Origin: Elusimicrobia bacterium CG1_02_56_21
GTDB lineage: Bacteria > Elusimicrobiota > Elusimicrobia > Elusimicrobiales > UBA9959
NCBI GenBank assembly: GCA_001871115.1
Contig: MNUR01000008.1
Coordinates: forward strand, 1-64,000
Direction: 5' to 3'
Length of the DNA stretch: 64,000 nt
In this document: in pieces, positions 1-64,000 of the stretch
Layout of the letters: every line of letters begins with the position of its first letter
How positions within the stretch are numbered: position 1 is the stretch's first letter
Notes under the pieces: generated by a model
What the model saw: only the letters and a program-made list of their open reading frames with translations
Databases searched by the model: none
Told to the model about the DNA's origin: nothing
Translations under genes and position numbers: made by a program

Positions 1-672
1 TCAGCCGGCACCGAGGAAGAAGCTCGCTTCGCCTCCGAAAAGACCGCCGGCCTCCTTTCTTCAGGCAAAGGCCTGGAGATACTGGACCAGGCAATGCTGG
101 AAGCTAATGCAAACCCTAAAAAAGGCTGGCTGGCCGGCCTGCCCGCCAAACTGCGCCCCCAGGCTTTTATAAAAGGCTCGGTATTTAAGGGAGAAGGGGA
201 CCTGACCGTGATGGTCAAGCTGGTGGACGCCGCCAGCGGCCGCGTGATAGGGACCATGGAGATGAAATCCTCTCCCCGCTTCATGAACCTCCCCCCCGTG
301 CCCGAAATAAACTGGGATACCCCAGTTGTCAGCGCCCCTATGCTCAATGACCTGCGCGACGCCGTGGCCGACAGCGCTTTCGACTGCAAAAAAGCATTCC
401 GCGAGATGACCCGCGTAAACGCCGGCGCCGTAGACCTGAAAGCGCGGTACTGGGCCATCAAGCTAAAAGAGAAAGGTTTTGTACACGGCAGCCTCACCCG
501 CAACCCGGGCAGCGAGCTCAGGGACCCGCAGGTAAAGCAGAAATTCTACGAGCTGCTCACCAAGTACCATGAGCGGGACTCACCGCCGGCCATAGACCGG
601 GCCCGTATGGAAAAGCTGGAAGACTTCATGGGCCGCGAGGACAGCGTAATAGACAAATGCGGCATCAGATAA
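1..672 (+). CDS. TolB/FlgO/CsgG-like domain protein, 5' end missing
   Basis: The frame is open from the first base of the window, so this is the C-terminal 223 residues of a longer protein; an internal ATG at 94 is not a convincing start. The early part (a stretch ending GLEILDQAML, then FIKGSVFKGEGDLTVMVKLV and SGRVIGT) follows the usual pattern of CsgG/FlgO/TolB-N-like domains: a determinant region, then 'ad-fikGsv...g-l-v-vkLvda-sG-vig'. These domains occur in outer-membrane-associated lipoproteins and assembly factors. The last 120 residues (charged, one Cys near the C-terminus) match nothing I recognise. The family call is tentative. A receiver-domain gene follows 30 bases downstream on the same strand. 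Confidence 0.6.
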   Translation, partial: SAGTEEEARFASEKTAGLLSSGKGLEILDQAMLEANANPKKGWLAGLPAKLRPQAFIKGSVFKGEGDLTVMVKLVDAASGRVIGTMEMKSSPRFMNLPPVPEINWDTPVVSAPMLNDLRDAVADSAFDCKKAFREMTRVNAGAVDLKARYWAIKLKEKGFVHGSLTRNPGSELRDPQVKQKFYELLTKYHERDSPPAIDRARMEKLEDFMGREDSVIDKCGIR

Positions 673-702
673 GATCTAAAGAACCGGGACGGGGATAATT
701 TT

Positions 703-1641
703 ATGAACAAGAAACTGCTGGTAGCCGACGACGACAAATCCTTCCGGGAAATACTGACCCGGATATTCAAGGGTTCAGACTGGCAGGTAAGCGGGGCCGA
801 GGACGGGATAACCGCATTTGAGCAGATCTCGGCCCAGACACCGGACGTGATACTGCTGGACCTGAACATGCCGCGCCTGGGCGGCCGTGAACTGCTTGCG
901 CGTCTGCGCAAAGACGCGCGCTATTCAATGATACCCATAATTATCGTAAGCGGCAACGACAGCCCGCAGGAAAAAGCGGCCGACCTCGGCATAGGCGCCG
1001 ACGACTTCGTTTCAAAACCTTTCGACATAGGTGAACTTACGGCCAGGATAGAGAGCGCCTTCAGGCGCGCGCGGCGCATGCTCGCGGCCAACCCGCTCAC
1101 TTTCCTCCCCGGCGGGCCCGCTATAGAAGAAGAAGCCGCTTTAAGAATAAAATCGGCGGACCCCCTGGCCTTCTTCTACATAGACATAGATAATTTCAAG
1201 GCCTATAACGATAAATACGGCTATCTGAACGGCGACACGGCTATAAAACAAACAGCGGCGCTTCTTAACGGGCTGAAAACCGCCTTTCCCGCCGAAGAGG
1301 TTTTTACGGGCCATATAGGCGGGGACGATTTTGTTTTAATGGCCAGGCCGGAAAAGGCCGAGGAAATAGCGCGTGCCCTGGCCTCCGGCTTTGATGCGCT
1401 CGCCACCAAATTATATAACCGCGAAGACGGAGAGAGAGGCTTTATCGTGTCAAAGGACCGTATGGGAAAAATGAGGGAATTCCCTTTGATGACCCTGACT
1501 ATAGCCATAGCCACCAATGAAAAACGGGAACTGGACCATTACGCAAAAATTGTGGACATAGTCTCCGAGATAAAGAAGCATCTTAAAGGGCTTAAAGACC
1601 GCTTCGGCAGCATGTACCTGAAAGACAGGCGGGTGGATTAG
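703..1641 (+). CDS. Response regulator: receiver plus GGDEF-like (GGDDF) output domain
   Basis: The N-terminal receiver (residues 3-120) has the acidic pocket VADDD at 7-11, phospho-acceptor D53 (LLDLNMP), SGND and K105 (SKPF). After a short helix comes a GGDEF-type domain: YIDIDNFKAYND at 159-170 keeps the metal aspartates and the guanine-contacting Asn, and YLNGD keeps the Asp that favours GTP. The signature itself reads HIGGDDF (204-210), not GG[DE]EF. It also carries an inserted segment (GFIVSKDRMGKM) found again in the protein at 38234. Whether it makes c-di-GMP is open, because the GGDDF change could weaken or abolish activity. A GGGG ribosome site precedes the ATG. Confidence 0.85.
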   Translation: MNKKLLVADDDKSFREILTRIFKGSDWQVSGAEDGITAFEQISAQTPDVILLDLNMPRLGGRELLARLRKDARYSMIPIIIVSGNDSPQEKAADLGIGADDFVSKPFDIGELTARIESAFRRARRMLAANPLTFLPGGPAIEEEAALRIKSADPLAFFYIDIDNFKAYNDKYGYLNGDTAIKQTAALLNGLKTAFPAEEVFTGHIGGDDFVLMARPEKAEEIARALASGFDALATKLYNREDGERGFIVSKDRMGKMREFPLMTLTIAIATNEKRELDHYAKIVDIVSEIKKHLKGLKDRFGSMYLKDRRVD

Positions 1642-1661
1642 GAAAAGCCGGAGGCGCCCTA

Positions 1662-2432
1662 TCAGGCGGCCTTGCCGTTAGCCGCGGGAATAAAGACCAG
1701 GAATTCGCTGCCGCGGCCGGGTGCGCTTATGGCCTCTACCCAGCCATTATGCTGCTTGACCACTCCGTAAACCATAGCAAGGCCGCCAAGGCCCGCGCCG
1801 CGTTTTCTGCCCTGCGTTAGATAAGCCGGCTCAAAAAGATGCTCAAGGTCCGCGGCGCTTATCCCTACCCCGGTGTCCTTGATCGAGATCTTTATAAATT
1901 CGGTTCCCGCTTCTTCGGGTTTAGGGGAACCCGCCTCTTTACCCTCTATCCGGAGCAGGGAGGAAACTACGGCAACGGTTCCGCCCTCCGGCATTGCCGC
2001 ACGGGCATTGGCCAGCAGCGCTGAAATAGCCTGGCTCAGGTAATCCTGGTCAGCTATTATGCCGGGCAGGTCCGGCTGCAGGCTGGCTTCAAATTTAATA
2101 TTCACCGCCGGAGAGCCGGCCTCTTTTTTAAGCAGTTCCCCTATTATCTCGTTAACGCTGGTCGGTTTCCTGTTCAGCATCTGCCTGCCGCTGAAAACCA
2201 AAAGCTGCCTGTTAAACCCGGCGGCCTTTGCCACGGCAGTACGGATCTCCTGGAGATCCTGCTTAAGCGGGTCTTCAGCCCTGAGCGGGCCCATGGCCAG
2301 CGTGGCGTAGCCCTCTATGGCGCCCAGCACATTATTAAGATCATGAGCCACCTTGCTCGACAGCCTGGCCAGGGCATCCATTTTTTCTTTCTCAGGCCGG
2401 CATTTAGCCGGTTTTTCGGTTTGCTGGTCCAT
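1662..2432 (-). CDS. Sensor histidine kinase without input domain (HisKA/HATPase)
   Basis: A cytoplasmic histidine kinase of about 256 residues. It has the H box in SSKVAHDLNNVLGAIEG near the N-terminus, then an HATPase_c domain with the N box (ALLANARAAM), G1 (IKDTGVGI) and G2 (RGAGLGGLAMVYG). It has no membrane segment or PAS domain. A longer frame opens at 2462 but overlaps the preceding gene; ATG 2432 follows GGAGG by 4-5 bases and lies 10 bases after the regulator's stop, so I prefer it. It pairs with the OmpR-type regulator encoded just upstream (2443-3159). The G2 loop GAGLGG departs slightly from the usual GTGLGL. Confidence 0.85.
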   Translation of the reverse strand: MDQQTEKPAKCRPEKEKMDALARLSSKVAHDLNNVLGAIEGYATLAMGPLRAEDPLKQDLQEIRTAVAKAAGFNRQLLVFSGRQMLNRKPTSVNEIIGELLKKEAGSPAVNIKFEASLQPDLPGIIADQDYLSQAISALLANARAAMPEGGTVAVVSSLLRIEGKEAGSPKPEEAGTEFIKISIKDTGVGISAADLEHLFEPAYLTQGRKRGAGLGGLAMVYGVVKQHNGWVEAISAPGRGSEFLVFIPAANGKAA

Positions 2433-2442
2433 TTTTCCTCCG

Positions 2443-3159
2443 CTATTCAAATTTATAACCATGCCCCGTAACGCTTACAAGGCGCGGGGCAAATTTGAAG
2501 CCCATTTTTTTTCTCAGGGAGGAAATATGGGTTTCAACCGTATGCGGGTTGTCGTAGGTGGCCGTATCGTAGCCCCAGACGGTTTCAAGTATATAAGGGA
2601 CGCTGAGCACCCGGCCTTTTTTCTCAAGAAGCAGGGTCAGCAGGTCGAATTCTTTGCGGGTAAGCGCCGCGGGCTTGCCGCCTACCTTTACGGTGCGGGA
2701 GGAAGGGTCCAGTTCAATGCCCTGCTCCTTTATCTTTCCCGCCGTGCGGCCAGTATTGGCGGAATAGCGGCGCAGGACGGCATTAATTTTAGCCGCAAGC
2801 ACCGGGAAAGCGAAAGGTTTAGCCAGATAGTCGTCAGCGCCTTTATCATAACCGGAAACCACATCCGTATCTTCGGTTTTTTCACCGGAAATTATTATTA
2901 CGGGAACCCCGGCTGTCTCCGCCGAGCATTTTATGGCCTTGCACAGCTCGAAGCCGTCCAGGCCCGGGACCTGCACATCGGTAACCACCATATCCGGCCG
3001 GGAATCCCGTACCAGCATCAGCGCTTCCGAACCGTTATCCGTGAAAATTACGGTAAAACCGTGATTTTCAAGATAACGGCGCATCACCTCAAGCATCTTG
3101 CGGTCATCATCCACCAAAAGTATTTTTTTAGCCACAGAAACCCCCGGACAACTGTCCAT
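2443..3159 (-). CDS. OmpR/PhoB-family response regulator
   Basis: The receiver domain has LLVDDD, phospho-acceptor Asp in MVVTDVQVPGLDG and Lys in LAKPF. It is followed by a C-terminal winged-helix DNA-binding domain (EQGIELDPSSRTVKVGG, then LTRKEFDLLTLLLEKKG and VETHISSLRKKMG), the PhoB/OmpR layout. It is co-transcribed with the kinase 10 bases downstream, forming a two-component pair whose stimulus cannot be read from sequence. The start is uncertain: ATG 3159 has no clear ribosome site, while GTG 3135 sits after GGGGG and gives VAKKILLVDDD, the more usual N-terminus. Confidence 0.9.
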   Translation of the reverse strand: MDSCPGVSVAKKILLVDDDRKMLEVMRRYLENHGFTVIFTDNGSEALMLVRDSRPDMVVTDVQVPGLDGFELCKAIKCSAETAGVPVIIISGEKTEDTDVVSGYDKGADDYLAKPFAFPVLAAKINAVLRRYSANTGRTAGKIKEQGIELDPSSRTVKVGGKPAALTRKEFDLLTLLLEKKGRVLSVPYILETVWGYDTATYDNPHTVETHISSLRKKMGFKFAPRLVSVTGHGYKFE

Positions 3160-3255
3160 TACCAGCAGAATCTAATATTCTCCATTGTACTATATTGGGT
3201 TTATTGCGCGGATACCCGTATAAATACTCCTTTTCAGTAAAGCCAGTTTATGCTG

Positions 3256-3274
3256 TATAATAGCCGCAGGGGGG
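3256..3274 (+). promoter_or_regulatory. Probable -10 box and ribosome site for the 3281 regulator
   Basis: A perfect TATAAT (3256-3261) lies 20-25 bases before the start codon, with AGGGGGG (3268-3274) between. The -35 region (TTCAGT at 3233) is poor. The predicted 5' leader is only about 12 bases, just enough to hold the ribosome site. Confidence 0.45.
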
Positions 3275-3280
3275 ATGAAC

Positions 3281-3883
3281 ATGGGAAAACCGCGCATTTT
3301 TCTAGTCGAAGACGAACAGGTTTCGAAGAAAATAACCATGAGGATGCTCCGGGAAACCGGGCTTGAAGCCGATGTCAGGGAAGGCAAAACCCTGGCCGCC
3401 GGTCTCTCTGGCCTGGCCGAAAGCGGGGTCGATATTCTTTTACTGGACCTGAACCTCCCAGACAGCGGCGGCCTGGACACGCTAAAAGCCGTCTGCGGAA
3501 AATTCCCGGCCCTGGCCGTAGTGGTAATGACCGGTACCGAAGACGGGTCCATGGGATTGGACGCCCTGAAATTAGGGGCCCAGGATTACCTTGTAAAAGG
3601 CCAGTTCGGGCACAGAGAGCTGGCCCGCACTATACGCTACGCTATTGAGAGAAAACAGCTGCTGAACGAAAAAGAAGAACTTATTTCACGGCTGCAGGAC
3701 GCACTGAAGCGAGTAAAGAAGCTTACCGGCCTGCTTCCCACCTGCGCAGACTGCAAAAAGATTAAGACCGCCGAGGGCAAATGGGTGCAGATGGAATCCT
3801 ATATCAGCGGCCATTCCGAAGCCCAGTTCAGCCACGGTTTCTGCGATGCCTGCTATAAGAAAAGGCTGAAAGAAATAAAATAA
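3281..3883 (+). CDS. Response regulator with C-terminal Cys-x2-Cys...Cys-x2-Cys tail
   Basis: The receiver domain (about residues 1-125) has LVEDE, phospho-acceptor Asp in ILLLDLNLPDSGG and LVKGQ at the position of the conserved Lys. A coiled-coil-like linker (ELISRLQDALKRVKK) leads to a short conserved tail: LLPTCADCKKIKTAEGKWVQ, then HSEAQFSHGFCDACYKK. This tail is a recurring module at the end of bacterial PAS, receiver and kinase proteins. Its two CxxC pairs suggest a small metal site, but its function is not established to my knowledge. I chose ATG 3281 over ATG 3275 because AGGGGGG lies 6 bases upstream of it. Confidence 0.85.
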   Translation: MGKPRIFLVEDEQVSKKITMRMLRETGLEADVREGKTLAAGLSGLAESGVDILLLDLNLPDSGGLDTLKAVCGKFPALAVVVMTGTEDGSMGLDALKLGAQDYLVKGQFGHRELARTIRYAIERKQLLNEKEELISRLQDALKRVKKLTGLLPTCADCKKIKTAEGKWVQMESYISGHSEAQFSHGFCDACYKKRLKEIK

Positions 3884-4019
3884 GCCTCCCCGGTTTCTAT
3901 CCTGTTCTCCCTCTGCCTCCGCCGCCGGGCCCCCGTGCAGAACATGCCGCCCGCATAGTATTGTAAAATTACACTGTGGCCGTTTGCCGGGAATAGTCCC
4001 TGTTGCGACACATATAGCA

Positions 4020-6212
4020 ATGAGCTTAGACCTTAACATTAACCCCACTCTAGTGCCCAAACTGGGCCTGAACCCCAAGCAGGCCGAGGCCGTGCAGTAT
4101 TTTGCCGGCCCGCTTTTAATTATGGCCGGAGCGGGCACGGGCAAAACAAAGACGCTCACCTCGAAAATAGCCCTGCTTATCGCTTCCGGGGTGTCCCCCA
4201 GCCGGGTTCTGGCCATCACTTTCACCAATAAAGCCGCGCAGGAGATGCTGCACCGCGTGGGCAAACTGGTTCCGTATTCCGGCGGGATGTGGATACACAC
4301 TTTCCATGCCCTCGGCGCGCGCATCCTGCGCCAGCACGGCCGCCTGATAGGCGTTCAGCCCGGTTTTGTTATCTACGACGATTCGGACCAGAAAAAACTT
4401 GTAACCCTCGCTATGGAGGAACTGGGCTTTGAAAGCGAGAAGAACAAAGCCTCGATGTACTTAAGCATCATCTCCCGCGCCAAGGACGATCTGCTGGATT
4501 CCCAGTCCTATTTAATAAACGCCCGGGCCGTCAGCGACCCCGCCCGCCTGAAAGCGGCCCAGATCTACCACCGCTACCAGAAGAAGCTCTCGGAAGCCGG
4601 CGCCATGGATTTCGGCGACCTGATAGTGCGCACGGTGGAACTTCTCAACGCCAAGGAAGAGATCCGCGAATATTTCCAGGAAAATTTCCAGTACATTTTG
4701 GTGGACGAATACCAGGACACCAACCACGCCCAGTACGTGCTGGTCAAGACCCTTTCGGCCAAGCACAGGAACCTCTGCGTAGTAGGAGACCCCGACCAGT
4801 CTGTTTACGGCTGGCGCGGGGCGGACATCCGCAATATAATGGAGTTTGAAAAAGACTTCACCGACGCTTTCACCGTGGTCCTGGAAGAGAATTACCGTTC
4901 CACCGCCAGGATCCTGCACGCCGCCAATGAAGTGATCAAGCACAATAAGAACCGCCGCGCCAAGAACCTCTGGACCAAGGCCGAGCACGGCGAGCCGCCT
5001 GAAGTTCTGGAATACGCCAACGAGAACGACGAAGCCAGGGGCATAGTGGACGAAGTAAAGCAGCTTACCGCGCGCGGCGGCCTTACCTATAACGATATAG
5101 CCGTTTTTTACCGCACTAACGCGCAGAGCCGCTCTTTTGAAGAAGCCTGCCGGCGTTCCCGCATCCCTTACCGGCTTATCGGCTCGGTGCGCTTCTATGA
5201 CCGCAAAGAAGTAAAGGATGTCCTGGCCTACCTGAAGCTGCTGGTGAACCCGGCCGACACCATAAGCCTGCTCCGCGTAATAAACACCCCGACCCGCGGC
5301 ATAGGCAAAACCGCCATAGACCATGTGATGGCCCACTCCCGGCAGAAAGAGATGCCCATTTACGACGCGCTGCTGAGCTGCGACCAGGTAGACGGGATAA
5401 CCGGCACGGCCCGCCGCGGGATCAAAGAATTTTTAGACCTTCTTGAAGGGGTAAAATCAGACCTGTTCTCCGCAACGCCGTCCTCCATGCTGGCCAATAT
5501 CCTTGAAAAATCCGGCTATTGGAAGATGACGGAAGAGCTGGCTGAAAAAGAGCCGGCCGAATCCCTGGCGCGCCTGGGCAATTTACAGGAACTGGTGAAC
5601 GCCGTAAAAGAATTCGAGGAGCACTGCGTAAAGGAAGGAGCCACCCCCACGCTGCATAAATACCTGGAGGAAGTGATGCTTTCCTCCCAGGTGGATAAGC
5701 TAAATACCGACACCTACGCCATAACCCTGATGACGGTACACCTGGCCAAGGGCCTGGAATTCCCGGCCGTCTTCCTGACCGGGCTGGAAGAGAACCTTTT
5801 CCCCATAAACGCCGCAAATTCCTCCGAGGAGGACCTGGAAGAGGAGCGCCGCCTGGCCTATGTGGGAATGACCCGCGCGCGGCAGCGCCTTTTCCTGACC
5901 TGGGCGGGAACCCGCAGGGTTTACGGAACGACATACCCCAACCTGGCTTCCCGTTTTATTTTTGAAAGCAAGGTAGCGCGCGAAACCGCCGCCCGGCAGG
6001 GCGAGGAAGACGTGCAGGTAATAACTTCCTACCAGCCGCCGCCTTCCATCCCGCGCATCGGCAAAGGCAGGCGGATAATGCACCCCGTGCACGGCGCCGG
6101 CCGCGTTGTGGACCAGATCGGCGCAGGCGAATTCGCCAAAGTTACCGTGGTTTTCGACACCGGAGTGCGCCAGACCTTCATGCTCAAATACGCCCCGCTT
6201 CAGCCTATTTAG
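4020..6212 (+). CDS. uvrD: UvrD/PcrA-family superfamily 1 DNA helicase
   Basis: A 3'-5' SF1A helicase of about 730 residues, the usual UvrD/PcrA length, acting in repair and in clearing proteins from DNA. Motifs run in order: Q motif LNPKQAEAV, Walker A AGAGTGKTKTL, motif Ia ITFTNKAAQEM, motif II VDEYQDTN, motif III GDPDQSVYGWRGAD, motif IV ENYRSTARIL, motif V VHLAKGLEFPAVFLTGLEE and motif VI RRLAYVGMTRARQRL. A C-terminal Tudor-like region (GRRIMHPVHGAGRVV) matches the RNA-polymerase-interacting end of PcrA. The frame also opens at a TTG at 3984; ATG 4020 gives the normal N-terminus. Neither start has a clear ribosome site. A post-stop repeat begins directly after the TAG. Confidence 0.95.
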   Translation: MSLDLNINPTLVPKLGLNPKQAEAVQYFAGPLLIMAGAGTGKTKTLTSKIALLIASGVSPSRVLAITFTNKAAQEMLHRVGKLVPYSGGMWIHTFHALGARILRQHGRLIGVQPGFVIYDDSDQKKLVTLAMEELGFESEKNKASMYLSIISRAKDDLLDSQSYLINARAVSDPARLKAAQIYHRYQKKLSEAGAMDFGDLIVRTVELLNAKEEIREYFQENFQYILVDEYQDTNHAQYVLVKTLSAKHRNLCVVGDPDQSVYGWRGADIRNIMEFEKDFTDAFTVVLEENYRSTARILHAANEVIKHNKNRRAKNLWTKAEHGEPPEVLEYANENDEARGIVDEVKQLTARGGLTYNDIAVFYRTNAQSRSFEEACRRSRIPYRLIGSVRFYDRKEVKDVLAYLKLLVNPADTISLLRVINTPTRGIGKTAIDHVMAHSRQKEMPIYDALLSCDQVDGITGTARRGIKEFLDLLEGVKSDLFSATPSSMLANILEKSGYWKMTEELAEKEPAESLARLGNLQELVNAVKEFEEHCVKEGATPTLHKYLEEVMLSSQVDKLNTDTYAITLMTVHLAKGLEFPAVFLTGLEENLFPINAANSSEEDLEEERRLAYVGMTRARQRLFLTWAGTRRVYGTTYPNLASRFIFESKVARETAARQGEEDVQVITSYQPPPSIPRIGKGRRIMHPVHGAGRVVDQIGAGEFAKVTVVFDTGVRQTFMLKYAPLQPI

Positions 6213-6325
6213 AGGAATAGAGGACTGCAGGATTGGAGAACTAGCAAGAAGGGGGTTAGCGGATTGGAAGGCTGGCTTTTAAGGAGTTTCCTTATGGCTA
6301 ATCCTCTAATCTTCTGGTCCTCTTA
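6213..6325. repeat. Post-stop repeat (GAGGATTGGA type) with an inverted partner
   Basis: Directly after the uvrD stop come ATAGAGGACTGCAGGATTGG and AGAACTAGCAAG (6217-6248), a GGATTGGAAGG unit (6261-6271), then an inverted copy (6297-6323: GCTAATCCTCTAATCTTC). Near-identical motifs follow the stops of atpG (31727) and ettA (60638). The gap holds no gene. Confidence 0.6.
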
Positions 6326-6349
6326 CAAAAAGGTTAATGCTTTTAAATC

Positions 6350-6754
6350 ATGGATAAAGAACATTCCGCCGGCGGCATTATATTCGAAGGAGGGAACGTT
6401 CTCCTTATCCTGGCCCGGAACCTGAAAGGTGAAAAAGTATGGACCTTTCCCAAAGGACACCTGGAGCCCGGAGAAACCCCGGAGCAGGCGGCCGTCCGCG
6501 AAGTAGCCGAGGAGACCGGCTGGGCCTGCGAAATAAAGTCGGACCTCTGCAGGGCCGAGTATTCTTTTATCCGCGACGGGAGACAGGTGCACAAAGATGT
6601 GCGCTGGTTTTTGGTAAAACGGGTGGGCGGCAACGGCGTGCCCGCAACCCCGGATGAGGTTTTTGGCATGAAGTGGCTGCCGCTGGCTGAGGCCGGGAGG
6701 GAGCTTGTTTACAGAAGCGACCAGGAAATAGTGGAGCTGCTCAGGAAAATATAA
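6350..6754 (+). CDS. Nudix hydrolase
   Basis: A compact protein of 134 residues with a complete Nudix box starting at GHLEPGETPEQAA and continuing VREVAEETG (pattern G-x5-E-x7-REVxEExG), which binds the catalytic divalent metal. The N-terminus HSAGGIIFEGGNVLLIL is the typical first strands. Nudix enzymes cleave nucleoside diphosphates linked to another moiety; the closest general type is the single-domain MutT/Ap4A-hydrolase class, but the substrate cannot be assigned. No clear ribosome site precedes ATG 6350. It sits after uvrD on the same strand, separated by a 137-base repeat-containing gap. Confidence 0.9.
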   Translation: MDKEHSAGGIIFEGGNVLLILARNLKGEKVWTFPKGHLEPGETPEQAAVREVAEETGWACEIKSDLCRAEYSFIRDGRQVHKDVRWFLVKRVGGNGVPATPDEVFGMKWLPLAEAGRELVYRSDQEIVELLRKI

Positions 6755-6791
6755 AGCCGCAAGGCCGCGCGCCCCTGCGGCGCGGGAAAGC

Positions 6792-7226
6792 CTACCCCAG
6801 TTTAAACCTCAGCCTCAGAACCCCTTCCGCAAAACTGCTTGAAATTATCCTGAAGGAGCCTATCTCTCCTGTGGAACTTACATGCCGCCCTATGCAGGGA
6901 CAGGCATCGTAATCCCCGACCAGAACAATCCGCAGTTTATCCCCCGTCCCTTCCGGAAGGCGGCCCAGATCGAACTTTTCCGCGGCTTCCTCTTTGGAGA
7001 CAAAAGCCTCGCTTACGCGCAGGTCGGACTTTACCGCTTCATTTACCTGTTTCTCCAGTCCGGAGATCTCGCCCGGAGTGAGGTCCCGGGGAAACCTGTA
7101 ATCGCATTTGGACTTCTTTCTCTCGATATGGGAACTGAAAGCTCTTTTGCAGCCGAACATGCGCACCATCGCCTGGTTCAGCAGATGTTCCGCGGTATGC
7201 ATTTTGGGTTCCGGATATTCCTTCAT
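6792..7226 (-). CDS. AlaX-like alanyl/threonyl-tRNA editing domain protein
   Basis: A stand-alone editing domain of 144 residues. It has the zinc/catalytic HTAEHLL (HxxxH, residues 10-14) and the second half-site CPCIGRH near the C-terminus, as in the AlaRS editing domain and the ThrRS second additional domain. Such AlaX proteins hydrolyse mischarged tRNA (Ser or Gly on tRNA-Ala). It is shorter than usual and lacks the N-terminal barrel, so it resembles type I AlaX. Its ATG overlaps the stop of the methylase-fold gene upstream by 4 bases, so the two are translationally coupled. Confidence 0.85.
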   Translation of the reverse strand: MKEYPEPKMHTAEHLLNQAMVRMFGCKRAFSSHIERKKSKCDYRFPRDLTPGEISGLEKQVNEAVKSDLRVSEAFVSKEEAAEKFDLGRLPEGTGDKLRIVLVGDYDACPCIGRHVSSTGEIGSFRIISSSFAEGVLRLRFKLG

Positions 7227-7921
7227 CGCCGTTTTACCGCGGGGATAAACATTGTATGCCGCTCGTTTATTTTTTTAAGCAGGCCTGCCAGCCCGCCGAT
7301 ATCGCCTTTTATAACTTTGGCGGACCGGCTTGAGATACAAGCGCAGTCCGCGAGGCAGACCCTGGCCGTCTCCGGGTAGGCTTTCAAAGCCGCCGCCACA
7401 AAATTTTTCCTGCGCGCGGAGTTCTCCGGCAAATTGAGAACGTCCGGCACAAAAATAAGGGTATCCATGTCGGGGGTAAAAACGGGGTTTTCCACCGAGA
7501 ACGCGGCATCCACCAGCCGCAGGCCGCGAGGGGAGTATTTGTTAAGAGCGAAGAGGTTTATCAGCGCGTCAAAAGAAGAGACTCCCGCAAAAACCCGCAC
7601 TTCCGCGTTTTTTTTAGCGGCGGCCTTCATTACTTCCGCCGCGGTCTGGTTAAGGAAAAGCGGGTTCCCGTAGGTCAGAAAGCCCACGGTATCATGCTTT
7701 ACAAGGGCCGTGACGGCGGCTTTCACGGTTTCCTCCCGGTTAAGCCCGCAGGTAAGCTTCATGCCGGGCGCCTGCCGGGAAAACTGCGCTGCGGTGGCTT
7801 TATCCAGGCAATGCGTGTAGACCACCCCGCATTGCCTCATAGCGGCCAGTGTCTCCAGTGTTATCTGCGCCGGGTAAAGGCCGTAGGAAAAGATATAAAG
7901 TTTTTTGCAATTCTCTCTCAT
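7223..7921 (-). CDS. Tetrapyrrole-methylase-fold SAM-dependent methyltransferase
   Basis: At 232 residues this is short for the family. LYIFSYGLYPAQITLETLAAM corresponds to the opening G-x-Y-P-x-x-lT-eal of TP_methylases. VGFLTYGNPLFLNQTA corresponds to their 'GDP' loop, here YGNP, and VRVFAGVSSFDALIN to the 'PGvSs' motif. Known members act on corrins, siroheme, 16S rRNA (RsmI), diphthine or peptide backbones (borosins). This one clearly matches none of these, and its partner in the operon is a tRNA-editing protein, so the substrate is unknown. ATG 7921 follows the secreted-protein gene by 17 bases. Confidence 0.75.
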   Translation of the reverse strand: MRENCKKLYIFSYGLYPAQITLETLAAMRQCGVVYTHCLDKATAAQFSRQAPGMKLTCGLNREETVKAAVTALVKHDTVGFLTYGNPLFLNQTAAEVMKAAAKKNAEVRVFAGVSSFDALINLFALNKYSPRGLRLVDAAFSVENPVFTPDMDTLIFVPDVLNLPENSARRKNFVAAALKAYPETARVCLADCACISSRSAKVIKGDIGGLAGLLKKINERHTMFIPAVKRR

Positions 7922-7938
7922 GCCGATATTGCCTCCTG

Positions 7939-9387
7939 TTAATTTTCCGGGGCGGCCCCCGGCCTGCCGCCGGCCGGATGTCGTTTTTTAACCGCTACCT
8001 CCGCTATGGTGAAAACCGGGTAAAAAAAAGCGCGGCTTTTCCTTACAGTTATCTTATATTCTACGGGCCTCAATAAAAAGCCGCCTAAAAAAAACTGCGC
8101 GCCCCGGTTAAATTCAGAAGAGGAGCGTACGGTGCCTGCGGCTGACTCTATTTTACCGGCGTCCAGCCCTGCCAGCGCGCCGGGCAGGTCTCCGGAGCCG
8201 GCTTTAAAGAGCGCGGTGTCCAGGCCCGCGGCGGAACCGCCAAGCAGTTTTCTGGCCGCGGGATAGGGCGTTGCCGGAAAAAAAGACGCCAGGTAGCTGT
8301 AAGCCGCATAATCATATAAACAGGAAAACCCGGGGGCAGACGCTTTTCTTTTAAGACTGAGCAGGCCGTCATAAACGGAGTACCTGAGGTAAAGAGCGGC
8401 AAAATCGTTCTCCGCTGAATTTACCAGGCGACCGAGTTCGCCCAGCGCCGCCCCTCCGGCTTCTATCCTGGCGGCCAGCGCCTCCAGGGCGGCTTTAAGC
8501 CCGAAAACGGCCTGCCGCAGCTCCCCGGCTCCGGGCTCTTCTTTCGCCTGATCAAGCGAGATAACTGCGGCTTTCAGCGCCGAAATGCGCGCCCTCAAGC
8601 TAAGCGCGGACATAGCTGAACGCAGCCGCAGGCGCAATGCCTCCAGCCCGCGGGATTCCTGCTCCGTTACCACGGCCCTGCCCTTAAGGGAAGCAGCCGC
8701 TACGACAAAATCTTTGTACAGGGAAAAAGCAGCGGAATACGGGCCTTTAATCTCTATCTTCAGGCCTTCACTCCTCACGGACCCAAGCCAGGCCCCTGCC
8801 TCCCGCACCGCCCGCTCCAAACCGGCTTTATTAAGCTTGTAATCGGCGTATTTTACGGAGAAAAGGTCGCTGCCTCCCGAAGCCCCGCCTATCCTTACTT
8901 CCGGTCCTTCCGTGTCCGCCTGCGGCCCCTCGTAAAGACGCCGGGCCGCCAGCTCAAGGGTTTCTCTTGAAACGGACGAGTTGCCCGCGGCCGAGTTCAG
9001 GGCTTTAACGGAGGCTATAAAAGCGGGGTTGAACTCCCAGTTCATCTTCCGGGTTTCAATACTGTCGTGTATCTTGCCCCCGGCGCCTTTCATATTCAGG
9101 TAAACCTCGGCGGCTTTGCCCGGGTTTTTTCTTATCCAGGTCAGCAGAGCGCTCCTGGCGCCCGAATAAGTCTCTATCCCTTTCAGATCCACAAAACGCT
9201 CCGCCATACCGGCTTCCAGTATCTTGTCCGCCAGCTCCCCGCGGAAGAACAGGCTTGTGGCCAGGCGGTCGCTGAGAGAAGCGGCCTCTTCCTGCCGGGC
9301 GTCCTCCGGGCGCGCCTCGTCCTGAACAGCAGCCAGTGGCCGGAAAAACAAATTGGTTAAGATAAGCGCGGTGAAAAAAATTTTCAT
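7939..9387 (-). CDS. Secreted protein of unknown function
   Basis: 482 residues starting with a signal peptide (MKIFFTALILTNLFFRPLAA, cleavage probably after AVQ or nearby). The mature part is Ala/Leu/Arg-rich and mostly helical; the centre (about residues 225-350) looks like long amphipathic helices or coiled coil. I recognise no catalytic motif and no domain. It lies 4 bases after the phospholipase D gene in the same direction and just before the methylase gene, so it belongs to this minus-strand operon. Likely periplasmic or outer-membrane associated; function not assigned. Confidence 0.7.
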   Translation of the reverse strand: MKIFFTALILTNLFFRPLAAVQDEARPEDARQEEAASLSDRLATSLFFRGELADKILEAGMAERFVDLKGIETYSGARSALLTWIRKNPGKAAEVYLNMKGAGGKIHDSIETRKMNWEFNPAFIASVKALNSAAGNSSVSRETLELAARRLYEGPQADTEGPEVRIGGASGGSDLFSVKYADYKLNKAGLERAVREAGAWLGSVRSEGLKIEIKGPYSAAFSLYKDFVVAAASLKGRAVVTEQESRGLEALRLRLRSAMSALSLRARISALKAAVISLDQAKEEPGAGELRQAVFGLKAALEALAARIEAGGAALGELGRLVNSAENDFAALYLRYSVYDGLLSLKRKASAPGFSCLYDYAAYSYLASFFPATPYPAARKLLGGSAAGLDTALFKAGSGDLPGALAGLDAGKIESAAGTVRSSSEFNRGAQFFLGGFLLRPVEYKITVRKSRAFFYPVFTIAEVAVKKRHPAGGRPGAAPEN

Positions 9388-9391
9388 TTAA

Positions 9392-10546
9392 CTAGAGCCA
9401 GGAGCGCAGCAGGTAGAGAAGGGCGGAGGCCGCCTTGGCCGTAAGCGGCCTTCTCCTCACGTCATTGAGCGTGACCAGCCTGCATTTTTTCAGATCTTCC
9501 CGGAAAGACCGCGTCATAGCGGCCCCGAAAACCCGGTCATAAACATTAAGATTCACCTCCAGGTTGTAATGGAGACTGCGGTGGTCCAGGTTATGGCTGC
9601 CTACCGAAGACCAAAGGCAGTCTATCACGGCCGTCTTAGAGTGCAGTATCGGCCCCTGCCATTCATAGATCTTGACGCCGTTCTTTATCATATGGCCGTA
9701 CCTGGCCCAGGAGGCCCAGCGCACATAAGCGTGGTCGGTATCCCGGGGCGCTATTATCCGCACGTCCACCCCGCGCTGCGCAGCTTTTATAAGCTGCCTG
9801 TACACCAGCCGGTCCGGCAGGAAGTAAGCGTTAGTGATATAAATATACTCGACCGCTCTGTCTATCGCATAGCGGTAGGTTCGCCTTATGGACCGCACAT
9901 TGCGTATCCCGCCTGCAGATACCACCGCAACCCGGTGGTTCCCGGCTTTGGCCGGCCTGGAAACCGGCAGACAGGGTTCCTCAGGCCCGCTGACCGGGGT
10001 GGAGGCGGCCCAGGCATCCCAGAAGATCTTTTCTATCCCGGCGGTGGCCGGACCGCTAACGCGCGCCTGCGTATCCTTCCAGCCGCGGCCCCCCATGGAT
10101 TTAGGCGCGTCGCTCTCGGTAATATTGGAGCCGCCCACAAAAGCCCATTTCCCGTCCACGCAGACGGTCTTCCGGTGATCGCGCTTTATCCAGTTCCAGT
10201 AGGGCTTCCAGTAGATCACGGGGCGGAACTCGGCCACTTTAACGCCGGCTGCGGCCAGCTCCGTAAAAAATCCCCTGTCCGTCAGTATCGAACCGACAGA
10301 ATCGTAAATGAGATACACGGCTACTCCCTCGCGCGCTTTCTCACGCAGAAGCTTTGAAAAAGCACGGCCGATAAAGTCGTCGGCAAAAGAATAGAACTCG
10401 AGAAGGACGAACTTTTTCGCCGAGCGGATAGCGGCCAGGAGCGCAGGAAAAGCCTCCTCGCCGTCATTATACAGGACGACCTCGTTCCCGTCCAAGGCGT
10501 CGGCCGGAGAAAGGCAGTAGCGTTTCCAGTTCACTTTTTCCTGCAT
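9392..10546 (-). CDS. Phospholipase D-family protein, cardiolipin synthase-like
   Basis: 384 residues with two HKD motifs: HRKTVCVDGKWAFVGGSNI (about 140-158) and HSKTAVIDCLWSSVGSHNLD (about 300-320), the paired half-sites of PLD enzymes. The spacing and the FVGGSNI / VGSHNLDHRS contexts fit bacterial cardiolipin synthase (ClsA/ClsB/ClsC class), which condenses phosphatidylglycerol. There are no N-terminal membrane helices, as in ClsB, so it would be a peripheral enzyme at the inner membrane. Its start overlaps the end of the upstream O-antigen-ligase-like gene by 16 bases. Other PLD-family roles remain possible. Confidence 0.85.
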   Translation of the reverse strand: MQEKVNWKRYCLSPADALDGNEVVLYNDGEEAFPALLAAIRSAKKFVLLEFYSFADDFIGRAFSKLLREKAREGVAVYLIYDSVGSILTDRGFFTELAAAGVKVAEFRPVIYWKPYWNWIKRDHRKTVCVDGKWAFVGGSNITESDAPKSMGGRGWKDTQARVSGPATAGIEKIFWDAWAASTPVSGPEEPCLPVSRPAKAGNHRVAVVSAGGIRNVRSIRRTYRYAIDRAVEYIYITNAYFLPDRLVYRQLIKAAQRGVDVRIIAPRDTDHAYVRWASWARYGHMIKNGVKIYEWQGPILHSKTAVIDCLWSSVGSHNLDHRSLHYNLEVNLNVYDRVFGAAMTRSFREDLKKCRLVTLNDVRRRPLTAKAASALLYLLRSWL

Positions 10547-12081
10547 AGATCCCTGTTCAGCCTCTCCAGTTCCTTCGGCTCCAGAAAAATCAGCGAGCGG
10601 TCATAACCATTCTGCGCCTTCAATAAGCCGGATTTTTCAGCAAGTTTCAGCCCGGAACAGGCGGGGCCTGGGCGGCCCGAAGCGGCGTACACCCGCGCCA
10701 GGCCCAGCCGCGCACCCGCAAAAAAAGGTTCAAGAGAAAGGGCCCGCTTATAGGCGGCCCCGGCTCCCCGCAGGTCGCCGAGCGAATAAAGAATATCTCC
10801 CTCCGCTGCCCTGGAAAAAGGGTCCCTGGGCTTATTAATAGCCTGCAGACGAACGCCGGCCAGGGCCGCTTCGGGATAAAGGCGGGCGCCTTTCTCGGGA
10901 GATGCAGGCGCCACCGGCAGCGCCGCAGAGCCCAGCGCAGCGACGCAGGCCGCGGCCAGCAGGGCCTTAAGCCTCATATTTCCTCCCGAGACAGCAGCCT
11001 CGCCGGCTGAAGCCAGGCCGAGAGAGCCCCAGAACAGCAGCGATACTGCGCCGGAATAGAAAATAATATCGGTCCCTCCCTGGAGGAACACCGCCAGCGC
11101 GCACAGCTTCAGCGGCAGGCGGTTTGCTCCGCCCCGGAAAAAACCCTGGGCGGCGGCAGCCAGGAAAAAGATCGCGGCGGGGAAACCGGCCTCCGCGGCC
11201 AGGTTAAACAGTTCACCGTGCGCGTGCAGGGTGCTGTGCCCGTAAAAAGACACTCCGTCGAAATAAGGGAATTTAAAAAATTCAAAAGCTCTTACAAAAA
11301 GCCCGGGGCCCCAGCCTGTAAGCGGGCTGGCGGCGGCGGCCTGAAGCGCCGCGCTCCAAAGGCGCGGGCGCTCGAAAGCGCGCGGGTCAGAGAATTTAAG
11401 CAGCCCCCCGATAAAATCCGCCGGCAGAAGCACGAAGGCGGAAGCCGCCGCGAGCAGGAATACCGCTAATGCCCTGCGCCTGCCGGAAACCGCCAATCCG
11501 GCCGCGGCGCTGAAAAAAGCGGCCCCGATAGCGCCCCGGGATCCCGAAGCGGCCAGGCCGAGCGCGATAAAACCGGCCAGGATGAACATCAGGTTCTTTT
11601 TACTTCCCTTTATCGCTTCAAAGCCAGTCAGGAGCGCGGCCGGAAAAGCGGCAGCCGCGAAAGCCGCTGTGTAATTGGGATTAGCCCCCATAAAACCCGC
11701 AGCGCCGAGGCCGGAAGCTTTCTGAAAAATAAAAACCGCCGAGGCGGCCAGGCCAATAGCCAGGACCGAAAACAGCCATCCGTCTTCTTCGGCCGCGGAA
11801 GCCGAAAAGAACAGGGCCGCGAATACGGCGTATTTAGCCAGTACTGAAAAAGAGAAAGCCGGGTCGGGAGAAAAAAGGGCGGCTGCGGCCATCCAGCAGA
11901 AAAAAAGAAGGGCGCTGTTCCGCCCCCCCGCCCGCAGCCGGCGGCCGGAAAGAAGGAACCATGCGAAAAAAAATACGGAGAAAACAACCCAGCTCAGCGG
12001 CGACCTGAGCCCGCCTAGCGAGGCGGCCAGCGCCAGGAGAATGCCGGGCGCGTAAGGCGAAGCGCAGCAGAGCGGGCTCAT
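10531..12081 (-). CDS. O-antigen ligase / Wzy-like membrane protein with TPR end
   Basis: 516 residues, about ten hydrophobic segments, then a soluble C-terminus with a TPR-like repeat (ILYSLGDLRGAGAAYKRALS, then FAGARLGLARVYAAS). A Wzy_C-type region near the middle has LTGWGPGLF and a downstream periplasmic segment HSTLHAHGELFNLAAEAG, in the place of the family's G-x-G ... HN-x-x-l-e-l-x-x-E-x-G. Such proteins transfer or polymerise lipid-linked glycans (WaaL, Wzy, or PglL/PilO-type protein O-glycosylation). It is the second of two adjacent paralogues; their 4-base overlap implies coupled translation. Closeness to the pil operon makes pilin glycosylation plausible but unproven. Confidence 0.75.
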   Translation of the reverse strand: MSPLCCASPYAPGILLALAASLGGLRSPLSWVVFSVFFFAWFLLSGRRLRAGGRNSALLFFCWMAAAALFSPDPAFSFSVLAKYAVFAALFFSASAAEEDGWLFSVLAIGLAASAVFIFQKASGLGAAGFMGANPNYTAAFAAAAFPAALLTGFEAIKGSKKNLMFILAGFIALGLAASGSRGAIGAAFFSAAAGLAVSGRRRALAVFLLAAASAFVLLPADFIGGLLKFSDPRAFERPRLWSAALQAAAASPLTGWGPGLFVRAFEFFKFPYFDGVSFYGHSTLHAHGELFNLAAEAGFPAAIFFLAAAAQGFFRGGANRLPLKLCALAVFLQGGTDIIFYSGAVSLLFWGSLGLASAGEAAVSGGNMRLKALLAAACVAALGSAALPVAPASPEKGARLYPEAALAGVRLQAINKPRDPFSRAAEGDILYSLGDLRGAGAAYKRALSLEPFFAGARLGLARVYAASGRPGPACSGLKLAEKSGLLKAQNGYDRSLIFLEPKELERLNRDLCRKK

Positions 12082-13520
12082 TTAAACACCCCGGCGCGCC
12101 TGGCCTCCAGCTCCGCGGCCTGCCTCTCGCGGCCCGGAACCGAATAGATACGCTTAAGGAAACGCCACGGCCCGGCGCTGTATGGGTTTTCCCGCAGCGC
12201 CATCTCGTAATAAACAGCGGCCCCAAAGGCGGAGCCGGGAGCGGCGAGATTAAAGTTTCCCAGTAATTCCAGGGCCGGGCCCCTGAAGACCCCGCCCGAG
12301 AGGGCCGGCTTAAGTTCAGCTTCAGCCAGGTCCGGCCTGCCCGCTTGCGCCGCGGCGAAAGCCCGGCCGCGGGCTTTCTCGAAGGACAGGCTGCGCATAT
12401 CCAGTCCGGCCAGTGCGGCCAGGAGCAGACCGGCCAAAGCGAGTGCGGCGCCCGCGGCACGGCGTGAAGGCCTGAAAAAACCGGCTTCTTCGGCAGGTGA
12501 ACTGAGCAGCCAGCAGAAAAGCCAGAAATTGGCCGGCACCGAAAGGCCGAAATCCAGCAGCGAATGGACCAGGGCCGCAATTACGGAATATTTCAAAAGC
12601 CCGGTTTTACGCCGCATTGCGGCGAACAGAACCCAGAACCAGGCTATAGAAGCCGCAATCCCGTTTTCGGAAAGGAACTCCAGGTAATAGTTATGCGCGT
12701 AAACAGAATGCTCCCTGAAGGCTCCTTCAGCCTGAAAAGCTCCCTGCGCCCAGGTAAATGAAGCGTGGCCGAAGCCGGACAGCGGCCGCAGAGAGAACAT
12801 ATCCCAGGCGCTGCGCCACCAGGCGAGCCTGCCGGATATAGAATCCGCCTGGAGAAGGTAAAAAACCGGGCCCGCCAGTAAACCCAGGACCAGAAGTATC
12901 CGGATATTTTCTTTTAACTCCCTCCCTTTACAGCGGGAAGCGGCGTAAATCCCCGCGGCGACCACGCCGGCCAGCGCGGCCCCGAGCGACTGGGTCCACA
13001 CTACCAGTATGACCATAGCCCCGGTCAGGGGCCACTGCTGCCTGTCCAGTGCGAGCGGAATTATCATTACCGCGTAAAGAGCGAGGGCGTTAAAATTGGT
13101 CAGCGGCGGTTTTGCGTAGAAATTCTCCAGCACAAAAACCTGCAGGAGAGATAAGACAAAAACCAGCCAGGCCCCGTAGAGCAAAAAGCGCTCAGCCCTT
13201 TCCCGCTCTTCCTTTTTAATAAACGAAGCAAAGAGGAAAATCAGCAGCCCGGCCGCGTAATTACCCCATTCGTTAAAGACATAGCCCCTGAAGGGGCTCA
13301 GAATGAGGGAAAAGAAAGAGAGCCCGGCGGCGATCCAGAGAGGGATGAATCTTTTCTCTCCAAAACCGCGGGGGAGGCCCTCGCCGTAAGCTTTTAAGAA
13401 AACCCAGGCGAGGCAGCCCAGCAGGACGGCCCGCTGGAAAGCGAGCTGGAGGGGCAGGTCGAAGACGGCCTGCAAGGCCGGGGCAATACCCAGCACGAAA
13501 AGAAAGATATAAGCCAGCAT
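12078..13520 (-). CDS. O-antigen ligase / Wzy-like membrane protein
   Basis: 480 residues with about ten membrane segments beginning LAYIFLFVLGIAP. The conserved periplasmic part has LSGFGHASF, then HSVYAHNYYLEFLSENGI, a clear match to the Wzy_C/WaaL G-x-G and HN-x-x-L-E-x-x-x-E-x-G pattern. The C-terminal 100 residues are soluble and helical with TPR character (ARGRAFAAAQAGRPDLAEAE). It is the first gene of the pair and lies just beyond a terminator-like hairpin after pilQ. The role is glycan transfer or polymerisation; the substrate is not decided by sequence. Confidence 0.75.
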   Translation of the reverse strand: MLAYIFLFVLGIAPALQAVFDLPLQLAFQRAVLLGCLAWVFLKAYGEGLPRGFGEKRFIPLWIAAGLSFFSLILSPFRGYVFNEWGNYAAGLLIFLFASFIKKEERERAERFLLYGAWLVFVLSLLQVFVLENFYAKPPLTNFNALALYAVMIIPLALDRQQWPLTGAMVILVVWTQSLGAALAGVVAAGIYAASRCKGRELKENIRILLVLGLLAGPVFYLLQADSISGRLAWWRSAWDMFSLRPLSGFGHASFTWAQGAFQAEGAFREHSVYAHNYYLEFLSENGIAASIAWFWVLFAAMRRKTGLLKYSVIAALVHSLLDFGLSVPANFWLFCWLLSSPAEEAGFFRPSRRAAGAALALAGLLLAALAGLDMRSLSFEKARGRAFAAAQAGRPDLAEAELKPALSGGVFRGPALELLGNFNLAAPGSAFGAAVYYEMALRENPYSAGPWRFLKRIYSVPGRERQAAELEARRAGVFK

Positions 13521-13528
13521 TTTTGCTC

Positions 13529-13565
13529 AAAAACAAGGGCCAGGTCCTGCCTGGGCCTGGTCCTT
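13529..13565 (-). terminator. Terminator-like hairpin between pilQ and the ligase pair
   Basis: AAGGACCAGG pairs with CCTGGCCCTT (9 of 10 pairs; arms 13556-13565 and 13535-13544), followed on the minus strand by GTTTTTG. It would end most pil transcripts while still allowing some read-through into the ligase genes. Confidence 0.55.
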
Positions 13566-13588
13566 TTATAACCGAACCGCGGCCCGGC

Positions 13589-15346
13589 TCAGTTTTCTAT
13601 TATCTTGGGAGTAACGAAGATCAGGAGTTCCTTCCTGGTTCTGGTATTCGTTTTCTTCCTGAAGAGGACTCCGAGCAGCGGGATATCACCCAGGACAGGA
13701 ACCTTGGTGACAGTATCCGTATTCGCGTCGTGGATCAGGCCGCCAATTACTATGGTTTCGCCGTTCTTCACAATCACGTTGGTGTCCGTGCCCCTGGTGG
13801 CGATATCGGGCGGCGCGTCCAGGTAGGGGCGGCTGCCGATCTGGCTGACGGTAGGAAGAATATGCATTGTAATCCGGCCGTCCGAATTTATAGTGGGGGT
13901 CACCTTGAGAGTTATGCCGCTGGTTATGGTGGGGTAGGTGGTGGAAGTCGTGGGCCCGCTGGTGCCTATGGTAGTGGTCTCCTGCTTATAAGTAGTCTGG
14001 TCCGTGATAGTTATATTGGCTTCTTTATTGTTCAGGGTGGCAACCTTCGGGTCCGAAAGAACCTTAAACTTGCCCTTGCTGGCGGAGGCGGTTATTACAG
14101 CGTTTATTATGGAATTATCCGTAAGCTTACCGAACCTGAACACGCCCGAAATACCGTCGAACCCGACCGACCTGTCAGTACCGTTGACATTAGCGGACAG
14201 CGCCCTGTTATTAGGCCCGGTAGCCCCGTCCCAGGTAACGCCGAGCTCAAAAGTGCTGTTAAGCACAACTTCAACCAGCTTGACCTCTATCATAACCTGC
14301 CTGGGGATCCGGTCGAGGTTGCGGATAAGCCTGGCGGTGGAATCAAGTCCGAAAACGGTGTCCGTAACCACAAGGGCGTTATTGTTCTCGTCCACGGTGC
14401 ACTTGGCCGAGCGGCCCTCGGCCAGGGCCACAGCTTCCACCTGGGCCTTAACTTCGGCGGTCTTGGCGTAATTAAGGAAGAAAACCCGGGTCTGGGGCAT
14501 GGATTTCTTCTGCTCCGCTATGAACGTAGCGGGAGACGCGATGCGTAAAATATTGTCGCCAACCTGCTGCGTAGAAAGCCCCTTTACATTGAGCAGGGTT
14601 TTAAAAGCTTCCTCAAAAGGAACCTTGGCCAGGCTGATGGTCACGGTGCCGGAAACGTCGTCGCCGTAAATAATATTAATATTGGCCTTGGCCGCCATCA
14701 TCTCTATAACTTCCCTTACATCGGCCTCGTTGTAGTCAAAACTTATCGGTTCGCGGGAGAGGCTGTCCATTATATTGCGGGAAGAAGGGGCTGAATATCT
14801 TTTGTTTGCGGATATTACCGGGGTATTCTCCCGGTTAAGGTCGGACGGCTTTATGGGGGCGGCCGCGAGCGTCACTGTAACGGGACCCGAGAGGACCGGC
14901 TTTATGACCTTGACCCCGGCGGGCACGGCGGCAGGGGCGTCCTTCAGCGCGGCCGCCGCCTTCCCGGAACCGGCCGAGAACATAACCACCAGCTCGGAAC
15001 CTTTGCGGGTTATCTCATAAGCGGTAATTCTGGAAAGGTCCATGACTATGCGGGAAATGCTGACCGGGGTAGTCTGGAACTGCCCGGTGCGGACCTTGTC
15101 CAGCGGGTCGCCGTTGACGGGAATGTCCTGGAGAGTCTTAAGTTTTGAATCCATCAGGTCCACTACCAGCCTGGGCGGGGTCGCCGTGGTAAAAGCCTTG
15201 TACTGCACGGGGCGGTCGGTGTCTATGTAAACGTTTTCCGCGGAGACCCGGACTGATTTTACGGTGGCGTTCTCCACGGCATAGATCAGGAGCGGGTTCT
15301 GTCCCAGCAGAAGAGCTATTATAGCGGCAACTGTGAATTTTTTCAT
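13589..15346 (-). CDS. pilQ: Type IV pilus outer-membrane secretin PilQ
   Basis: 585 residues. Signal peptide, then an AMIN domain (VKSVRVSAENVYIDTDRPVQ and PRLVVDLMDSKL, about 28-125), an STN/secretin short domain (ISFDYNEADVREVIEMMAAK to LLNVKGLSTQQVG), a secretin N1 region (RVFFLNYAKTAEVKAQVEAV) and the C-terminal secretin beta-barrel (VMIEVKLVEV, VLSDPKVATLNN, VIVKNGETIVIGGLI, VPVLGDIPLLGVLFR, LLIFVTPKII). This is the pore through which the pilus crosses the outer membrane. It is shorter than typical PilQ, with a single AMIN domain. It is the last gene of pilMNOPQ. Confidence 0.95.
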   Translation of the reverse strand: MKKFTVAAIIALLLGQNPLLIYAVENATVKSVRVSAENVYIDTDRPVQYKAFTTATPPRLVVDLMDSKLKTLQDIPVNGDPLDKVRTGQFQTTPVSISRIVMDLSRITAYEITRKGSELVVMFSAGSGKAAAALKDAPAAVPAGVKVIKPVLSGPVTVTLAAAPIKPSDLNRENTPVISANKRYSAPSSRNIMDSLSREPISFDYNEADVREVIEMMAAKANINIIYGDDVSGTVTISLAKVPFEEAFKTLLNVKGLSTQQVGDNILRIASPATFIAEQKKSMPQTRVFFLNYAKTAEVKAQVEAVALAEGRSAKCTVDENNNALVVTDTVFGLDSTARLIRNLDRIPRQVMIEVKLVEVVLNSTFELGVTWDGATGPNNRALSANVNGTDRSVGFDGISGVFRFGKLTDNSIINAVITASASKGKFKVLSDPKVATLNNKEANITITDQTTYKQETTTIGTSGPTTSTTYPTITSGITLKVTPTINSDGRITMHILPTVSQIGSRPYLDAPPDIATRGTDTNVIVKNGETIVIGGLIHDANTDTVTKVPVLGDIPLLGVLFRKKTNTRTRKELLIFVTPKIIEN

Positions 15347-15409
15347 TTTAATATCTCCAAATCCCCGCGTATGCCGCTAAAGGGCATATAGCCGGCTTGC
15401 GGCCGGAGG

Positions 15410-15838
15410 TCACTCGTTTTCACGCAGGTTAATACGGTGAACTTTCTTGTCTTCGGTCATCAGTATGACCTGCTTTCCTTTTACCACGCCGGAAACGCCC
15501 GGAACCAGCTTTTTCCTGCCGTCGGTAAGGCGTCCGGCCTTAAGAGTGTAAACATCCCCCGCAGCGTCCCGCAGCAGGGCCTGGCGTCCGCGGGAATCTT
15601 CCATTATTCCCGTCAGGGTAAGGCCGTAAATAGTAAAAGTTCCCTTTTCCACTGCCTGGCCTTTGCCGAGCTTGCCGGTCCCCTTCTGGTCGCCGTAAAC
15701 CGTAGCCGGAATAAGCGGGTCGCGGGTATTTCCGGGCTTGTAGGCCTGTTCCACGGTAACGGCCGGGGTGGAAACAGCCACCTGGGCCGAGGCTGTCGCG
15801 GCGCCGGAAACAAACAGGAGGGTTAGTATAAAGCGCAT
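15410..15838 (-). CDS. pilP: Type IV pilus assembly protein PilP
   Basis: 142 residues with an N-terminal signal sequence (RFILTLLFVSGAATASA) but no lipobox Cys at the expected place. The PilP-type beta domain follows: RDPLIPATVYGD, then FTIYGLTLTGIMEDSRGRQA and VYTLKAGRLTD. PilP links the inner-membrane PilN/PilO pair to the secretin. Position and size fit. The missing lipobox suggests it is periplasmic or held by an uncleaved signal, as seen in some non-proteobacterial PilP proteins. It is 3 bases after pilO and 63 bases before pilQ. Confidence 0.85.
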   Translation of the reverse strand: MRFILTLLFVSGAATASAQVAVSTPAVTVEQAYKPGNTRDPLIPATVYGDQKGTGKLGKGQAVEKGTFTIYGLTLTGIMEDSRGRQALLRDAAGDVYTLKAGRLTDGRKKLVPGVSGVVKGKQVILMTEDKKVHRINLRENE

Positions 15839-15841
15839 AGT

Positions 15842-16393
15842 TTAACCGTTATACTGATAAGCGGCCAGCGTAAAAGTGGCGCTCGCTGAATTTTCTGCGC
15901 CTACGGTGGCGGTAATATTGAGGTTCTCCGAGGTCAGGATGCGCTCCTCCAGGCCCAGCGCGGTCAGGAAGCGGCCGATGTCGTGATAGTCGCCTTTTAA
16001 GCTGATCGTGTAGGTCACCTTGGTAAAATACTCCACCTTCGCCTGAACGCCGGGGGAAATGGAGTTGATACTGATCTTGTATTTGCGGCTGAGGGTGGTC
16101 ACGGTACGGAGCAGGTCCGGGATCCTGCGCTCGCTGGGAAGTTTTTTCACAGCGGCTTCTCTTTCTATCTTCAGGCTGGCCAGCTTGGCCTCCAGGTTCT
16201 TATACTTGGCTTTCTGCTCCTTGGCCTTCTGGATATCGGCCTGCATGGTCGCCACTTTCCGGGAATTCTCCTCTATTTTCCTGGCGGTCGGCAGCCAGAA
16301 ATACTGGAGATAGGCGAAAATAAACAGCCCGCCGAAAACCACGCCGGCGGCGATCTGGGTTATCTGCTCCTTGGTAAGCTGTATTTTGTCCAT
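15842..16393 (-). CDS. pilO: Type IV pilus inner-membrane protein PilO
   Basis: 183 residues: a short cytoplasmic start, one membrane helix (IAAGVVFGGLFIFAYLQYFW, about 13-32), a coiled coil (KIEENSRKVATMQADIQKAK to EAAVKKLPSERR) and a ferredoxin-like periplasmic domain (ISINSISPGVQAKVEYFTKV, then LKGDYHDIGRFLTALGLEER). This is the classic PilO layout. PilO dimerises with PilN to form the alignment complex between the pilus motor and the secretin. Confidence 0.9.
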   Translation of the reverse strand: MDKIQLTKEQITQIAAGVVFGGLFIFAYLQYFWLPTARKIEENSRKVATMQADIQKAKEQKAKYKNLEAKLASLKIEREAAVKKLPSERRIPDLLRTVTTLSRKYKISINSISPGVQAKVEYFTKVTYTISLKGDYHDIGRFLTALGLEERILTSENLNITATVGAENSASATFTLAAYQYNG

Positions 16394-16397
16394 AGTG

Positions 16398-16949
16398 TTA
16401 TTTATACGTGTACTTCATGGTGATCGGGACCGTGAACTTCTTCCCCATCTCAGTATCAGTAACCGCTATGCTGCCGATCCCCACCTCGGTATAAGGCCCG
16501 GAAGTCTCCAGGGAATTTATCCAGTACGCCAGGTCGTAGGCGGAGTTGGAGTTAACGCCCATGGACACGGCGACTACGCTGCCCGACAGGGTGGTTCCGA
16601 CGTTATTTAACCAGAGCGTGGAGGGCAGGTCGCCGACAAGGTCCTGGAGGAAACTGGTATAAATAAAGCGGCCCTTGTTTATGCTGTTGATAGAGTTAAG
16701 GTACTTCTGCACCTCGGCGATCTGGGCCTCGATAGCTTTCACCTGCTCGACGTCTTTCTGAAGGATCAGCATCTCCGCCTCGCTCCTGGCAAGGTCGGCC
16801 TCGATGGTCTTGGAGCGGGTTATATGCCAGACAGAAACCACCGCGATAGTGGCAAAAACCACCACGGCGGCCAGCGCGATTTTGGCGATAACGACCTTGC
16901 GGTTTATCCTCGCTATATACTCGGGCGGAATGAGATTTATCTTTATCAT
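16398..16949 (-). CDS. pilN: Type IV pilus inner-membrane protein PilN
   Basis: 183 residues starting MIKINLIPPEY, the conserved PilN N-terminal motif (INLLP-like) that docks into the groove of PilM. Then one membrane helix (IALAAVVVFATIAVVSVWHI), a coiled coil (EADLARSEAEMLILQKDVEQ) and a ferredoxin-like domain with LVGDLPSTLWLNNVG and YTEVGIGSIAV. Its ATG overlaps the pilM stop by 4 bases. It partners PilO in the periplasm and PilM in the cytoplasm. Confidence 0.92.
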   Translation of the reverse strand: MIKINLIPPEYIARINRKVVIAKIALAAVVVFATIAVVSVWHITRSKTIEADLARSEAEMLILQKDVEQVKAIEAQIAEVQKYLNSINSINKGRFIYTSFLQDLVGDLPSTLWLNNVGTTLSGSVVAVSMGVNSNSAYDLAYWINSLETSGPYTEVGIGSIAVTDTEMGKKFTVPITMKYTYK

Positions 16950-18055
16950 TCTTCCCAGTCCTTCATCTTGCGCAGCGCAAGCCCGGCCGCCACGGCCAGA
17001 GCGGGCAGCACGTCGTTAGGTATATTTTTGGGGACTTCTTCCAGGAAAGACAGCGGGTTGACTATCTCTACCGGAACCTTGAATTCGGCGGACAGGAATT
17101 TGTTTATATTCCCCAGGTTGGACATACCCCCGGAAAGAATTATCCTGGAAATAGAATGGTCCACCCCCTGGGAGAGGTAGAAGTCTATTGAGCGGGAAAC
17201 CTCGGTATAAAGATCCTTGAGCACGCCGGCGGCGGCCTTTGAAACTATAATGGCGTCACGGTCAAAACTCTCGATAGCGGCCTCTTTGTCCTCGTCGCTG
17301 ACCATCACGGAGCGGTCTTTCTTAAGATTGTCGGCCGCGGCCGGATCTATCTTCATGGCCTTGGCGATAGCCTTGTCAAAAGTGGCCCCGGCTATGAAGA
17401 TATCGCGCACCACGCGCGTGACCCCGCTGGAAACGATGGAAAGATTGGTCACCTTCTGGCCGATATTGAGCATCAGCACCGAGCTGTTGTCTTCCCTGGG
17501 CGCCGCGCGGTCATAAAGGGTTTCAAGCGCGAAAGAATCCACGTCGATTATAAGCGGGTCCAGGCCGGCGTCGGAAATAATATCTATTTTATCCTGCACC
17601 GCGTCGCGCTTGGCCGCCACCAGCACCGTCTCTATCTTCGGATCCCCGTCCTCCGAGGATTCGTTAAGGATGCTGTAGGTCAGGTTTACGTCTTTAATGT
17701 CGAAAGGGATAAAGGGCTCAGCCTCCACATTGATAGTGAGGTCCAGTTCTTTCCTGGAAAGTTTGGGGAGTTTAACGTAGCGGACAATTACGGCATTGCC
17801 GGAAATGGAGGCGGCGGCGTGCTTGGCCTGGATGTTTTTCTTCTTGAGATAGTTCCGTATCTCATCCGAAATTATAGCCTTCTTCTCTTCAGGGGTGGTG
17901 TCCGGCTTGATAGCCAGGGGAATATAGCCCCAGTCCTTAAGCTTCAGGACTTTTTTTACTTCCGTGAAGCAGATTATCTTCACGGCATAGTTGCCTATAT
18001 CTACGCCTATAATATCCTTAGGCGGAAAAATCTTTTTAATAAAATTTGATGACAT
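16946..18055 (-). CDS. pilM: Type IV pilus actin-like ATPase PilM
   Basis: 369 residues, an actin/FtsA-like cytoplasmic protein. GVDIGNYAVKIICF (about 18-31) is phosphate-1; the other nucleotide-site segments include LMLNIGQKVTNLSIV and IILSGGMSNLGNINKFLS (adenosine loop). The C-terminus DVLPALAVAAGLALRKMKDW is typical of PilM. It binds PilN and recruits the PilB/PilT motors. First gene of the operon, with a strong promoter about 65 bases upstream. The motors PilB/PilT and the pilins are not in this window. Confidence 0.95.
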   Translation of the reverse strand: MSSNFIKKIFPPKDIIGVDIGNYAVKIICFTEVKKVLKLKDWGYIPLAIKPDTTPEEKKAIISDEIRNYLKKKNIQAKHAAASISGNAVIVRYVKLPKLSRKELDLTINVEAEPFIPFDIKDVNLTYSILNESSEDGDPKIETVLVAAKRDAVQDKIDIISDAGLDPLIIDVDSFALETLYDRAAPREDNSSVLMLNIGQKVTNLSIVSSGVTRVVRDIFIAGATFDKAIAKAMKIDPAAADNLKKDRSVMVSDEDKEAAIESFDRDAIIVSKAAAGVLKDLYTEVSRSIDFYLSQGVDHSISRIILSGGMSNLGNINKFLSAEFKVPVEIVNPLSFLEEVPKNIPNDVLPALAVAAGLALRKMKDWEE

Positions 18056-18125
18056 CTGTTTTTATAACCAGCCCGCTGCCGAACCGCGGTTTGGCGAACC
18101 CAAAGCCTGCTCCTATTATAGAACA

Positions 18126-18153
18126 ATTATATTAAATAATCATTGCTTGTAAA
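18126..18153 (-). promoter_or_regulatory. Promoter of the pilMNOPQ operon
   Basis: On the minus strand, TTTACA (18148-18153), a 16-base spacer and a perfect TATAAT (18126-18131). Transcription would start near 18119 and leave a leader of about 65 bases before pilM. Confidence 0.6.
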
Positions 18154-18283
18154 GCGACAGTATAATAACAAAGCCGAAAATCCCGCCCCCCCCGGCTGTT
18201 TTCCCGCGCGGCTCGCCCGCTTTGCTTCCCCGCGCGGTACCGGGGAATTATTTTTTTACTCCCCTATTTGCTTAAATATCACT

Positions 18284-19216
18284 ATGTTAAAAGGTGCTTT
18301 TGCGGGCGAAGCCGGCGCGGCCGGACTGGGGCCGGAGGCTTTTACCGGCGGAGGCTTCAGGATTTCCGCCTTCTGCCCCGCCAGGCCCGGCCTTAAAAGG
18401 CCCGCCGCGCCGCAGGACGCAATGGCCTACGGCGATCTAGAATCCCTCTTATCAAAAGAGCCGGGGCTGGATTTTGCCGCAATAAACCTTCCGCGCAAAG
18501 AAAGCTTCAGCGCCGCGCTGCTCGCTCTTAATCACGGCCTGCATGTCATCTGCAAGCCGCCCTTCTGCGCTTCCACCACCGAATTTGAAACCCTGCGCGC
18601 CGCCGCTGAAAAAGCCGGAAAAATAATCTTCCCGGCGCAGCCCTGGGAGCATGCAGCCCCCTGGCTTGCGCTGGAGAAAGCCATAACCCGCGGCCTTGCC
18701 GGAGAAATAAACTATGCCGAGGTCCAGGCGATGATTCCGGGCCCGGCCCCGGAAGGCGGAGCCGCGGCGGCGCTGGACTGGCAGGCTTTTTCAATGCTGC
18801 TGGCGATGGTCCGGCGGCCCCCGTCCGCCATAGAGGCCAGAATGGATTGCGGCGGAACCGCGGCTTTTCACGCGCACTTCGGGGGAGCCGACGGTTTTAT
18901 TCACATCTCCTGCGGCGCACACGCCCCACGGCTGCGCGCGGCGGTAGCGGGAAGTCTGGGCCGGCTGGAACTGGACGGGAACCTGCTCCGCCTGGATATC
19001 AAGGACCTCCCCCCGGAAACGGTAGAACTGCGGCATGAACTGGTCCCCGGGGCCTGCCGTCCTGAATGGCTGGCCGCGGAACTCTCCGCTTTCAAAAAAG
19101 AAACGGAAGGCTCCCTGGCGCGCGGGTCCGGACTGCGGAATTCAAGATATTGCGTGAAAATTCTGAAGAACGCTGCTTACTCGGCCTCGGTAAAGTCGGC
19201 AGCCGTGCCGCTATAG
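18284..19216 (+). CDS. Gfo/Idh/MocA-family oxidoreductase-like protein
   Basis: About 310 residues from ATG 18284; the frame also opens at TTG 18143, but that extension (Pro/Arg-rich) looks non-coding. The N-terminal half resembles a Gfo/Idh/MocA NAD(P)-binding domain: DLESLLSKEPGLDFAAINLP, then ALLALNHGLHVICKPPFCAS, matching the family's 'll..p..Dav.i.tP...H...a..al..GkhV..EKP'. The usual first-strand GxGxxG is not clean (GEAGAAG) and EKP is CKP with the catalytic Lys kept. The C-terminal part has the alpha/beta domain with VAGSLGRLELDGN. It may be a dehydrogenase of sugars or a non-catalytic relative. No clear ribosome site. Confidence 0.65.
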   Translation: MLKGAFAGEAGAAGLGPEAFTGGGFRISAFCPARPGLKRPAAPQDAMAYGDLESLLSKEPGLDFAAINLPRKESFSAALLALNHGLHVICKPPFCASTTEFETLRAAAEKAGKIIFPAQPWEHAAPWLALEKAITRGLAGEINYAEVQAMIPGPAPEGGAAAALDWQAFSMLLAMVRRPPSAIEARMDCGGTAAFHAHFGGADGFIHISCGAHAPRLRAAVAGSLGRLELDGNLLRLDIKDLPPETVELRHELVPGACRPEWLAAELSAFKKETEGSLARGSGLRNSRYCVKILKNAAYSASVKSAAVPL

Positions 19217-19240
19217 CCGGGGAGTCGGGAATCGGGAGTC
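19217..19240 (+). repeat. Post-stop repeat (TCGGGAATC type)
   Basis: AGTCGGGAATCGGGAGTC begins seven bases after the stop codon at 19214-19216. It is the same unit as seen after hldD (32731), atpE (36386), atpB (36853) and the Cys-repeat protein (57548). Confidence 0.55.
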
Positions 19241-19324
19241 TGAAAGCCGGGGGGATGAAAACGGCCGGGACTGTTTGGTTTACCCTGGCTATTTTTATCT
19301 TTAGAGTTCGCTAAACCGCAAAAC

Positions 19325-19870
19325 TCACTCGCCGGTCCGGTCGGTACTCAGGCCATTTTTCTCTGCGCCTGCCGGGGCGCCCCCGGAACGCAGGGCGGCC
19401 ACCAGGAACCGGCTTATCTCTTCGCTTGATTGGTAAACCTGCAGCCCCGCCCTTGCCAGAAAGAACAGGGTAAAGCCCAGGAAAAGCGCCTGGTAAGCCC
19501 ATTCATACCCCTCTATAAAAGGGGAAAAAACGTCCTGGAAGGCGTAGTAAGAAAAAAGCAGCGCAAGAACTTTGACAATGCTGCGCGCCAGCCGGCCGGC
19601 CCCCGGCATAAAGTCCAGAATTCCATCCACGGACGGAGAAATTTCTCCCCCGAACTTGATAAAAATTATTACGCTCAGCAGTGAAACGACCGCGGTCAGG
19701 AATACTCCGACCGGCATTTTCAGGCTCATGAAAGGCAGAGACCGCGAATAGGGCAGGCTTTCGACAAAGAAAGCTATGGTGAAGAGAGTAAAAAGCGCCA
19801 CCAGCATCTTGACGGACTTTATCAGCAGATCCCAGAGGAGTTCCTTTTTTACCATACTGGAATCTACCAA
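19325..19870 (-). CDS. Four-helix membrane protein, unknown function
   Basis: 181 residues with four hydrophobic segments (IKSVKMLVALFTLFTIAFFV; MPVGVFLTAVVSLLSVIIFI; IVKVLALLFSYYAFQDVF; AYQALFLGFTLFFLARAGL), a short charged N-terminus and a soluble tail. Two Met codons (19870 and 19855) could start it; neither has a strong ribosome site. It resembles small inner-membrane proteins of unknown role. It stands alone between plus-strand genes, and I cannot assign a function. Confidence 0.65.
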   Translation of the reverse strand: MVDSSMVKKELLWDLLIKSVKMLVALFTLFTIAFFVESLPYSRSLPFMSLKMPVGVFLTAVVSLLSVIIFIKFGGEISPSVDGILDFMPGAGRLARSIVKVLALLFSYYAFQDVFSPFIEGYEWAYQALFLGFTLFFLARAGLQVYQSSEEISRFLVAALRSGGAPAGAEKNGLSTDRTGE

Positions 19871-20012
19871 AAATGCCGGCCCGCCCGCAAACCCGGCCGC
19901 CTTGATTTATAAATATGAATGATAATATTGTTATTGTAAACCGCGCTTTTATGTGATAATATAAAGACTTAAAGCAGCCCCCGGGGGGCTAAACGCTGTG
20001 GAGGAAGAAACC

Positions 20013-20186
20013 ATGATAGTAGAAAGAACCGAATACAAGGGCCAGCCGGTCCTCATACTCAAGAGAAACGAGAATGACAAATACCCGTTCTCTTTCGGCC
20101 TCTCCAAGGCCCGCCTCATAATTGAGGGTTTTGAAGAAATAAAGAAATTCGTGGCTGAGAACGACAACAAAGAAGAGAAAAAATAG
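20013..20186 (+). CDS. Small conserved-looking protein, 57 residues
   Basis: Starts at ATG 20013, 8 bases after GGAGG; an upstream in-frame GTG at 19998 overlaps that ribosome site and is rejected. Sequence MIVERTEYKGQPVLILKRNE, then YPFSFGLSKARLIIEGFEEI and a charged tail. The beta-strand pairs followed by a helix look like a small single-domain fold, and the good ribosome site and coding pattern suggest a real gene. I recall similar uncharacterised short proteins in other bacteria but cannot name a family. The ubiE-like gene follows 28 bases later, so they are probably co-transcribed. Confidence 0.7.
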   Translation: MIVERTEYKGQPVLILKRNENDKYPFSFGLSKARLIIEGFEEIKKFVAENDNKEEKK

Positions 20187-20214
20187 TTTTCTCTCTTCTC
20201 CGAGTCAAGAATAA

Positions 20215-20919
20215 ATGTTGTCAAAAAAAGAACTGGCTATAGCCGGGTTTTATGACAGCATTTATCATTTTTACGGCCTGGCAAATTCTTTCCTGACCTT
20301 CGGCCTGGACCGCTGGTGGCGGACAGCCGCCTCCAAAACAGCCAGGAGCTCCGCCCCCGCAGCGCTCAACGCCCTTGACGCCTGCTGCGGCACCGGAGAT
20401 TTCTCACTCGCACTGAAAAAAGCGTACGGCCCCGGTCTTAAACTGACCGGCGCCGACCTCAGCGCCGCCATGCTTTCGGCCGCTAAAAAAAATAATCCCG
20501 GGATGAAGTTCATACAGGCTGAAGCCAAGGCCCTGCCCTTCCCCGCCTGCAGCTTCGACCTGCTCACAATAGCCTTCGCCGCCCGCAACCTGAACATAGA
20601 CAGAGAGAGAATGCTGGCCGCCCTGCGTGAATTCCGCCGGGTTCTTAAACCCGGCGGCCTTTTTCTCTGCCTTGAAACCACGCGCCCTGAAAACCCGGCG
20701 GTCTGGCTGATGATGAGGATCTACGTTAAAACCCTCATCGGCCTGCTTAATCTTCTCTCGCCGAAAAGCCGGTCCTCGTACGACTTCCTGAAAAACACTA
20801 TCCTGGTTTTTTACGACGCTGACGAATTTTCAGCCCTGCTTGAAGAAGCCGGCTTCACCGGGGCCGCCTACAAAAGGCTCTTTCCCGGGGCGGCGGCGGT
20901 ACACACGGCCAGGGCTTAA
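20215..20919 (+). CDS. UbiE/MenG-like class I methyltransferase
   Basis: 234 residues. Motif I is ALDACCGTGDFSLAL (SAM binding), followed by GADLSAAML and AEAKALPFPACSFDLLTIAF, then ARNLNIDRERMLAALREFRR and LKPGGLFLCLETTRPEN, all characteristic of the UbiE/MenG/COQ5 family. FYDSIYHFYGLANSFLTFGLD corresponds to the family's N-terminal YD-x-x-N-x-x-x-S-x-G-x-H-R-x-W. Such enzymes C-methylate demethylmenaquinone or polyprenyl benzoquinols. It is probably the menaquinone enzyme, but other quinone genes are not nearby. Its stop overlaps that of the convergent V-ATPase D gene. Confidence 0.8.
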   Translation: MLSKKELAIAGFYDSIYHFYGLANSFLTFGLDRWWRTAASKTARSSAPAALNALDACCGTGDFSLALKKAYGPGLKLTGADLSAAMLSAAKKNNPGMKFIQAEAKALPFPACSFDLLTIAFAARNLNIDRERMLAALREFRRVLKPGGLFLCLETTRPENPAVWLMMRIYVKTLIGLLNLLSPKSRSSYDFLKNTILVFYDADEFSALLEEAGFTGAAYKRLFPGAAAVHTARA

Positions 20920-21542
20920 CCTTCGGCTCTCAGCCTGTTCCGTATCATCTTCAAAATAACAAAGGAATCCCTCTCGCGCTCCTCCAGCGTGCCGCCCAGA
21001 AAAGCTATGGTTTCACGCCGGTCAGGGATCACTTTCTTGGAGAGGGTATTGCAGCGGCGCTGCGTTTTTTTAAGTTCGTGCGCCAGGCGCGCCGCGGCGG
21101 TATCCAGCCCCGCCAGCTCCGCCAGCCCCGGCAGCGCCGCATTGAAAGAAAACACAGCCCCGTCCGCGGCCGCAGGCGTACCCCCGGGCCCGAAATAAAA
21201 ACCGGCTTTTACCGCCCGGGCCGAGCCAAGCGGAAGCCTGGTCCCCATAAACCTCTTCTCTTTTATCTTCACGGTTTGCACAGGGAGCACACCGAGCGCG
21301 GCCCTGTCCACAGCCGCGGACCCGGCATCAAGCTGAGCCTCCCGCAGCGCGGCGTTCGCCCGGGCCAGCAGGCTCTCCACGCTTTCTCTCGCCAGCGCCG
21401 CGCGCCCGGCTGTCGCCCCGAGCTCACGCAGCAGAAGTTCCCTCTTCCGGTCAAGCAGGTCATACCCCTCCTGCGCAAATTCAAGCTGACGCCTCAGAAC
21501 CAGCAGCGACGATTTAGTCGACGGAACGTTCAATAAAGCCAT
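20916..21542 (-). CDS. ntpD: V/A-type ATPase subunit D (central stalk)
   Basis: 208 residues. The start ALLNVPSTKSSLLVLRRQLE, then AQEGYDLLDRKRELLLREL, is the conserved N-terminal helix of subunit D; the C-terminal helix KKTQRRCNTLSKKVIPDRRE, then TLEERERDSFVILKMIR, is equally typical. The two helices form the rotating coiled coil inside the A3B3 head. It is the last gene of the V-type operon, separated from subunit B by 125 bases that hold only a small GC-rich hairpin. Confidence 0.92.
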   Translation of the reverse strand: MALLNVPSTKSSLLVLRRQLEFAQEGYDLLDRKRELLLRELGATAGRAALARESVESLLARANAALREAQLDAGSAAVDRAALGVLPVQTVKIKEKRFMGTRLPLGSARAVKAGFYFGPGGTPAAADGAVFSFNAALPGLAELAGLDTAAARLAHELKKTQRRCNTLSKKVIPDRRETIAFLGGTLEERERDSFVILKMIRNRLRAEG

Positions 21543-21667
21543 ATTTCCCCCTAAAATAATTTAACCGCGGAGCCGCTGAGCGTAAGGAGCGAAAGCGGGA
21601 ACAAAGATGAACCAAGAGGGAAAGTATCCCGGCAATATCTCCCTGTCTGATTTCATAGCCCGTCTTC

Positions 21668-23089
21668 CTATCCTTTCTCGACCCCGGTTTCTTCCGCGTA
21701 ATGCTCGTCGAGCAGAGCGCCGCTTACCCTGCGCAGTTCTTCCCGGGGCAGCATCGACAGTATTTCCCAGCCCAGGTCGAGGGTGCGGGCTATGGGCCTG
21801 TTCTCACGCTCTCCCTGGCTGAGAAAGCGCAGCTCGAACGCCTCTCCGAATTTCAGGTACTGCTTATCGCCCGGGCCCAGCTCTTCCTCACCGATAATAT
21901 CCGCCAGCGCCCTCACCCTCTTAACGTAAGCGTAGCAGGCGAAAAGCTGGCTGGCCAAAGCGGGATGATCCTCGCGCGTATAACCTTTCCCCACCCCGTC
22001 CTTCATAAGCCGCGAGAGGCTGGGCAGCCCGGCTATGGGCGGGTAAATCCCCCGCTGGAAAAGTTCCCGGTCCAGAACTATCTGTCCCTCCGTTATATAT
22101 CCGGTAAGGTCCGGTACGGGGTGGCTGATATCGTCGGAGGGCATGGTAAGGATAGCGGTCTGGGTAATAGAACCCGGAGAACCGTCCACGCGGCCCGCGC
22201 GCTCGTAGAGGGAAGCCAGGTCCGAGTACAGGTAGCCGGGATAACCTTTACGCCCCGGCATCTCCCCCCTGGCCGTGCCTACCTCGCGAAGGCTTTCGCA
22301 GTAATTAGTCATATCCGTAAGGACCACCAGGACATGCCGGCCGCAATCGAAAGCCAGATGCTCGGCGAGGGTCAGTGCCGCCCGCGGGGCAAGCAGCCTC
22401 TCTACCCCGGCCGCGTCCGCCAGGGACAAAAACATCGCCACGCGGGACAGCGCGCCGGAATCGGCGAAGTCCCGCCTGAAATAATCGGCCACATCCCTCT
22501 TTATTCCCATCGCGGCAAAAATCACGCAGAAGCCGGCTTCATCTTTGGGCAGGCAGGCCTGTCGCACCAGCTGCGCGCAGACCTTGTCGTGAGGCAGGCC
22601 GTTACCGGAAAATATCGGCAGCTTCTGTCCGCGCACCAGGGCGTTCATCCCGTCGATGGCAGAGATCCCTGTCTGTATGAACTCGCGCGGGTAACGCCGC
22701 GCCACCGGGTTTATCGGCAGTCCGTTAACATCCCTCCTGTCTTCAGAAAGCGGAGGCGGCCCGCCGTCCATGGGCCGTCCAAGCCCGTCAAAAACCCTGC
22801 CCAGCATATTTTCAGAGACGGGCAGCCGGAGACTCTCCCCCAGGAAGCGCGCGCGCACCGTGCGGCCAGACAGCCCGCCCGTACCTTCGAGAACCTGCAC
22901 CAGCGCGAGCTCCTCGGAAATATCCAGAACCCGCCCCAGCCGCGGCTCCCCTCCCGGCCCGGTGATCTCCACAAGCTCGTCGTATCCCGCGTCCCGGACG
23001 CGCTCCACCGCCACCAGCAGCCCCTCCATCCTGGAGGCCCCCGTATAGGTCAGCCCCCTGTCCGGGGCATAGTCCCTGACTTTATTCAT
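21668..23089 (-). CDS. ntpB: V/A-type ATPase subunit B (regulatory)
   Basis: 473 residues, standard length. [20 protein letters not shown] occupies the place of the P-loop but lacks the Walker lysine, as expected for the non-catalytic B subunit. Other family blocks: [75 protein letters not shown] and [20 protein letters not shown]. It alternates with A in the head. Its start overlaps the A-subunit stop by 4 bases. Confidence 0.95.
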
Positions 23090-24870
23090 GAGCCCTCCGT
23101 TACAGACTTTGCGGTCAGCGCTTCCAGTTCCCCGGCCAGGCGCGCCGACAAACCCGCCAGGCCCGCGAGGTCGTCCCCGGCATAATCGGTTCTGGCGCGC
23201 AGTATAGCCGGAACGCAGGGCAGAGAAGAGATCTCTTTCAGCGAGCCTCCCGCCTTTATATACTCACGCCCTCCGCGGTAAAGAGCCATTATAAGCCCCA
23301 GCAGCGCCGCCTGCTTTGCCGGGGGGCAATACATGTCTTTTTCCTCAAAGGCGTTCTGCGCCAGAAAACCGTCCCGCATTATCCCTCCTATAAACAGGTA
23401 CAGCCGCTGGCCGTCCGGCAGCGCGTCGGGCCCGATAAGCCGGCCTATCTGTTGATAGTGCTCCTCGCGCTGCAGAACAACCATCGCCTCGCTGCGCAGG
23501 CCGCGCCAGCCCGGGCACAGCTTTTCCCACGCGGGCTCCACCTCGTCGAGATAATCGGAATAGGAGCGCAGCCAGTTTATGGAGGGATAGTGCCTCGCAT
23601 TAGCAAGCTCGGTATCCAGGGACCAGAACACCCGCGTAAAACGGCGGGTATGCTGGGTCACCGGTTCCGAAAAATCCCCCCCGGGCGGACTGACAGCCCC
23701 CACTATGCTTATGGAGCCCGGCTCTTTATTAAGAGTAGTTACCGCGCCGCCCCGCTCGTAAAACTGCGCCAGCCGCGAAGGCAGGCTGGCGGGGAAGCCC
23801 TCCTCTGCCGGCATCTCTTCCAGGCGCACGGCCATTTCGCGCAGCGCTTCCGCCCAGCGGCTGGTGGAATCTGCGAACACCGCCACATCGTAGCCCATAT
23901 CCCTGTAATATTCCGCCATCGTTATCCCGGTATAAATAGAAATTTCCCTGGCCGCTACCGGCATATTGGAAGTATTGGCTATAAGGATAGTCCGCTCCAT
24001 CAGCGGCCGCCCGGTACGCGGGTCTTTCAGCTCCGGGAATTCCCTCAGGACTTCCGTCATTTCATTGCCGCGCTCACCGCACCCTATGAATATGATTATC
24101 CCCGCGTCGGACCATTTAGCCAGCTGGTGCTGCGTAATAGTCTTGCCCGTCCCGAAGCCGCCGGGGATACAGGCGCAGCCCCCTTTGCCGATAGGGAAAA
24201 AAGTATCTATAACGCGCTGCCCGGTCACAAGCGGCTCTGAAACCCGCCTCCGCTCGGCCGCCGGGCGCGCCTGGCGGGCCGGCCATTTCTGCATCATTTT
24301 TAATTCCACCGGGCCGCGTGCCGTTTCAACTACCGCCAGGGTGTCCGTAACAGAATAGCTGCCGGCTGCGGCCGCAGAAATAACTTTTCCGCTCATTCCG
24401 GGCGGAACCAGGACCTTATGCCGCACCAGGGGCGTTTCGGGGACCAGTCCGGCCGCCTGGCCCGCGGCCACCTCCTGCCCGGCTTTAAGCAGAGGCTCAA
24501 ATTCCCAGCGGCGGCTTATGTCCAGCGGATCCGTTTTTCCCCCGCGTTTGATCCAGGACCCTCCGCTCGCCAGGAGCGAGCGAAGGGGTCGCTGCACTCC
24601 GTCGTAAATATTCCCCATAAGCCCGGGGCCCAGCCAAAGCGAGAACGGCGCGCCCGTGCGCTTTACCGGCGCGCCCGGCTTAAGCATAGAGGTGTCTTCA
24701 TAGACCTGGACAATGGAACACCCTGCGGACTGCCGCACCACTTCTCCCGCCAGGCCCAGCTCCCCGACCCGCACAACCTCATACATGCACGCGCTCCCCA
24801 TGCCCTTAACAGTAACAACCGGGCCGTTGACCCGGCTTACATAGCTTTTTTCTTCTTCTCCCGGGCTCAC
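23086..24870 (-). CDS. ntpA: V/A-type ATPase subunit A (catalytic)
   Basis: About 594 residues. P-loop [18 protein letters not shown] (near 237-254) carries the catalytic Walker A. Then [20 protein letters not shown], the catalytic-Glu region, [20 protein letters not shown] and the A-type non-homologous insert upstream. I place the start at GTG 24870: GGAGG lies 4-5 bases before it, it overlaps the E-subunit stop as GTGA, and it yields the normal N-terminus ([15 protein letters not shown]). The longer frame to 24915 adds 15 unlikely residues. It hydrolyses or makes ATP coupled to ion flow through subunits I and K. Confidence 0.95.
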
Positions 24871-25478
24871 TTTGCCTCCATACTGCGCAAAAGCCGGCCG
24901 CGCAATTCCGGCCACAGCCGCGCCAGCCTTCCGTCAAAACTATTATCCCAGGACTGCCGGCCCTCGCGGTCCCGCACAAGAACCCCCCCTCTAAATACGG
25001 AACTTTCCTCAATGGTCAGAATCAGGCCCTGCCTTCCGCAAAGCCGCTCTATTTCGGAAGCAAGCCCCGCTGCTCCGCCCATGTCCGCCGGAACAAGAGA
25101 GACGACAAATTCTCTCCCTTCCATGCGGCCTATAGCCTGCGCCGCAAGCGCGGCAAGCGCGGCCGGCTTGTTCTCTGCGGGAAGCAGCCTGAGCGCCTCG
25201 GCCTTTATAGAGTCAAGAACCGCTTCCTGCCTGGCCAGGCGCATCAGGCCGGCTTCACGCGGAACCGAGGCCAGCAGCGCCTCCCGGCGGCGGCCGGCTT
25301 CAGCCAGGGCCGCGGCCGAAATCCCCCGCCCGGTTTCTTCGGCCCCGGCTTCAGCGTCTGCCAGTATTTTTCCGGCCTCCGCTTCGGCGGCGGAAATAAT
25401 TTCCGCGCACTCCCTCCGGGCCATCTCCAGTATCTCCCTCTTCAGCCCCTCGGTATCCCCGAATATTTCCATAACCAT
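24867..25478 (-). CDS. ntpE: V/A-type ATPase subunit E (peripheral stalk)
   Basis: 203 residues. A long Ala/Glu-rich N-terminal coiled coil (RECAEIISAAEAEAGKILAD) is followed by a C-terminal alpha/beta head with LRLLPAENKPAALAALAAQA and the closing SSVFRGGVLVRDREGRQSWD, matching the subunit E pattern 'GG..v...dG...idnt'. With subunit G it forms the stator stalk. The ATG has GAGG upstream. Directly upstream of the gene on this strand is a 234-base gap with a structured repeat. Confidence 0.88.
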   Translation of the reverse strand: MVMEIFGDTEGLKREILEMARRECAEIISAAEAEAGKILADAEAGAEETGRGISAAALAEAGRRREALLASVPREAGLMRLARQEAVLDSIKAEALRLLPAENKPAALAALAAQAIGRMEGREFVVSLVPADMGGAAGLASEIERLCGRQGLILTIEESSVFRGGVLVRDREGRQSWDNSFDGRLARLWPELRGRLLRSMEAK

Positions 25479-25583
25479 TTCCTCTCAGTCCCTCTCCCCC
25501 GCCAATTTCCTGGAGGGCGGCGAGGGCACCGGTTCGGCGGGCCCTCCCGGAAGCCGGGGCTTGCGTAAGCGAAGGGGTGGACG

Positions 25584-25694
25584 GGGGTTTGCCCTGCGCA
25601 CCCTTTGCGGAAAGGGGGCCCCGCCTTAATTTCCCCAGGCGGGGGGAAACCAAGCAAGGGTTTCCATCTTCCAGGGTGCGCGGGGCAAAACCCC
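25584..25694. repeat. Structured intergenic inverted repeat inside the V-ATPase operon
   Basis: Arms 25584-25604 (GGGGTTTGCCCTGCGCACCCT) and 25673-25694 pair with two mismatches or gaps. Inside lie GGGGGCCCCGCC and a hairpin GGAAACC-aagcaa-GGTTTCC (25645-25651 / 25659-25665). The internal order (GGGGGCCCCGC, then a GGGGGAA..CC hairpin) recurs at 54122-54163. It fills most of the 234-base gap between subunits F and E (25479-25712), which holds no gene. Confidence 0.6.
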
Positions 25695-25712
25695 GGCCAG
25701 GACCCCCGACCC

Positions 25713-25955
25713 CTATATCTCCACGATCAGCGGCCGCGCCCGCTGCAGCCTGATCTCGTTAACCTTCGCGCGCGCCAGCCCCGCCGCGGCGCGGGTCATG
25801 ATTACCACCCCGCAGTTTTCCCGGGCGGCCGCTTCTTCAAGCGCTTGCGCAGCCTCTTCCGCGGTTTTCACCTCGCGCCCCTCTACCCCGGCCAGCCGGA
25901 AGCCGCGCGCGGTATCTTCGTCGCCGATGCAGTAGAACCTCAGGATTTCCATCAT
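25713..25955 (-). CDS. V/A-type ATPase subunit F, short form
   Basis: 80 residues. FYCIGDEDTARGFRLAGVEG is the conserved opening of subunit F, and CGVVIMTRAAAGLARAKVNE plus RARPLIVEI match the second half of the Rossmann-like domain. Normal subunit F is about 100 residues; here the frame stops right after PLIVEI, so the C-terminal helix that can reach up the central stalk is missing. The stop lies at the edge of the structured repeat region. It overlaps the K subunit stop by 4 bases. Confidence 0.85.
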   Translation of the reverse strand: MMEILRFYCIGDEDTARGFRLAGVEGREVKTAEEAAQALEEAAARENCGVVIMTRAAAGLARAKVNEIRLQRARPLIVEI

Positions 25956-26284
25956 ATTTTTCCCACCAGGATGATAGCTATAGCAAAACCGAGGACGGCA
26001 AGACCTTCCGCCAGGGCCACAAAAAGAAGGCTGCGCATCAGGAGCTCCGGCTTTTCAGCGGCCGCCCCCATTGCGGCGGAGCCTATGCGCGCTACAGCGT
26101 AAGCCGAGCCGAGCACGCAAAATGACATAGTAAGGGCTGCCGCAAAACTTAGCCATACTGCCCTGTAATCGCTGCCCATTCCGGCCGCGGCCGCGGTTGC
26201 GCCCGGCGCTGCCGCCAGGGCCGCCTGGCACAGCCACAGCAAGCATACAAGAACTCCGAACAGAAGCGTATATATTCCTTTCAT
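25952..26284 (-). CDS. ntpK: V/A-type ATPase subunit K (proteolipid c ring)
   Basis: 110 residues. A signal-like hydrophobic start (IYTLLFGVLVCLLWLCQAAL) is followed by one two-helix hairpin: VWLSFAAALTMSFCVLGSAY, loop AAAEKPEL, then LLFVALAEGLAVLGFAIAII with ion-binding E93. It therefore has a single hairpin per subunit, unlike the four-helix K of Enterococcus. The residues that mark sodium coupling (a Gln in helix 1 and Ser/Thr after the Glu) are absent; the Glu is followed by Gly. This favours protons but does not prove it. Confidence 0.88.
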   Translation of the reverse strand: MKGIYTLLFGVLVCLLWLCQAALAAAPGATAAAAGMGSDYRAVWLSFAAALTMSFCVLGSAYAVARIGSAAMGAAAEKPELLMRSLLFVALAEGLAVLGFAIAIILVGKI

Positions 26285-26338
26285 TTATCCCCCTTTATCC
26301 GCCATTTTTACCTGCCCGGAAAAACACCGGGGCTTTCT

Positions 26339-28252
26339 TTACATGACGAAAGGCCTGAACGGTCTTCCGCTCCCCTCAAGGAACTTTCCGAAAAATTCAT
26401 AATACTCAAGACGCAGCGCCTGCACTCCCGCCACCAGCGCCTCAAAACCTATAGCTGCGGCATTCCCGGCTATAACGGCGAATATCCCGGCCAGGCAATT
26501 TTCACCCCAGGAGACGTCCGCGGTGCGCTTCAGGGCCCAGGCGGCGGACAGCAGCGCGGCGTGGCTCATAGCATAGGCGGCCAGGCGGACAAAACTTACG
26601 GTATTAGCCAGATAGAGCAGCGCCCCCTCGAAGGCCCCGACCAGGGCCCCGGCTCCTACTCCGAATAAACCGTCTTCGCTTGCACTTTTTGCTTCGCGCG
26701 GAAGCAGTAAATACCTTAACGGTGCTTTAAGGGCCCAGCACACCATCGCCGCAGCTATTAAAGGCAGAGCGAACCCAGCCTGTACCCTGCCTGCAGCCAG
26801 CAGCAGCGCTCCCCAGTAAAAAACCAGCCCGGCCGCGCCGAATCTATCCAGCACCGCGCCAAGCCGGTCCCCCGTCCGCGCACGGTTCACTATATTGATA
26901 ATTACGCCAAGACTTATAACTGCGGCCCCTATAAGAACAGCGGCTGCAAGCAGAGCCAGAGGGTCGCCCGCAAGAGGATCGCGCCAGAGCGCGTATTTTT
27001 TAAAATTCTCCAGGCCGAAAAAACTGCCGTACACCAAGCCGAAAAATATAGAAGACATGCCGCAGACAAAAACCGCCCTGCCGGCCTCAGGAGCTTTGAC
27101 CTGCCGCAGACGCGCCAGCCAGTACCCTGCCAGGCAGAGCGCTGCGCCGTGCCCGGCATCCCCGAACATCATCCCGAACATAAGCAGAAAGCTCAGCGCG
27201 CTGAAAACGGTAGGATCCGCCTCGCCATAGCGCGGAAGGCCGTAGCCTGTAACCAGCGCCGCAAAAGGCCGGAGCAAACGGGGAGGATTCAGTTTTACAG
27301 GCGGTTCTCCCCCGGGAGCGGCGGGACTTGTCGCCAGCGCGCAGCGCCGTCGGGAAACCCTGCCCAGCTCTTTTTTTACCCGGTCCGAATCCTCTTCCGG
27401 GACCCAGCCGGAAATATAAAAAGAAGCGCCGGTCCCGGGAAAAAACTGCTCAGCTTCCAGCAATCGCGCTTCGGTCACCGCGGCTCTTCCGGCCGCCTCA
27501 AGCGGGCCGGCAGCGGCCGCCGCCAGCGAGGAAATTTCCTCCCCGGCAAGCTCAAGGGCGCGCTTGACGCGCCCGGCCTCGTAGTAATATTTTGCAGCCG
27601 CCCCGCCCAGAGCTTTTTCTTCTCCGGGAGCAAGCTCCTCCGCACGGAACCCGGCGGCTTCCAGGCCGGCCGTTAAAACCGCGCCTGAGCACCTGCCTCC
27701 CAGAACGGCTATATAACTGCGGCCTTCTTTTTCACCCAGCTGCGCCAGGACTGAAGTTCCCGCTATCTTTGCCCGCAGCGCGGCCAGGCCGGCGGCGGGC
27801 ACGCTCCCTGCGGCTGAGTAGAGATAAGAAAAATTCCCGGCTATTCCGGCCGGCAGCGGCAGCCCGAGGTAAACTGACAGTCTTTCGCTTTCAGCCGAGA
27901 GTCTCTTATACTCGGCTCTCAGGCCGCGCAGAGAGCCGAGCGGGGAGGCTGCCTTTAATTCCAAATCTTCCAGCGCTGCGGCCGCGGCCTTAAGATCCAT
28001 TTCCGGGGCCGGGGACAGGGCGCCCGGAACTAAACCAAGCTGCGCGCGCAGCGCTTCAACCCGGCCGAGAAAAGCCGCGCAATCGGCCAGGGCGAGACTG
28101 TTATCGGCCGCGGCCGAAGGAGCTGTATCCGGTCCGGGAGCGGCCCGCGCAAATTCCACCGCTTCAACCGCGCCGATGCAGTTCAGTACCGAACGCGCGT
28201 CTTTTTTCAGCAGTACCCCCTCAAGACGCGACATTTTAACAAGGTTAAACAT
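26339..28252 (-). CDS. ntpI: V/A-type ATPase subunit I (membrane, a-type)
   Basis: 637 residues. The cytoplasmic N-terminal half starts MFNLVKMSRLEGVLLKKDAR and includes FYISGWVPEEDSDRVKKELG. The C-terminal half has seven to eight membrane helices with the family blocks YGLPRYGEADPTVFSALSFL, LLMFGMMFGDAGHGAALCLA, VSFVRLAAYAMSHAALLSAA (the essential Arg) and GFEALVAGVQALRLEYYEFF. It holds the ion half-channels facing the K ring and anchors the peripheral stalks. It overlaps the C gene by 8 bases. Confidence 0.93.
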   Translation of the reverse strand: MFNLVKMSRLEGVLLKKDARSVLNCIGAVEAVEFARAAPGPDTAPSAAADNSLALADCAAFLGRVEALRAQLGLVPGALSPAPEMDLKAAAAALEDLELKAASPLGSLRGLRAEYKRLSAESERLSVYLGLPLPAGIAGNFSYLYSAAGSVPAAGLAALRAKIAGTSVLAQLGEKEGRSYIAVLGGRCSGAVLTAGLEAAGFRAEELAPGEEKALGGAAAKYYYEAGRVKRALELAGEEISSLAAAAAGPLEAAGRAAVTEARLLEAEQFFPGTGASFYISGWVPEEDSDRVKKELGRVSRRRCALATSPAAPGGEPPVKLNPPRLLRPFAALVTGYGLPRYGEADPTVFSALSFLLMFGMMFGDAGHGAALCLAGYWLARLRQVKAPEAGRAVFVCGMSSIFFGLVYGSFFGLENFKKYALWRDPLAGDPLALLAAAVLIGAAVISLGVIINIVNRARTGDRLGAVLDRFGAAGLVFYWGALLLAAGRVQAGFALPLIAAAMVCWALKAPLRYLLLPREAKSASEDGLFGVGAGALVGAFEGALLYLANTVSFVRLAAYAMSHAALLSAAWALKRTADVSWGENCLAGIFAVIAGNAAAIGFEALVAGVQALRLEYYEFFGKFLEGSGRPFRPFVM

Positions 28253-29258
28253 CGGGCCTCCCCAGGCGGGGCAGCATGCGCCCGGCCAGTTCCCCGGAGT
28301 TCACTCCCAGGCGCAGGCCTTCGGCAACCGTGATCAGATTGGCGGTTTCAAGACGGCGCAGGGCGAGGTAGCCCGCGACCGCCCCGAAGCCTACAGGTGC
28401 GCCCCGGAACGCCCTCATTGCCAGTTTTGCGTAACGGTCCCAGGCCAGGACCTCAAGCGCCCCCGCTTCCGGCTCTTCGGGCCCGGCATTAACGGCCGAC
28501 CCCGCGGCCAGCGCGCGCAGCGCTCCTACGCCGGACGCGGACAGCATGGCTAAAAATTTGCGCCGGTCCAGCCTTGATCCGGCTGCGAAAAGACCGAGCA
28601 GCTCCTTTTTTTCCAGACCGTAAAAAAACCTGCCCCTGGCCGCCAGCATCAGGTTGAAAACCGCTATTTCATGACGCACCAGCGGGGCGGAATATTCCCG
28701 GTCGGCCTTGTTCAGCGCGTTCAGGCGGACCAGCATTTCCCCGAGATAAGCCCGGTCCAGGGCCGCCTCGCGGAAAAAAGACCGGCTTCTGTCGGGATAA
28801 ACTAAATATGCCTCCTCAAGCGCCCGCTTTAATATCCCCGGGGCCATAGACTTTACAAACTGTTCCGGGGTTTCCGCCGCCGGCCCGTCATTCCGGCGCC
28901 GGCCCGGCAAGGGGATCATATCAGGAAAATATTTTTCGGGGCTTAAACCCGCTCCCAGGCCCCTGATAACCACCTTAAGGTTCTCTACCTCAAGCCTGGC
29001 CGCGAGCCATTCCACGAAGCGCCCCCGGGCATTCCCTAAAGCCGAGGCCAGCTCCATAACCTCGGAATAGAAATCTCCTGACACGCGGAGCTGTACTTGG
29101 CGCGAGCCGCTGAGGCGCGGGCCTGTGATAATAGCGGCAGAAAGGGACTCCGGCGACTCCAGGGCGCAAAGGCCGCGCAGCCGGCCGCCTTCGGCAAGGC
29201 GGGAACGGCGGCCGTGCAGGCGGGCGGACAGATCGTCCAGGTCCCTCGTTTTTATCAA
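28245..29258 (-). CDS. ntpC: V/A-type ATPase subunit C (AC39 / d-like)
   Basis: 337 residues, the usual length. An all-helical, Arg/Leu-rich protein with the AC39-family landmarks VEWLAARLEVENLKVVIRGL (approximate), a YP-rich centre (EAYLVYPDRSRSFFREAALD) and a C-terminal block FGAVAGYLALRRLETANLIT followed by VAEGLRLGVNSGELAGRM, matching the family end 'l..yl..ke.Ei.nir.i..g...g...e.i...l'. It forms the funnel that joins the rotor stalk D/F to the K ring. Confidence 0.88.
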   Translation of the reverse strand: MIKTRDLDDLSARLHGRRSRLAEGGRLRGLCALESPESLSAAIITGPRLSGSRQVQLRVSGDFYSEVMELASALGNARGRFVEWLAARLEVENLKVVIRGLGAGLSPEKYFPDMIPLPGRRRNDGPAAETPEQFVKSMAPGILKRALEEAYLVYPDRSRSFFREAALDRAYLGEMLVRLNALNKADREYSAPLVRHEIAVFNLMLAARGRFFYGLEKKELLGLFAAGSRLDRRKFLAMLSASGVGALRALAAGSAVNAGPEEPEAGALEVLAWDRYAKLAMRAFRGAPVGFGAVAGYLALRRLETANLITVAEGLRLGVNSGELAGRMLPRLGRPDV

Positions 29259-29274
29259 AATTCCCCCCCCGGAA

Positions 29275-29586
29275 CTATAAACCCAGCAAACGCCGCAATA
29301 CTTCTTCAGCCGCCCCGCGGATTACGCCCTCGTCCGCCCGGAAAGCTTTCTCAATTTCAGCTTCGGCGGCTGCCAGGAGAGAAGTTCTTTCCGCTTCAGA
29401 CGCCGCCATCGCGGCGGCAGCGGCCGCCCCCGCTTCCACGCGGGCCTCTGCCAGCGCGGCGGTTGAAATCCTGGCGGCCTTTTTTCTGGCCTCCGACACA
29501 ATTTCGGCGGCCCGCAGCCGCGCTGCCGCAGCCTCTCGGCTGCCCGTTTCCTCGGCCGCCAGTATACCTGCTATAAGTTCACGCAT
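29275..29586 (-). CDS. V/A-type ATPase subunit G/H (peripheral stalk coiled coil)
   Basis: 103 residues, almost entirely an Ala/Glu/Arg-rich coiled coil: AGILAAEETGSREAAAARLR, then SEARKKAARISTAALAEARV and a hydrophobic end EEVLRRLLGL. Position (first gene of the operon), length and composition match subunit G (H in some bacteria), the partner of E in the stator stalk. Sequence identity within this family is low, so the call rests largely on context. Confidence 0.78.
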   Translation of the reverse strand: MRELIAGILAAEETGSREAAAARLRAAEIVSEARKKAARISTAALAEARVEAGAAAAAAMAASEAERTSLLAAAEAEIEKAFRADEGVIRGAAEEVLRRLLGL

Positions 29587-29653
29587 ATTTGACCACCGGA
29601 AAAATCACAGGGCAAAGCAAGAAAGCAAAGCCGGGCACGGCCCTGCATACGCT

Positions 29654-29682
29654 TCTATATATTATTGTTCCCCTAACCTCAA
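29654..29682 (-). promoter_or_regulatory. Promoter of the V-type ATPase operon
   Basis: On the minus strand TTGAGG (29677-29682), a 17-base spacer and TATAGA (29654-29659). The start would be near 29647, about 60 bases before the first gene. It follows a strong terminator of the upstream F-type operon. Confidence 0.45.
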
Positions 29683-29712
29683 TCTAGCAAAACAGCCATA
29701 AAATAGCAATAA

Positions 29713-29742
29713 AAAAATACCCCGCGGGGGCGGGGTATTTTT
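29713..29742 (-). terminator. Terminator of the F-type ATP synthase operon
   Basis: A perfect 13-base-pair stem (AAAAATACCCCGC with GCGGGGTATTTTT) around a four-base loop, with a T run on the minus strand. It lies 18 bases after the atpC stop and could work in both directions. Confidence 0.85.
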
Positions 29743-29759
29743 AACGGCCCTGGGGCGCA

Positions 29760-30185
29760 TTACTTCTTGTGCGTTCGCCTGAACTCCGCCAGTTTAAGAC
29801 GGACGGCGGCCCGGCGCAGCGCCGCGTTAGCCTCGTCCAGGTCCAGGTCGGCCCCCTGAACGGCAAGGGACTGCTTGGCCTTCTGGTAAGCCTGCCGCGC
29901 GCGCTCTTCGTCCACTTCCCTGGAAAGTTCCGCCGCCTCGGCCAGGACCATTACTTTATCCTGGTGTATCTCGGCAAAACCGCTGAGCACGGCAAAAACC
30001 TCTTTGTGCTGGCCTTCTTTATAATGCATCAGGCCTTCCTTGAGCTGCACCACAAAAGACGCGTGTCCCGGCAGCACGCCCATTTCGCCGCCGCAGGCCG
30101 GTATGGTTACGGCCTCTACCGGCTTATCCGAGAGCACGGTCTTCTCGGGAGTGACGATGGTAAGAAGGAGATGATTTTTTTCCAT
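29760..30185 (-). CDS. atpC: F-type ATP synthase subunit epsilon
   Basis: 141 residues. The beta-sandwich domain starts LLLTIVTPEKTVLSDKPVEA and has GGEMGVLPGHASFVVQLKEG. The C-terminal helical hairpin (LSREVDEERARQAYQKAKQS, then ANAALRRAAVRLKLAEFRRT) is full length, so it can in principle act as the ATPase brake. Central stalk subunit; last gene of the operon. Confidence 0.95.
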   Translation of the reverse strand: MEKNHLLLTIVTPEKTVLSDKPVEAVTIPACGGEMGVLPGHASFVVQLKEGLMHYKEGQHKEVFAVLSGFAEIHQDKVMVLAEAAELSREVDEERARQAYQKAKQSLAVQGADLDLDEANAALRRAAVRLKLAEFRRTHKK

Positions 30186-30203
30186 ATTCCGGCCTGTAAC
30201 GGC

Positions 30204-31670
<1,467 letters not shown>

Positions 31671-31696
31671 TCATCAGGTTCGGCGCACTTTATGAC

Positions 31697-31730
31697 CAAT
31701 ACTCCAATCTTCCAATCCTTAGTCCTCTAT
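31697..31730 (-). repeat. Post-stop repeat after atpG (GAGGATTGGA type)
   Basis: On the minus strand the atpG stop TAG is itself part of ATAGAGGACTAAGGATTGGA, followed by AGATTGGAGTATTGG. The same motif follows uvrD and ettA. Confidence 0.6.
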
Positions 31731-32629
31731 CCCCCCAGCGCTTCCGCTCCGCTGACAATTTCATTCAGCTCGGTGGTGATCATCGCCTGGCGGGTCTTGT
31801 TCATCTTCAAAGTGAGGCCTTCAATAAGCTCCGTGGCGTTCTTGGAGGCGGATTCCATCGCGTTCATGCGGGCGGCCAGTTCGGCGGCCTGGGACTCAAG
31901 GAGCGTCCGGTAAAGCTGCGCGCCTATGTGGCGGGGGAGCAAAGCCGAGAGCAGCTCCGCTTTGCGCGGCTCAAAAGAGAAAACTCCGCATTGGCCCGTA
32001 CTACAGGTTTTTTTCTCCAGGACGCTGCGCTTAAGGGGCAGCAGGCGGCCGGTCACTATTTGCTGGGTCATCATCGACTTGAATTCGTTATAAATAAGGG
32101 TGACGCTCTCTACATTCTTATCAGAGTAAAGCTTCAGCAGCTCGTCTACCAGGAGCTGGGCGTGGACATAGCCGGCCTTGGGAAAAATCCCGACCATCTC
32201 GTGGATTATCTCCAGGTCAAGGCCTTTCAGGCGGTGAAGGAAATCCCGCCCTTTACGCCCGACCGTGACCACGCGGATCTTCCGGCCGCGGTTCTCTTTA
32301 AGCCAGGCGGCGGCCGCTTTAAGGAGATTGGTATTGAAAGAACCGCAAAGCCCCTTGTCGGCGGTAACCAGGACAAGGCAAAGGGTTCCGCCTTCGGCCC
32401 GCTCCTCGAAAAGCTCGTGGGCCGGTGTCCCGGCGAGGTCCGCCTCGCCAAGCTCGCTGTAAAGGTCCTCTATCAGGGTCTCCATCTTCAGCGCGAACGG
32501 CCGCGAGGCCAGTATTGCGCCCTGCGCGCGCTTGATGCGCGCCGCCGCCACCATCTTCATGGCGTAGGTGATCTGCTTGATGCTCTTGATAGAAGAGATG
32601 TTTTTCTTAATATCGCGTAAAGAAGCCAT
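31727..32629 (-). CDS. atpG: F-type ATP synthase subunit gamma
   Basis: 300 residues. N-terminal helix ASLRDIKKNISSIKSIKQIT, then YAMKMVAAARIKRAQ. Middle Rossmann-like domain has VTADKGLCGSFNTNLLKAA. The C-terminal helix has ARMNAMESASKNATELIEGL, then LKMNKTRQAMITTELNEIVS with GAEAL at the end. It forms the rotor shaft. It is separated from alpha by the inserted hldD gene and a 101-base gap filled with short AT-rich and TCGGGAATC repeats. Confidence 0.97.
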   Translation of the reverse strand: MASLRDIKKNISSIKSIKQITYAMKMVAAARIKRAQGAILASRPFALKMETLIEDLYSELGEADLAGTPAHELFEERAEGGTLCLVLVTADKGLCGSFNTNLLKAAAAWLKENRGRKIRVVTVGRKGRDFLHRLKGLDLEIIHEMVGIFPKAGYVHAQLLVDELLKLYSDKNVESVTLIYNEFKSMMTQQIVTGRLLPLKRSVLEKKTCSTGQCGVFSFEPRKAELLSALLPRHIGAQLYRTLLESQAAELAARMNAMESASKNATELIEGLTLKMNKTRQAMITTELNEIVSGAEALGG

Positions 32630-32643
32630 AAATTTTAAATAAA

Positions 32644-32730
32644 TCGGGAATCGGGAATCGGGAGTCGGGAATCTTGGTATTGGGGAATCTTATTCATTGA
32701 TTTTCGATTTTCGATTTCAGATTTCCGATT
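32644..32730 (-). repeat. Post-stop repeats between hldD and atpG
   Basis: On the minus strand, right after the hldD stop TAA, a run of AAATCGGAAATCTGAAATCG and GAAAATC units is followed by GATTCCCGACTCCCGATTCC and further units. It contains at least four TCGGGAATC-type copies (32644-32673) and four or more AAATC(G/T)GAAAATC-type copies. Confidence 0.65.
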
Positions 32731-33657
32731 TTAGATTTTCCCCATCTTCTCCATTATCTTAACGTAATCGGCTATCCCGTCGGAGAGGCTCCATTCGGGC
32801 CTGTAGTTCAAATGGGCCTTGGCCTGCCGGAGGTCGGCCTGGGTCCTGTTCTGGTAAAAAGCGTAAGGGTTGTCGAAATATTCCGGAGCCAGGTCCAGCC
32901 CCATGGCCTTATTCAGGGCCTCGACAATATCGTTGAAATTGCCGGGCTTGCCGCTGGCCAAATTGCAGACGCAGGATTTTTCCGCGTCCAGGGCGTTGAG
33001 GTTGCCGCGCACTATGTCTTTTACGTAAACAAAGTCGCGCACCTGCTCTCCGAACTTGAAAATACGCGGCCGTTTGCCCGCTTTCATCTGGTTGTAAAGC
33101 TGGAACATCATGCTGGCCGCGTGGCCTTTGTAATATTCGCGCGGGCCGTACACGTTGAAATAGCGCAGTCCTACGAGCGTCATATCCTTGTGCGCCGCGG
33201 AGAACTCGCGCGCCGCGTTGTCCATGATAGCTTTGGAAAAACCGTAAATATTCTCCGGAGTAGGGCTCTGGGCTTCGTGCATAGGGCACTTGCCGTTGCC
33301 GTAGACCGCGGCCGATGAGGCATAAACCACCCGCTTCACCCCGAATTTAAGGGCGTAAGCCAGCACGCTGCGCAGGCCGTCCACGTTCGCTTCCATCATC
33401 TTCCGCTGGTCGTGTACCGTGGTGTCGGTTATAGCGGCTTCATGGAAGACAGCGTCTGCCGGGCCGGCCTTGTCGTACCAGTCTGAGCTCTGCACGTCCC
33501 CGGCGACTATGTCCCCGGTAAATCCCAGCAGGTTCTTGTAATTGCCGGAGGAAAAATTATCCAGCACCGTAACTTTGGCCTTGCGCTCGCCTTCAAGCGC
33601 AAAAGCCAGGTTGGAGCCTATAAAGCCCGCTCCGCCGGTGACAAGATATTTTTTCAT
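32731..33657 (-). CDS. hldD: ADP-L-glycero-D-manno-heptose-6-epimerase
   Basis: 308 residues, an extended SDR with NADP-binding TGGAGFIGSN (7-16) and active-site tyrosine in YGFSKAIMD (YxxxK). Features specific to HldD: ALRYFNVYGPRE-like VGLRYFNVYGPREYYKGHAA and KFGEQVRDFVYVKDIVRGN. The enzyme converts ADP-D-glycero- to ADP-L-glycero-beta-D-manno-heptose for the LPS inner core. Unusually, it sits within the ATP synthase operon, 7 bases after the atpA stop. No other heptose gene is in the window. Confidence 0.92.
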   Translation of the reverse strand: MKKYLVTGGAGFIGSNLAFALEGERKAKVTVLDNFSSGNYKNLLGFTGDIVAGDVQSSDWYDKAGPADAVFHEAAITDTTVHDQRKMMEANVDGLRSVLAYALKFGVKRVVYASSAAVYGNGKCPMHEAQSPTPENIYGFSKAIMDNAAREFSAAHKDMTLVGLRYFNVYGPREYYKGHAASMMFQLYNQMKAGKRPRIFKFGEQVRDFVYVKDIVRGNLNALDAEKSCVCNLASGKPGNFNDIVEALNKAMGLDLAPEYFDNPYAFYQNRTQADLRQAKAHLNYRPEWSLSDGIADYVKIMEKMGKI

Positions 33658-33664
33658 TCAGTTC

Positions 33665-35179
33665 TCAGGCCGCTTTTTTCTTATAATCCGTGATCGCGTC
33701 GCCCAGGCGCTTTTCAAGGTCCTCGTCCAGCTGCTTTTTAGTGATGATATCGGTGAGCAGGTTGGCGTAGGAGGCGTGCATGAACTTGATCAGCCCGGCT
33801 TCAAAAGTGCGGACTTTCTCGATCTCTACGTCGTCGAGGTAGCCGCGGGTACCGGCGAACAGTACCACTACCTGGTCCTGGGCCGGCAGCGGGCTGTACT
33901 GGTCCTGTTTAAGCAGTTCCACCATCCGCTGGCCGCGCCGGAGCATCTCCGTGCTGGCCTTGTCCAGGTCGGAACCGAACTGCGCGAAAGCCGCGAGCTC
34001 GTTGTACTGGGCCAGGTCCAGGCGCAGTTTACCCGCCACCTGGCGCATGGCCTTTATCTGGGCCGAGCCGCCTACGCGCGATACCGAGATACCCACATTC
34101 ACGGCGGGCTTTATGCCGGCGTGGAAAAGGCTGGACTCAAGGTAGATCTGGCCGTCCGTGATGGAAATAACATTGGTGGGGATATAGGCCGTGACGTCGC
34201 TGGCCTGGGTCTCTATTATAGGGAGCGCAGTAAGGGAGCCGCCGCCGTGCTGGTCGTTCATTTTGCAGGCGCGCTCGAGCAGGCGGGAGTGGAGATAGAA
34301 CACGTCGCCGGGATAGGCTTCGCGGCCGGGCGGGCGCCGCAGGAGCAAAGACATCTGGCGGTAGGACTGGGCGTGCTTGGACAGGTCGTCGTAGATGACC
34401 AGGGCGTGCTTGCCCTGCCACATGAATTCCTCGCCTATGGCGCAGCCGGTATAGGGCGCGAGATAAAGCATTGAAGCGGGCTGGGCCGCGGAAGCCGACA
34501 CTATTATCGAATACTCCATAGCGCCGTTGTCTTCAAGTATTTTCGCCACGCGGGCAACGGTGGATTCTTTCTGGCCTACGGCCACGTAAATACAGACGGG
34601 GCGGCTTTCTTTAGGCTCATTCTTCTGGTTGATTATAGCGTCCAGGGCCACGGCGGTCTTGCCGGTCTGGCGGTCTCCTATGATGAGCTCGCGCTGGCCG
34701 CGGCCTATCGGGATCATCGCGTCTATAGCCTTAAGGCCGGTCTGCAGGGGCTCTTTAACGGGAGCGCGCTCCACGACTCCGGGGGCGATAACCTCTACGG
34801 GGCGCTTCTTCCTGGCGTTAATCGGGCCTTTTCCGTCTATGGGGTTGCCCAGCGCGTCCACTACGCGGCCTATCATTTCGGGCCCGACGGGGACTTCCAT
34901 TACGCGGCCGGTGCGCTTCACGCGGTCGCCTTCTTTTATCAGGGTGTCGGAACCCAGGACCACGGCGCCGACATTTTCGCGCTCGATATTGAGCACCATG
35001 CCCGTTACGCCGCCCTCAAATTCTATCAGCTCGCCCACCAGGGCGCTGCTCAGGCCGTAAACGCGGGCGATGCCGTCTCCCACCTGCAGCACCTGCCCGG
35101 TTTCGGACAGCTGGGCTTCGGGGATAAATTTTTCAATCCGCCCTTTGATGATTTCTGTGATTTCTTCAGGTCGTATCAT
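33665..35179 (-). CDS. atpA: F-type ATP synthase subunit alpha
   Basis: 504 residues. Starts [18 protein letters not shown]; non-catalytic P-loop GDRQTGKT (168-175); [10 protein letters not shown]-like [60 protein letters not shown], which includes the arginine finger. Forms the F1 head with beta. A ribosome site AGGATCC is weak. Next gene downstream is hldD, not gamma. Confidence 0.97.
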
Positions 35180-35201
35180 AGGATCCTTTTAGGACAATTA
35201 C

Positions 35202-35756
35202 TTAGCCTTTGGTAAGTTCCGCGCGCAGGGCATTAAGTCTGCCGCGCACGGTGGCGTCTATCAAAGTGTCGCCTACTTTTATCTCGAAGCCGCCCAGGAT
35301 GCGCCCCGAGACCACGTTAAGAAGCGCTATTTTTCTGTGTTCGGGCCCGGACAGCAGGGTGATTATCCGCTTCAGCTCGCCTTCGGAAAGCTGGTACTGG
35401 CTGTGAACCTCGGCCCGTATCAGGCCGCTGAAGCTGTCGCTCAGGGCGAGTGAATCTTTTATTATCTGTTCGAACAGCCCGAAGCGCCCCTGGCGGACTA
35501 GCAGGCCGGCGAAGTCGGAGGCCGGACCGGCTTCTCCGGGCTTAAGCATCTTCGCCATGACTTCCAGCTTTACCTCGCTGCTGACCGCGGGGTGGGTAAG
35601 AACCTTCTTGTGCATCCGCGTCGCCTCAAAAACCAGGCGCAGGCCTTCCATCTTGGCCCTGGCCCCGGCTTCAAGGGCAGCGCTGTGCTTCTTTCCGTCC
35701 AGGCCCATATAGGCTCTGGCGTAGCGCTTTGAGAGTATTTTGGCGCTCGAATCCAT
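35202..35756 (-). CDS. atpH: F-type ATP synthase subunit delta
   Basis: 184 residues. N-terminal helical domain with KILSKRYARAYMGLDGKKHS, and C-terminal part with ALSDSFSGLIRAEVHSQYQL, then VVSGRILGGFEIKVGDTLID and ATVRGRLNALRAEL, the conserved family end. It caps F1 and holds the b subunits. Its ATG overlaps the atpF stop as TAATG. Confidence 0.93.
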   Translation of the reverse strand: MDSSAKILSKRYARAYMGLDGKKHSAALEAGARAKMEGLRLVFEATRMHKKVLTHPAVSSEVKLEVMAKMLKPGEAGPASDFAGLLVRQGRFGLFEQIIKDSLALSDSFSGLIRAEVHSQYQLSEGELKRIITLLSGPEHRKIALLNVVSGRILGGFEIKVGDTLIDATVRGRLNALRAELTKG

Positions 35757-36274
35757 TAATTCTCCAGTTTAAGCTCAGGCCGGTCTTTCTCTATCTCGGC
35801 GAGATAGCGGGAAGACAGGTCGGTATTGGCTTTATGGTCGAGCTTGTTTATAAGGATGCGCTCGGCCACCATTATTGAAAGCTCCGCGACCTTGTCCCGG
35901 ATCTCCCTGACGGCCTCGATCTTCTGGGAATCTATTTCCCGCTTGGCGGACTCAACTATCATGCCCGCGCTTTTGCGGGCCTCTTCTATAATCACGTCCT
36001 TTTCTTTTTCAGCGGAGACCCTGGCTTCCTCCATCCGGCGGCCGATCTCGGTCTTCAGCCCGGCGAGCTTGGCGTCAAGCTCGGCGCGGGCCTTCTCGGC
36101 TTCGGCGCGGGCGGTTTCCGCCGAGTGGCGGTCGTGCTTTAAAGCGCGCTCGCGCTCGTCCACAGCCTGCAGCAGCGGCTTCCAGGCCGTTTTAGCAAGC
36201 AGAAGAACCAGCAGGGCAAAGCAGGTTATCGTCCAGAACATCAGGCCGATTTCCGGCCTAATCAATGCTTCCAT
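35756..36274 (-). CDS. atpF: F-type ATP synthase subunit b
   Basis: 172 residues. A single membrane helix (GLMFWTITCFALLVLLLAKT) with the conserved W-x-P (AWKPLLQAVDERE) is followed by a long charged coiled coil with right-handed hendecad character and a C-terminal amphipathic part. It forms the stator stalk. Only one b-type gene is present, so the stalk is likely a homodimer. Confidence 0.93.
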   Translation of the reverse strand: MEALIRPEIGLMFWTITCFALLVLLLAKTAWKPLLQAVDERERALKHDRHSAETARAEAEKARAELDAKLAGLKTEIGRRMEEARVSAEKEKDVIIEEARKSAGMIVESAKREIDSQKIEAVREIRDKVAELSIMVAERILINKLDHKANTDLSSRYLAEIEKDRPELKLEN

Positions 36275-36296
36275 ATAATAACTCCAGTCGAGATTC

Positions 36297-36385
36297 GAGA
36301 ATCGGGAATCATGAACCTGGGACCAGGAACCGGGAGCGGAATATTTTCCGCGCTTCCCGATTCTCGATCCCTGATTCTCGATTCT
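36297..36385 (-). repeat. Post-stop repeat forming a large hairpin between atpE and atpF
   Basis: Arms GAGAATCGGGAA (36297-36308) and TTCCCGATTCTC (36354-36365) form a perfect 12-base-pair inverted repeat around internal hairpins CCTGG/CCAGG and GCGGAA/TTCCGC. The 3' part begins immediately after the atpE stop (AGAATCGAGAATCAGGGATC on the minus strand). It fills the 111-base gap inside the operon. Confidence 0.65.
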
Positions 36386-36679
36386 TTATTTATGCGCTTC
36401 GGTCTGCACCGCGCCGGCGGCAGCGGGGGCTTTGGGCATGGCGAAGTTCATCACGGCAAGCAGACAGATGACCAGGCCGAAGAAGGCGAGACCTTCGATA
36501 AGGGCGGCGGCGATGATCATGGTGGTGCGCAGCGCGGGACCGGCTTCGGGCTGGCGGGCGGTGCCTTCAAGAGCGGCGGCTGCCAGCTTACCGATACCCA
36601 GAGCGGCTCCTATAAGCACGAGACCCGCGCCTAAGCCCGCTCCGATATAACCCAGTCCGAGGAATGTCATGTCGTTCAT
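36386..36679 (-). CDS. atpE: F-type ATP synthase subunit c
   Basis: 97 residues from ATG 36679, with GGAGG about 10 bases upstream; the 25-residue extension to 36754 is rejected. Two helices: YIGAGLGAGLVLIGAALGIG and MIIAAALIEGLAFFGLVICL, joined by the RQP loop (42-44). Ion-binding E62 is followed by Gly and no Gln occurs in helix 1, so the sodium signature is absent and protons are likely. The C-terminal extension (AMPKAPAAAGAVQTEAHK) is longer than in most c subunits. Confidence 0.95.
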   Translation of the reverse strand: MNDMTFLGLGYIGAGLGAGLVLIGAALGIGKLAAAALEGTARQPEAGPALRTTMIIAAALIEGLAFFGLVICLLAVMNFAMPKAPAAAGAVQTEAHK

Positions 36680-36828
36680 TTGTGTACTACCTCCGTGTAA
36701 TATTACCCGCCTAACAGCTTGGCAGGCCCGCCGCTGGCGGAAAAACTGTCGCAAAACTTTGTTTGTGCCGTAACGAGCGCTATGCGCTTCAGACGGCCAA
36801 ATCTTAATCCCGCTTTTCTTCGCAGCTT

Positions 36829-36852
36829 CCCCGCTCCCGACTCCCGATTTCT
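36829..36852 (-). repeat. Post-stop repeat after atpB (a subunit)
   Basis: On the minus strand AGAAATCGGGAGTCGGGAGC follows the atpB stop TAA directly. The rest of the 173-base gap to atpE (36680-36828) contains no gene. Confidence 0.6.
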
Positions 36853-37614
36853 TTAATGCGGGTGCATAGCGGCGCCGGTGAATATGGCCGTCAGGAAAAC
36901 GAAAACATAGGCCTGCAGGAAGGCCACGAACAGTTCCAGCATCAGCGTGAACAGAACCAGCCCCACCGAAATAGGAGCCACGCCGAAACCGACTATCGCG
37001 CTGAGCGAGCCGAAGATGAAGATAAAGCTGATAAAGGCCAGGATAACGATATGCCCGGCTATCATGTTGGCGAAAAGACGGATACAGAGCGCGAAGGTTT
37101 TGGTGACCAGGCCGATAAGTTCTATCGGAAAAAGCAGCGGATAAAGCCAGCCGGGCACGCCCTTGGGCACTATATGGCCGAAGTAGCCGAAAATTCCCTG
37201 CTCCCTTATGCCCGCAAAGTTGACCAGCGCGAAGGTGGTCAGCGCCAGCCCGGCGGTAACGGCCAGGTTGCCGGTGGCGGTAGCCCCGTAAGGAACCAGG
37301 CCCAGAAGGTTGAGCGTGAGGATGAAAAAGAAAAGGCTGGAGAAATAGCCCATATAGGCCGCGCCCTTGTGCCCGAGGTTGGGAACTACCACCTCGTCGC
37401 GGAGGAAGAGCACTATTATCTCTATCATAGCGCGGAACGGCGCGAGGGCCCTGGAGCGGCTCCTGATCAGGAGCGGCAGGCCGAGCACCAGGATGACGGA
37501 GGCTATGCCCATCATCAGAAGATGTTTTGAAATAGGAAGACGGAGGGGGCCCAGGTTTACCCAGGACCAGATATGGTCGACGATGTGGTGCTCAAGAATT
37601 TCTTTTAATCCCAT
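36853..37614 (-). CDS. atpB: F-type ATP synthase subunit a
   Basis: 253 residues with five to six membrane helices. The conserved fourth-helix block KTFALCIRLFANMIAGHIVI has the essential Arg (IRLFANM), and LFTLMLELFVAFLQAYVFVF is the last helix with its Glu and Gln. SLFFFILTLNLLGLVPYGAT matches the family. Forms the proton half-channels against the c ring. Confidence 0.95.
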   Translation of the reverse strand: MGLKEILEHHIVDHIWSWVNLGPLRLPISKHLLMMGIASVILVLGLPLLIRSRSRALAPFRAMIEIIVLFLRDEVVVPNLGHKGAAYMGYFSSLFFFILTLNLLGLVPYGATATGNLAVTAGLALTTFALVNFAGIREQGIFGYFGHIVPKGVPGWLYPLLFPIELIGLVTKTFALCIRLFANMIAGHIVILAFISFIFIFGSLSAIVGFGVAPISVGLVLFTLMLELFVAFLQAYVFVFLTAIFTGAAMHPH

Positions 37615-37882
37615 TATGTTTCAGCGGAAACGCCTCAAATGCCATCTGAACCAGGATAAATGAAACCGTAAACGAGATAATGATTATACCCTTTTCATGG
37701 CGGAGCAGGCAAATCAGGAGCGTAAGGAGGCCCAGACGGATGAAAATTCCCGTCGTAAAAACCAGGTAAAATACTTTATCGGAAGAATTGAGCGCTCTTT
37801 TCATGGCGAGGCGGGAACCCCACCCGCTCAAAGCGCCCAGCGCGGCGCCACAGACCAAAACCAGCGGAATATTATTTATCAA
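37592..37882 (-). CDS. atpI: ATP synthase I-chain-like small membrane protein
   Basis: 96 residues with about four hydrophobic stretches (LVLVCGAALGALSGWGSRLA; VFYLVFTTGIFIRLGLLTLL; GIIIISFTVSFILVQMAF). Position between atpZ and atpB, size and topology match AtpI, a loosely conserved helper in c-ring assembly and magnesium handling. Identity within this family is low. It overlaps atpB by 23 bases and atpZ by 11 bases. Confidence 0.7.
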   Translation of the reverse strand: MINNIPLVLVCGAALGALSGWGSRLAMKRALNSSDKVFYLVFTTGIFIRLGLLTLLICLLRHEKGIIIISFTVSFILVQMAFEAFPLKHNGIKRNS

Positions 37883-38087
37883 CGCTTCCCCCGTCCTTGG
37901 GAAAAAGTTCCCTGACCACGAGGTAAAAACCGCCCGCCATGCCGGCGGCCGCGCCGGCCAGCATCAGCCACGGGCCGGTGCCTAGTTTTTTATCCAGCTG
38001 GTAACCGCCCCAGAAACCGGCGAGCACGGCCACGGCCAGCTCCAGCCCTATCTGAGCGTAATTCCAGTAGTTTTCTTTATCAGCCAC
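37872..38087 (-). CDS. atpZ: AtpZ-like protein (F0F1-ATPase operon gene 1)
   Basis: 71 residues, two helices: YAQIGLELAVAVLAGFWGGY and GPWLMLAGAAAGMAGGFYLV, with the family signature GxxLDxxxGTxPWxxxxGxxxGxxxGF (here YQLDKKLGTGPWLML). Start is a GTG (38087). No ribosome site; a TAGAAT -10 element (38094-38099) ends 7 bases before the GTG, suggesting leaderless translation. First gene of the ATP synthase operon. Confidence 0.85.
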   Translation of the reverse strand: MADKENYWNYAQIGLELAVAVLAGFWGGYQLDKKLGTGPWLMLAGAAAGMAGGFYLVVRELFPKDGGSVDK

Positions 38088-38093
38088 AACTGA

Positions 38094-38099
38094 ATTCTA
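38094..38099 (-). promoter_or_regulatory. -10 element of the ATP synthase operon
   Basis: TAGAAT on the minus strand, 7 bases from the GTG of atpZ. The -35 region is weak (T-rich). The predicted transcript would start on the start codon. Confidence 0.4.
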
Positions 38100-38220
38100 C
38101 AATACTTTAACCCGCCGCAAAAAAAGCGCCGGGCGGACCGGCTGGCGGGCCCGCGCCCCCTTCCGCCGTTTATCCCCGCTCCTCCCGATCTTCTTTGCGG
38201 CCAATCGCTCCCTAAAATGT

Positions 38221-38233
38221 TAGAATCGGTATT
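38221..38233 (+). promoter_or_regulatory. Extended -10 promoter, leaderless start
   Basis: TG-T-TAGAAT (38218-38226) is an extended -10 element; seven bases later comes the ATG at 38234 with no ribosome site between. -35 is weak. Confidence 0.45.
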
Positions 38234-39943
38234 ATGGCTGACAGCTCAGGCAAAAAAATACTGCTGGTGGACACGGACGAAGCGGCCGCGCGGGCGCTGA
38301 CCTCTTTCCTTGAAGAACACGGCTACCATACCCAGACCGTGACCAAATACCAGCAGGCGATCACCGCAGTGCAGAACTGGAAACCGGAACTGATCATCCT
38401 CAATATACTTATACAGACCTTCAACCCGCTTGATTTCATAAGCGAGATCAAAAAAAACCCTTTCACCGAAGCCCAGAAGATAATAATCTTCTCGCAGACC
38501 CCCGACACCGGCATAGTAACAGGCCCCTCGCCCAGGGTCCGGGGCTACCTTACAAAACCGGTGGATTTCGAAGCTCTCAAAGCGGCGCTCCACCAGGCCG
38601 CGCCGCCGCAGGAAAGGGCGCAGCTGACGGTAATGGTAGCCGACGACGACACCGAATTTTCCGACCTTATCAAGATGTTCCTGGAAGCCAATAACTACCG
38701 GCCCCTGGTAGTAAACGATTCCCGGCAGATCATAGAGCGCCTGAAGGCCGTGAAGCCGGACGCGCTGCTGCTGGACATAATGATGCCCGGCAAAGACGGC
38801 TTCGCAATAATGCAGGAGATGCAGGACTCCGCCGAAACGTCCGAAATACCGATAATCATCCTGAGCGCGCTGCGCCTGGAAAACTACCAGGAGCGCGGCA
38901 TACTCACCGGCCTGCCGGAGATAGTGGCGCGCGAGATCCCCGGGGACCTGCTCTTAAAACTTATAGAAGAACAAACTTCCATTAACGGCGGAGCGGCCGA
39001 ACCGCAGAAAACCCTGCGCCCCCGCGTGCTCCTGGCCGACGACCAGACCGAACTGCTCATGCTGATGAAAGAAATGGTTGAGTTCGCCGGCTTCGAGGTG
39101 GTTACGGCCAATGACGGAGTAGAAGCGATGCAGGCGGTTTTCGAGACCAGCCCCGATATTATAGTGCTGGATTACAATATGCCGCGCAAAGACGGCCTGC
39201 AGGTGGCCCAGGACCTTAAAAACAACCCGGTCTTCGCCCATATCCCGATAATCATAGTTACCGGCATCGGCGAAAAAAGCACCAAGCTCAAAGGCCTGAG
39301 CATGGGCATAGACGATTACCTTATAAAGCCCGTAGATACCGACGAACTGGTAGCCCGTATCCGGATGATACTCAAGCGCAATAAGCAGGTCCTCGACACA
39401 AACCCGCTTTCAAAACTGCCGGGCAACCCCTCGATACAGGCCCGCATTGAACGCGAGATACAGAAAGGCGGGGAATTCGCCGTACTTTACCTGGACCTGG
39501 ATAATTTCAAGGCCTATAACGACAATTACGGCTTCGAGGCGGGGGACCGCGTTATAAAGGCCACCGCCAATTTGCTGGTAAAACTCACCATTCAGAACGA
39601 GAACTCCGAGGATTTCATAGGCCATATAGGCGGGGACGACTATATAGTGGTAACTTCCTACGCTAAATCCGAAGAACTGGCCAAGCGCATAACCCTGGCT
39701 TTCGACGAGATCTCTCCCTCCTTCTACAATAAAGCGGACAGGGAGCGCGGCTGCATAGTTTCCACCGACCGGCAGGGCAATATAAAGAAATTCGCCCTGC
39801 TTTCCATCTCCATAGGGATAGTGCAGAATCATACCCGCCCGCTGCACTCCTTCGCGCAGGTCAGCAATATAGGCACAGAGCTTAAAAAAGCGGCCAAAGC
39901 GGCCAATAAGAGCCATTATACCATTGACCGGCGTAAAGATTAG
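38234..39943 (+). CDS. Triple-receiver regulator with GGDEF-like (GGDDY) domain
   Basis: 569 residues, four domains. REC1 (about 7-122) has N57 in place of the phospho-Asp (LIILNIL), so it is a pseudo-receiver. REC2 (131-247) has DDD and D181 but lacks the usual KP motif. REC3 (263-382) is intact: D313 (VLDYNMP) and K365 (IKPVD). The GGDEF-type domain follows (LYLDLDNFKAYND 418-430, GFEAGD, HIGGDDY 464-470), with the same NPLSKLPGN entry and SxDRxG insert as the protein at 703. Likely an integrator of several phospho-inputs; catalytic activity uncertain. Confidence 0.9.
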   Translation: MADSSGKKILLVDTDEAAARALTSFLEEHGYHTQTVTKYQQAITAVQNWKPELIILNILIQTFNPLDFISEIKKNPFTEAQKIIIFSQTPDTGIVTGPSPRVRGYLTKPVDFEALKAALHQAAPPQERAQLTVMVADDDTEFSDLIKMFLEANNYRPLVVNDSRQIIERLKAVKPDALLLDIMMPGKDGFAIMQEMQDSAETSEIPIIILSALRLENYQERGILTGLPEIVAREIPGDLLLKLIEEQTSINGGAAEPQKTLRPRVLLADDQTELLMLMKEMVEFAGFEVVTANDGVEAMQAVFETSPDIIVLDYNMPRKDGLQVAQDLKNNPVFAHIPIIIVTGIGEKSTKLKGLSMGIDDYLIKPVDTDELVARIRMILKRNKQVLDTNPLSKLPGNPSIQARIEREIQKGGEFAVLYLDLDNFKAYNDNYGFEAGDRVIKATANLLVKLTIQNENSEDFIGHIGGDDYIVVTSYAKSEELAKRITLAFDEISPSFYNKADRERGCIVSTDRQGNIKKFALLSISIGIVQNHTRPLHSFAQVSNIGTELKKAAKAANKSHYTIDRRKD

Positions 39944-39977
39944 AGGCGCCGGCGCAATCAAAAGCCCCCAAGGCAAT

Positions 39978-40004
39978 AAAAAAGACCGCCAGGCGGTCTT
40001 TTTT
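39978..40004. terminator. Bidirectional terminator
   Basis: AAAAAAGACCG-ccagg-CGGTCTTTTTT between convergent genes ending at 39943 (+) and 40038 (-). Eleven-pair stem with T runs on both strands. Confidence 0.9.
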
Positions 40005-40037
40005 GTTTTTAGCCGCCACGCGGCTATTATCCCCGGA

Positions 40038-41150
40038 TCAGATAAAAGTCGGCTCGGGAACGGAAGGTTCCCCGTAATATACGGCCGGCTGCACCTGCAT
40101 TCCGTTATCCTGGCCCGGGTAATAAATGGCCGGAACAACCCTGGCCGGGGCCTGGCGCTGCACGGATTGCTGGCGCTGCATCTCGTCTAAGTACCTTTCC
40201 ATTTCCGTCTGCGGAATAAGGGCCTGGACTTCCTTTATCATAGTGACGTCTTCGCCGCGGCCGCCGTTCTGGGTATATACATTAGCCCTGCCGGGAGTGT
40301 AGGCATAAGGGCTGCGGGGGTCTTCCGCGGTACCTGTGCCGGAATCATAAGCGTAGTCCACGCCGCCGCGCACCAAAATCCCCTCTATCTTGAGGGTTTT
40401 AAGATTGAAAACCGGGCTGCCGGAATTACCGCCGAAAGTGTCGAGGTCGGCTACGAAGAACCCGCTGCCTATGCTGCGTACGCTGCCGTTAGTGGCTATC
40501 TTGACCGGCAGGCCGCTGGGATAGCCTATAACCCCAAGCTCCGAAGTCCGCCCTATATTTCCGCGGTTTATAGCAAGAGGATGGCGGCCGGTTACCTTCC
40601 TGTCCAGTTTTACCAGGGCGTAGTCGGCTCCGGCATTATCCACCTGATTGGCTATTACCTGGCTGCAGGAGTAGACGTTCCCGGCCGGGAAAGAGGCAGG
40701 CATCTGTCCCGCGCTGGTTACGGCATAGCCGAAAACCATTTTAACCCTCTCGCAGGGGCCGCCGCGGGGATCGGGCCTGAAGCAGTGGCCGGCAGTGAGA
40801 ACGGTGTCGTCCCCTACAAGGACCCCGGAGCAGAAAGCCCCTACGGGCTGCTCAGCGAAGCGCTCTCCGTCCTGCAGATTATACTTTCCCTTTAAGGAGA
40901 GATTCTTAAGTTTATATCTGCCAGAGGCCTCATCCATAGGTATGGCGGAATCGGCAAAAAGGGCCACGGTAGACTCGGAGTACTTCTGCATTATCCTGTC
41001 GGCTGCGTAGAAATCCACCCTGTCGTCATTACCGTATATGGAAACGGGGATGATCTCCGCATTGCGGCTATTGCCGCCGGCATTAAGAAGCCCGCCTCCG
41101 GTAAGGAGGGCGGCTGCCAGAAGGGTCAAAGTCAGCATCCTGCGTTTCAT
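40038..41150 (-). CDS. Secreted trypsin-like serine protease (V8/S1B type)
   Basis: 370 residues from ATG 41150. A signal peptide (MLTLTLLAAALLTGGGLLNA) is followed by a chymotrypsin fold with triad H122 (VLTAGHC), D176 (ADYALVKLD) and S243 (FGGNSGSPV). CSGVLVGDDTVLTAGHCF is typical of glutamyl-endopeptidase-like enzymes. The Gln/Pro-rich C-terminus (MQRQQSVQRQAPARVVP) looks disordered. An upstream ATG at 41168 lies inside the promoter spacer and is rejected. Periplasmic or secreted; substrate unknown. Confidence 0.9.
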   Translation of the reverse strand: MKRRMLTLTLLAAALLTGGGLLNAGGNSRNAEIIPVSIYGNDDRVDFYAADRIMQKYSESTVALFADSAIPMDEASGRYKLKNLSLKGKYNLQDGERFAEQPVGAFCSGVLVGDDTVLTAGHCFRPDPRGGPCERVKMVFGYAVTSAGQMPASFPAGNVYSCSQVIANQVDNAGADYALVKLDRKVTGRHPLAINRGNIGRTSELGVIGYPSGLPVKIATNGSVRSIGSGFFVADLDTFGGNSGSPVFNLKTLKIEGILVRGGVDYAYDSGTGTAEDPRSPYAYTPGRANVYTQNGGRGEDVTMIKEVQALIPQTEMERYLDEMQRQQSVQRQAPARVVPAIYYPGQDNGMQVQPAVYYGEPSVPEPTFI

Positions 41151-41156
41151 AGTTAT

Positions 41157-41185
41157 ATTATGGAGCATAGGTTGATAAATGTCAA
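41157..41185 (-). promoter_or_regulatory. Strong promoter of the serine protease, leaderless
   Basis: Minus strand TTGACA (41180-41185), 17-base spacer, CATAAT (41157-41162). The expected transcription start, 7 bases on, coincides with the ATG at 41150. Confidence 0.65.
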
Positions 41186-41281
41186 TCCCTAAAGGCCTAG
41201 CAGTTTATAGGTCTTTAGGCCTATATGAGCATTTTTCTGGTTTATCCCCGAGCGATTAGGTCTGGCTCCAGTGTGCCGTGT

Positions 41282-41584
41282 GGGCCGGAACGCAAAACAC
41301 GTTCGGCCACACCGTGGCCTCACTCGGTATTCGCCCGCCGCGCTTATGCAAGCGGCGGGCTCAACGACGGTTTTGCTAACCCGGCCCCCGCGTCACTCTG
41401 GAGAAAGCACCACCCGCGGTTGCCTGGCGGGCAGGGTTAGCAAAAGCCCCTCGGGATGGAGCGAAGCGACAGTTTCCCGCTAAAGGCTTACGCAAGCACC
41501 GAGACCGGGCGGCCGTTCCGGCCACTGCAGTGAGCGGCAGGCGCGCGCACGGTGTGCGCGACGCCGATTTTGCGTTCCGGGCCC
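41282..41584. repeat. Structured intergenic repeat element, copy 1 (nested inverted repeats)
   Basis: A 300-base non-coding element. Terminal arms GGAACGCAAAA (41287-41297) and TTTTGCGTTCC (41568-41578), extended by GGGCC/GGGCCC. Inner arms TTTTGCTAACC (41371-41381) and GGTTAGCAAAA (41435-41445). Hairpins GGCCAC-acc-GTGGCC (41305-41319) and GCCCGCCGC...GCGGCGGGC (41333-41341 / 41352-41360). Its left 95 bases are about 80% identical to 53947-54040. The surrounding gap 41186-41609 holds no convincing gene. Confidence 0.75.
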
Positions 41585-41609
41585 CCAGGCGACCGCCAAA
41601 CTAGAGCAT

Positions 41610-41644
41610 AAAAAAACGCCGCCCGGTTTGACGCGGGCGGCGTT
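41610..41644 (-). terminator. Terminator of the SWIB gene
   Basis: AACGCCGCCCG pairs with CGGGCGGCGTT (11 pairs) and ends in a T run on the minus strand, about 20 bases after the stop at 41664. Confidence 0.92.
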
Positions 41645-41663
41645 AAGTTCAAAAGAAAATAAC

Positions 41664-41927
41664 TTATTTCTTTATGTTCTTGCTGATGATAGTAGCCAGG
41701 TCGAACATCGTGACCTGCTTCTTGTTCGCGAACAGGGGAAGAAGCTTCACATCGGCGTTGATGTTGCGCTTGTTCTTCTTGTCCTGCAGGTTGTTCTTCT
41801 TTATGTACACCCAGATTTTCTTAACGATCTCGGTGCGGGGAAGCGGCTTCGCTCCAACTATCGCGGCGAGGGTATCGTTAGGGGTAACAGGGGCCATGAA
41901 CTTTGAGTTTGTTTTTGCTGCGGGCAT
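41664..41927 (-). CDS. SWIB/MDM2-domain protein
   Basis: 87 residues, almost all a SWIB domain: SKFMAPVTPNDTLAAIVGAK, then PLPRTEIVKKIWVYIKKNNL, QDKKNKRNINADVKL and MFDLATIISKNI. It matches the pattern 'l..ivG...lpR.evvkklW.YIK.nnLqd..nkr.I..D..L..lf......mf.l...i..h'. SWIB domains are typical of eukaryotic chromatin remodelers and of chlamydial and some other bacterial proteins. The basic N-terminus suggests nucleic-acid association. AAGGAGG lies about 10 bases before the ATG. Own promoter and terminator, so a single-gene transcript. Confidence 0.92.
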   Translation of the reverse strand: MPAAKTNSKFMAPVTPNDTLAAIVGAKPLPRTEIVKKIWVYIKKNNLQDKKNKRNINADVKLLPLFANKKQVTMFDLATIISKNIKK

Positions 41928-41972
41928 TGTTTTACGTCCTCCTTAAGGATCACTATCTAAATAATGTATTCA

Positions 41973-42002
41973 TATTAACCTATTTTCCAATGAGGATGTC
42001 AA
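41973..42002 (-). promoter_or_regulatory. Promoter of the SWIB gene
   Basis: Minus strand TTGACA (41997-42002), 18-base spacer, TTAATA (41973-41978); TAATAT overlaps one base further. Leader of about 40 bases with AAGGAGG. Confidence 0.5.
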
Positions 42003-42060
42003 GCCTATGGCTGTGCCGTATCAGAAGCTATGCTTATCAGACGGCCAAGGAAAAGGATAT

Positions 42061-43722
42061 TTACTGCCGCGCCCCGGCTTTGGCCAGTTTCGGGCCGGCG
42101 GCTCTCACTTCCGGGGGGCATTTAGCCTGGAATTTCTTGAAATTCTCAATAAAAAGGGAGCCGAGCTGCTGGTATTTGGACATATAGAGCTTTTTGTCGC
42201 CCCAGGAGCTGGCGGGGTTCAGAACCTCGTCCGGCACGCCGGCGCATTTAGCGGGCACGTCGAAGCCGAAAACCGGGTCTTTCACATACTTAACCTTGCC
42301 CAGCCCGCCCTCCAGGGCGGCGTTCAGCAGCGCGCGGGTATATTTTATGCTGATGCGCTTGCCGATGCCGTAAGGGCCGCCAGTCCAGCCGGTATTCACC
42401 AGCCAGCATTTGGCGCCGTAGCGCAGTATTTTCTTACGGAGCAGCTCCGAATAAACGGCCGGGTGATGCACCATGAAAGGCGCCCCGAAACAAGTGCTGA
42501 AAGTGATCTCGGGCTCTTTGCGCATGTCCAGTTCGGTGGCGCTCACCTTGGCGGTGTAGCCGGAGATAAAGTGGTACATCGCCTGCTCCACGGAAAGCCG
42601 CGCTATGGGCGGCATCACGCCCGAGGCGTCGCAGGTGAGCATAACGATATTAGCCGGGTGGCCGCCGGTCTTGGACTCCACCGCATTGTCTATAAAGCTT
42701 ATCGGATAGGCCGCGCGGGTGTTCTCGGTCAGAGAGGCGTCGTCCAGGTCCAGCTGCCGCGTTACCGGGTCGAAGACCACGTTCTCGAGCACCGTGCCGA
42801 AGCGCCTGGTAGTCGCGAAGATCTGGGGCTCGGCTTTCTCCGAAAGGTTTATAGCCTTGGCGTAGCAGCCGTTCTCTATATTAAATATTCCCTCGTCGCT
42901 CCAGCCGTGCTGGTCGTCGCCGATAAGATTACGGGAAGGGTCGGCGGAAAGAGTGGTCTTGCCGGTGCCCGACAGGCCGAAGAACAGCGCCGTGTCCCCT
43001 TTCTTGCCGGTATTGGCCGAGCAGTGCATGGAGAGTATGCCCTCCAGCGGCAGCAAATAGTTCATCACCGTGAAAACGGCTTTTTTTATCTCCCCTGCGT
43101 AACGGGTATTGCCGATTATCACCAGGCGGGCTTCGAAGTTGATGATGATGAAGGTGCCGGACTGCGTCATGTCTATTTCCGGCGCGGCCTTAAAGCCGGG
43201 CGCGCAGACTATGGTGAAGTCGGGGGCGAATTTACGCAGCTCGTCGTTGGTTTCAGGCTCGAAGAACATGGTTTTGGCGAAAAGGCTGTGCCAGGCGTGT
43301 TCCGTAACGATCCTGACCGGCAGCCGGTGGTTCTTGTCGGCCCCGGCGTAAAGGTCCTGCACAAAAACGTCCCGGCCTTCCAGGTAGCCCTGCAGCCGGT
43401 TGTAAAGGGCGCTGAATTTTTCAGAATTGAAGGGGCGGTTATATTCGCTCCACCATACATGGCCCTCGCTGTCCCCGCCCTTTACCACGAACTTGTCGTT
43501 GGCGGCGCGCGCGGTGAACTTGCCGGTATTCACCACGAAGGGCCCCATGTTCCCTATACGGCCCTCGCCCCTGAAGACGGCTTCCTCGTACATGGCAGGC
43601 ACGGAAAGATTCCAGTATTCGGAGTTTAAATTGGTGAGGCCGTGGTTAGCCAGACCGTAATCGCTTTTAAGAGCCCTGGCTTCTTTGCTCGCCGGGGTTT
43701 TGATGCCTAAATAGTCGTTCAT
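42061..43722 (-). CDS. pckA: Phosphoenolpyruvate carboxykinase (ATP)
   Basis: 553 residues from ATG 43722, which overlaps the aminotransferase stop by 4 bases; the open frame up to 44367 upstream is the wrong frame of that gene. Landmarks: RIVTEHAWHSLFAKTMF, FFGLSGTGKTTLSADPSRNL (P-loop/kinase 1a), DDQHGWSDEGIFNIENGCYA (kinase 2 and metal site), MLTCDASGVMPPIARLS and NTGWTGGPYGIGKRISIKYT. Converts oxaloacetate and ATP to PEP, the entry to gluconeogenesis (or the reverse, anaplerotic, in fermenters). Coupled to an aspartate aminotransferase that supplies oxaloacetate. Confidence 0.97.
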   Translation of the reverse strand: MNDYLGIKTPASKEARALKSDYGLANHGLTNLNSEYWNLSVPAMYEEAVFRGEGRIGNMGPFVVNTGKFTARAANDKFVVKGGDSEGHVWWSEYNRPFNSEKFSALYNRLQGYLEGRDVFVQDLYAGADKNHRLPVRIVTEHAWHSLFAKTMFFEPETNDELRKFAPDFTIVCAPGFKAAPEIDMTQSGTFIIINFEARLVIIGNTRYAGEIKKAVFTVMNYLLPLEGILSMHCSANTGKKGDTALFFGLSGTGKTTLSADPSRNLIGDDQHGWSDEGIFNIENGCYAKAINLSEKAEPQIFATTRRFGTVLENVVFDPVTRQLDLDDASLTENTRAAYPISFIDNAVESKTGGHPANIVMLTCDASGVMPPIARLSVEQAMYHFISGYTAKVSATELDMRKEPEITFSTCFGAPFMVHHPAVYSELLRKKILRYGAKCWLVNTGWTGGPYGIGKRISIKYTRALLNAALEGGLGKVKYVKDPVFGFDVPAKCAGVPDEVLNPASSWGDKKLYMSKYQQLGSLFIENFKKFQAKCPPEVRAAGPKLAKAGARQ

Positions 43723-44942
43723 TTCCAGTCCCTCACGCACTTCCTGTCGCCGATATAAATTTCTTTGGCGGAATCCGGGTCCAGCGCCCAGCGGATGCGG
43801 GCCGCGCCCTCGATAGTGTCCTTCATGCTGCCGCAGTAACTCAGGCGCAGATGGCCTTCCATGCCGAATTCCTTGCCGGGCACGGTCACCACCATGGCCC
43901 GCTCGAGCAGCTTCCTGGACAGGGCCACGGAGTCTTTGGAATAAGCGCGGAAGTCGGGCAGGCAGTAAAAAGTCCCCTGCGGCTTTATCACTTTCACGCC
44001 GTTTATGGCCTCCAGCTCGCGGACCATCACGTCGCGGTTGTTCTGCAGCGTGGCCGTCAGGCTGTCCACATAGCTCTGTATGCCGTTGAGCGCGCCCACG
44101 GCCGCGGCCTGCAGCAAAGACGAGGGGCAGGAAGTGGTCTGGGCCTGCACATTGGTCATTACCTGTATCAGTTTCTTGTTCGCCACCGCCCAGCCGATGC
44201 GGAAGCCGGTCATAGCGTAAAGCTTGGACACGCCGTTGATGACCACCAGGCGGGAGGAATCGGAGAAATTCCTGGCGTACTTGTAGCAGGAGACGGGCTT
44301 CTGGCCGTCGAACATCAGCTTGTGGTAAATATCGTCCATTATCAGGTAGATATTGTTCTTTTCGCAATATTCCACCAGGCCCTTTATGAGCTCGGCGGAA
44401 TAAACCACGCCGGAAGGGTTATTGGGGCTGTTGACGATTATGGCCTTGGTGGAGGAACCGACGGCCTCTATTATCTCTTTAAGGCTGGGCTCAAAGCGGC
44501 CGTCCTCGGGCGTGACTATAACCGGTACCGCGTAGCAGAGTTTCACCATCTCCGGGTAGCTTACCCAGTAAGGCGCGAGGATAATCACTTCATCCTGCGG
44601 GTCGAGTATCGAAACCAGAAGAGAGTAAAGCGCGGCCTTCGCCCCGGCGGAGACCAGCACGTTTTCGGCGCCAACGCGCTTGTCGTAATTTTCCTCGGTA
44701 TAGCGCACTATCGCTTTCTTCAGCGAAGGGATGCCGTCCACGGGCGTGTATTTCACTTCCGCGGAGGTAAGCTTACCCGCGGCCGCTATGATAGCGTCGA
44801 TGGGGGTTTTAGACTTGGGCTCGCCGGTACCCAGGTGAATGACAGCTTCACCGCGCTCTTTAAGTAACGCGGCTTTTTCATTAAGGGCCAAGGTAGGAGA
44901 TTCCTGCACCGCGGCCGCAAGCTGGCTGATGGGAGATTTCAT
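43719..44942 (-). CDS. aspC: Aspartate aminotransferase, class I (PLP)
   Basis: 407 residues from ATG 44942 (MKSPISQLAAAVQESPTLAL); the frame upstream runs through tRNA-Cys and is not coding. Fold type I blocks: VIHLGTGEPKSKTP, ILAPYWVSYPEMVKL, INSPNNPSGVVYS, IYLIMDDIYHKLMF and the PLP lysine in INGVSKLYAMTGFRIGW. It ends RLSYCGSMKDTIEGAARI. Subgroup Ib aspartate (or prephenate) aminotransferase, interconverting aspartate and oxaloacetate. Translationally coupled to pckA. The symbol marks function rather than orthology. Confidence 0.88.
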   Translation of the reverse strand: MKSPISQLAAAVQESPTLALNEKAALLKERGEAVIHLGTGEPKSKTPIDAIIAAAGKLTSAEVKYTPVDGIPSLKKAIVRYTEENYDKRVGAENVLVSAGAKAALYSLLVSILDPQDEVIILAPYWVSYPEMVKLCYAVPVIVTPEDGRFEPSLKEIIEAVGSSTKAIIVNSPNNPSGVVYSAELIKGLVEYCEKNNIYLIMDDIYHKLMFDGQKPVSCYKYARNFSDSSRLVVINGVSKLYAMTGFRIGWAVANKKLIQVMTNVQAQTTSCPSSLLQAAAVGALNGIQSYVDSLTATLQNNRDVMVRELEAINGVKVIKPQGTFYCLPDFRAYSKDSVALSRKLLERAMVVTVPGKEFGMEGHLRLSYCGSMKDTIEGAARIRWALDPDSAKEIYIGDRKCVRDWK

Positions 44943-45045
44943 TTTTAAACCCCGGGAATCAGTCTCTTTTATCCCGCCGGGCGGCGGGAGGGAGACAGTC
45001 CGTCTTTCCGGCTTCCGCCGGGCTGCTGTAATGCAGAAAAATTTA

Positions 45046-45117
45046 AGGTGCGGGTGGGAATCGAACCCACGAATAAGAGTTTTGCAGACTCTCGCCTTAC
45101 CACTTGGCCACCGCACC
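45046..45117 (-). tRNA. tRNA-Cys (GCA)
   Basis: 72 bases; acceptor GGTGCGG/CCGCACC, D arm GGCCAAGTGGTAAGGC, anticodon stem-loop AGAGT-CTGCAAA-ACTCT with anticodon GCA, and T arm GTGGG-TTCGATT-CCCAC. The discriminator is U, as for tRNA-Cys. CCA is not encoded. Confidence 0.95.
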
Positions 45118-45180
45118 GTATAAAATATCTTATCAAAAAGAGGCACGCTTAGTTAAGGGGGTGACGGAATCCCCCTCTCC

Positions 45181-45216
45181 TACCCTTTTAAGGGTATTGC
45201 CTGCCCGGCATATAAT
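45181..45216 (+). promoter_or_regulatory. Promoter with palindrome before the PAS kinase
   Basis: Perfect TATAAT (45211-45216) with TTAAGG 17 bases upstream. The -35 overlaps an inverted repeat TACCCTT-tt-AAGGGTA (45181-45196), a candidate operator. Confidence 0.45.
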
Positions 45217-45264
45217 TAATAGAGTTAGGGTAATAAGGGGTTTCTATCTATACAGGGGTTCTAA

Positions 45265-46401
45265 GTGGAAAACAAAGTAAACTTGCCGGTATGGCACAAG
45301 ACTTTTGACGCTGTTTCCGACATTGTATGGCTGCTGGACAAGGAGCAGCGTATACTCTGCGCCAATAAGGCGACCGAGAGCGTCCTGGGACGCCCGCCAA
45401 AAGATATTATCGGCCTTCATTGCTATGAAATAGCTCACCCCGACAAACAGCCGGCCGCCGGCTGCCCCCTTAAACTGGCCAGGAAAAGCATGCGCCGGGA
45501 AAAGATGGAACTAATGATGGGTGAAAAATATGTCGAGTTTATAGTGGACCCGATAGCCGACGAGGCGGGACGCTTTAACGGGGCGGTCCATATAATGACC
45601 GACATAACCGAGCGCAAGCGGACCCAGGCCGAAATCCTGAAGCTGCTCTCCCGGCTGGCTGAAAAAGAAAAAGAAATAGAGGAGTACCTCTACACAGCCG
45701 CACATGACCTGCGGACTCCGCTGATCTGCGTGCAGGGCTTTACCGCTAATTTAAAGAAAGATTTTAAGGAGCTGGCTCATCTTGCATCTTCAGCCGCTAC
45801 CGCGGAGGAGATCAGCGCGGCAACGCTCAGGTTTACATCCGGGCCAGCGGCCGAATCCCTGGATTCGGTAGAGGAGGCCGCCCGGAAAATAGGACAACTC
45901 CTGACCTCTTTGCTTAAAGTGTCCCGCCTGGGCCGGTTGCATATGCAGCCTGAAATACTGGATACAGGCGCTATAGTAAACAACATACTTACCGCCCTGT
46001 CTTACCAGGTGAAAGCTGCCGGGGCCGAAATAACAACAGGCCCGCTTCCGCACTGCAAAGCGGATAAAACCGCTCTTGGCCATATTTTCAGCAACCTCCT
46101 GGACAATGCTCTTAAATACCGGGACTGCGGGCGGAAACTTAAAATAACCGTGCGCGGCGAAAAAAACGGCAACGGCGCCGTGGTTTACAGCATAACCGAC
46201 AACGGGCTGGGAATAAAGAAAAACAACCTGCCTAAAATCTGGCAGGTCTTCTATAGCGGAGAGACTTCAGTCCCGGAAAAAGGGGAAGGTATAGGCCTGA
46301 CCATGGCGCGGCGCCTGGCCGACATGAATGAAGGGAAGCTATGGGCAGAATCAAAAGAAGGGGAAGGGTCCGCTTTTTATCTTGAATTGCCGGCTTACTG
46401 A
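45265..46401 (+). CDS. PAS-domain sensor histidine kinase
   Basis: 378 residues, soluble. PAS domain (about 10-118: FDAVSDIVWLLDKEQRILCA, with HIMTDITERKRTQ at its end), coiled coil, HisKA with YTAAHDLRTPLICVQGF (phospho-His), and HATPase_c with NLLDNALKYRD, YSITDNGLGIKKNNL and GEGIGLTMARRLA. GTG start at 45265 with AGGGG 7-8 bases before. A Cys-rich spot in the PAS domain (HCYEIAHP...GCPLK) is seen in many such PAS domains. No partner regulator is adjacent. Confidence 0.9.
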   Translation: MENKVNLPVWHKTFDAVSDIVWLLDKEQRILCANKATESVLGRPPKDIIGLHCYEIAHPDKQPAAGCPLKLARKSMRREKMELMMGEKYVEFIVDPIADEAGRFNGAVHIMTDITERKRTQAEILKLLSRLAEKEKEIEEYLYTAAHDLRTPLICVQGFTANLKKDFKELAHLASSAATAEEISAATLRFTSGPAAESLDSVEEAARKIGQLLTSLLKVSRLGRLHMQPEILDTGAIVNNILTALSYQVKAAGAEITTGPLPHCKADKTALGHIFSNLLDNALKYRDCGRKLKITVRGEKNGNGAVVYSITDNGLGIKKNNLPKIWQVFYSGETSVPEKGEGIGLTMARRLADMNEGKLWAESKEGEGSAFYLELPAY

Positions 46402-46412
46402 AAAACAAAGCG

Positions 46413-47105
46413 CTACTTTCCGCAATATATAACTCTCTGCCGCTTATACATGGCGTCGTAGCTGTAGTTTTTCCCCAGCAGCTCGGGAAAGGCCATGTTC
46501 TCCTCCCTCAGGGCCGCCTCTATCACCAGGCCAGCTTTATAGTTCAACAGGGCCTCATTATCTTCTTTCCCTGAACAGATATCTTCCGGTTTGAACTCGC
46601 CTGTACCGCCTGAAAGGCGCTCGGCGTAACCCCTCAGTTTCCAATCGGCCAGGACCAGGTAGGTCAGGGCGGGAAGCGAGCTTCTTATTATTTCCCGGGC
46701 GGCCGCCGCCACTATTTCAATACTGAGCACGTGGTACTCGCTGGCCCCGCTCTCAGTGCGGACCCGGTCCGCCCCGAAATCGGCCGCGGCCAGGAAAATA
46801 GCGCCGTTGTAAGGGTTGGAACGGTAAAAATCCCCCTTCTGCATGGGGGTGAAGAACAAGAATTCTTTCCGGGTTTCGGGAAGATAGATATTAAACCTGG
46901 TTTCCGGGCGGTAAAGCCCCGAAGCCGAGATCTTTTCATAAGCCCTGTCCAGAACCTCTTCCACTTTCTCCGGCAAAGGGCCGCGGGTTCTTATAGTGAA
47001 GCTCTTATACGACAGGCTTCTATTAAAATACAGGCCCGGCATGGCCAGGAACAGGAGGTAGCCTCCGAACGCGGCCGCGATAAGTAACAGGATTATTTTT
47101 TTCAT
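46413..47105 (-). CDS. Membrane-anchored protein of unknown function
   Basis: 230 residues from ATG 47105 (a GGGG site about 9 bases upstream); the longer frame to 47192 is unlikely. A signal anchor (KKIILLLIAAAFGGYLLFLA) is followed by a soluble domain: FTIRTRGPLPEKVEEVLDRA, SGLYRPETRFNIYLPETRKE, then NPYNGAIFLAAADFGADRV and VAAAAREIIRSSLPALTYLV. The last parts resemble the layout of small basic-substrate peptidase-like families but no HExxH is present. I do not recognise the family. It stands alone on the minus strand. Confidence 0.65.
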   Translation of the reverse strand: MKKIILLLIAAAFGGYLLFLAMPGLYFNRSLSYKSFTIRTRGPLPEKVEEVLDRAYEKISASGLYRPETRFNIYLPETRKEFLFFTPMQKGDFYRSNPYNGAIFLAAADFGADRVRTESGASEYHVLSIEIVAAAAREIIRSSLPALTYLVLADWKLRGYAERLSGGTGEFKPEDICSGKEDNEALLNYKAGLVIEAALREENMAFPELLGKNYSYDAMYKRQRVIYCGK

Positions 47106-47249
47106 AATAATACCCCGATAAAAACATCTGAAGTATTGCTGGAAAGATACAATATCCGGCCCTTGCCTGTCACCCTTATTCCGGTGACACAATACTTAAT
47201 TTCCGAATTAAGTATTGTGTCCCCATATTTTATGGCTGCACTACGGCCC

Positions 47250-48122
47250 TCAAGCCCAGTCTTCGCTCTTGATCCCGCCCTGTATCCCTATTACCACGCT
47301 CTTTATGGGCACTTTCCGGCCGGCGGCGGCCGCTGCCTGTTTTACCATGGCCAGGAGCCCGCCGCAGCAGGGGACTTCCATGGTTACCACGGTAAGAGTG
47401 TTTATCCTGGCGTCCTCTATGAGGGCCTGCACTTTCTCCACATATATTTCCTGGCCTTCGTCCAGCTTGGGACAGGCTATCACAATAGCTTTGCCTTTCA
47501 TGAAGTCATTATGGAAGTTGCCGTAGGCGAAAGCGGTGCAGTCGGCGGCTACCACCACGTCGGCTTTCTGGAAATAGGGGGCCATGGGCGAGGCCAGGTG
47601 CAGCTGTACCGGCCACTGGCGCAGCTGGGAAGCGGCGGCGGGGTTGCCTGCTTCTTCTCCGGCCGAGCTGTCCCGCAGGTCTATAGTACGCCCTCCGGGG
47701 CAGCCGCAGGGTTCATGTCCGCCATGCTTGTGCGTTTTGCCGTGTGCCATATATTTTTCTTCCTCCATCGGGTTAGGGATATTATTCTCTTTCATATAAT
47801 CGAAAGCCTGTTTTAAAAAAGTTTTCTGGGCATGGTCCTTGAGATGCTGCAAATGGGCCTTTATGGTATTAGGGCCGTGTTTTACCATGCCCTCCATTAC
47901 CTTCGCTTCGTCATAAGGGACCGCTTCGCGCACTTCTATCTTTATGGCTCCCCGGGGGCATTCCCCTATACACGCGCCGAGGCCGTCGCAGAGCAGGTCG
48001 CTGATAAGCCGGGCTTTACCGTCTATCACCTGCAGCGCTCCCTCATGGCAGCCGGTGACGCAGTTGCCGCAGCCGTCACATTTGCTCTCGTCAATATTTA
48101 TAATCTGTCTTTTAGTTTTCAT
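47250..48122 (-). CDS. 4Fe-4S ferredoxin-type protein
   Basis: 290 residues from ATG 48122 (AAGGAAA 8 bases before). Two clusters in the first 60 residues: CDGCGNCVTGC and CDGLGACIGEC, each with a distal CP/CH context. A His/Cys-rich linker (HGKTHKHGGHEPCGCPGG) follows, then an alpha/beta domain (VVVAADCTAFAYGNFHNDFM, IVIACPKLDEGQEIYVEKVQ, VTMEVPCCGGLLAMVKQAAA). Proteins of this layout are common in anaerobes and are uncharacterised; an electron-transfer or metal role is likely. Encoded 140 bases after, and probably controlled by, the Rrf2 regulator. Confidence 0.85.
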   Translation of the reverse strand: MKTKRQIINIDESKCDGCGNCVTGCHEGALQVIDGKARLISDLLCDGLGACIGECPRGAIKIEVREAVPYDEAKVMEGMVKHGPNTIKAHLQHLKDHAQKTFLKQAFDYMKENNIPNPMEEEKYMAHGKTHKHGGHEPCGCPGGRTIDLRDSSAGEEAGNPAAASQLRQWPVQLHLASPMAPYFQKADVVVAADCTAFAYGNFHNDFMKGKAIVIACPKLDEGQEIYVEKVQALIEDARINTLTVVTMEVPCCGGLLAMVKQAAAAAGRKVPIKSVVIGIQGGIKSEDWA

Positions 48123-48262
48123 AAGCAATTTCCTTAATTATCTCATTCCCCCCTCTTTTAGGTGGCAGCGCTTTTCCCGGAGGGGCGGCAGGGGTGCTGC
48201 CCAGCGCATCCCTGACAGGACCCCGACGCCGCACTGCAGTAATCCTTAAAAGCCTGCCCGCC

Positions 48263-48658
48263 TTAAACCAGGTCTTTTACTGTTATTCTTTCTATATCAG
48301 AGAGCAACCGGTTTTCTATTGCCGCTATTTTATGGCGCAAAATGCAGGCGCTGTGGTTCTTGCAGATCGTTTTCCCGAAAACGCAGTCGTTAAGCTTTAT
48401 CGGGCCCTGGAGCACGGCCACCAGCTCGCTCAGCTTTATTTTTTCCGGCATCCTGGCCAACGCGAAACCGCCGCCTTTGCCTTTCACAGCCCGGAGTATG
48501 CCGGACTGGTGCAGTTTTTGAAGTATTTTCCTCAGGAAGGGCCGCGCGACGCCCACTTCCTCCTGCATCCGGGTCACGGAAACCGTGGGCTTATTGGCCC
48601 TGGCCATAAAGACCAGGGCGCGGGCCGCGTAATCCACATTCCTGTTTATAAGCTTCAT
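48263..48658 (-). CDS. Rrf2-family transcriptional regulator (Fe-S type)
   Basis: 131 residues. Winged helix with KLINRNVDYAARALVFMARA, VGVARPFLRKILQKLHQSGI and KGKGGGFALAR, the Rrf2 signature. Three cysteines, C92, C99 and C105 (DCVFGKTICKNHSAC), sit where IscR/NsrR-type proteins bind a Fe-S cluster. It likely senses Fe-S status, oxygen or NO. Its own promoter carries a perfect palindrome just upstream, so it probably represses itself and the 4Fe-4S gene. Confidence 0.92.
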   Translation of the reverse strand: MKLINRNVDYAARALVFMARANKPTVSVTRMQEEVGVARPFLRKILQKLHQSGILRAVKGKGGGFALARMPEKIKLSELVAVLQGPIKLNDCVFGKTICKNHSACILRHKIAAIENRLLSDIERITVKDLV

Positions 48659-48666
48659 TGTTATAT

Positions 48667-48695
48667 ATGATACCTGATAGGTATCATTATGTCAA
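48667..48695 (-). promoter_or_regulatory. Rrf2 gene promoter with perfect palindromic operator
   Basis: Minus strand TTGACA (48690-48695), 17-base spacer, TATCAT (48667-48672). A perfect inverted repeat ATGATACC-tgata-GGTATCAT (48667-48687) covers the -10 and most of the spacer. Transcription would start 0-3 bases before the ATG at 48658. Confidence 0.75.
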
Positions 48696-48749
48696 GGGGC
48701 AGGGCGACAGCGGCCGCGGAAGAATCCCGCCCGGGCATAAGGATAAAAA

Positions 48750-50453
48750 CTATGTTCTTTTTTTTCGGTCGTCCAAAGCGGCCCTGAGGCCGAGCAGAAG
48801 CACATCCGTAGTATAGGGCTTCTGTATCAGCGGACTTTCTGGTTTAATAAACTCGGTTTTTATGACGGCGGGATCGGTGCAGCCGGAAATATAAACCCGG
48901 GCTATACCCGGATTGGATACGGCTATGCGCTCGCAAAGGTCAAAACCGTTCATCCCGGGCAGCACTATATCGGCCAAGACAAGGTCTATTTTCCCCTTCT
49001 CCCGCTCTTCGGCCATAAGCAGGGCTTCGCTGTCCGTAGCGGCCTCCAGCACCCTGTAACCATTATCCGCCAGGGTGCGGCGGGTTACCGCGCGCACCAC
49101 ATGGTCATCCTCTACAAGCAGCACAGTCTCGGTGCCTTTGCGCAAAGCAGTGAAAGAGCCGGTAGTTTCGAACTTTTCAATATCGGACACGGACAGCGGA
49201 AGATAAATTGAAAAAGTAGTTCCGAGGCCGGGCTCGCTGTCTACCGATATATAACCGCTGCTCTGCTTTACTATCCCGTAGACAGTAGCCAAACCAAGCC
49301 CGGTTCCGGCCCCTGTCTGCTTTGTGGTAAAGAAAGGCTCAAAGATCTTGGCCCTGACCTCCGGGCTCATGCCTGTTCCATTGTCGGCTACCGTGATGAC
49401 GGCATATTTGCCCGGGACTATATCGGAGCCCAGCAGATAGTCCGAATACTCGCAGGGGAAAATACTTATTACAAGCTTCCCGCCGCCTGGCATTGCGTCG
49501 CGCGCGTTAACGGCCAGGTTAAGCAGAACCTGCTCTATCTGCCCGGGATCAACCAGCGCCGGCACCGGTGTGGGATGCTTCCGTATCACTATCTCTATAT
49601 TCTCGTCTATAAGGCGGGCAAGCATCTTCTGTACCCCGGAGGCGATAGAATTAATATCCAGCACGCGGGGCTGCATCAGCTGCTTGCGGCTGAAAGCCAG
49701 CAGCTGGCGGGACAAACCCGCGGCCCGACCGCAAACCTTCTTTATCTCTCCGGCGTCGTCGGCGATCTGGCTGCCCTCCGGGGCGGCTTTCCTTATGAAC
49801 TCGGCATAAGCCGAGAGCGAGGTTATTATATTGTTAAAGTCATGCGCCACCCCGCCGGCCAGCTGGCCGAGCGCTTCCATTTTCTGAGACTGCCTCAACT
49901 GCAGCTCCAGCTTCTTTCTTTCGGTGACGTCGCGCGAAACTATTACCACACGCTGGGCCTTACCGCCGGGGTCGTTGATAACATTGCCCATGGACTCTAT
50001 GAACTGCACCGAACCGTCAGGCAGCAGAAAACGGTACTCGGCCCGCTCCCCTTTGCCGGTCTCCACCGTCCTTTTAAAGATCTCCCTGACGCGCGCCTGG
50101 TCGTCCGGGTGTATTTCATTAAATGAATCCGTGCCTTTCAGCAGGACCGGGTCCCTGAGCTGGGAATAGGAAGGGCTATTATAAAGGCGCCGGCCCTCCA
50201 GGTCCACTACCGCCACCATATCGGAGGTATTGTTCATGGCCAGCTCGGCCAGGGCGGCCATCTCGCAGCCGGAATCCTTGCCGCAGATCAGTTCTGGGGA
50301 GAACCTCAGGAAGGCCCCCGCCAGCACGGCAGAAAGAACCCCGGCCGCAGCCGCACCCGGGAAGCCGGTCAGGCCGGCCAGAATAAAAACCAGCGGGCAG
50401 GCTATAAGGGTAGATAAGAGGATAACCGAGAATGCCTTAAGGATTTTTGTCAT
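48750..50453 (-). CDS. Hybrid sensor histidine kinase (PAS-HisKA-HATPase-REC)
   Basis: 567 residues. Two N-terminal membrane helices ([37 protein letters not shown]), a PAS domain ([20 protein letters not shown] to [14 protein letters not shown]), HisKA with [20 protein letters not shown] (the NtrB-like 'HDFNN' class), HATPase_c ([40 protein letters not shown]) and a C-terminal receiver (VLLVEDD, Asp in [15 protein letters not shown]). Its output partner is unknown. It stands alone between the Rrf2 and MORN genes. Confidence 0.92.
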
Positions 50454-50578
50454 ATTGATAGCTTTTATAGTTTAGTGCAGCGATCCCTTATTGTCAATAT
50501 ACCGTCCGATACATCAGCCCGGACAACTCTTGCCTTTCCGGGCCCAAAAATTGACATAATATACGAAGCGGAGGGTAT

Positions 50579-51655
50579 ATGATATCAATATTTTTAACTG
50601 TTTTCCTCGGACTAAGCCAGAGCGCGGGCGCCGATACTTTTATATTAAGAGACGGGGGTGTTATTGAAGGAGAGCTGACCGGTGAACTGGACGGCGCCGC
50701 ACTTATAAAGACCAAGTACGGTCCCCTGACCGTAAACAAAGAGGACATCAGGGAACAAAAGACGGAAACAGCCCCTGAGCCCGTCCCCGCGGCCGAGCCG
50801 GTAGAGCTTTCCAGCGCGCAACCGGCGGCTGTCACAACTTCCAGCGCGCCCGCGGCTGTAGAGGTTTCCACTACACAGCCGGAAGCCGCGGCACAACCTA
50901 AATTAACTTTCCAAACCGTCCTGCCCAGCACAATAACGCGCCAGCTGGTGTACCTGGAAAGCGGCATTGCCGTAGCCACCGAAACCTACGACAATGAAGG
51001 CGCGCTTATCTCGGCCGAGGGCTTGATAAGCGACGGGACCTATACCGAATATTATCCCGAAGGCGGCCTTAAAACCGTCAAGACCATGCTGGGAGGCAAA
51101 GCCAACGGCACGCTGAAAGCTTTCTATCCCGGCGGCGCCCTGCAGATAGAAGCCTACTACCTGGCCGGCGGCAAAGAAGGCCCGCTTAAATATTTCACGC
51201 CTGACGGAAAGCCACTGATGGAAGCCTCCTACAGGAACGACATGCTTAACGGCTGGAAGAAAGAATACGGAGAGGACGGAACCATAACCGCGCAATCCTA
51301 TTATATTGACGACCACCTGGCCGAGCCGCCTAAGCAGCAGGCCGTACCGGAACCGGAGAAAGAGCCGGAATCCATGGTTACGGTCAAGTCTATTAGCCTG
51401 GCCCGGGGCGAACGCTTCACCTTCCGCCTCAACGGGAAATATATAGGCAAAGCCCACCTGGACAAAGACCTGAACATAATCAGCCGCGGCGGAAAGATAC
51501 CCGACGGAAATGTAAAGATGTTCACGAAAGACGGGAGAATAGAGAAAGAATTTGTTTTCAAGAATAACGCAATAAAAGCGCTGCGCGTTTACGAACCCGG
51601 CGGCCCGCTGAAAGCCGAATATTCCTATAAAGACGATATGGCGATAAAGAAGTAG
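50579..51655 (+). CDS. Secreted MORN-variant repeat protein
   Basis: 358 residues. A signal peptide (ISIFLTVFLGLSQSAGA), a short beta domain like bacterial SH3 or 'DFILRDGGVIEGELTG' modules, a Pro/Ala/Thr-rich linker (about 60-110), then MORN_2-type repeats: GTYTEYYPEGGLKTVKTMLG, GTLKAFYPGGALQIEAYYLA, GPLKYFTPDGKPLMEASYRN and NGWKKEYGEDGTITAQSYYI, and a last one near the C-terminus. Such repeats form beta-hairpin ladders (YwqK type). Probably an envelope protein; function unknown. GGAGGG precedes the ATG. Confidence 0.82.
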   Translation: MISIFLTVFLGLSQSAGADTFILRDGGVIEGELTGELDGAALIKTKYGPLTVNKEDIREQKTETAPEPVPAAEPVELSSAQPAAVTTSSAPAAVEVSTTQPEAAAQPKLTFQTVLPSTITRQLVYLESGIAVATETYDNEGALISAEGLISDGTYTEYYPEGGLKTVKTMLGGKANGTLKAFYPGGALQIEAYYLAGGKEGPLKYFTPDGKPLMEASYRNDMLNGWKKEYGEDGTITAQSYYIDDHLAEPPKQQAVPEPEKEPESMVTVKSISLARGERFTFRLNGKYIGKAHLDKDLNIISRGGKIPDGNVKMFTKDGRIEKEFVFKNNAIKALRVYEPGGPLKAEYSYKDDMAIKK

Positions 51656-51691
51656 AGACCCAGGTACCGGAACACCGGCGCGGATACAGAT

Positions 51692-51723
51692 AAAAGGCCG
51701 TCCCCATAAGGGGACGGCCTTTT
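51692..51723. terminator. Bidirectional terminator
   Basis: Perfect 14-pair stem AAAAGGCCGTCCCC-ataa-GGGGACGGCCTTTT between the MORN gene (+) and the tRNA (-). It can end both. Confidence 0.93.
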
Positions 51724-51730
51724 AAAATAC

Positions 51731-51804
51731 TGGGCCCGGAAGGACTTGAACCTTCGACCCAACGATTATGAGTCGTTTGCTCTAACCAACTGAGCTACGG
51801 GCCC
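51731..51804 (-). tRNA. tRNA with CAU anticodon (elongator Met or Ile2)
   Basis: 74 bases; acceptor GGGCCCG/CGGGCCC, D arm GCTCAGTTGGTTAGAGC, anticodon stem-loop ACGAC-TCATAAT-CGTT (approximate) with CAT, and T arm GAAGG-TTCAAGT-CCTTC. The discriminator is A. The sequence does not decide between elongator Met and lysidine-modified Ile2; it is not a typical initiator, since the stem lacks three G-C pairs. CCA is not encoded. Confidence 0.92.
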
Positions 51805-51909
51805 TAAAATCCGGTAATACTGGCTGAATAATCATTCTAGCAATTTAACCGCGGGCTTTCCATACCCCGCTATTCACCAGTCCGCAGGGGCGGCCCGGGC
51901 GGCAAAGAT

Positions 51910-52587
51910 TCAGAACTTTTTAACGGCCAGGCTGCCGGCGCCGCTTTTTACCTCTACCTTGAACGGAGCCGAGGAATCTTCGCCGAGTTCATTGGTCATG
52001 GTGCCGGCGCCGGACTTGAACTTTACCGCGACTTTGCTGCCTTCGGGGAAAGCCAGCGTGGTGCTGCCGGCCCCGTTCTTAATACGGGCGGAACCGCTGC
52101 CGGGATTTTTTGTCCAGGCCAGGTTCACGGCTCCCGCCCCTGATTTGACTTCAAGATCTTCCGAATAAATTTCGCCGTTTACCGTTCCCGCGCCGCTCTT
52201 AACGGAGATCGGCCCGGAAAGCCCGTGAAGCTGCACTTCCCCGGCTCCGGAAGAGATCGCCGCGCCGGCGGCGAAACCGGCTATACTCACCTTGCCCAGC
52301 CCGTTTTTAACCGCCAGGAGGGTCCTGGAAGGCGCGCTTATTTTAAAACCGTTCTTGCAGCTGCCGCCGAAGAAGAACCAGCTTTTCTTGGACTTGACCG
52401 TAAGCACAAGCCGGGATTTTTCTATCTTCATGGCCAGTTCCGTTTTCCCGGGTTTAAAATCCCCGGTGAGTTCAACCTTGATAGTGATGCCTTCTTCAGC
52501 CGCCAGGACGATATCGCCGCCGTCGGCATCCACTTCTATAACTTTAACTTCTTCGGCCCTGAAATCCCAATGTTGTGTGTTCTGCAT
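51910..52587 (-). CDS. DUF4097-like beta-helix protein with SGAG repeats
   Basis: 225 residues, no signal peptide. After a beta-rich start (VKVIEVDADGGDIVLAAEEG), the C-terminal two thirds are ladder repeats marked by SGAG/NGAG turns: AISSGAGEVQLHGLSGPIS, VKSGAGTVNGEIYS, VKSGAGAVNLAWTK, IKNGAGSTTLAFPE, FKSGAGTMTNELGE and VKSGAGSLAVKKF. This is the putative-adhesin/DUF4097 right-handed beta-helix. Members are often secreted; this one looks cytoplasmic unless exported differently. AGGGGGA precedes the ATG. Confidence 0.8.
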   Translation of the reverse strand: MQNTQHWDFRAEEVKVIEVDADGGDIVLAAEEGITIKVELTGDFKPGKTELAMKIEKSRLVLTVKSKKSWFFFGGSCKNGFKISAPSRTLLAVKNGLGKVSIAGFAAGAAISSGAGEVQLHGLSGPISVKSGAGTVNGEIYSEDLEVKSGAGAVNLAWTKNPGSGSARIKNGAGSTTLAFPEGSKVAVKFKSGAGTMTNELGEDSSAPFKVEVKSGAGSLAVKKF

Positions 52588-52683
52588 AGCCGGTTCCCCC
52601 TTGCACGCAGCGGCTGCGTTTCATATAACACAATAGCATAAAGCCGGTCTCTCCCCGCCTTATTACCGGCCGGCTGTGATTTT

Positions 52684-53883
52684 TCAGTGTTGATGCGGCT
52701 CGCAGGCTTCCGTACCGAACAGGGGCTTCCCGTCGGCAAAAGGCGAGATAGAACGCAGGCGCTCTATTATGGGCGGAAATTCCTTTATTATATAGTCCAC
52801 TTCTTCCTGCGTATTGTAGACGCTGAGGGAGAAGCGTATAGAACCGTGCGCATAGGTCTGGGGCACGGCCATGGACATAAGCACATGCGAGGGCTCCAGG
52901 GAGCCCGAGGTGCACGCTGAACCGGAAGAGGCGCAGATGCCCTTCTCGCTTATCATAAGCAAAATGGACTCGCCTTCTATATATTCAAAGCTGATATTGG
53001 TGGTATTGGGCAGGCGGAGCGCGCCACCGCCGTTCACGCGGGAATTGGGGATCTTCAGGAGGCCGGCTTCGAGGCGGTCGCGCAGTGCTTTTACGTAGGT
53101 GTTCTCTTTTTCGAGGTTGGCCGCGGCCAGTTCGGCGGCTTTACCTATGCCGGCGATATAAGGCACGTTCTCGGTGCCGGCGCGGCGGCCGTGCTCCTGG
53201 TGGCCGCCCATCAGGAAAGGGGCGAAGCGGGAGCCTTTGCGGACGTAGAGTACGCCTATGCCTTTGGGGGCGTGGAGTTTGTGGCCGGAAAGGGAGAGGT
53301 AATCTATCTTGGCGTCTTTGAGGTTTATGGGGAGTTTGCCCACGGCCTGTACGGCGTCGGTGTGGAACAGGGCGCCTTTGGCGTGGGTGATGCGGGCGGC
53401 TTCTTCCACGGGGCAGATGACGCCGGTCTCGTTATTGGCCCACATGATGGAGACCAGCAGGGTTTCGGGGGTGAGGGCGACTTTGAGGTCTTCCAGGTTT
53501 ATCTGGCCTGTGCTGTCCACGGGCAGATAGCTGATCCGGTAGCCCTGGGATTCGAGGAATTTGCAGACATTGAGGACGGCGGGGTGCTCGACCTTGGTGG
53601 TGATGATATGTTTCTTGTCGGGGAAGGCGCGCACGGCCGACCAGAGGGCGGTGGAATCGGACTCGGTTCCGCAGCTGGTGAAAATTATTTCCCCGGGCTC
53701 GGCGCCCAGGAGTTTGGCCACGCGCTCGCGGGCGAGGTCCAGGTATTTCTGGTTGGCGCCGCCGAAGAAGTGCATGCTGGACGGGTTGCCGTAGAGCTCA
53801 TTAAAGAAGGGCTCCATCTCTTTGGCCACTTCGGGGGCCACGCGGCTGGTGGCATTATTGTCGAAATAATAGACTTTTTCCAT
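52684..53883 (-). CDS. nifS: Cysteine desulfurase, NifS/IscS class
   Basis: 399 residues from ATG 53883, with GGAGG 7 bases before; the frame's upstream extension crosses the structured repeat and is not coding. Starts VYYFDNNATSRVAPEVAKEM; HPAVLNVC (cofactor-stacking His); MWANNETGVICP; PLP lysine in LSLSGHKLHAPKGIGVLYV; RAGTENVPYIAGIG; catalytic Cys in ASSGSACTSGSLEPSHVL (group I loop). Supplies sulfur to NifU for Fe-S assembly. Forms an operon with nifU, but a 318-base gap separates them. Confidence 0.93.
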   Translation of the reverse strand: MEKVYYFDNNATSRVAPEVAKEMEPFFNELYGNPSSMHFFGGANQKYLDLARERVAKLLGAEPGEIIFTSCGTESDSTALWSAVRAFPDKKHIITTKVEHPAVLNVCKFLESQGYRISYLPVDSTGQINLEDLKVALTPETLLVSIMWANNETGVICPVEEAARITHAKGALFHTDAVQAVGKLPINLKDAKIDYLSLSGHKLHAPKGIGVLYVRKGSRFAPFLMGGHQEHGRRAGTENVPYIAGIGKAAELAAANLEKENTYVKALRDRLEAGLLKIPNSRVNGGGALRLPNTTNISFEYIEGESILLMISEKGICASSGSACTSGSLEPSHVLMSMAVPQTYAHGSIRFSLSVYNTQEEVDYIIKEFPPIIERLRSISPFADGKPLFGTEACEPHQH

Positions 53884-53946
53884 ATAGATATCCTCCACAG
53901 GGGAACTGCACCGCGAGGAGCCCAGTCGGGGCCTACCGCGCCGGGC

Positions 53947-54040
53947 GGAACGCAAAACGCGCTCGGCCACACCGTGGCCTCGCTCCGTGTTCGCCCGCCG
54001 GACTATGCAGCCGGCGGGCTCTCCGAGGGTTTTGCTAACC
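53947..54040. repeat. Structured intergenic repeat element, copy 2
   Basis: Matches 41287-41381 with one gap. GGAACGCAAAAC opens it and GGTTTTGCTAACC closes it (GCAAAAC pairs with GTTTTGC). Hairpins GGCCAC-acc-GTGGCC (53965-53979) and GCCCGCCGG...CCGGCGGGC (53993-54001 / 54011-54019). In the latter stem the last pair is G-C here and C-G in copy 1, a compensatory change. The loop keeps TATGCA. Confidence 0.75.
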
Positions 54041-54077
54041 TGCCCGCCGCGGTCTCCCCTCCACTGCCTTAATATCA

Positions 54078-54193
54078 GTCCGAACATACGGACGGACGGG
54101 GCTTTGTTCCGAACGCCCTTGGGGAGGGGGCCCCGCTTCAGGGGGAACCGCGCAACGGTTCCCTGCAGTCCGGGCGGGCGGAATAAAGCCCCG
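54078..54193. repeat. Second structured block in the nifU-nifS gap
   Basis: Outer arms CGGGGCTTTGTTCCG (54097-54111) and CGGAATAAAGCCCCG (54179-54193), 14 of 15 paired; inside, GGGGGCCCCGC and a perfect hairpin GGGAACCG-cgcaa-CGGTTCCC (54143-54163); a small hairpin GTCCG-aacata-CGGAC (54078-54093) precedes it. Same internal order as 25584-25694. Confidence 0.65.
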
Positions 54194-54201
54194 GGCGACC
54201 C

Positions 54202-55035
54202 TTACTCCGCTTCTATCTCTATGGCGGGATCGACGCGCTCCCGCAGTTCTTTTTCTACTACGTTCTTGAGCGTGGCGCCGGAGGAGGCGCAGCCGTGGCA
54301 CATGCCGAGGAAGCGGAGTTTTACTTTCTGGCCCTGTATGTCCACCAGTTCCATCCAGCCGCCGTCGGCTTTAAGCCTGGGATTTATCTCTTCGGCCAGG
54401 ACTTTCTCTATTATCTTTATCTTCTCCACCACGGTCATTTTGTCGAATTTTTTGTGCTCGGCTTCGGCCCAGTAATCTTTAATTATTTTTTCTATCTCTC
54501 CGTGGCACTGCCTGCAGCCGCCGCCGGCTTTAGTGAAGTTGGTGACTTCTTCAATGGTATGGAGGTTATTGAGCTTTATGGCTTTGCGGATTACGGATTC
54601 GGTGACGCTGAAACATTTGCAGACTATCTTTTCGGCCTGGCCGATGATGATCTTTTCGGCTTTGGCGCCGCGGTAGTTCTTTATTGCGGCCTCGAGGGCT
54701 TCCATGCCCATGACGGAGCAGTGCATTTTCTCTCCGGGCAGGCCGCCCAGGAAATCGGCGATCTGCTGGTTGGTGATCTTGGAGGCTTCCTCCAGGGTAA
54801 GGCCTTTCACCATCTCGGTGAGGGCCGAAGAGGAAGCGATAGCGCTGGCGCAGCCGAAGGTCTTGAATTTAGCGTCTATGATCTTATCGGCGGCTTTGTC
54901 TATTTTAAGGGTAAGCTTGAGGGCGTCGCCGCAGACTATGCTGCCTATCTCGCCTACGCCGTCGGGGTTTTCTATTTCCCCCACGTTCTTTGGGTTTTTA
55001 AAATGTTCGAATACTTTATCGGTATAGTTCCACAT
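54202..55035 (-). CDS. nifU: NifU Fe-S cluster scaffold (three-domain)
   Basis: 277 residues from ATG 55035 (GAGGA 5-6 bases before); the extension to 55203 is rejected. IscU-like domain with scaffold cysteines C35, C62 and C106; central BFD-like [2Fe-2S] domain with C139, C141, C174 and C177; C-terminal Nfu domain with C246xxC249 (MCHGCASS). This is the full NifU layout known from nitrogen fixers and many anaerobes such as Epsilonproteobacteria, where NIF proteins serve general Fe-S assembly. No nitrogenase gene is in the window, so a housekeeping role is likely. Confidence 0.95.
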   Translation of the reverse strand: MWNYTDKVFEHFKNPKNVGEIENPDGVGEIGSIVCGDALKLTLKIDKAADKIIDAKFKTFGCASAIASSSALTEMVKGLTLEEASKITNQQIADFLGGLPGEKMHCSVMGMEALEAAIKNYRGAKAEKIIIGQAEKIVCKCFSVTESVIRKAIKLNNLHTIEEVTNFTKAGGGCRQCHGEIEKIIKDYWAEAEHKKFDKMTVVEKIKIIEKVLAEEINPRLKADGGWMELVDIQGQKVKLRFLGMCHGCASSGATLKNVVEKELRERVDPAIEIEAE

Positions 55036-55138
55036 ATTTTTCCTCAGTTCGACGCTCTTTATGCGCTCCGGCAGGATTTGGCGCTTTGCAGGCCGCAGCT
55101 GCCTGTAACTATAGTCTATTAAATCCCACCCCGCAGGT

Positions 55139-56161
55139 TCAACCGGCCGGGGCGGCGCTTTTTTTACCCAGGAGACCCCTGGCCAGTTTAAGCGAATGAT
55201 CAACCACGGACAGCGCGGCCTCCGGAGCGGTATAATAGCCGCTGGTGCGCGAGGTCTTCTGGCGCACCACTATAATATCCACTTCCCCGGACCTGCCGGG
55301 CTCATATTCTATCCCGGTCATACCCTTGCCCGTCAAAGAACCCAGAAGGCCGCCCAAAAATGTTGTTTCGGGCTGCGCGGCAAACTCCTCCCAGCCGCTA
55401 AGGAGCCCGGAACCGGCCTTGGCTATCAGTACGCAATAGAGATACGGGAAATCCTTACCCTGTACGCTGTTTATAGAAAGCTGCACCTGCAGTCCGTAGA
55501 ATTCTTTGGGCGCGCCTACAAGCTTCACCATCAGCCTGGCATCCTCCGGTTCCTTGCCGCCTTTCGCCGTGGTTGCGAGCGCAAGGAGGGGCTGCACCTG
55601 TACGTCACTGGGCGCGTTCAGGGCCTTCATAACTTTTTGCAGCATGCCGATCTTTATTATCAGGCGGTCTTTCCTGAGGTAGCCCCTGGTACCGATGAAC
55701 CACATAGGGAGCAGAACTACCGCCGCATCCAGCCCGAAAAATATCCAGTAGCCCGCGGGGAAGCGAAAGAAGCTGTCGGCAATATTGTAAGCCACGAAGC
55801 AGACAAAGCCGGCAGCTATGAACCCAAGCATCCCGCTTGTGCTGGTCCCGTCAAAAAAATCCTCGTCCCAGGCGCGCAGCTGCTCCGCCTTCATGGAGAC
55901 TTTAGTGTAGGCGTCGGGAGTTACTTTCTCCCAGGACTCTTCGCCGGTTTTTTTGGGAGAGGCGTCATAGCCGGAATTTACTCCGAGAACCAGGCCGGCC
56001 AGCAGCAGGGCGAAACCGGGCCAGAAGCCTATGGTCACCTGCATCCCCAGCCCCGCCGCCAGCAGCATAACCACCAGCGCCATGCGCTGCCTGTACGGCA
56101 GGCTCCTGGCTGCGAAGAATTTTATTTCCCCGTCTTTCTCCCGCGGCGGCAATACGCTCAT
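55139..56161 (-). CDS. Membrane protein in the radical SAM operon, unknown
   Basis: 340 residues from ATG 56161, which overlaps the radical SAM stop by 4 bases with GGAGG before it. Four membrane helices: two close together (MALVVMLLAAGLGMQVTIGF; FALLLAGLVLGV) and two more (GMLGFIAAGFVCFVAYNIAD; YWIFFGLDAAVVLLPMWFIG). The C-terminal half (about 170-340) is soluble alpha/beta, with VQVQPLLALATTAKGGKEPE, YGLQVQLSINSVQGKDFPYL and GEVDIIVVRQKTSRTSGYYT. I recognise no family. Tight coupling to the radical SAM gene suggests it belongs to the same system. Confidence 0.75.
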   Translation of the reverse strand: MSVLPPREKDGEIKFFAARSLPYRQRMALVVMLLAAGLGMQVTIGFWPGFALLLAGLVLGVNSGYDASPKKTGEESWEKVTPDAYTKVSMKAEQLRAWDEDFFDGTSTSGMLGFIAAGFVCFVAYNIADSFFRFPAGYWIFFGLDAAVVLLPMWFIGTRGYLRKDRLIIKIGMLQKVMKALNAPSDVQVQPLLALATTAKGGKEPEDARLMVKLVGAPKEFYGLQVQLSINSVQGKDFPYLYCVLIAKAGSGLLSGWEEFAAQPETTFLGGLLGSLTGKGMTGIEYEPGRSGEVDIIVVRQKTSRTSGYYTAPEAALSVVDHSLKLARGLLGKKSAAPAG

Positions 56162-57507
56162 TCTGTCCTCCCCTGCGCGGACGCCGCTTCCAGCAGTTCC
56201 GCATACCCTGTTTTCTCCCAATAAAGCGGGCAGCCCCCGTTGCAGACGGCCAGGTACTGGCAGGCGCGGCATTTTTCGTGGGCGAATTTTTTATCCCTGA
56301 ACCAGGCGAAATCTTCGCGGGCCCAGAGTTTTTTAAAGTTTCCGCTCTCCCGCAGCAGGTTCCCCATCGGCTTCGGGTAGCTGGAACAGGGCAGCACGTC
56401 CCCGTTGGGGGCCACGCTCAGGAGGCCGTCGCAGGCGGCGCAGCCCTTATTTCCCAGCCCGCTGGTTATGGGGTTAAAGATGCAGATAGGCGTAGGCGAA
56501 TACCACATGAATTCAAGGCCCCGTTTTACGGCCATGTCCTTTACCCGCTCCACCAGCGGGCCGGCTTCGCTGTAAGAGACAAAGGTCTCGTCGTAATTTT
56601 TACCGGCTGAGCCTACCGGCATAAGCAGGTTCATTGAAAATTTTTTAAGCCCGATGCTCTTTACCAGGTCCAATATGCCTTCCAACCGGTCCTTATTCAG
56701 GGCCGAAACCGTGGTATTGGTATGCACGCGGATGCCGGCCTTCATTATATTCTCTATGCCTTTAAGCGTGCGCTCAAAAGCGCCCGGGCAGCCGGCGATC
56801 TTGTCATGTTCCAAGGCATGCCCGGCCTCTATGCTCACCTGGGAGGAATCCAGGCCGGCTCCCGCAAGTTTTTTAACCGTTTCTTCCGTGGCCAGCGTCC
56901 CGTTGGTAATAAGGTTGGCCCACATCCCGAGCCCCTTGGCATGCGCCACCAGCTCCGGTATCTCGGGCCTGAGCAGCGGTTCCCCGCCCGTAAAACTCAC
57001 GGATGGGACCTCCGCCTCTTCTTTTATAATGTTCAGTATTCTCTTCAGGTCTTCCGCGGGGAGGTCCGGGTGCTGCTCGTCCTTGCGGCAGCCGCAGGCG
57101 GCGTAACAGAAGCGGCAGGCCAGATTGCAGCGGTAGGTAAGCGCTATTTCGCTGAGCACCGGCAGGCTATTATGGCCCAGGGCGAATTCTTTGGTTTCCA
57201 CGGCTTTGCGCTCTTCCCTCTCTTTATAGCAGCCTTTCAGCAGGGCCATGAGGTCGCGGAAAAAATAGTACATATCCAGGGAGACTCGCTCCCTTTGCGC
57301 CCCGGGGTATTTTTCCACGACGGAGACGGCGCTGCCGCCTTCAAAGAGGAATTTCAGGATCTTTACGCCCTGCGGGTTAAGCTTGTGGGTCTGATTCGGG
57401 ATCTTTATGAGCAGCGAGTCGGCCTCGCGCACGCGCACATACGGCTTTATGCGCGCGGCATAGCCGTCTATCCAGTCCACCCTCTTTACCCAATCCCTCT
57501 TATCCAT
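56158..57507 (-). CDS. Radical SAM/SPASM maturase with N-terminal PqqD-like domain
   Basis: 449 residues. Residues about 28-95 (LLIKIPNQTHKLNPQGVKIL, then FLFEGGSAVSVVEKY) have the PqqD/RRE pattern that binds leader peptides of RiPP substrates. Core radical SAM domain: ALTYRCNLACRFCYAAC with C127, C131 and C134, plus SFTGGEPLLRPEI and LITNGTLAT. SPASM domain for two auxiliary clusters: GCAACDGLLSVAPNGDVLPC and CRACQYLAVCNGGCPLYW. Such enzymes make thioether, C-C or other crosslinks in peptides. GGAAATGG start context. The preceding gene encodes a protein with a Cys-His repeat tail, the obvious candidate substrate. Confidence 0.88.
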   Translation of the reverse strand: MDKRDWVKRVDWIDGYAARIKPYVRVREADSLLIKIPNQTHKLNPQGVKILKFLFEGGSAVSVVEKYPGAQRERVSLDMYYFFRDLMALLKGCYKEREERKAVETKEFALGHNSLPVLSEIALTYRCNLACRFCYAACGCRKDEQHPDLPAEDLKRILNIIKEEAEVPSVSFTGGEPLLRPEIPELVAHAKGLGMWANLITNGTLATEETVKKLAGAGLDSSQVSIEAGHALEHDKIAGCPGAFERTLKGIENIMKAGIRVHTNTTVSALNKDRLEGILDLVKSIGLKKFSMNLLMPVGSAGKNYDETFVSYSEAGPLVERVKDMAVKRGLEFMWYSPTPICIFNPITSGLGNKGCAACDGLLSVAPNGDVLPCSSYPKPMGNLLRESGNFKKLWAREDFAWFRDKKFAHEKCRACQYLAVCNGGCPLYWEKTGYAELLEAASAQGRTE

Positions 57508-57521
57508 TTCCTCTCTCTTGA

Positions 57522-57546
57522 TCTTCGATTCCCGATTCCCGATAGT
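57522..57546 (-). repeat. Post-stop repeat between the Cys-repeat gene and the radical SAM gene
   Basis: Minus strand ATCGGGAATCGGGAATCGAA, starting a few bases after the TAA of the Cys-repeat gene. Confidence 0.55.
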
Positions 57547-57547
57547 T

Positions 57548-59227
57548 TTAATGCCCGCTGCTCACGCAGGCCGAATGGCAGGCGCCGTGGCAGGCTGAGT
57601 GACAGGCGGAATGGCAGGCCGAGTGGCAGGCGTCATGGCAGGCGGAATGGCAGGCGTCATGGCAGGCGGAGTTTACAAAAGCTCCCTCATAGCACATCTT
57701 GGAAGTGCGGAAAGAGTCGAAACCGGCGCCCAGCTCCGCCGGCAGGGCCGCCTTCAACCCGTCCCCGGCCTTTACCGCGCTGTCAAAAGCCCGGTTATCG
57801 TAATTATGAAAATGACGATGATAGCCGCCCCAGTAATACCCGTTATCAGTGGCCAGGTCAGCCTGCCCGCGGGCGTCCACCTGGCCGCGATAGTATTTAC
57901 GCGTAGCGTCCAGGTCGCAATCCCACAGCTTCTGCTCCAGGCCGGCGCCAAGGGTCTTAAGCGCGCTTTCCGCCGCGGCCTGGTCCAAAGTCCCGTCCGG
58001 GGTTATCGCGGAAAGCAGCGCCGTTTCATAAGGGTCATTGCTGGTCTTTATGCCGGGCTGGCGCTCAACGGCCAGAGGGGAGTAGCCTTTAACCCTCAAA
58101 ACTCCTTTGCGCTCCATATTAGCCACCATAAGCCCAAGCATCTCCGGCAGCGGCAGCCCCAGAAGCACGCCCGCTTCTACCGGGCTGAGGTTTTTTACTA
58201 TTTTGCCGGGAACACGGAAACTGCTTACCTGCGCTTTAGGCGCGGCCCACTCCGTGCCGTCCCAATTGACGGCCGAGATCCCGGCCTGAGCCGTCAGCAT
58301 TGAGTTATGCTTTATGGTCATTATAAAGAACGGGGCAACAATAAAGAGTACGGAAAGGATCATCACCAGGTAAATAGACTCACCCCGGTTTACCGGCAGC
58401 CGGGCCAGGATGCTGCCCGGGAAATAGCGGTTCATATAGTACTTTTCCTGCGCCGGAATATACTTGGTGGCTTTGGGCGCGCCCTTGGTCAGGCTGCCGT
58501 AAGCCATAGTATTCAGGGAGAATGCTGCCGCGTCCAGGTAAACCTGCACCTGGAAATGATACCGGCTTTCCAGGGATTTGCGGAAGAACCGAACGCTGAA
58601 AACATCCTTGCCGTCCGCGCTCTTGACGGCGGGATAATCTATGGAATACCGCTCGTTCACAAACTTTTCCGTGCGAAAGCCCAGCTTCTCCAGAACTGCA
58701 CCGTCCACGGGCAGGGAAGCGGGCGCTACCGGGAAGCGGACAACCAGCGCCTGGTGGTCCAGGGGGTCGTCCCACTGTACCGGGGACCAGTTGAACACGG
58801 CCAGGCGAGCGTCCCCGGCCATAGTCTGGGTCAGGTTGCCGGAGGCCTGGAGATCGGCGGCGTAGCGGAAAAAATACGTGACCTCGCCGCTGTTTATAGC
58901 CCGGCCCCCGGCCAGGATGATGTCGTATTTCTTTTCCGAGATCTTATTTATCTCCAGCGGGTACCTGTTGCCGGAAGAGTCCAGGGCGTAAGCGCGCTCA
59001 TAGTCGAACACAGGGGTTTCCTGGAAGCCCTCGAAATAAAAACCGTGCAGAGCCCCACCCTGCCCGGTCCACCTGACCGCGTAAGAGATCTGCGCTTTGC
59101 CGTCTTTGTCCAGCACGGCCTCGGTCTCCACCCAGTTCATCTTAAACCCACCGGCCAAAGCCGGGCGGGCAGCGCAGGCCAGGGCCAGCGCTATAGCAGT
59201 AAAGATCAATGCGATATTCTTTTTCAT
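57548..59227 (-). CDS. DUF2207-like membrane protein ending in Ala-Cys-His repeats
   Basis: 559 residues. Signal peptide (1-25), a DUF2207-like beta domain outside (about 30-275: VETEAVLDKDGKAQISYAVR, RYAADLQASGNLTQTM, FNWSPVQWDDPLDH), one membrane helix (284-305, SIYLVMILSVLFIVAPFFIM) and a cytoplasmic domain (LSPVEAGVLLGLPLPEMLGL, GVLRVKGY). A His/Tyr-rich patch (464-477: YYWGGYHRHFHNY) precedes a tail with nine Cys at exact 4-residue spacing (522-554) and His after each of the first eight. With this topology the tail lies in the cytoplasm, where a radical SAM enzyme could reach it. Known DUF2207 proteins often end in Gly-rich tails; this Cys-His form is unusual. Confidence 0.85.
   Translation of the reverse strand: MKKNIALIFTAIALALACAARPALAGGFKMNWVETEAVLDKDGKAQISYAVRWTGQGGALHGFYFEGFQETPVFDYERAYALDSSGNRYPLEINKISEKKYDIILAGGRAINSGEVTYFFRYAADLQASGNLTQTMAGDARLAVFNWSPVQWDDPLDHQALVVRFPVAPASLPVDGAVLEKLGFRTEKFVNERYSIDYPAVKSADGKDVFSVRFFRKSLESRYHFQVQVYLDAAAFSLNTMAYGSLTKGAPKATKYIPAQEKYYMNRYFPGSILARLPVNRGESIYLVMILSVLFIVAPFFIMTIKHNSMLTAQAGISAVNWDGTEWAAPKAQVSSFRVPGKIVKNLSPVEAGVLLGLPLPEMLGLMVANMERKGVLRVKGYSPLAVERQPGIKTSNDPYETALLSAITPDGTLDQAAAESALKTLGAGLEQKLWDCDLDATRKYYRGQVDARGQADLATDNGYYWGGYHRHFHNYDNRAFDSAVKAGDGLKAALPAELGAGFDSFRTSKMCYEGAFVNSACHDACHSACHDACHSACHSACHSACHGACHSACVSSGH
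57566..57667 (-). repeat. 12-bp tandem repeat encoding the ACH[S/D/G] tail
   Basis: Eight and a half copies of a 12-base unit (TGGCAGGCGGAA-like on the plus strand), each encoding Ala-Cys-His plus Ser, Asp or Gly. Third positions and the Ser/Asp/Gly codon vary, so the copies are not all recent duplicates. Confidence 0.85.
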
Positions 59228-59243
59228 CAGCTTTCCCCCGGGA

Positions 59244-59807
59244 TCATGAATGCGGCGCCGCTGCGGCCGCAGCCTGGAATTCTTTTTTCAGCGCTCCGCG
59301 GTCCATGGCCAGGGCCCACCACAGACAGAGAGCGCCGGCCAGCAGGGAGCCCACCCTGGCTATAAAAGCCGCCGCCCTTACCGCGTCGTTAAATTCGGGC
59401 GCCAGCGAAATCCCTCCGTAGAATAGCGGCCGCGGCACGGCCAGCCAGGGGAAGAGAAGAAGCAGAAGGGCCGCGGCGCTGAGCAGGTAAAGCATGTAGA
59501 CGGCCCCGCGCCTGGCCCACTCTTTTCTGCCCCATATCCCGACGGCCAGCACGAACCCCGAGACCCAGAAAAAAAAGGAAAAGGCGAAAACCAGGCGCAT
59601 ATTGCGGTAGATAAAGCCGGCCAGCGGCGGCATTTCCACGGGAACGCTGGAGCGCGCCAGCGCAAGGAAGAAAGCGGGGGTGGAAAAAACATCCAGGAAT
59701 GTCAGAATATCGAGGAAAGCCTTTGCCGCCATTACGCCGCAGACAGCGGCGGCGGCCAGCGAAAAGCCGGAAAGAACTTTGGATTTACCTTCAGGCAGCA
59801 GCTTCAT
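59244..59807 (-). CDS. Small multi-pass membrane protein at the head of the radical SAM operon
   Basis: 187 residues with four to five membrane helices: VLSGFSLAAAAVCGVMAAKA, MRLVFAFSFFFWVSGFVLAV, YMLYLLSAAALLLLLFPWLA and AFIARVGSLLAGALCLWWAL. An extracytoplasmic loop between helices 1 and 2 has LARSSVPVEMPPLAGFIYRN. No family recognised. It starts the operon, 16 bases before the Cys-repeat protein, and may assist its insertion or function. Confidence 0.7.
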   Translation of the reverse strand: MKLLPEGKSKVLSGFSLAAAAVCGVMAAKAFLDILTFLDVFSTPAFFLALARSSVPVEMPPLAGFIYRNMRLVFAFSFFFWVSGFVLAVGIWGRKEWARRGAVYMLYLLSAAALLLLLFPWLAVPRPLFYGGISLAPEFNDAVRAAAFIARVGSLLAGALCLWWALAMDRGALKKEFQAAAAAAPHS

Positions 59808-59961
59808 ATTTAACTTTGATTATATAACTTTTACAGGCAGGGGCCTCATTTTTGCCGGCTCCTCGCAAATTGCGTGTTTACCTTGCGCCCAAAAAGTTAT
59901 TTAATTGATGTACGGCGTCCAAACGCCGGTTTAATACCCAAAGATCAGCACCGGAGTCCTT

Positions 59962-60372
59962 ATGTCGGTAAAACTTATCAGGCAATACACCGTGTTCCTC
60001 CCCAATGTTCCCGGCGCGCTTTCCAAGTTCGTAGAACTGTTCGCCAACGAAGGCATTAACATCATAGGCATAGCCTCCGAAATACGCGACGACTCAGGCG
60101 TGGTCCGCGTAGCGGTAGAAGCCGACCGCAAGGTAAGTCATGTCCTCACCGGCGCCGGCTTCACCACCATAGAGACCTCCATGATCTCCCTTGAGCTGCC
60201 CGATAAACCCGGCCAGCTCCTCCACCTTACCAAAGCGCTGAGCGACCGCGGCATAAACATTACCACGGTATACGGCACCGCTATGGGCGGGTCCAGCAGC
60301 CGGCTGCTGCTCAACGCCTCGGACCCTGACCGGGCGCTGGAAGTCCTTAAAGCCGAACTCGGGATAAAATAG
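59962..60372 (+). CDS. Tandem ACT-domain protein
   Basis: 136 residues, two ACT domains: QYTVFLPNVPGALSKFVELF (first), and SLELPDKPGQLLHLTKALSD (second) with GINIIGIA and GINITTVYG after the loops. ACT pairs bind amino acids and regulate metabolic enzymes or act alone as sensors. No catalytic domain. GGAGT lies about 5 bases before the ATG. It stands alone before a terminator. Confidence 0.88.
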   Translation: MSVKLIRQYTVFLPNVPGALSKFVELFANEGINIIGIASEIRDDSGVVRVAVEADRKVSHVLTGAGFTTIETSMISLELPDKPGQLLHLTKALSDRGINITTVYGTAMGGSSSRLLLNASDPDRALEVLKAELGIK

Positions 60373-60392
60373 ACAACCTTCGCCAATAAAGA

Positions 60393-60419
60393 AACCGCCG
60401 GGCTTCCGGCGGTTTTTTT
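60393..60419 (+). terminator. Terminator of the ACT-domain gene
   Basis: AACCGCCGG-gctt... pairs with CCGGCGGTT, followed by seven T. The rest of the gap to 60637 has no gene that I can support. Confidence 0.9.
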
Positions 60420-60610
60420 ATCCCGGCGCATCGCAGTTTTATTTCTGGCCCTGGGCCGGTCTGTTATCCTGACGGTATGTATCTCGGCCGCTTTTTCAGA
60501 GCGGCATCAATGTGACGGCGGAAATGATCCCTGCCAAGAAGTTCCGTGAACCCCTGTTTGCTCATGACCTCGTGCGGCCGGCACCGGATCTTTTTTTCTT
60601 CTCTTTTCTT

Positions 60611-60636
60611 TTCTTGCTAATCCTCCAATCCTCTAT
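60611..60636 (-). repeat. Post-stop repeat after ettA (GAGGATTGGA type)
   Basis: Minus strand TATAGAGGATTGGAGGATTA then GCAAGAA, right after the ettA stop; closely matches 6217-6250 after uvrD. Confidence 0.6.
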
Positions 60637-60637
60637 A

Positions 60638-62329
60638 TCACGGCCTGGTCAGTTTCTTGTATTTAATCCGGTGAGGGGTGTCGGCGGCTTTGCCCAGGCG
60701 GGCGTGCCGGTCGGCCTCGTACTCGGAGAAATTGCCTTCGAACCAGGCAACTTTGCTGTCCCCCTCGAAAGCCATGATATGGGTGGCTATGCGGTCCAGG
60801 AACCAGCGGTCATGGCTGATGACCACGGCGCAGCCGCCGAAGTTTTCCAGCGCTTCTTCCAGGGCGCGCATAGTGTTCACGTCCAGGTCGTTAGTGGGCT
60901 CGTCCAGGAGCAGCACATTGCCGCCCTCTTTGAGCATCACGGCCAGGTGAACGCGGTTGCGCTCTCCGCCGGAGATATTGGAGACCTTTTTCTGCTGGTC
61001 CTGCCCGCTGAAGTTGAAGCGCGCTACATAGGCGCGGGAATTAACTTCCAGCTTGCCGAGCTTCACTATATCCAGGCCGCCGGAGATCACTTCCCAGACA
61101 TTCTTTGCCGGGTCCAGTGTGGAGCGATGCTGGTCGGAATAGGCCAGCTTTACGCTGTCTCCGACCCTGAATTCTCCCGAGTCCGGCTTTTCCTCGCCGG
61201 TTATCATCTTAAACAGGGTGGTCTTGCCGGCGCCGTTGGGCCCGATGATGCCGACTATGCCGCCGGGCGGCAGAGAGAAACTGACATTGTCCAGCAGCAC
61301 CTTGTCGCCGAAGGCCTTGGTGACGTTCTTGGCCTCTATGACCAAGTTGCCCAGGCGCGGACCCGGCGGGATGAAGATCTCCAGGTCCTTGCCCAGTTTC
61401 TCGCCGCTCTCGCCCAGCAGGTTCTCGTAGGCGGTGATGCGGGCCTTTGACTTGGCCTGGCGGGCCTTCGGGTTCATCCTTATCCAGTCCAGTTCCCGTT
61501 TTAAGGTCTTCTGGCGCTCGCTCTCGGATTTTTCTTCGTGGCGCAGGCGCTCTTCCTTCTGCTCCAGCCAGGAAGAGTAATTGCCCTTCCACGGTATACC
61601 CTGGCCGCGGTCCAGCTCCAGTATCCAGCCGGCCACATTGTCGAGGAAATAGCGGTCATGCGTTACGGCGATGATAGTGCCTTTATATTGCTTGAGGTGA
61701 TGCTCCAGCCAGGCCACGGCCTCTGCGTCAAGATGGTTAGTGGGCTCGTCCAGCAGCAAAATGTCCGGCTCCTGCAGGAGCAGCCTGCACAGCGCTATGC
61801 GGCGCTTTTCTCCGCCGGAAACGTTCTTTACCAGCGTGTCGGGCGGCGGGCAGCCGAGCGCGTCCATAGCCAGCTCCAGGCGGGAATCCACGTCCCAGGC
61901 GTTCAGGGCGTCTATTTTCTCCTGCACCTTGGACTGGCGCTCAATCAGCGCGTTCATCTTCTTGTCGTCCATCGGCTCGGCCAGTTTTTCGCTGATCTCG
62001 TTATATTCCTTCAGCGCGGCCATCGCCTCCGGCAGGCCTTCTTCGGCTATCTGGCGCATGGTTTTTTCCGGGTCCAGCCTGGGCTCCTGCTCCAGCAGGC
62101 CCACGGTATAGCCGGGTGAAAGCACGGTCTCGCCGCGGATATCGTCGTCGAGGCCGGCCATGATGCGCAGCAGGGAACTTTTGCCGGAGCCGTTCAGGCC
62201 CAGCACCCCTATCTTGGCGCCGTAATAATAAGAGAGGTAAATGTCCTTCAGCACGGCTTTCTTGTCGTAGATCTTGCTGACGTCTACCATAGAGAAAATC
62301 ACTTTTTTATCGTCTTTAGTTTCAGCCAT
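60638..62329 (-). CDS. ettA: ABC-F translation factor EttA
   Basis: 563 residues, two ABC domains: Walker A GLNGSGKSSLLR and GPNGAGKTTLFK, signatures NVSGGEKRRIALC and NISGGERNRVHLA, Walker B LLLDEPTNHLD and LLLDEPTNDLD. The arm and linker (DWIRMNPKARQAKSKARITA) between them is the PtIM that reaches the ribosomal P site. It matches EttA in length and start (IFSMVDVSKIYDKKAVLKDI). EttA gates the first peptide bond according to ADP/ATP level. Confidence 0.95.
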   Translation of the reverse strand: MAETKDDKKVIFSMVDVSKIYDKKAVLKDIYLSYYYGAKIGVLGLNGSGKSSLLRIMAGLDDDIRGETVLSPGYTVGLLEQEPRLDPEKTMRQIAEEGLPEAMAALKEYNEISEKLAEPMDDKKMNALIERQSKVQEKIDALNAWDVDSRLELAMDALGCPPPDTLVKNVSGGEKRRIALCRLLLQEPDILLLDEPTNHLDAEAVAWLEHHLKQYKGTIIAVTHDRYFLDNVAGWILELDRGQGIPWKGNYSSWLEQKEERLRHEEKSESERQKTLKRELDWIRMNPKARQAKSKARITAYENLLGESGEKLGKDLEIFIPPGPRLGNLVIEAKNVTKAFGDKVLLDNVSFSLPPGGIVGIIGPNGAGKTTLFKMITGEEKPDSGEFRVGDSVKLAYSDQHRSTLDPAKNVWEVISGGLDIVKLGKLEVNSRAYVARFNFSGQDQQKKVSNISGGERNRVHLAVMLKEGGNVLLLDEPTNDLDVNTMRALEEALENFGGCAVVISHDRWFLDRIATHIMAFEGDSKVAWFEGNFSEYEADRHARLGKAADTPHRIKYKKLTRP

Positions 62330-62399
62330 TATATTATCCTTAATACCGCGTTTGTTCTTGTTATTATCCCAAAATTAGGGGCTGTCTGAACGCGGCTTT

Positions 62400-63155
62400 T
62401 TATTTCACGTTTTTAAGTATGACATAGCCGCCGGGCCCGAAAGCCGGGGTTTTGGCTCCCATGGCCTTGAACACCTGCGTATCGAGCGCCCAATAGGGCT
62501 CGTACCATTGCCGGTCCACGTCGAAGACCAGGACGCGGCGGGTCTTTTCGTCGTAGGCGCCCACAGGGGAGATATGCGGGAAGGGGCCGCCCGGCGCCCC
62601 GGTCAGGATGTCCTGCGTAAAATGAAGCAGCATGATATTGTCAGGGTTGCGCTCGTTCTCGCCGAGGGCTTTCCTGAACCTTTCCAGCGCCAGGGCCGAC
62701 TTCGCGTTTACCGTTACGCTGCTGGCAGAAAAACCTTCAGCGCCGTAAGCCGACCCGGCTTCTGCCGCCCCCGCGGCCAGCTGGTCCAGGGTCAGGCCGC
62801 GCCTGCCGTCAGCTCCGGCCTCGCTCACCAGCCCGGCCCAGTTAAACCCAGCAACCTTCGCTACAAGCTTTTCCGCCGCTATATTTTCCTCTTCATCCCC
62901 GCGCTGGCGGCGGGAATTGAATAGAGCGTTAAGAGCCATAGAGACGGAAGCTGCGGAGCACGAAGCGGAAGTTTCCTGCGGCACATAGAAAGAAGCCAGG
63001 GCCCAGTAATCGTAAGCCGGCACAGCCGGGTTCCTGAAATAAGCGTTGTCGAGGGTAATAGGCACCGCCACGGCCCCGCCGGCCGGGGCGTATTTCCAGG
63101 TTTCGCCGCGCGCAGGCGGACAGGCAAGAATTAAAAGGCAGAAAAATATCTTCAT
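62400..63155 (-). CDS. Secreted phytochelatin-synthase-like cysteine protease
   Basis: 251 residues with a signal peptide (MKIFFCLLILACPPARG). Papain-like fold of the phytochelatin synthase N-domain: FYVPQETSASCSAASVSMAL with catalytic C66, FPHISPVGAYDEKTRRVLVF with H194 and D212 (FDVDRQWYEPYW). Plant and some bacterial relatives transfer or cleave gamma-Glu-Cys from glutathione; bacterial half-length forms mainly hydrolyse glutathione or have unknown substrates. Export to the periplasm suggests a hydrolase. 10 bases after the MFS gene. Confidence 0.85.
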   Translation of the reverse strand: MKIFFCLLILACPPARGETWKYAPAGGAVAVPITLDNAYFRNPAVPAYDYWALASFYVPQETSASCSAASVSMALNALFNSRRQRGDEEENIAAEKLVAKVAGFNWAGLVSEAGADGRRGLTLDQLAAGAAEAGSAYGAEGFSASSVTVNAKSALALERFRKALGENERNPDNIMLLHFTQDILTGAPGGPFPHISPVGAYDEKTRRVLVFDVDRQWYEPYWALDTQVFKAMGAKTPAFGPGGYVILKNVK

Positions 63156-63165
63156 GTGGTTTTTT

Positions 63166-64000
63166 CTAATACGGGGTTAAAGGCTGAACCTGCGGCGAAG
63201 TAGCGGGCTTGCGCTTCCCGTCGTCAATAGCCAGGGCCGTGAATAAACTGGCCACCGAAAGCAGAGAAGCCGCCATGAACACCGCTTTATAGCCGTAAGC
63301 CGCCCAGAGCAGGCCGCCGGCCGCGGGAACGCTCATCGAGAGAGCGTGGTCCAGGGTGACGCCCAGCGAGATCGTGGGGGAAAGGTCGGCTTTGCTCTCA
63401 ACTATCTTATTGAGATAGGTAGTCCGCGCAATACGCGCGGCGAACATCAGATTATCCAGGATAAAAAGAAAATAGAGCAGCGGCCTGAAAGCCGAGAAAG
63501 CGAAACCGGCGCAGACCCCGAACAAAATAACGGAGTCGGCGGCGAGCATTTTGCGCTCCCCGACCTTGTCCACCAGCGCCCCGAAAGCCTGCCTGAAAAC
63601 CACGCCCGCCGCGGCGGCGATAAGCGCCAGCGCGGCCATCAGCCCCGGGCTGGCCCCGTAAACCGTGACCAGGACCCAGGGCGCGAAAGTGAGGAAGATC
63701 TGCTTGCGCGCCCCGAAAATAATATTGAGCAGGTAATACCACTTATATTTCCACCTGAACACAAAGCGCTTGTTGCCGGGCGCGGTTTCCTCCCCGCTCT
63801 TTCCCATCCGGGCGAACATAAAAGCCGATACCACCGAAGCTATGGCCGCCGCGAAGAAAGACCAGCGGTAAATTGAAGGCCCCGCTATTTTTGCCACGGC
63901 CCAGACAAAACCCGCTCCGGAGATGGCCGCAAAATTAGTCATACCGCTAATCTGGCCCAGCCGCCGGCCATGGCCGCCCTCTTTAGCGAAGCGCAGGCCC
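63166..64000 (-). CDS. Major facilitator superfamily transporter, N-terminus beyond the window
   Basis: The frame is open to the right edge, so the N-terminal part is missing; the first Met in view (63942) is internal. Sequence before it (LRFAKEGGHGRRLGQISG) matches the MFS loop 2-3 region. Seen: helices such as WSFFAAAIASVVSAFMFARM, FLTFAPWVLVTVYGASPGLM, AALALIAAAAGVVFRQAFGA, DKVGERKMLAADSVILFGVC and AVFMAASLLSVASLFTALAI. Substrate unknown. Possibly functions with the phytochelatin-synthase-like protein. Confidence 0.82.
   Translation of the reverse strand, partial: GLRFAKEGGHGRRLGQISGMTNFAAISGAGFVWAVAKIAGPSIYRWSFFAAAIASVVSAFMFARMGKSGEETAPGNKRFVFRWKYKWYYLLNIIFGARKQIFLTFAPWVLVTVYGASPGLMAALALIAAAAGVVFRQAFGALVDKVGERKMLAADSVILFGVCAGFAFSAFRPLLYFLFILDNLMFAARIARTTYLNKIVESKADLSPTISLGVTLDHALSMSVPAAGGLLWAAYGYKAVFMAASLLSVASLFTALAIDDGKRKPATSPQVQPLTPY

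Follow-up and report, generated by a model that had tools for sequence, protein, structure and literature searches.

Genes and predicted proteins of the locus

The window, that is, the whole stretch of 64,000 nucleotides analyzed here, carries four tightly packed ORFs between positions 55139 and 59807, as the original prediction had described, all on the minus strand, on which the features given below also lie. Gene A (59244..59807), upstream of gene B, encodes a small membrane protein of 187 aa, gene B (57548..59227) a single-pass membrane protein of 559 aa that is DUF2207/TIGR04222-like and has the Cys tail proposed as the substrate, gene C (56158..57507) a radical SAM/SPASM enzyme of 449 aa with an N-terminal RRE-like domain, and gene D (55139..56161) a membrane protein of 340 aa. 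Gene D was first read as an ORF of 56272-55139, but its start is more likely at 56161, because the homologues align from MSVLPP. D has about four hydrophobic segments and a soluble domain, and no Pfam family was matched by it in a Pfam search. The four-gene system that had been put forward was borne out for B, C, and D, which form a conserved core with D as its third member, whereas A is lineage-specific. Its occurrences were confined to a part of the window's own family, covering some but not all of the 25 relatives that carry the three other genes, and it was not detected beside the cross-phylum B-C pairs; the conserved core is therefore one of three genes. In the loci of the window's own order, B, C, and D are adjacent and are usually flanked by an ACT-domain gene on one side and nifU/nifS genes on the other. 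The cross-phylum neighborhoods of the unit had no further gene in common, and no protease or exporter was conserved beside it, in contrast to secreted RiPPs.

Hydropathy and an AlphaFold2 (AF2) model indicated that B, which is about 500-600 aa long in most genomes, begins with a signal peptide, which is followed by a beta ectodomain, a single transmembrane helix, a winged-helix-like domain, and the tail. The signal peptide is predicted at residues 1-26 (59150..59227) from the sequence (KKN..., a hydrophobic stretch, and ALAG) and hydropathy. The single transmembrane helix at residues 284-305 (58313..58378), already noted in the original prediction, was identified from the hydropathy of 15 homologues, and the AF2 model has a helix at 284-317. 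Positive charge was higher after this helix in most of the 15 homologues. The membrane anchoring of B thus holds as proposed, and its tail is predicted to face the cytoplasm, where the radical SAM enzyme works. In a fold search, B matched only M1 aminopeptidases, in their N-terminal beta domain, and OST subunits, a similarity of fold that is not informative about function. The tail itself, residues 522-559 (57551..57664), reads (ACHx)8-ACVSSGH and has nine Cys residues, one every four residues (522, 526 ... 554), with His after the first eight, exactly as the first reading of the sequence had it. The most conserved stretch outside the tail is residues 431-448 (57884..57937; EQKLWDCDLDATRKYYRG), in which K433, W435, D438, A441, T442, and Y446 are invariant across phyla and within which the best-conserved 15-mers outside the tail begin, at 432-436. 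This stretch is a candidate docking (leader-like) segment.

C matched the radical SAM core domain PF04055 (3.1e-27) and the SPASM domain PF13186 (6.2e-10), the latter above its cut-off. The predicted CxxxCxxC motif for the radical SAM [4Fe-4S] cluster was confirmed at residues 127-134 (57106..57129), with C127, C131, and C134 present in 61 of 61 enzymes, and so were the SPASM cysteines, which are conserved, at residues 342-426 (56230..56484; C342, C356, C374, C413, C416, C422, and C426), for which two auxiliary clusters are expected. In the AF2 model of C (pLDDT 87, pTM 0.89), the barrel is preceded by a helix, three strands, and another three helices, which is the RRE order; within residues 1-95 (57223..57507), the strands are at 24-27, 32-35, and 39-43 and the helices at 45-55, 60-64, and 69-90. 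A PqqD-like leader-binding region had been suggested here, and the N-terminus of C is accordingly predicted by the model to have an RRE/PqqD-like topology. The similarity to PqqD in the sequence is in register but weak: PqqD was matched by 13 of 17 C N-termini with a best value of 1.5e-4, below the Pfam cut-off, and by the window's own N-terminus not at all, while TfuB1 and PqqD were the two best matches of the N-terminal profile against PDB, with E values of 0.07-0.09. R27, D30, P37, and N44 in this region were invariant in 17 cross-phylum sequences. Foldseek with the model of C gave SkfB and SuiB as the top matches, SuiB over the full length, and the epimerase EpeE was also among the fold matches. 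The best-matching NCBIfam radical SAM equivalogs did not reach their cut-offs for C, the best sub-threshold matches being the haem-pathway enzymes AhbD and NirJ2.

Linkage of the enzyme and the tail across genomes

An orthologue of C was found in 25 of the 149 genomes of the window's order at 62-100% identity, the next-best radical SAM proteins in those genomes being near 35-38%. B was present in the same 25 genomes, one further genome (G094) having a short remnant of it, and D in exactly the same 25; in two of the genomes (G107 and G147), the three genes were split by contig breaks. The enzyme profile, run over 341 genomes of the phylum, detected no carrier beyond those 25. B, C, and D are missing together from many other genomes of the same genus, so that the unit is gained or lost as a whole. 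The B-C and D-C distances were correlated (0.91 and 0.75), with values as high in 3 and 0 of 2000 permutations, respectively.

To extend this beyond the phylum, the motif CHxxCHxxCHxxCH was scanned as DNA, with no protein query, over the GTDB genome collection. As a result, at least 21 loci had long ORFs ending in an ACH tail, all of them homologues of B; the other matches (short ORFs, wrong-frame low complexity, and ORFs without a B-type C-terminal tail) were discarded by eye. The bins with the tail were labelled Myxococcales/Deltaproteobacteria, Acidobacteria, Aminicenantes, Kiritimatiellae, Chloroflexi, Planctomycetota, Abditibacteriota, Gammaproteobacteria, and Spirochaetes. A C orthologue, 38-50% identical to that of the window, adjoins 20 of the 21 listed tail genes (one of these is cut by a contig end), and D was found at most of the cross-phylum B-C pairs. 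The exception, L114, has the tail gene and D without an adjacent C, and the same genome carries C at L129. In the reverse direction, a profile of C found the enzyme in 3 of 193 genomes of the class of L118, 7 of 195 genomes of the order of L154, and 9 of 199 Planctomycetota genomes, all with the tail, although the unit is split over contigs in two or three of these carriers. In the phylum of L199 (Acidobacteriota by our reading), eight genomes had a C orthologue and seven the tail. With the genomes first found by the tail left out, the tail was present in 44 of 45 C-carrying genomes, most of the data being MAGs and most group counts samples of larger groups. An exception here, G1043 (L300/L321), has C and D, with no B on its 16-kb contig. 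Plasmids had no orthologue, only a 31% identical TIGR04053-type protein. The co-occurrence of tail and enzyme that had been proposed as a check is therefore almost one to one across phyla, and the B-C-D unit is present in at least nine of them.

The tail is under extreme amino-acid constraint, beyond chance. Across phyla, it is mostly (ACHx)nACVSGGxH with 4 to 10 Cys residues, and it is 87% identical to that of the window's B, compared with about 30% for the ectodomain and cytosolic domain and 18% for the linker. Pairwise comparison of 14 equal-length orthologous tails, picked by whole-protein homology, gave 1527 synonymous versus 186 non-synonymous codon differences, none of the latter being at a repeat C, H, or A, and TCN as well as AGY serine codons were involved in the synonymous changes. 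For the 60 codons preceding the tail in the same 14 proteins, compared without gaps, the respective numbers were 1139 and 2696. The x position is occupied by S, D, G, or rarely another residue such as N, so its side chain is not an obligatory acceptor.

The search that yielded the orthologues in the phylum of L199 also yielded 19 sister enzymes of C (Acidobacteriota; E 1e-81 to 1e-95). Each of the 19 has close by a membrane protein whose Cys tail is of another kind, the CACA type, with CACACACAGCACACAGGGR as its typical form. This protein is usually a weak homologue of B (typical tail, SGGGCACACACAGCACACAGGGR), and one CACA-type protein matched PF20990. In a maximum-likelihood tree, the enzymes paired with ACH tails and those paired with CACA tails formed separate groups, with support of 98/100 for the CACA group and a moderate 85/90 for the ACH group, the outgroup branches being long. 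The RRE residues R27 and P37, invariant in the ACH group, and D30, nearly so, are absent from the CACA group, and the cluster cysteines are kept. Because the CACA repeat has no His, Cys (and Ala) are the common elements of the two tail types. The clade of the enzyme thus predicts the type of the tail, ACH or CACA, and this is the strongest evidence here for the tail as a substrate.

Proposed action on the tail and rival explanations

Taken together, B, C, and D probably constitute a three-gene modification unit in which C modifies the membrane-anchored Cys tail of B, the tail being, as judged from the sequences, the most likely site of action of C. B would be exported via its signal peptide, with the beta domain outside, one membrane crossing, and the tail in the cytoplasm, and cytosolic C would dock on it through the RRE. 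The docking site is probably the K-x-W-D-x-D-x-x-A-T-x-x-x-Y segment, which lies about 75 residues before the tail. C may then use radical SAM/SPASM chemistry stepwise on successive Cys residues, for which the likeliest product would be a series of thioethers (sactionine- or ranthionine-like) to the neighboring backbone or to an Ala/His carbon; Cys thioether chemistry in the tail is a guess for which we see the chances as evenly balanced. The modified array would stay tethered at the inner membrane face next to D, and a metal or redox role for it is a guess that we regard as possible rather than probable. In the broadest form of this proposal, a two-branched enzyme family may put radical SAM modifications on cytoplasmic Cys tails of the ACHx or CACA type in at least nine phyla, creating a permanent, membrane-tethered array of modified Cys/His residues for metal or electron handling, which would be neither cleaved off nor secreted, and thus performing RiPP-type chemistry on a resident membrane protein. 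We hold this broad form tentatively, at slightly under balanced chances.

C could also act on the tail without forming thioethers, by epimerisation, C-C links, or a change of His or Ala, leaving free Cys thiols that bind metal with His. Radical SAM/SPASM enzymes catalyze many reactions, His and Cys are equally invariant in the ACH tail, and an epimerase, EpeE, is among the fold matches. However, the CACA repeat lacks His, so that Cys (and Ala) are what it shares with the ACH tail, and both SkfB and SuiB, the top fold matches, cross-link peptides; we consider this reading rather unlikely. Another reading would be that the tail stays unmodified and serves in metal binding or redox, whereas C modifies something else, such as D, a small molecule, or a further protein, for which B would be a scaffold or would supply electrons or metal. 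The tail alone would be a plausible metal ligand, D is linked as strictly as B, and AhbD and NirJ2 are the best sub-threshold NCBIfam matches of C. This reading is nevertheless improbable, given that the enzyme clade tracks the tail motif, that an RRE means that the substrate is a peptide or protein, and that the 149 genomes show no exception to the pairing of C with the tail.

The matches to haem enzymes, together with the CxxxCH contained in the repeat, are also what a c-type multihaem array would suggest, in which overlapping CxxxCH motifs carry covalent haem and C takes part in haem synthesis. Against this, the tail is predicted to be cytoplasmic, haem enzymes need no RRE, and about half of the 25 tail genomes, some of them 95-99% complete, gave no match to the cytochrome c assembly family PF01578. 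Its lack in many tail carriers largely refutes the array, to which we assign a very small likelihood. Finally, a short-unit repeat of varying copy number might be a low-complexity or slippage product without function, but the almost purely synonymous codon change and the recurrence of the same tail with its ACVSGG end in many phyla rule this out, and its likelihood is practically negligible.

Small peptides are the main known products of radical SAM/SPASM-RRE enzymes. If modification of the tail of B by C is true, it would represent a widespread case of such an enzyme working on the fixed tail of a membrane protein, and it would give a testable role to B and D, two protein families so far unnamed. 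The two sister enzyme clades, each with its own tail motif, also lend themselves to a natural comparison of the features that the enzyme reads.

Comparison with known systems

A literature search, with subscription papers and preprints outside its scope, found no description of the B-C-D unit or of the ACHx tail motif, and among the matches listed, no NCBIfam model (release June 2026) reached its cut-off for B, C, or D. The unit is an undescribed system of the RRE-SPASM kind with a probable Cys-repeat target and an enzyme-swapped analogue of the MNIO/TIGR04222 systems. The features that strictly define RiPPs (a small precursor, leader removal, and export genes) are not those of this unit. RRE-containing radical SAM/SPASM RiPP maturases (SkfB and SuiB; sactisynthases) resemble C in predicted fold, with an N-terminal RRE, a radical SAM barrel, and a SPASM domain, whereas the putative substrate here is the tail of a membrane protein of 500-600 aa and there is no conserved leader protease or exporter. 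In the freyrasin-type ranthipeptide system PapB/PapA, PapB places several thioethers from Cys to Asp/Glu in CX3D/E motifs (PMC9413430). The likeness lies in one enzyme and regularly spaced Cys motifs, and the difference in that D is only occasional at x (Cys+2) here and that the putative substrate is a membrane protein.

Cys-Xaa-Xaa-Xaa repeat radical SAM targets, represented by TIGR04117 (Syntroph_Cxxx), also have Cys every four residues, as in the tail of B. TIGR04117 matched 12 of 15 B proteins weakly and in the tail only (best 2.9e-4), with 12.2 bits for the window and 20.8 for the best relative against a cut-off of 50 bits, and its model has 98 positions in contrast to the about 560 aa of B with an ectodomain and a transmembrane helix. 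As to the relation of B to DUF2207 (PF09972) in the original prediction, five of the 15 B proteins gave weak N-terminal matches, the best with 1.5e-4, and the window's B remained at 13.9 bits (E 0.065), below the gathering threshold of 24.4. The papers listed for DUF2207 and radical SAM enzymes made no mention of DUF2207.

The family TIGR04222, named in that prediction, showed a distant, weak relation to the central domain of B (best 2.5e-7), below the cut-off of 43 bits, with 30.6 bits for the best relative and no match for the window. In the literature search, TIGR04222 appeared in two papers, of which one was the MNIO study. TIGR04222 (near_uncomplex) membrane proteins adjoin MNIO enzymes, and their Cys tail is predicted to be periplasmic (PMC12452194). 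Both systems comprise a membrane protein with a C-terminal Cys tail and a neighboring peptide-modifying metalloenzyme, but the enzyme superfamily differs, and the tail is predicted to be cytoplasmic in B. Furthermore, the TIGR04222 tails are Gly/Ser-rich and loosely paired with the enzyme, in contrast to the strict ACHx repeat and nearly obligate pairing found here. The B-C-D unit is a parallel to the MNIO/TIGR04222 proposal in which the enzyme is unrelated, and it suggests that the Cys tails of such membrane proteins may be a more general target of peptide-modifying enzymes.

Genes flanking the operon

On the minus strand of the window, nifU-like and nifS-like genes (52684-55203) adjoin the operon, as they do in most relatives. 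The arrangement is probably mere synteny, but these neighbours could provide Fe-S clusters for the radical SAM/SPASM enzyme. A gene for a phytochelatin synthase-like protein (62400-63155, minus strand; PF05023, 4.1e-22) was also found about 2.6 kb from the operon.

Pairing of the enzyme with the tailed membrane protein

The rule that the enzyme implies a Cys-tailed membrane protein (B) had a sole exception, genome G1043, in which the orthologous enzyme and the membrane protein D were present (L300/L321), with neither B nor any Cys-repeat ORF on the 16-kb contig (G1043:C217). At L114:443-3139, a second B gene is followed by a D homologue without an enzyme of its own, and the same genome carries an enzyme at L129. 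A B remnant was located at about 2486-2776 of L084 (G094:C259), at the syntenic site between an ACT-domain gene and nifU, and the unit of B, enzyme, and D looks to have been recently lost there.

Variant tails and the CACA sister system

The deepest branches of the ACH group were the enzymes of L150, L195, and L301. A tail variant with a shortened repeat unit was observed at these three loci, where the B proteins are longer (669 aa in L150 and 924 aa in L195); in L150 and L195, the tail ends in SSCAG[GS]F.

In genomes from the phylum of L199, read as Acidobacteriota, membrane proteins with CACACACAGCACACAGGGR tails were observed near sister radical SAM/SPASM enzymes (L302-L320 and L322); at L322:8210-12770 (G967), the CACA-tail protein is preceded by two consecutive, different radical SAM genes. 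Shorter CACA-type proteins, encoded downstream of the enzyme (L315:2573-3508 and L319:508-1470), lack the winged-helix-like domain and consist of a signal peptide, an ectodomain, and one transmembrane segment followed immediately by a Gly-rich ...CACACVSCACACACAGGGGAGC tail. The CACACACAGCACACAGGGR-tail proteins and sister enzymes are a second tail system, as unnamed as the ACH one.
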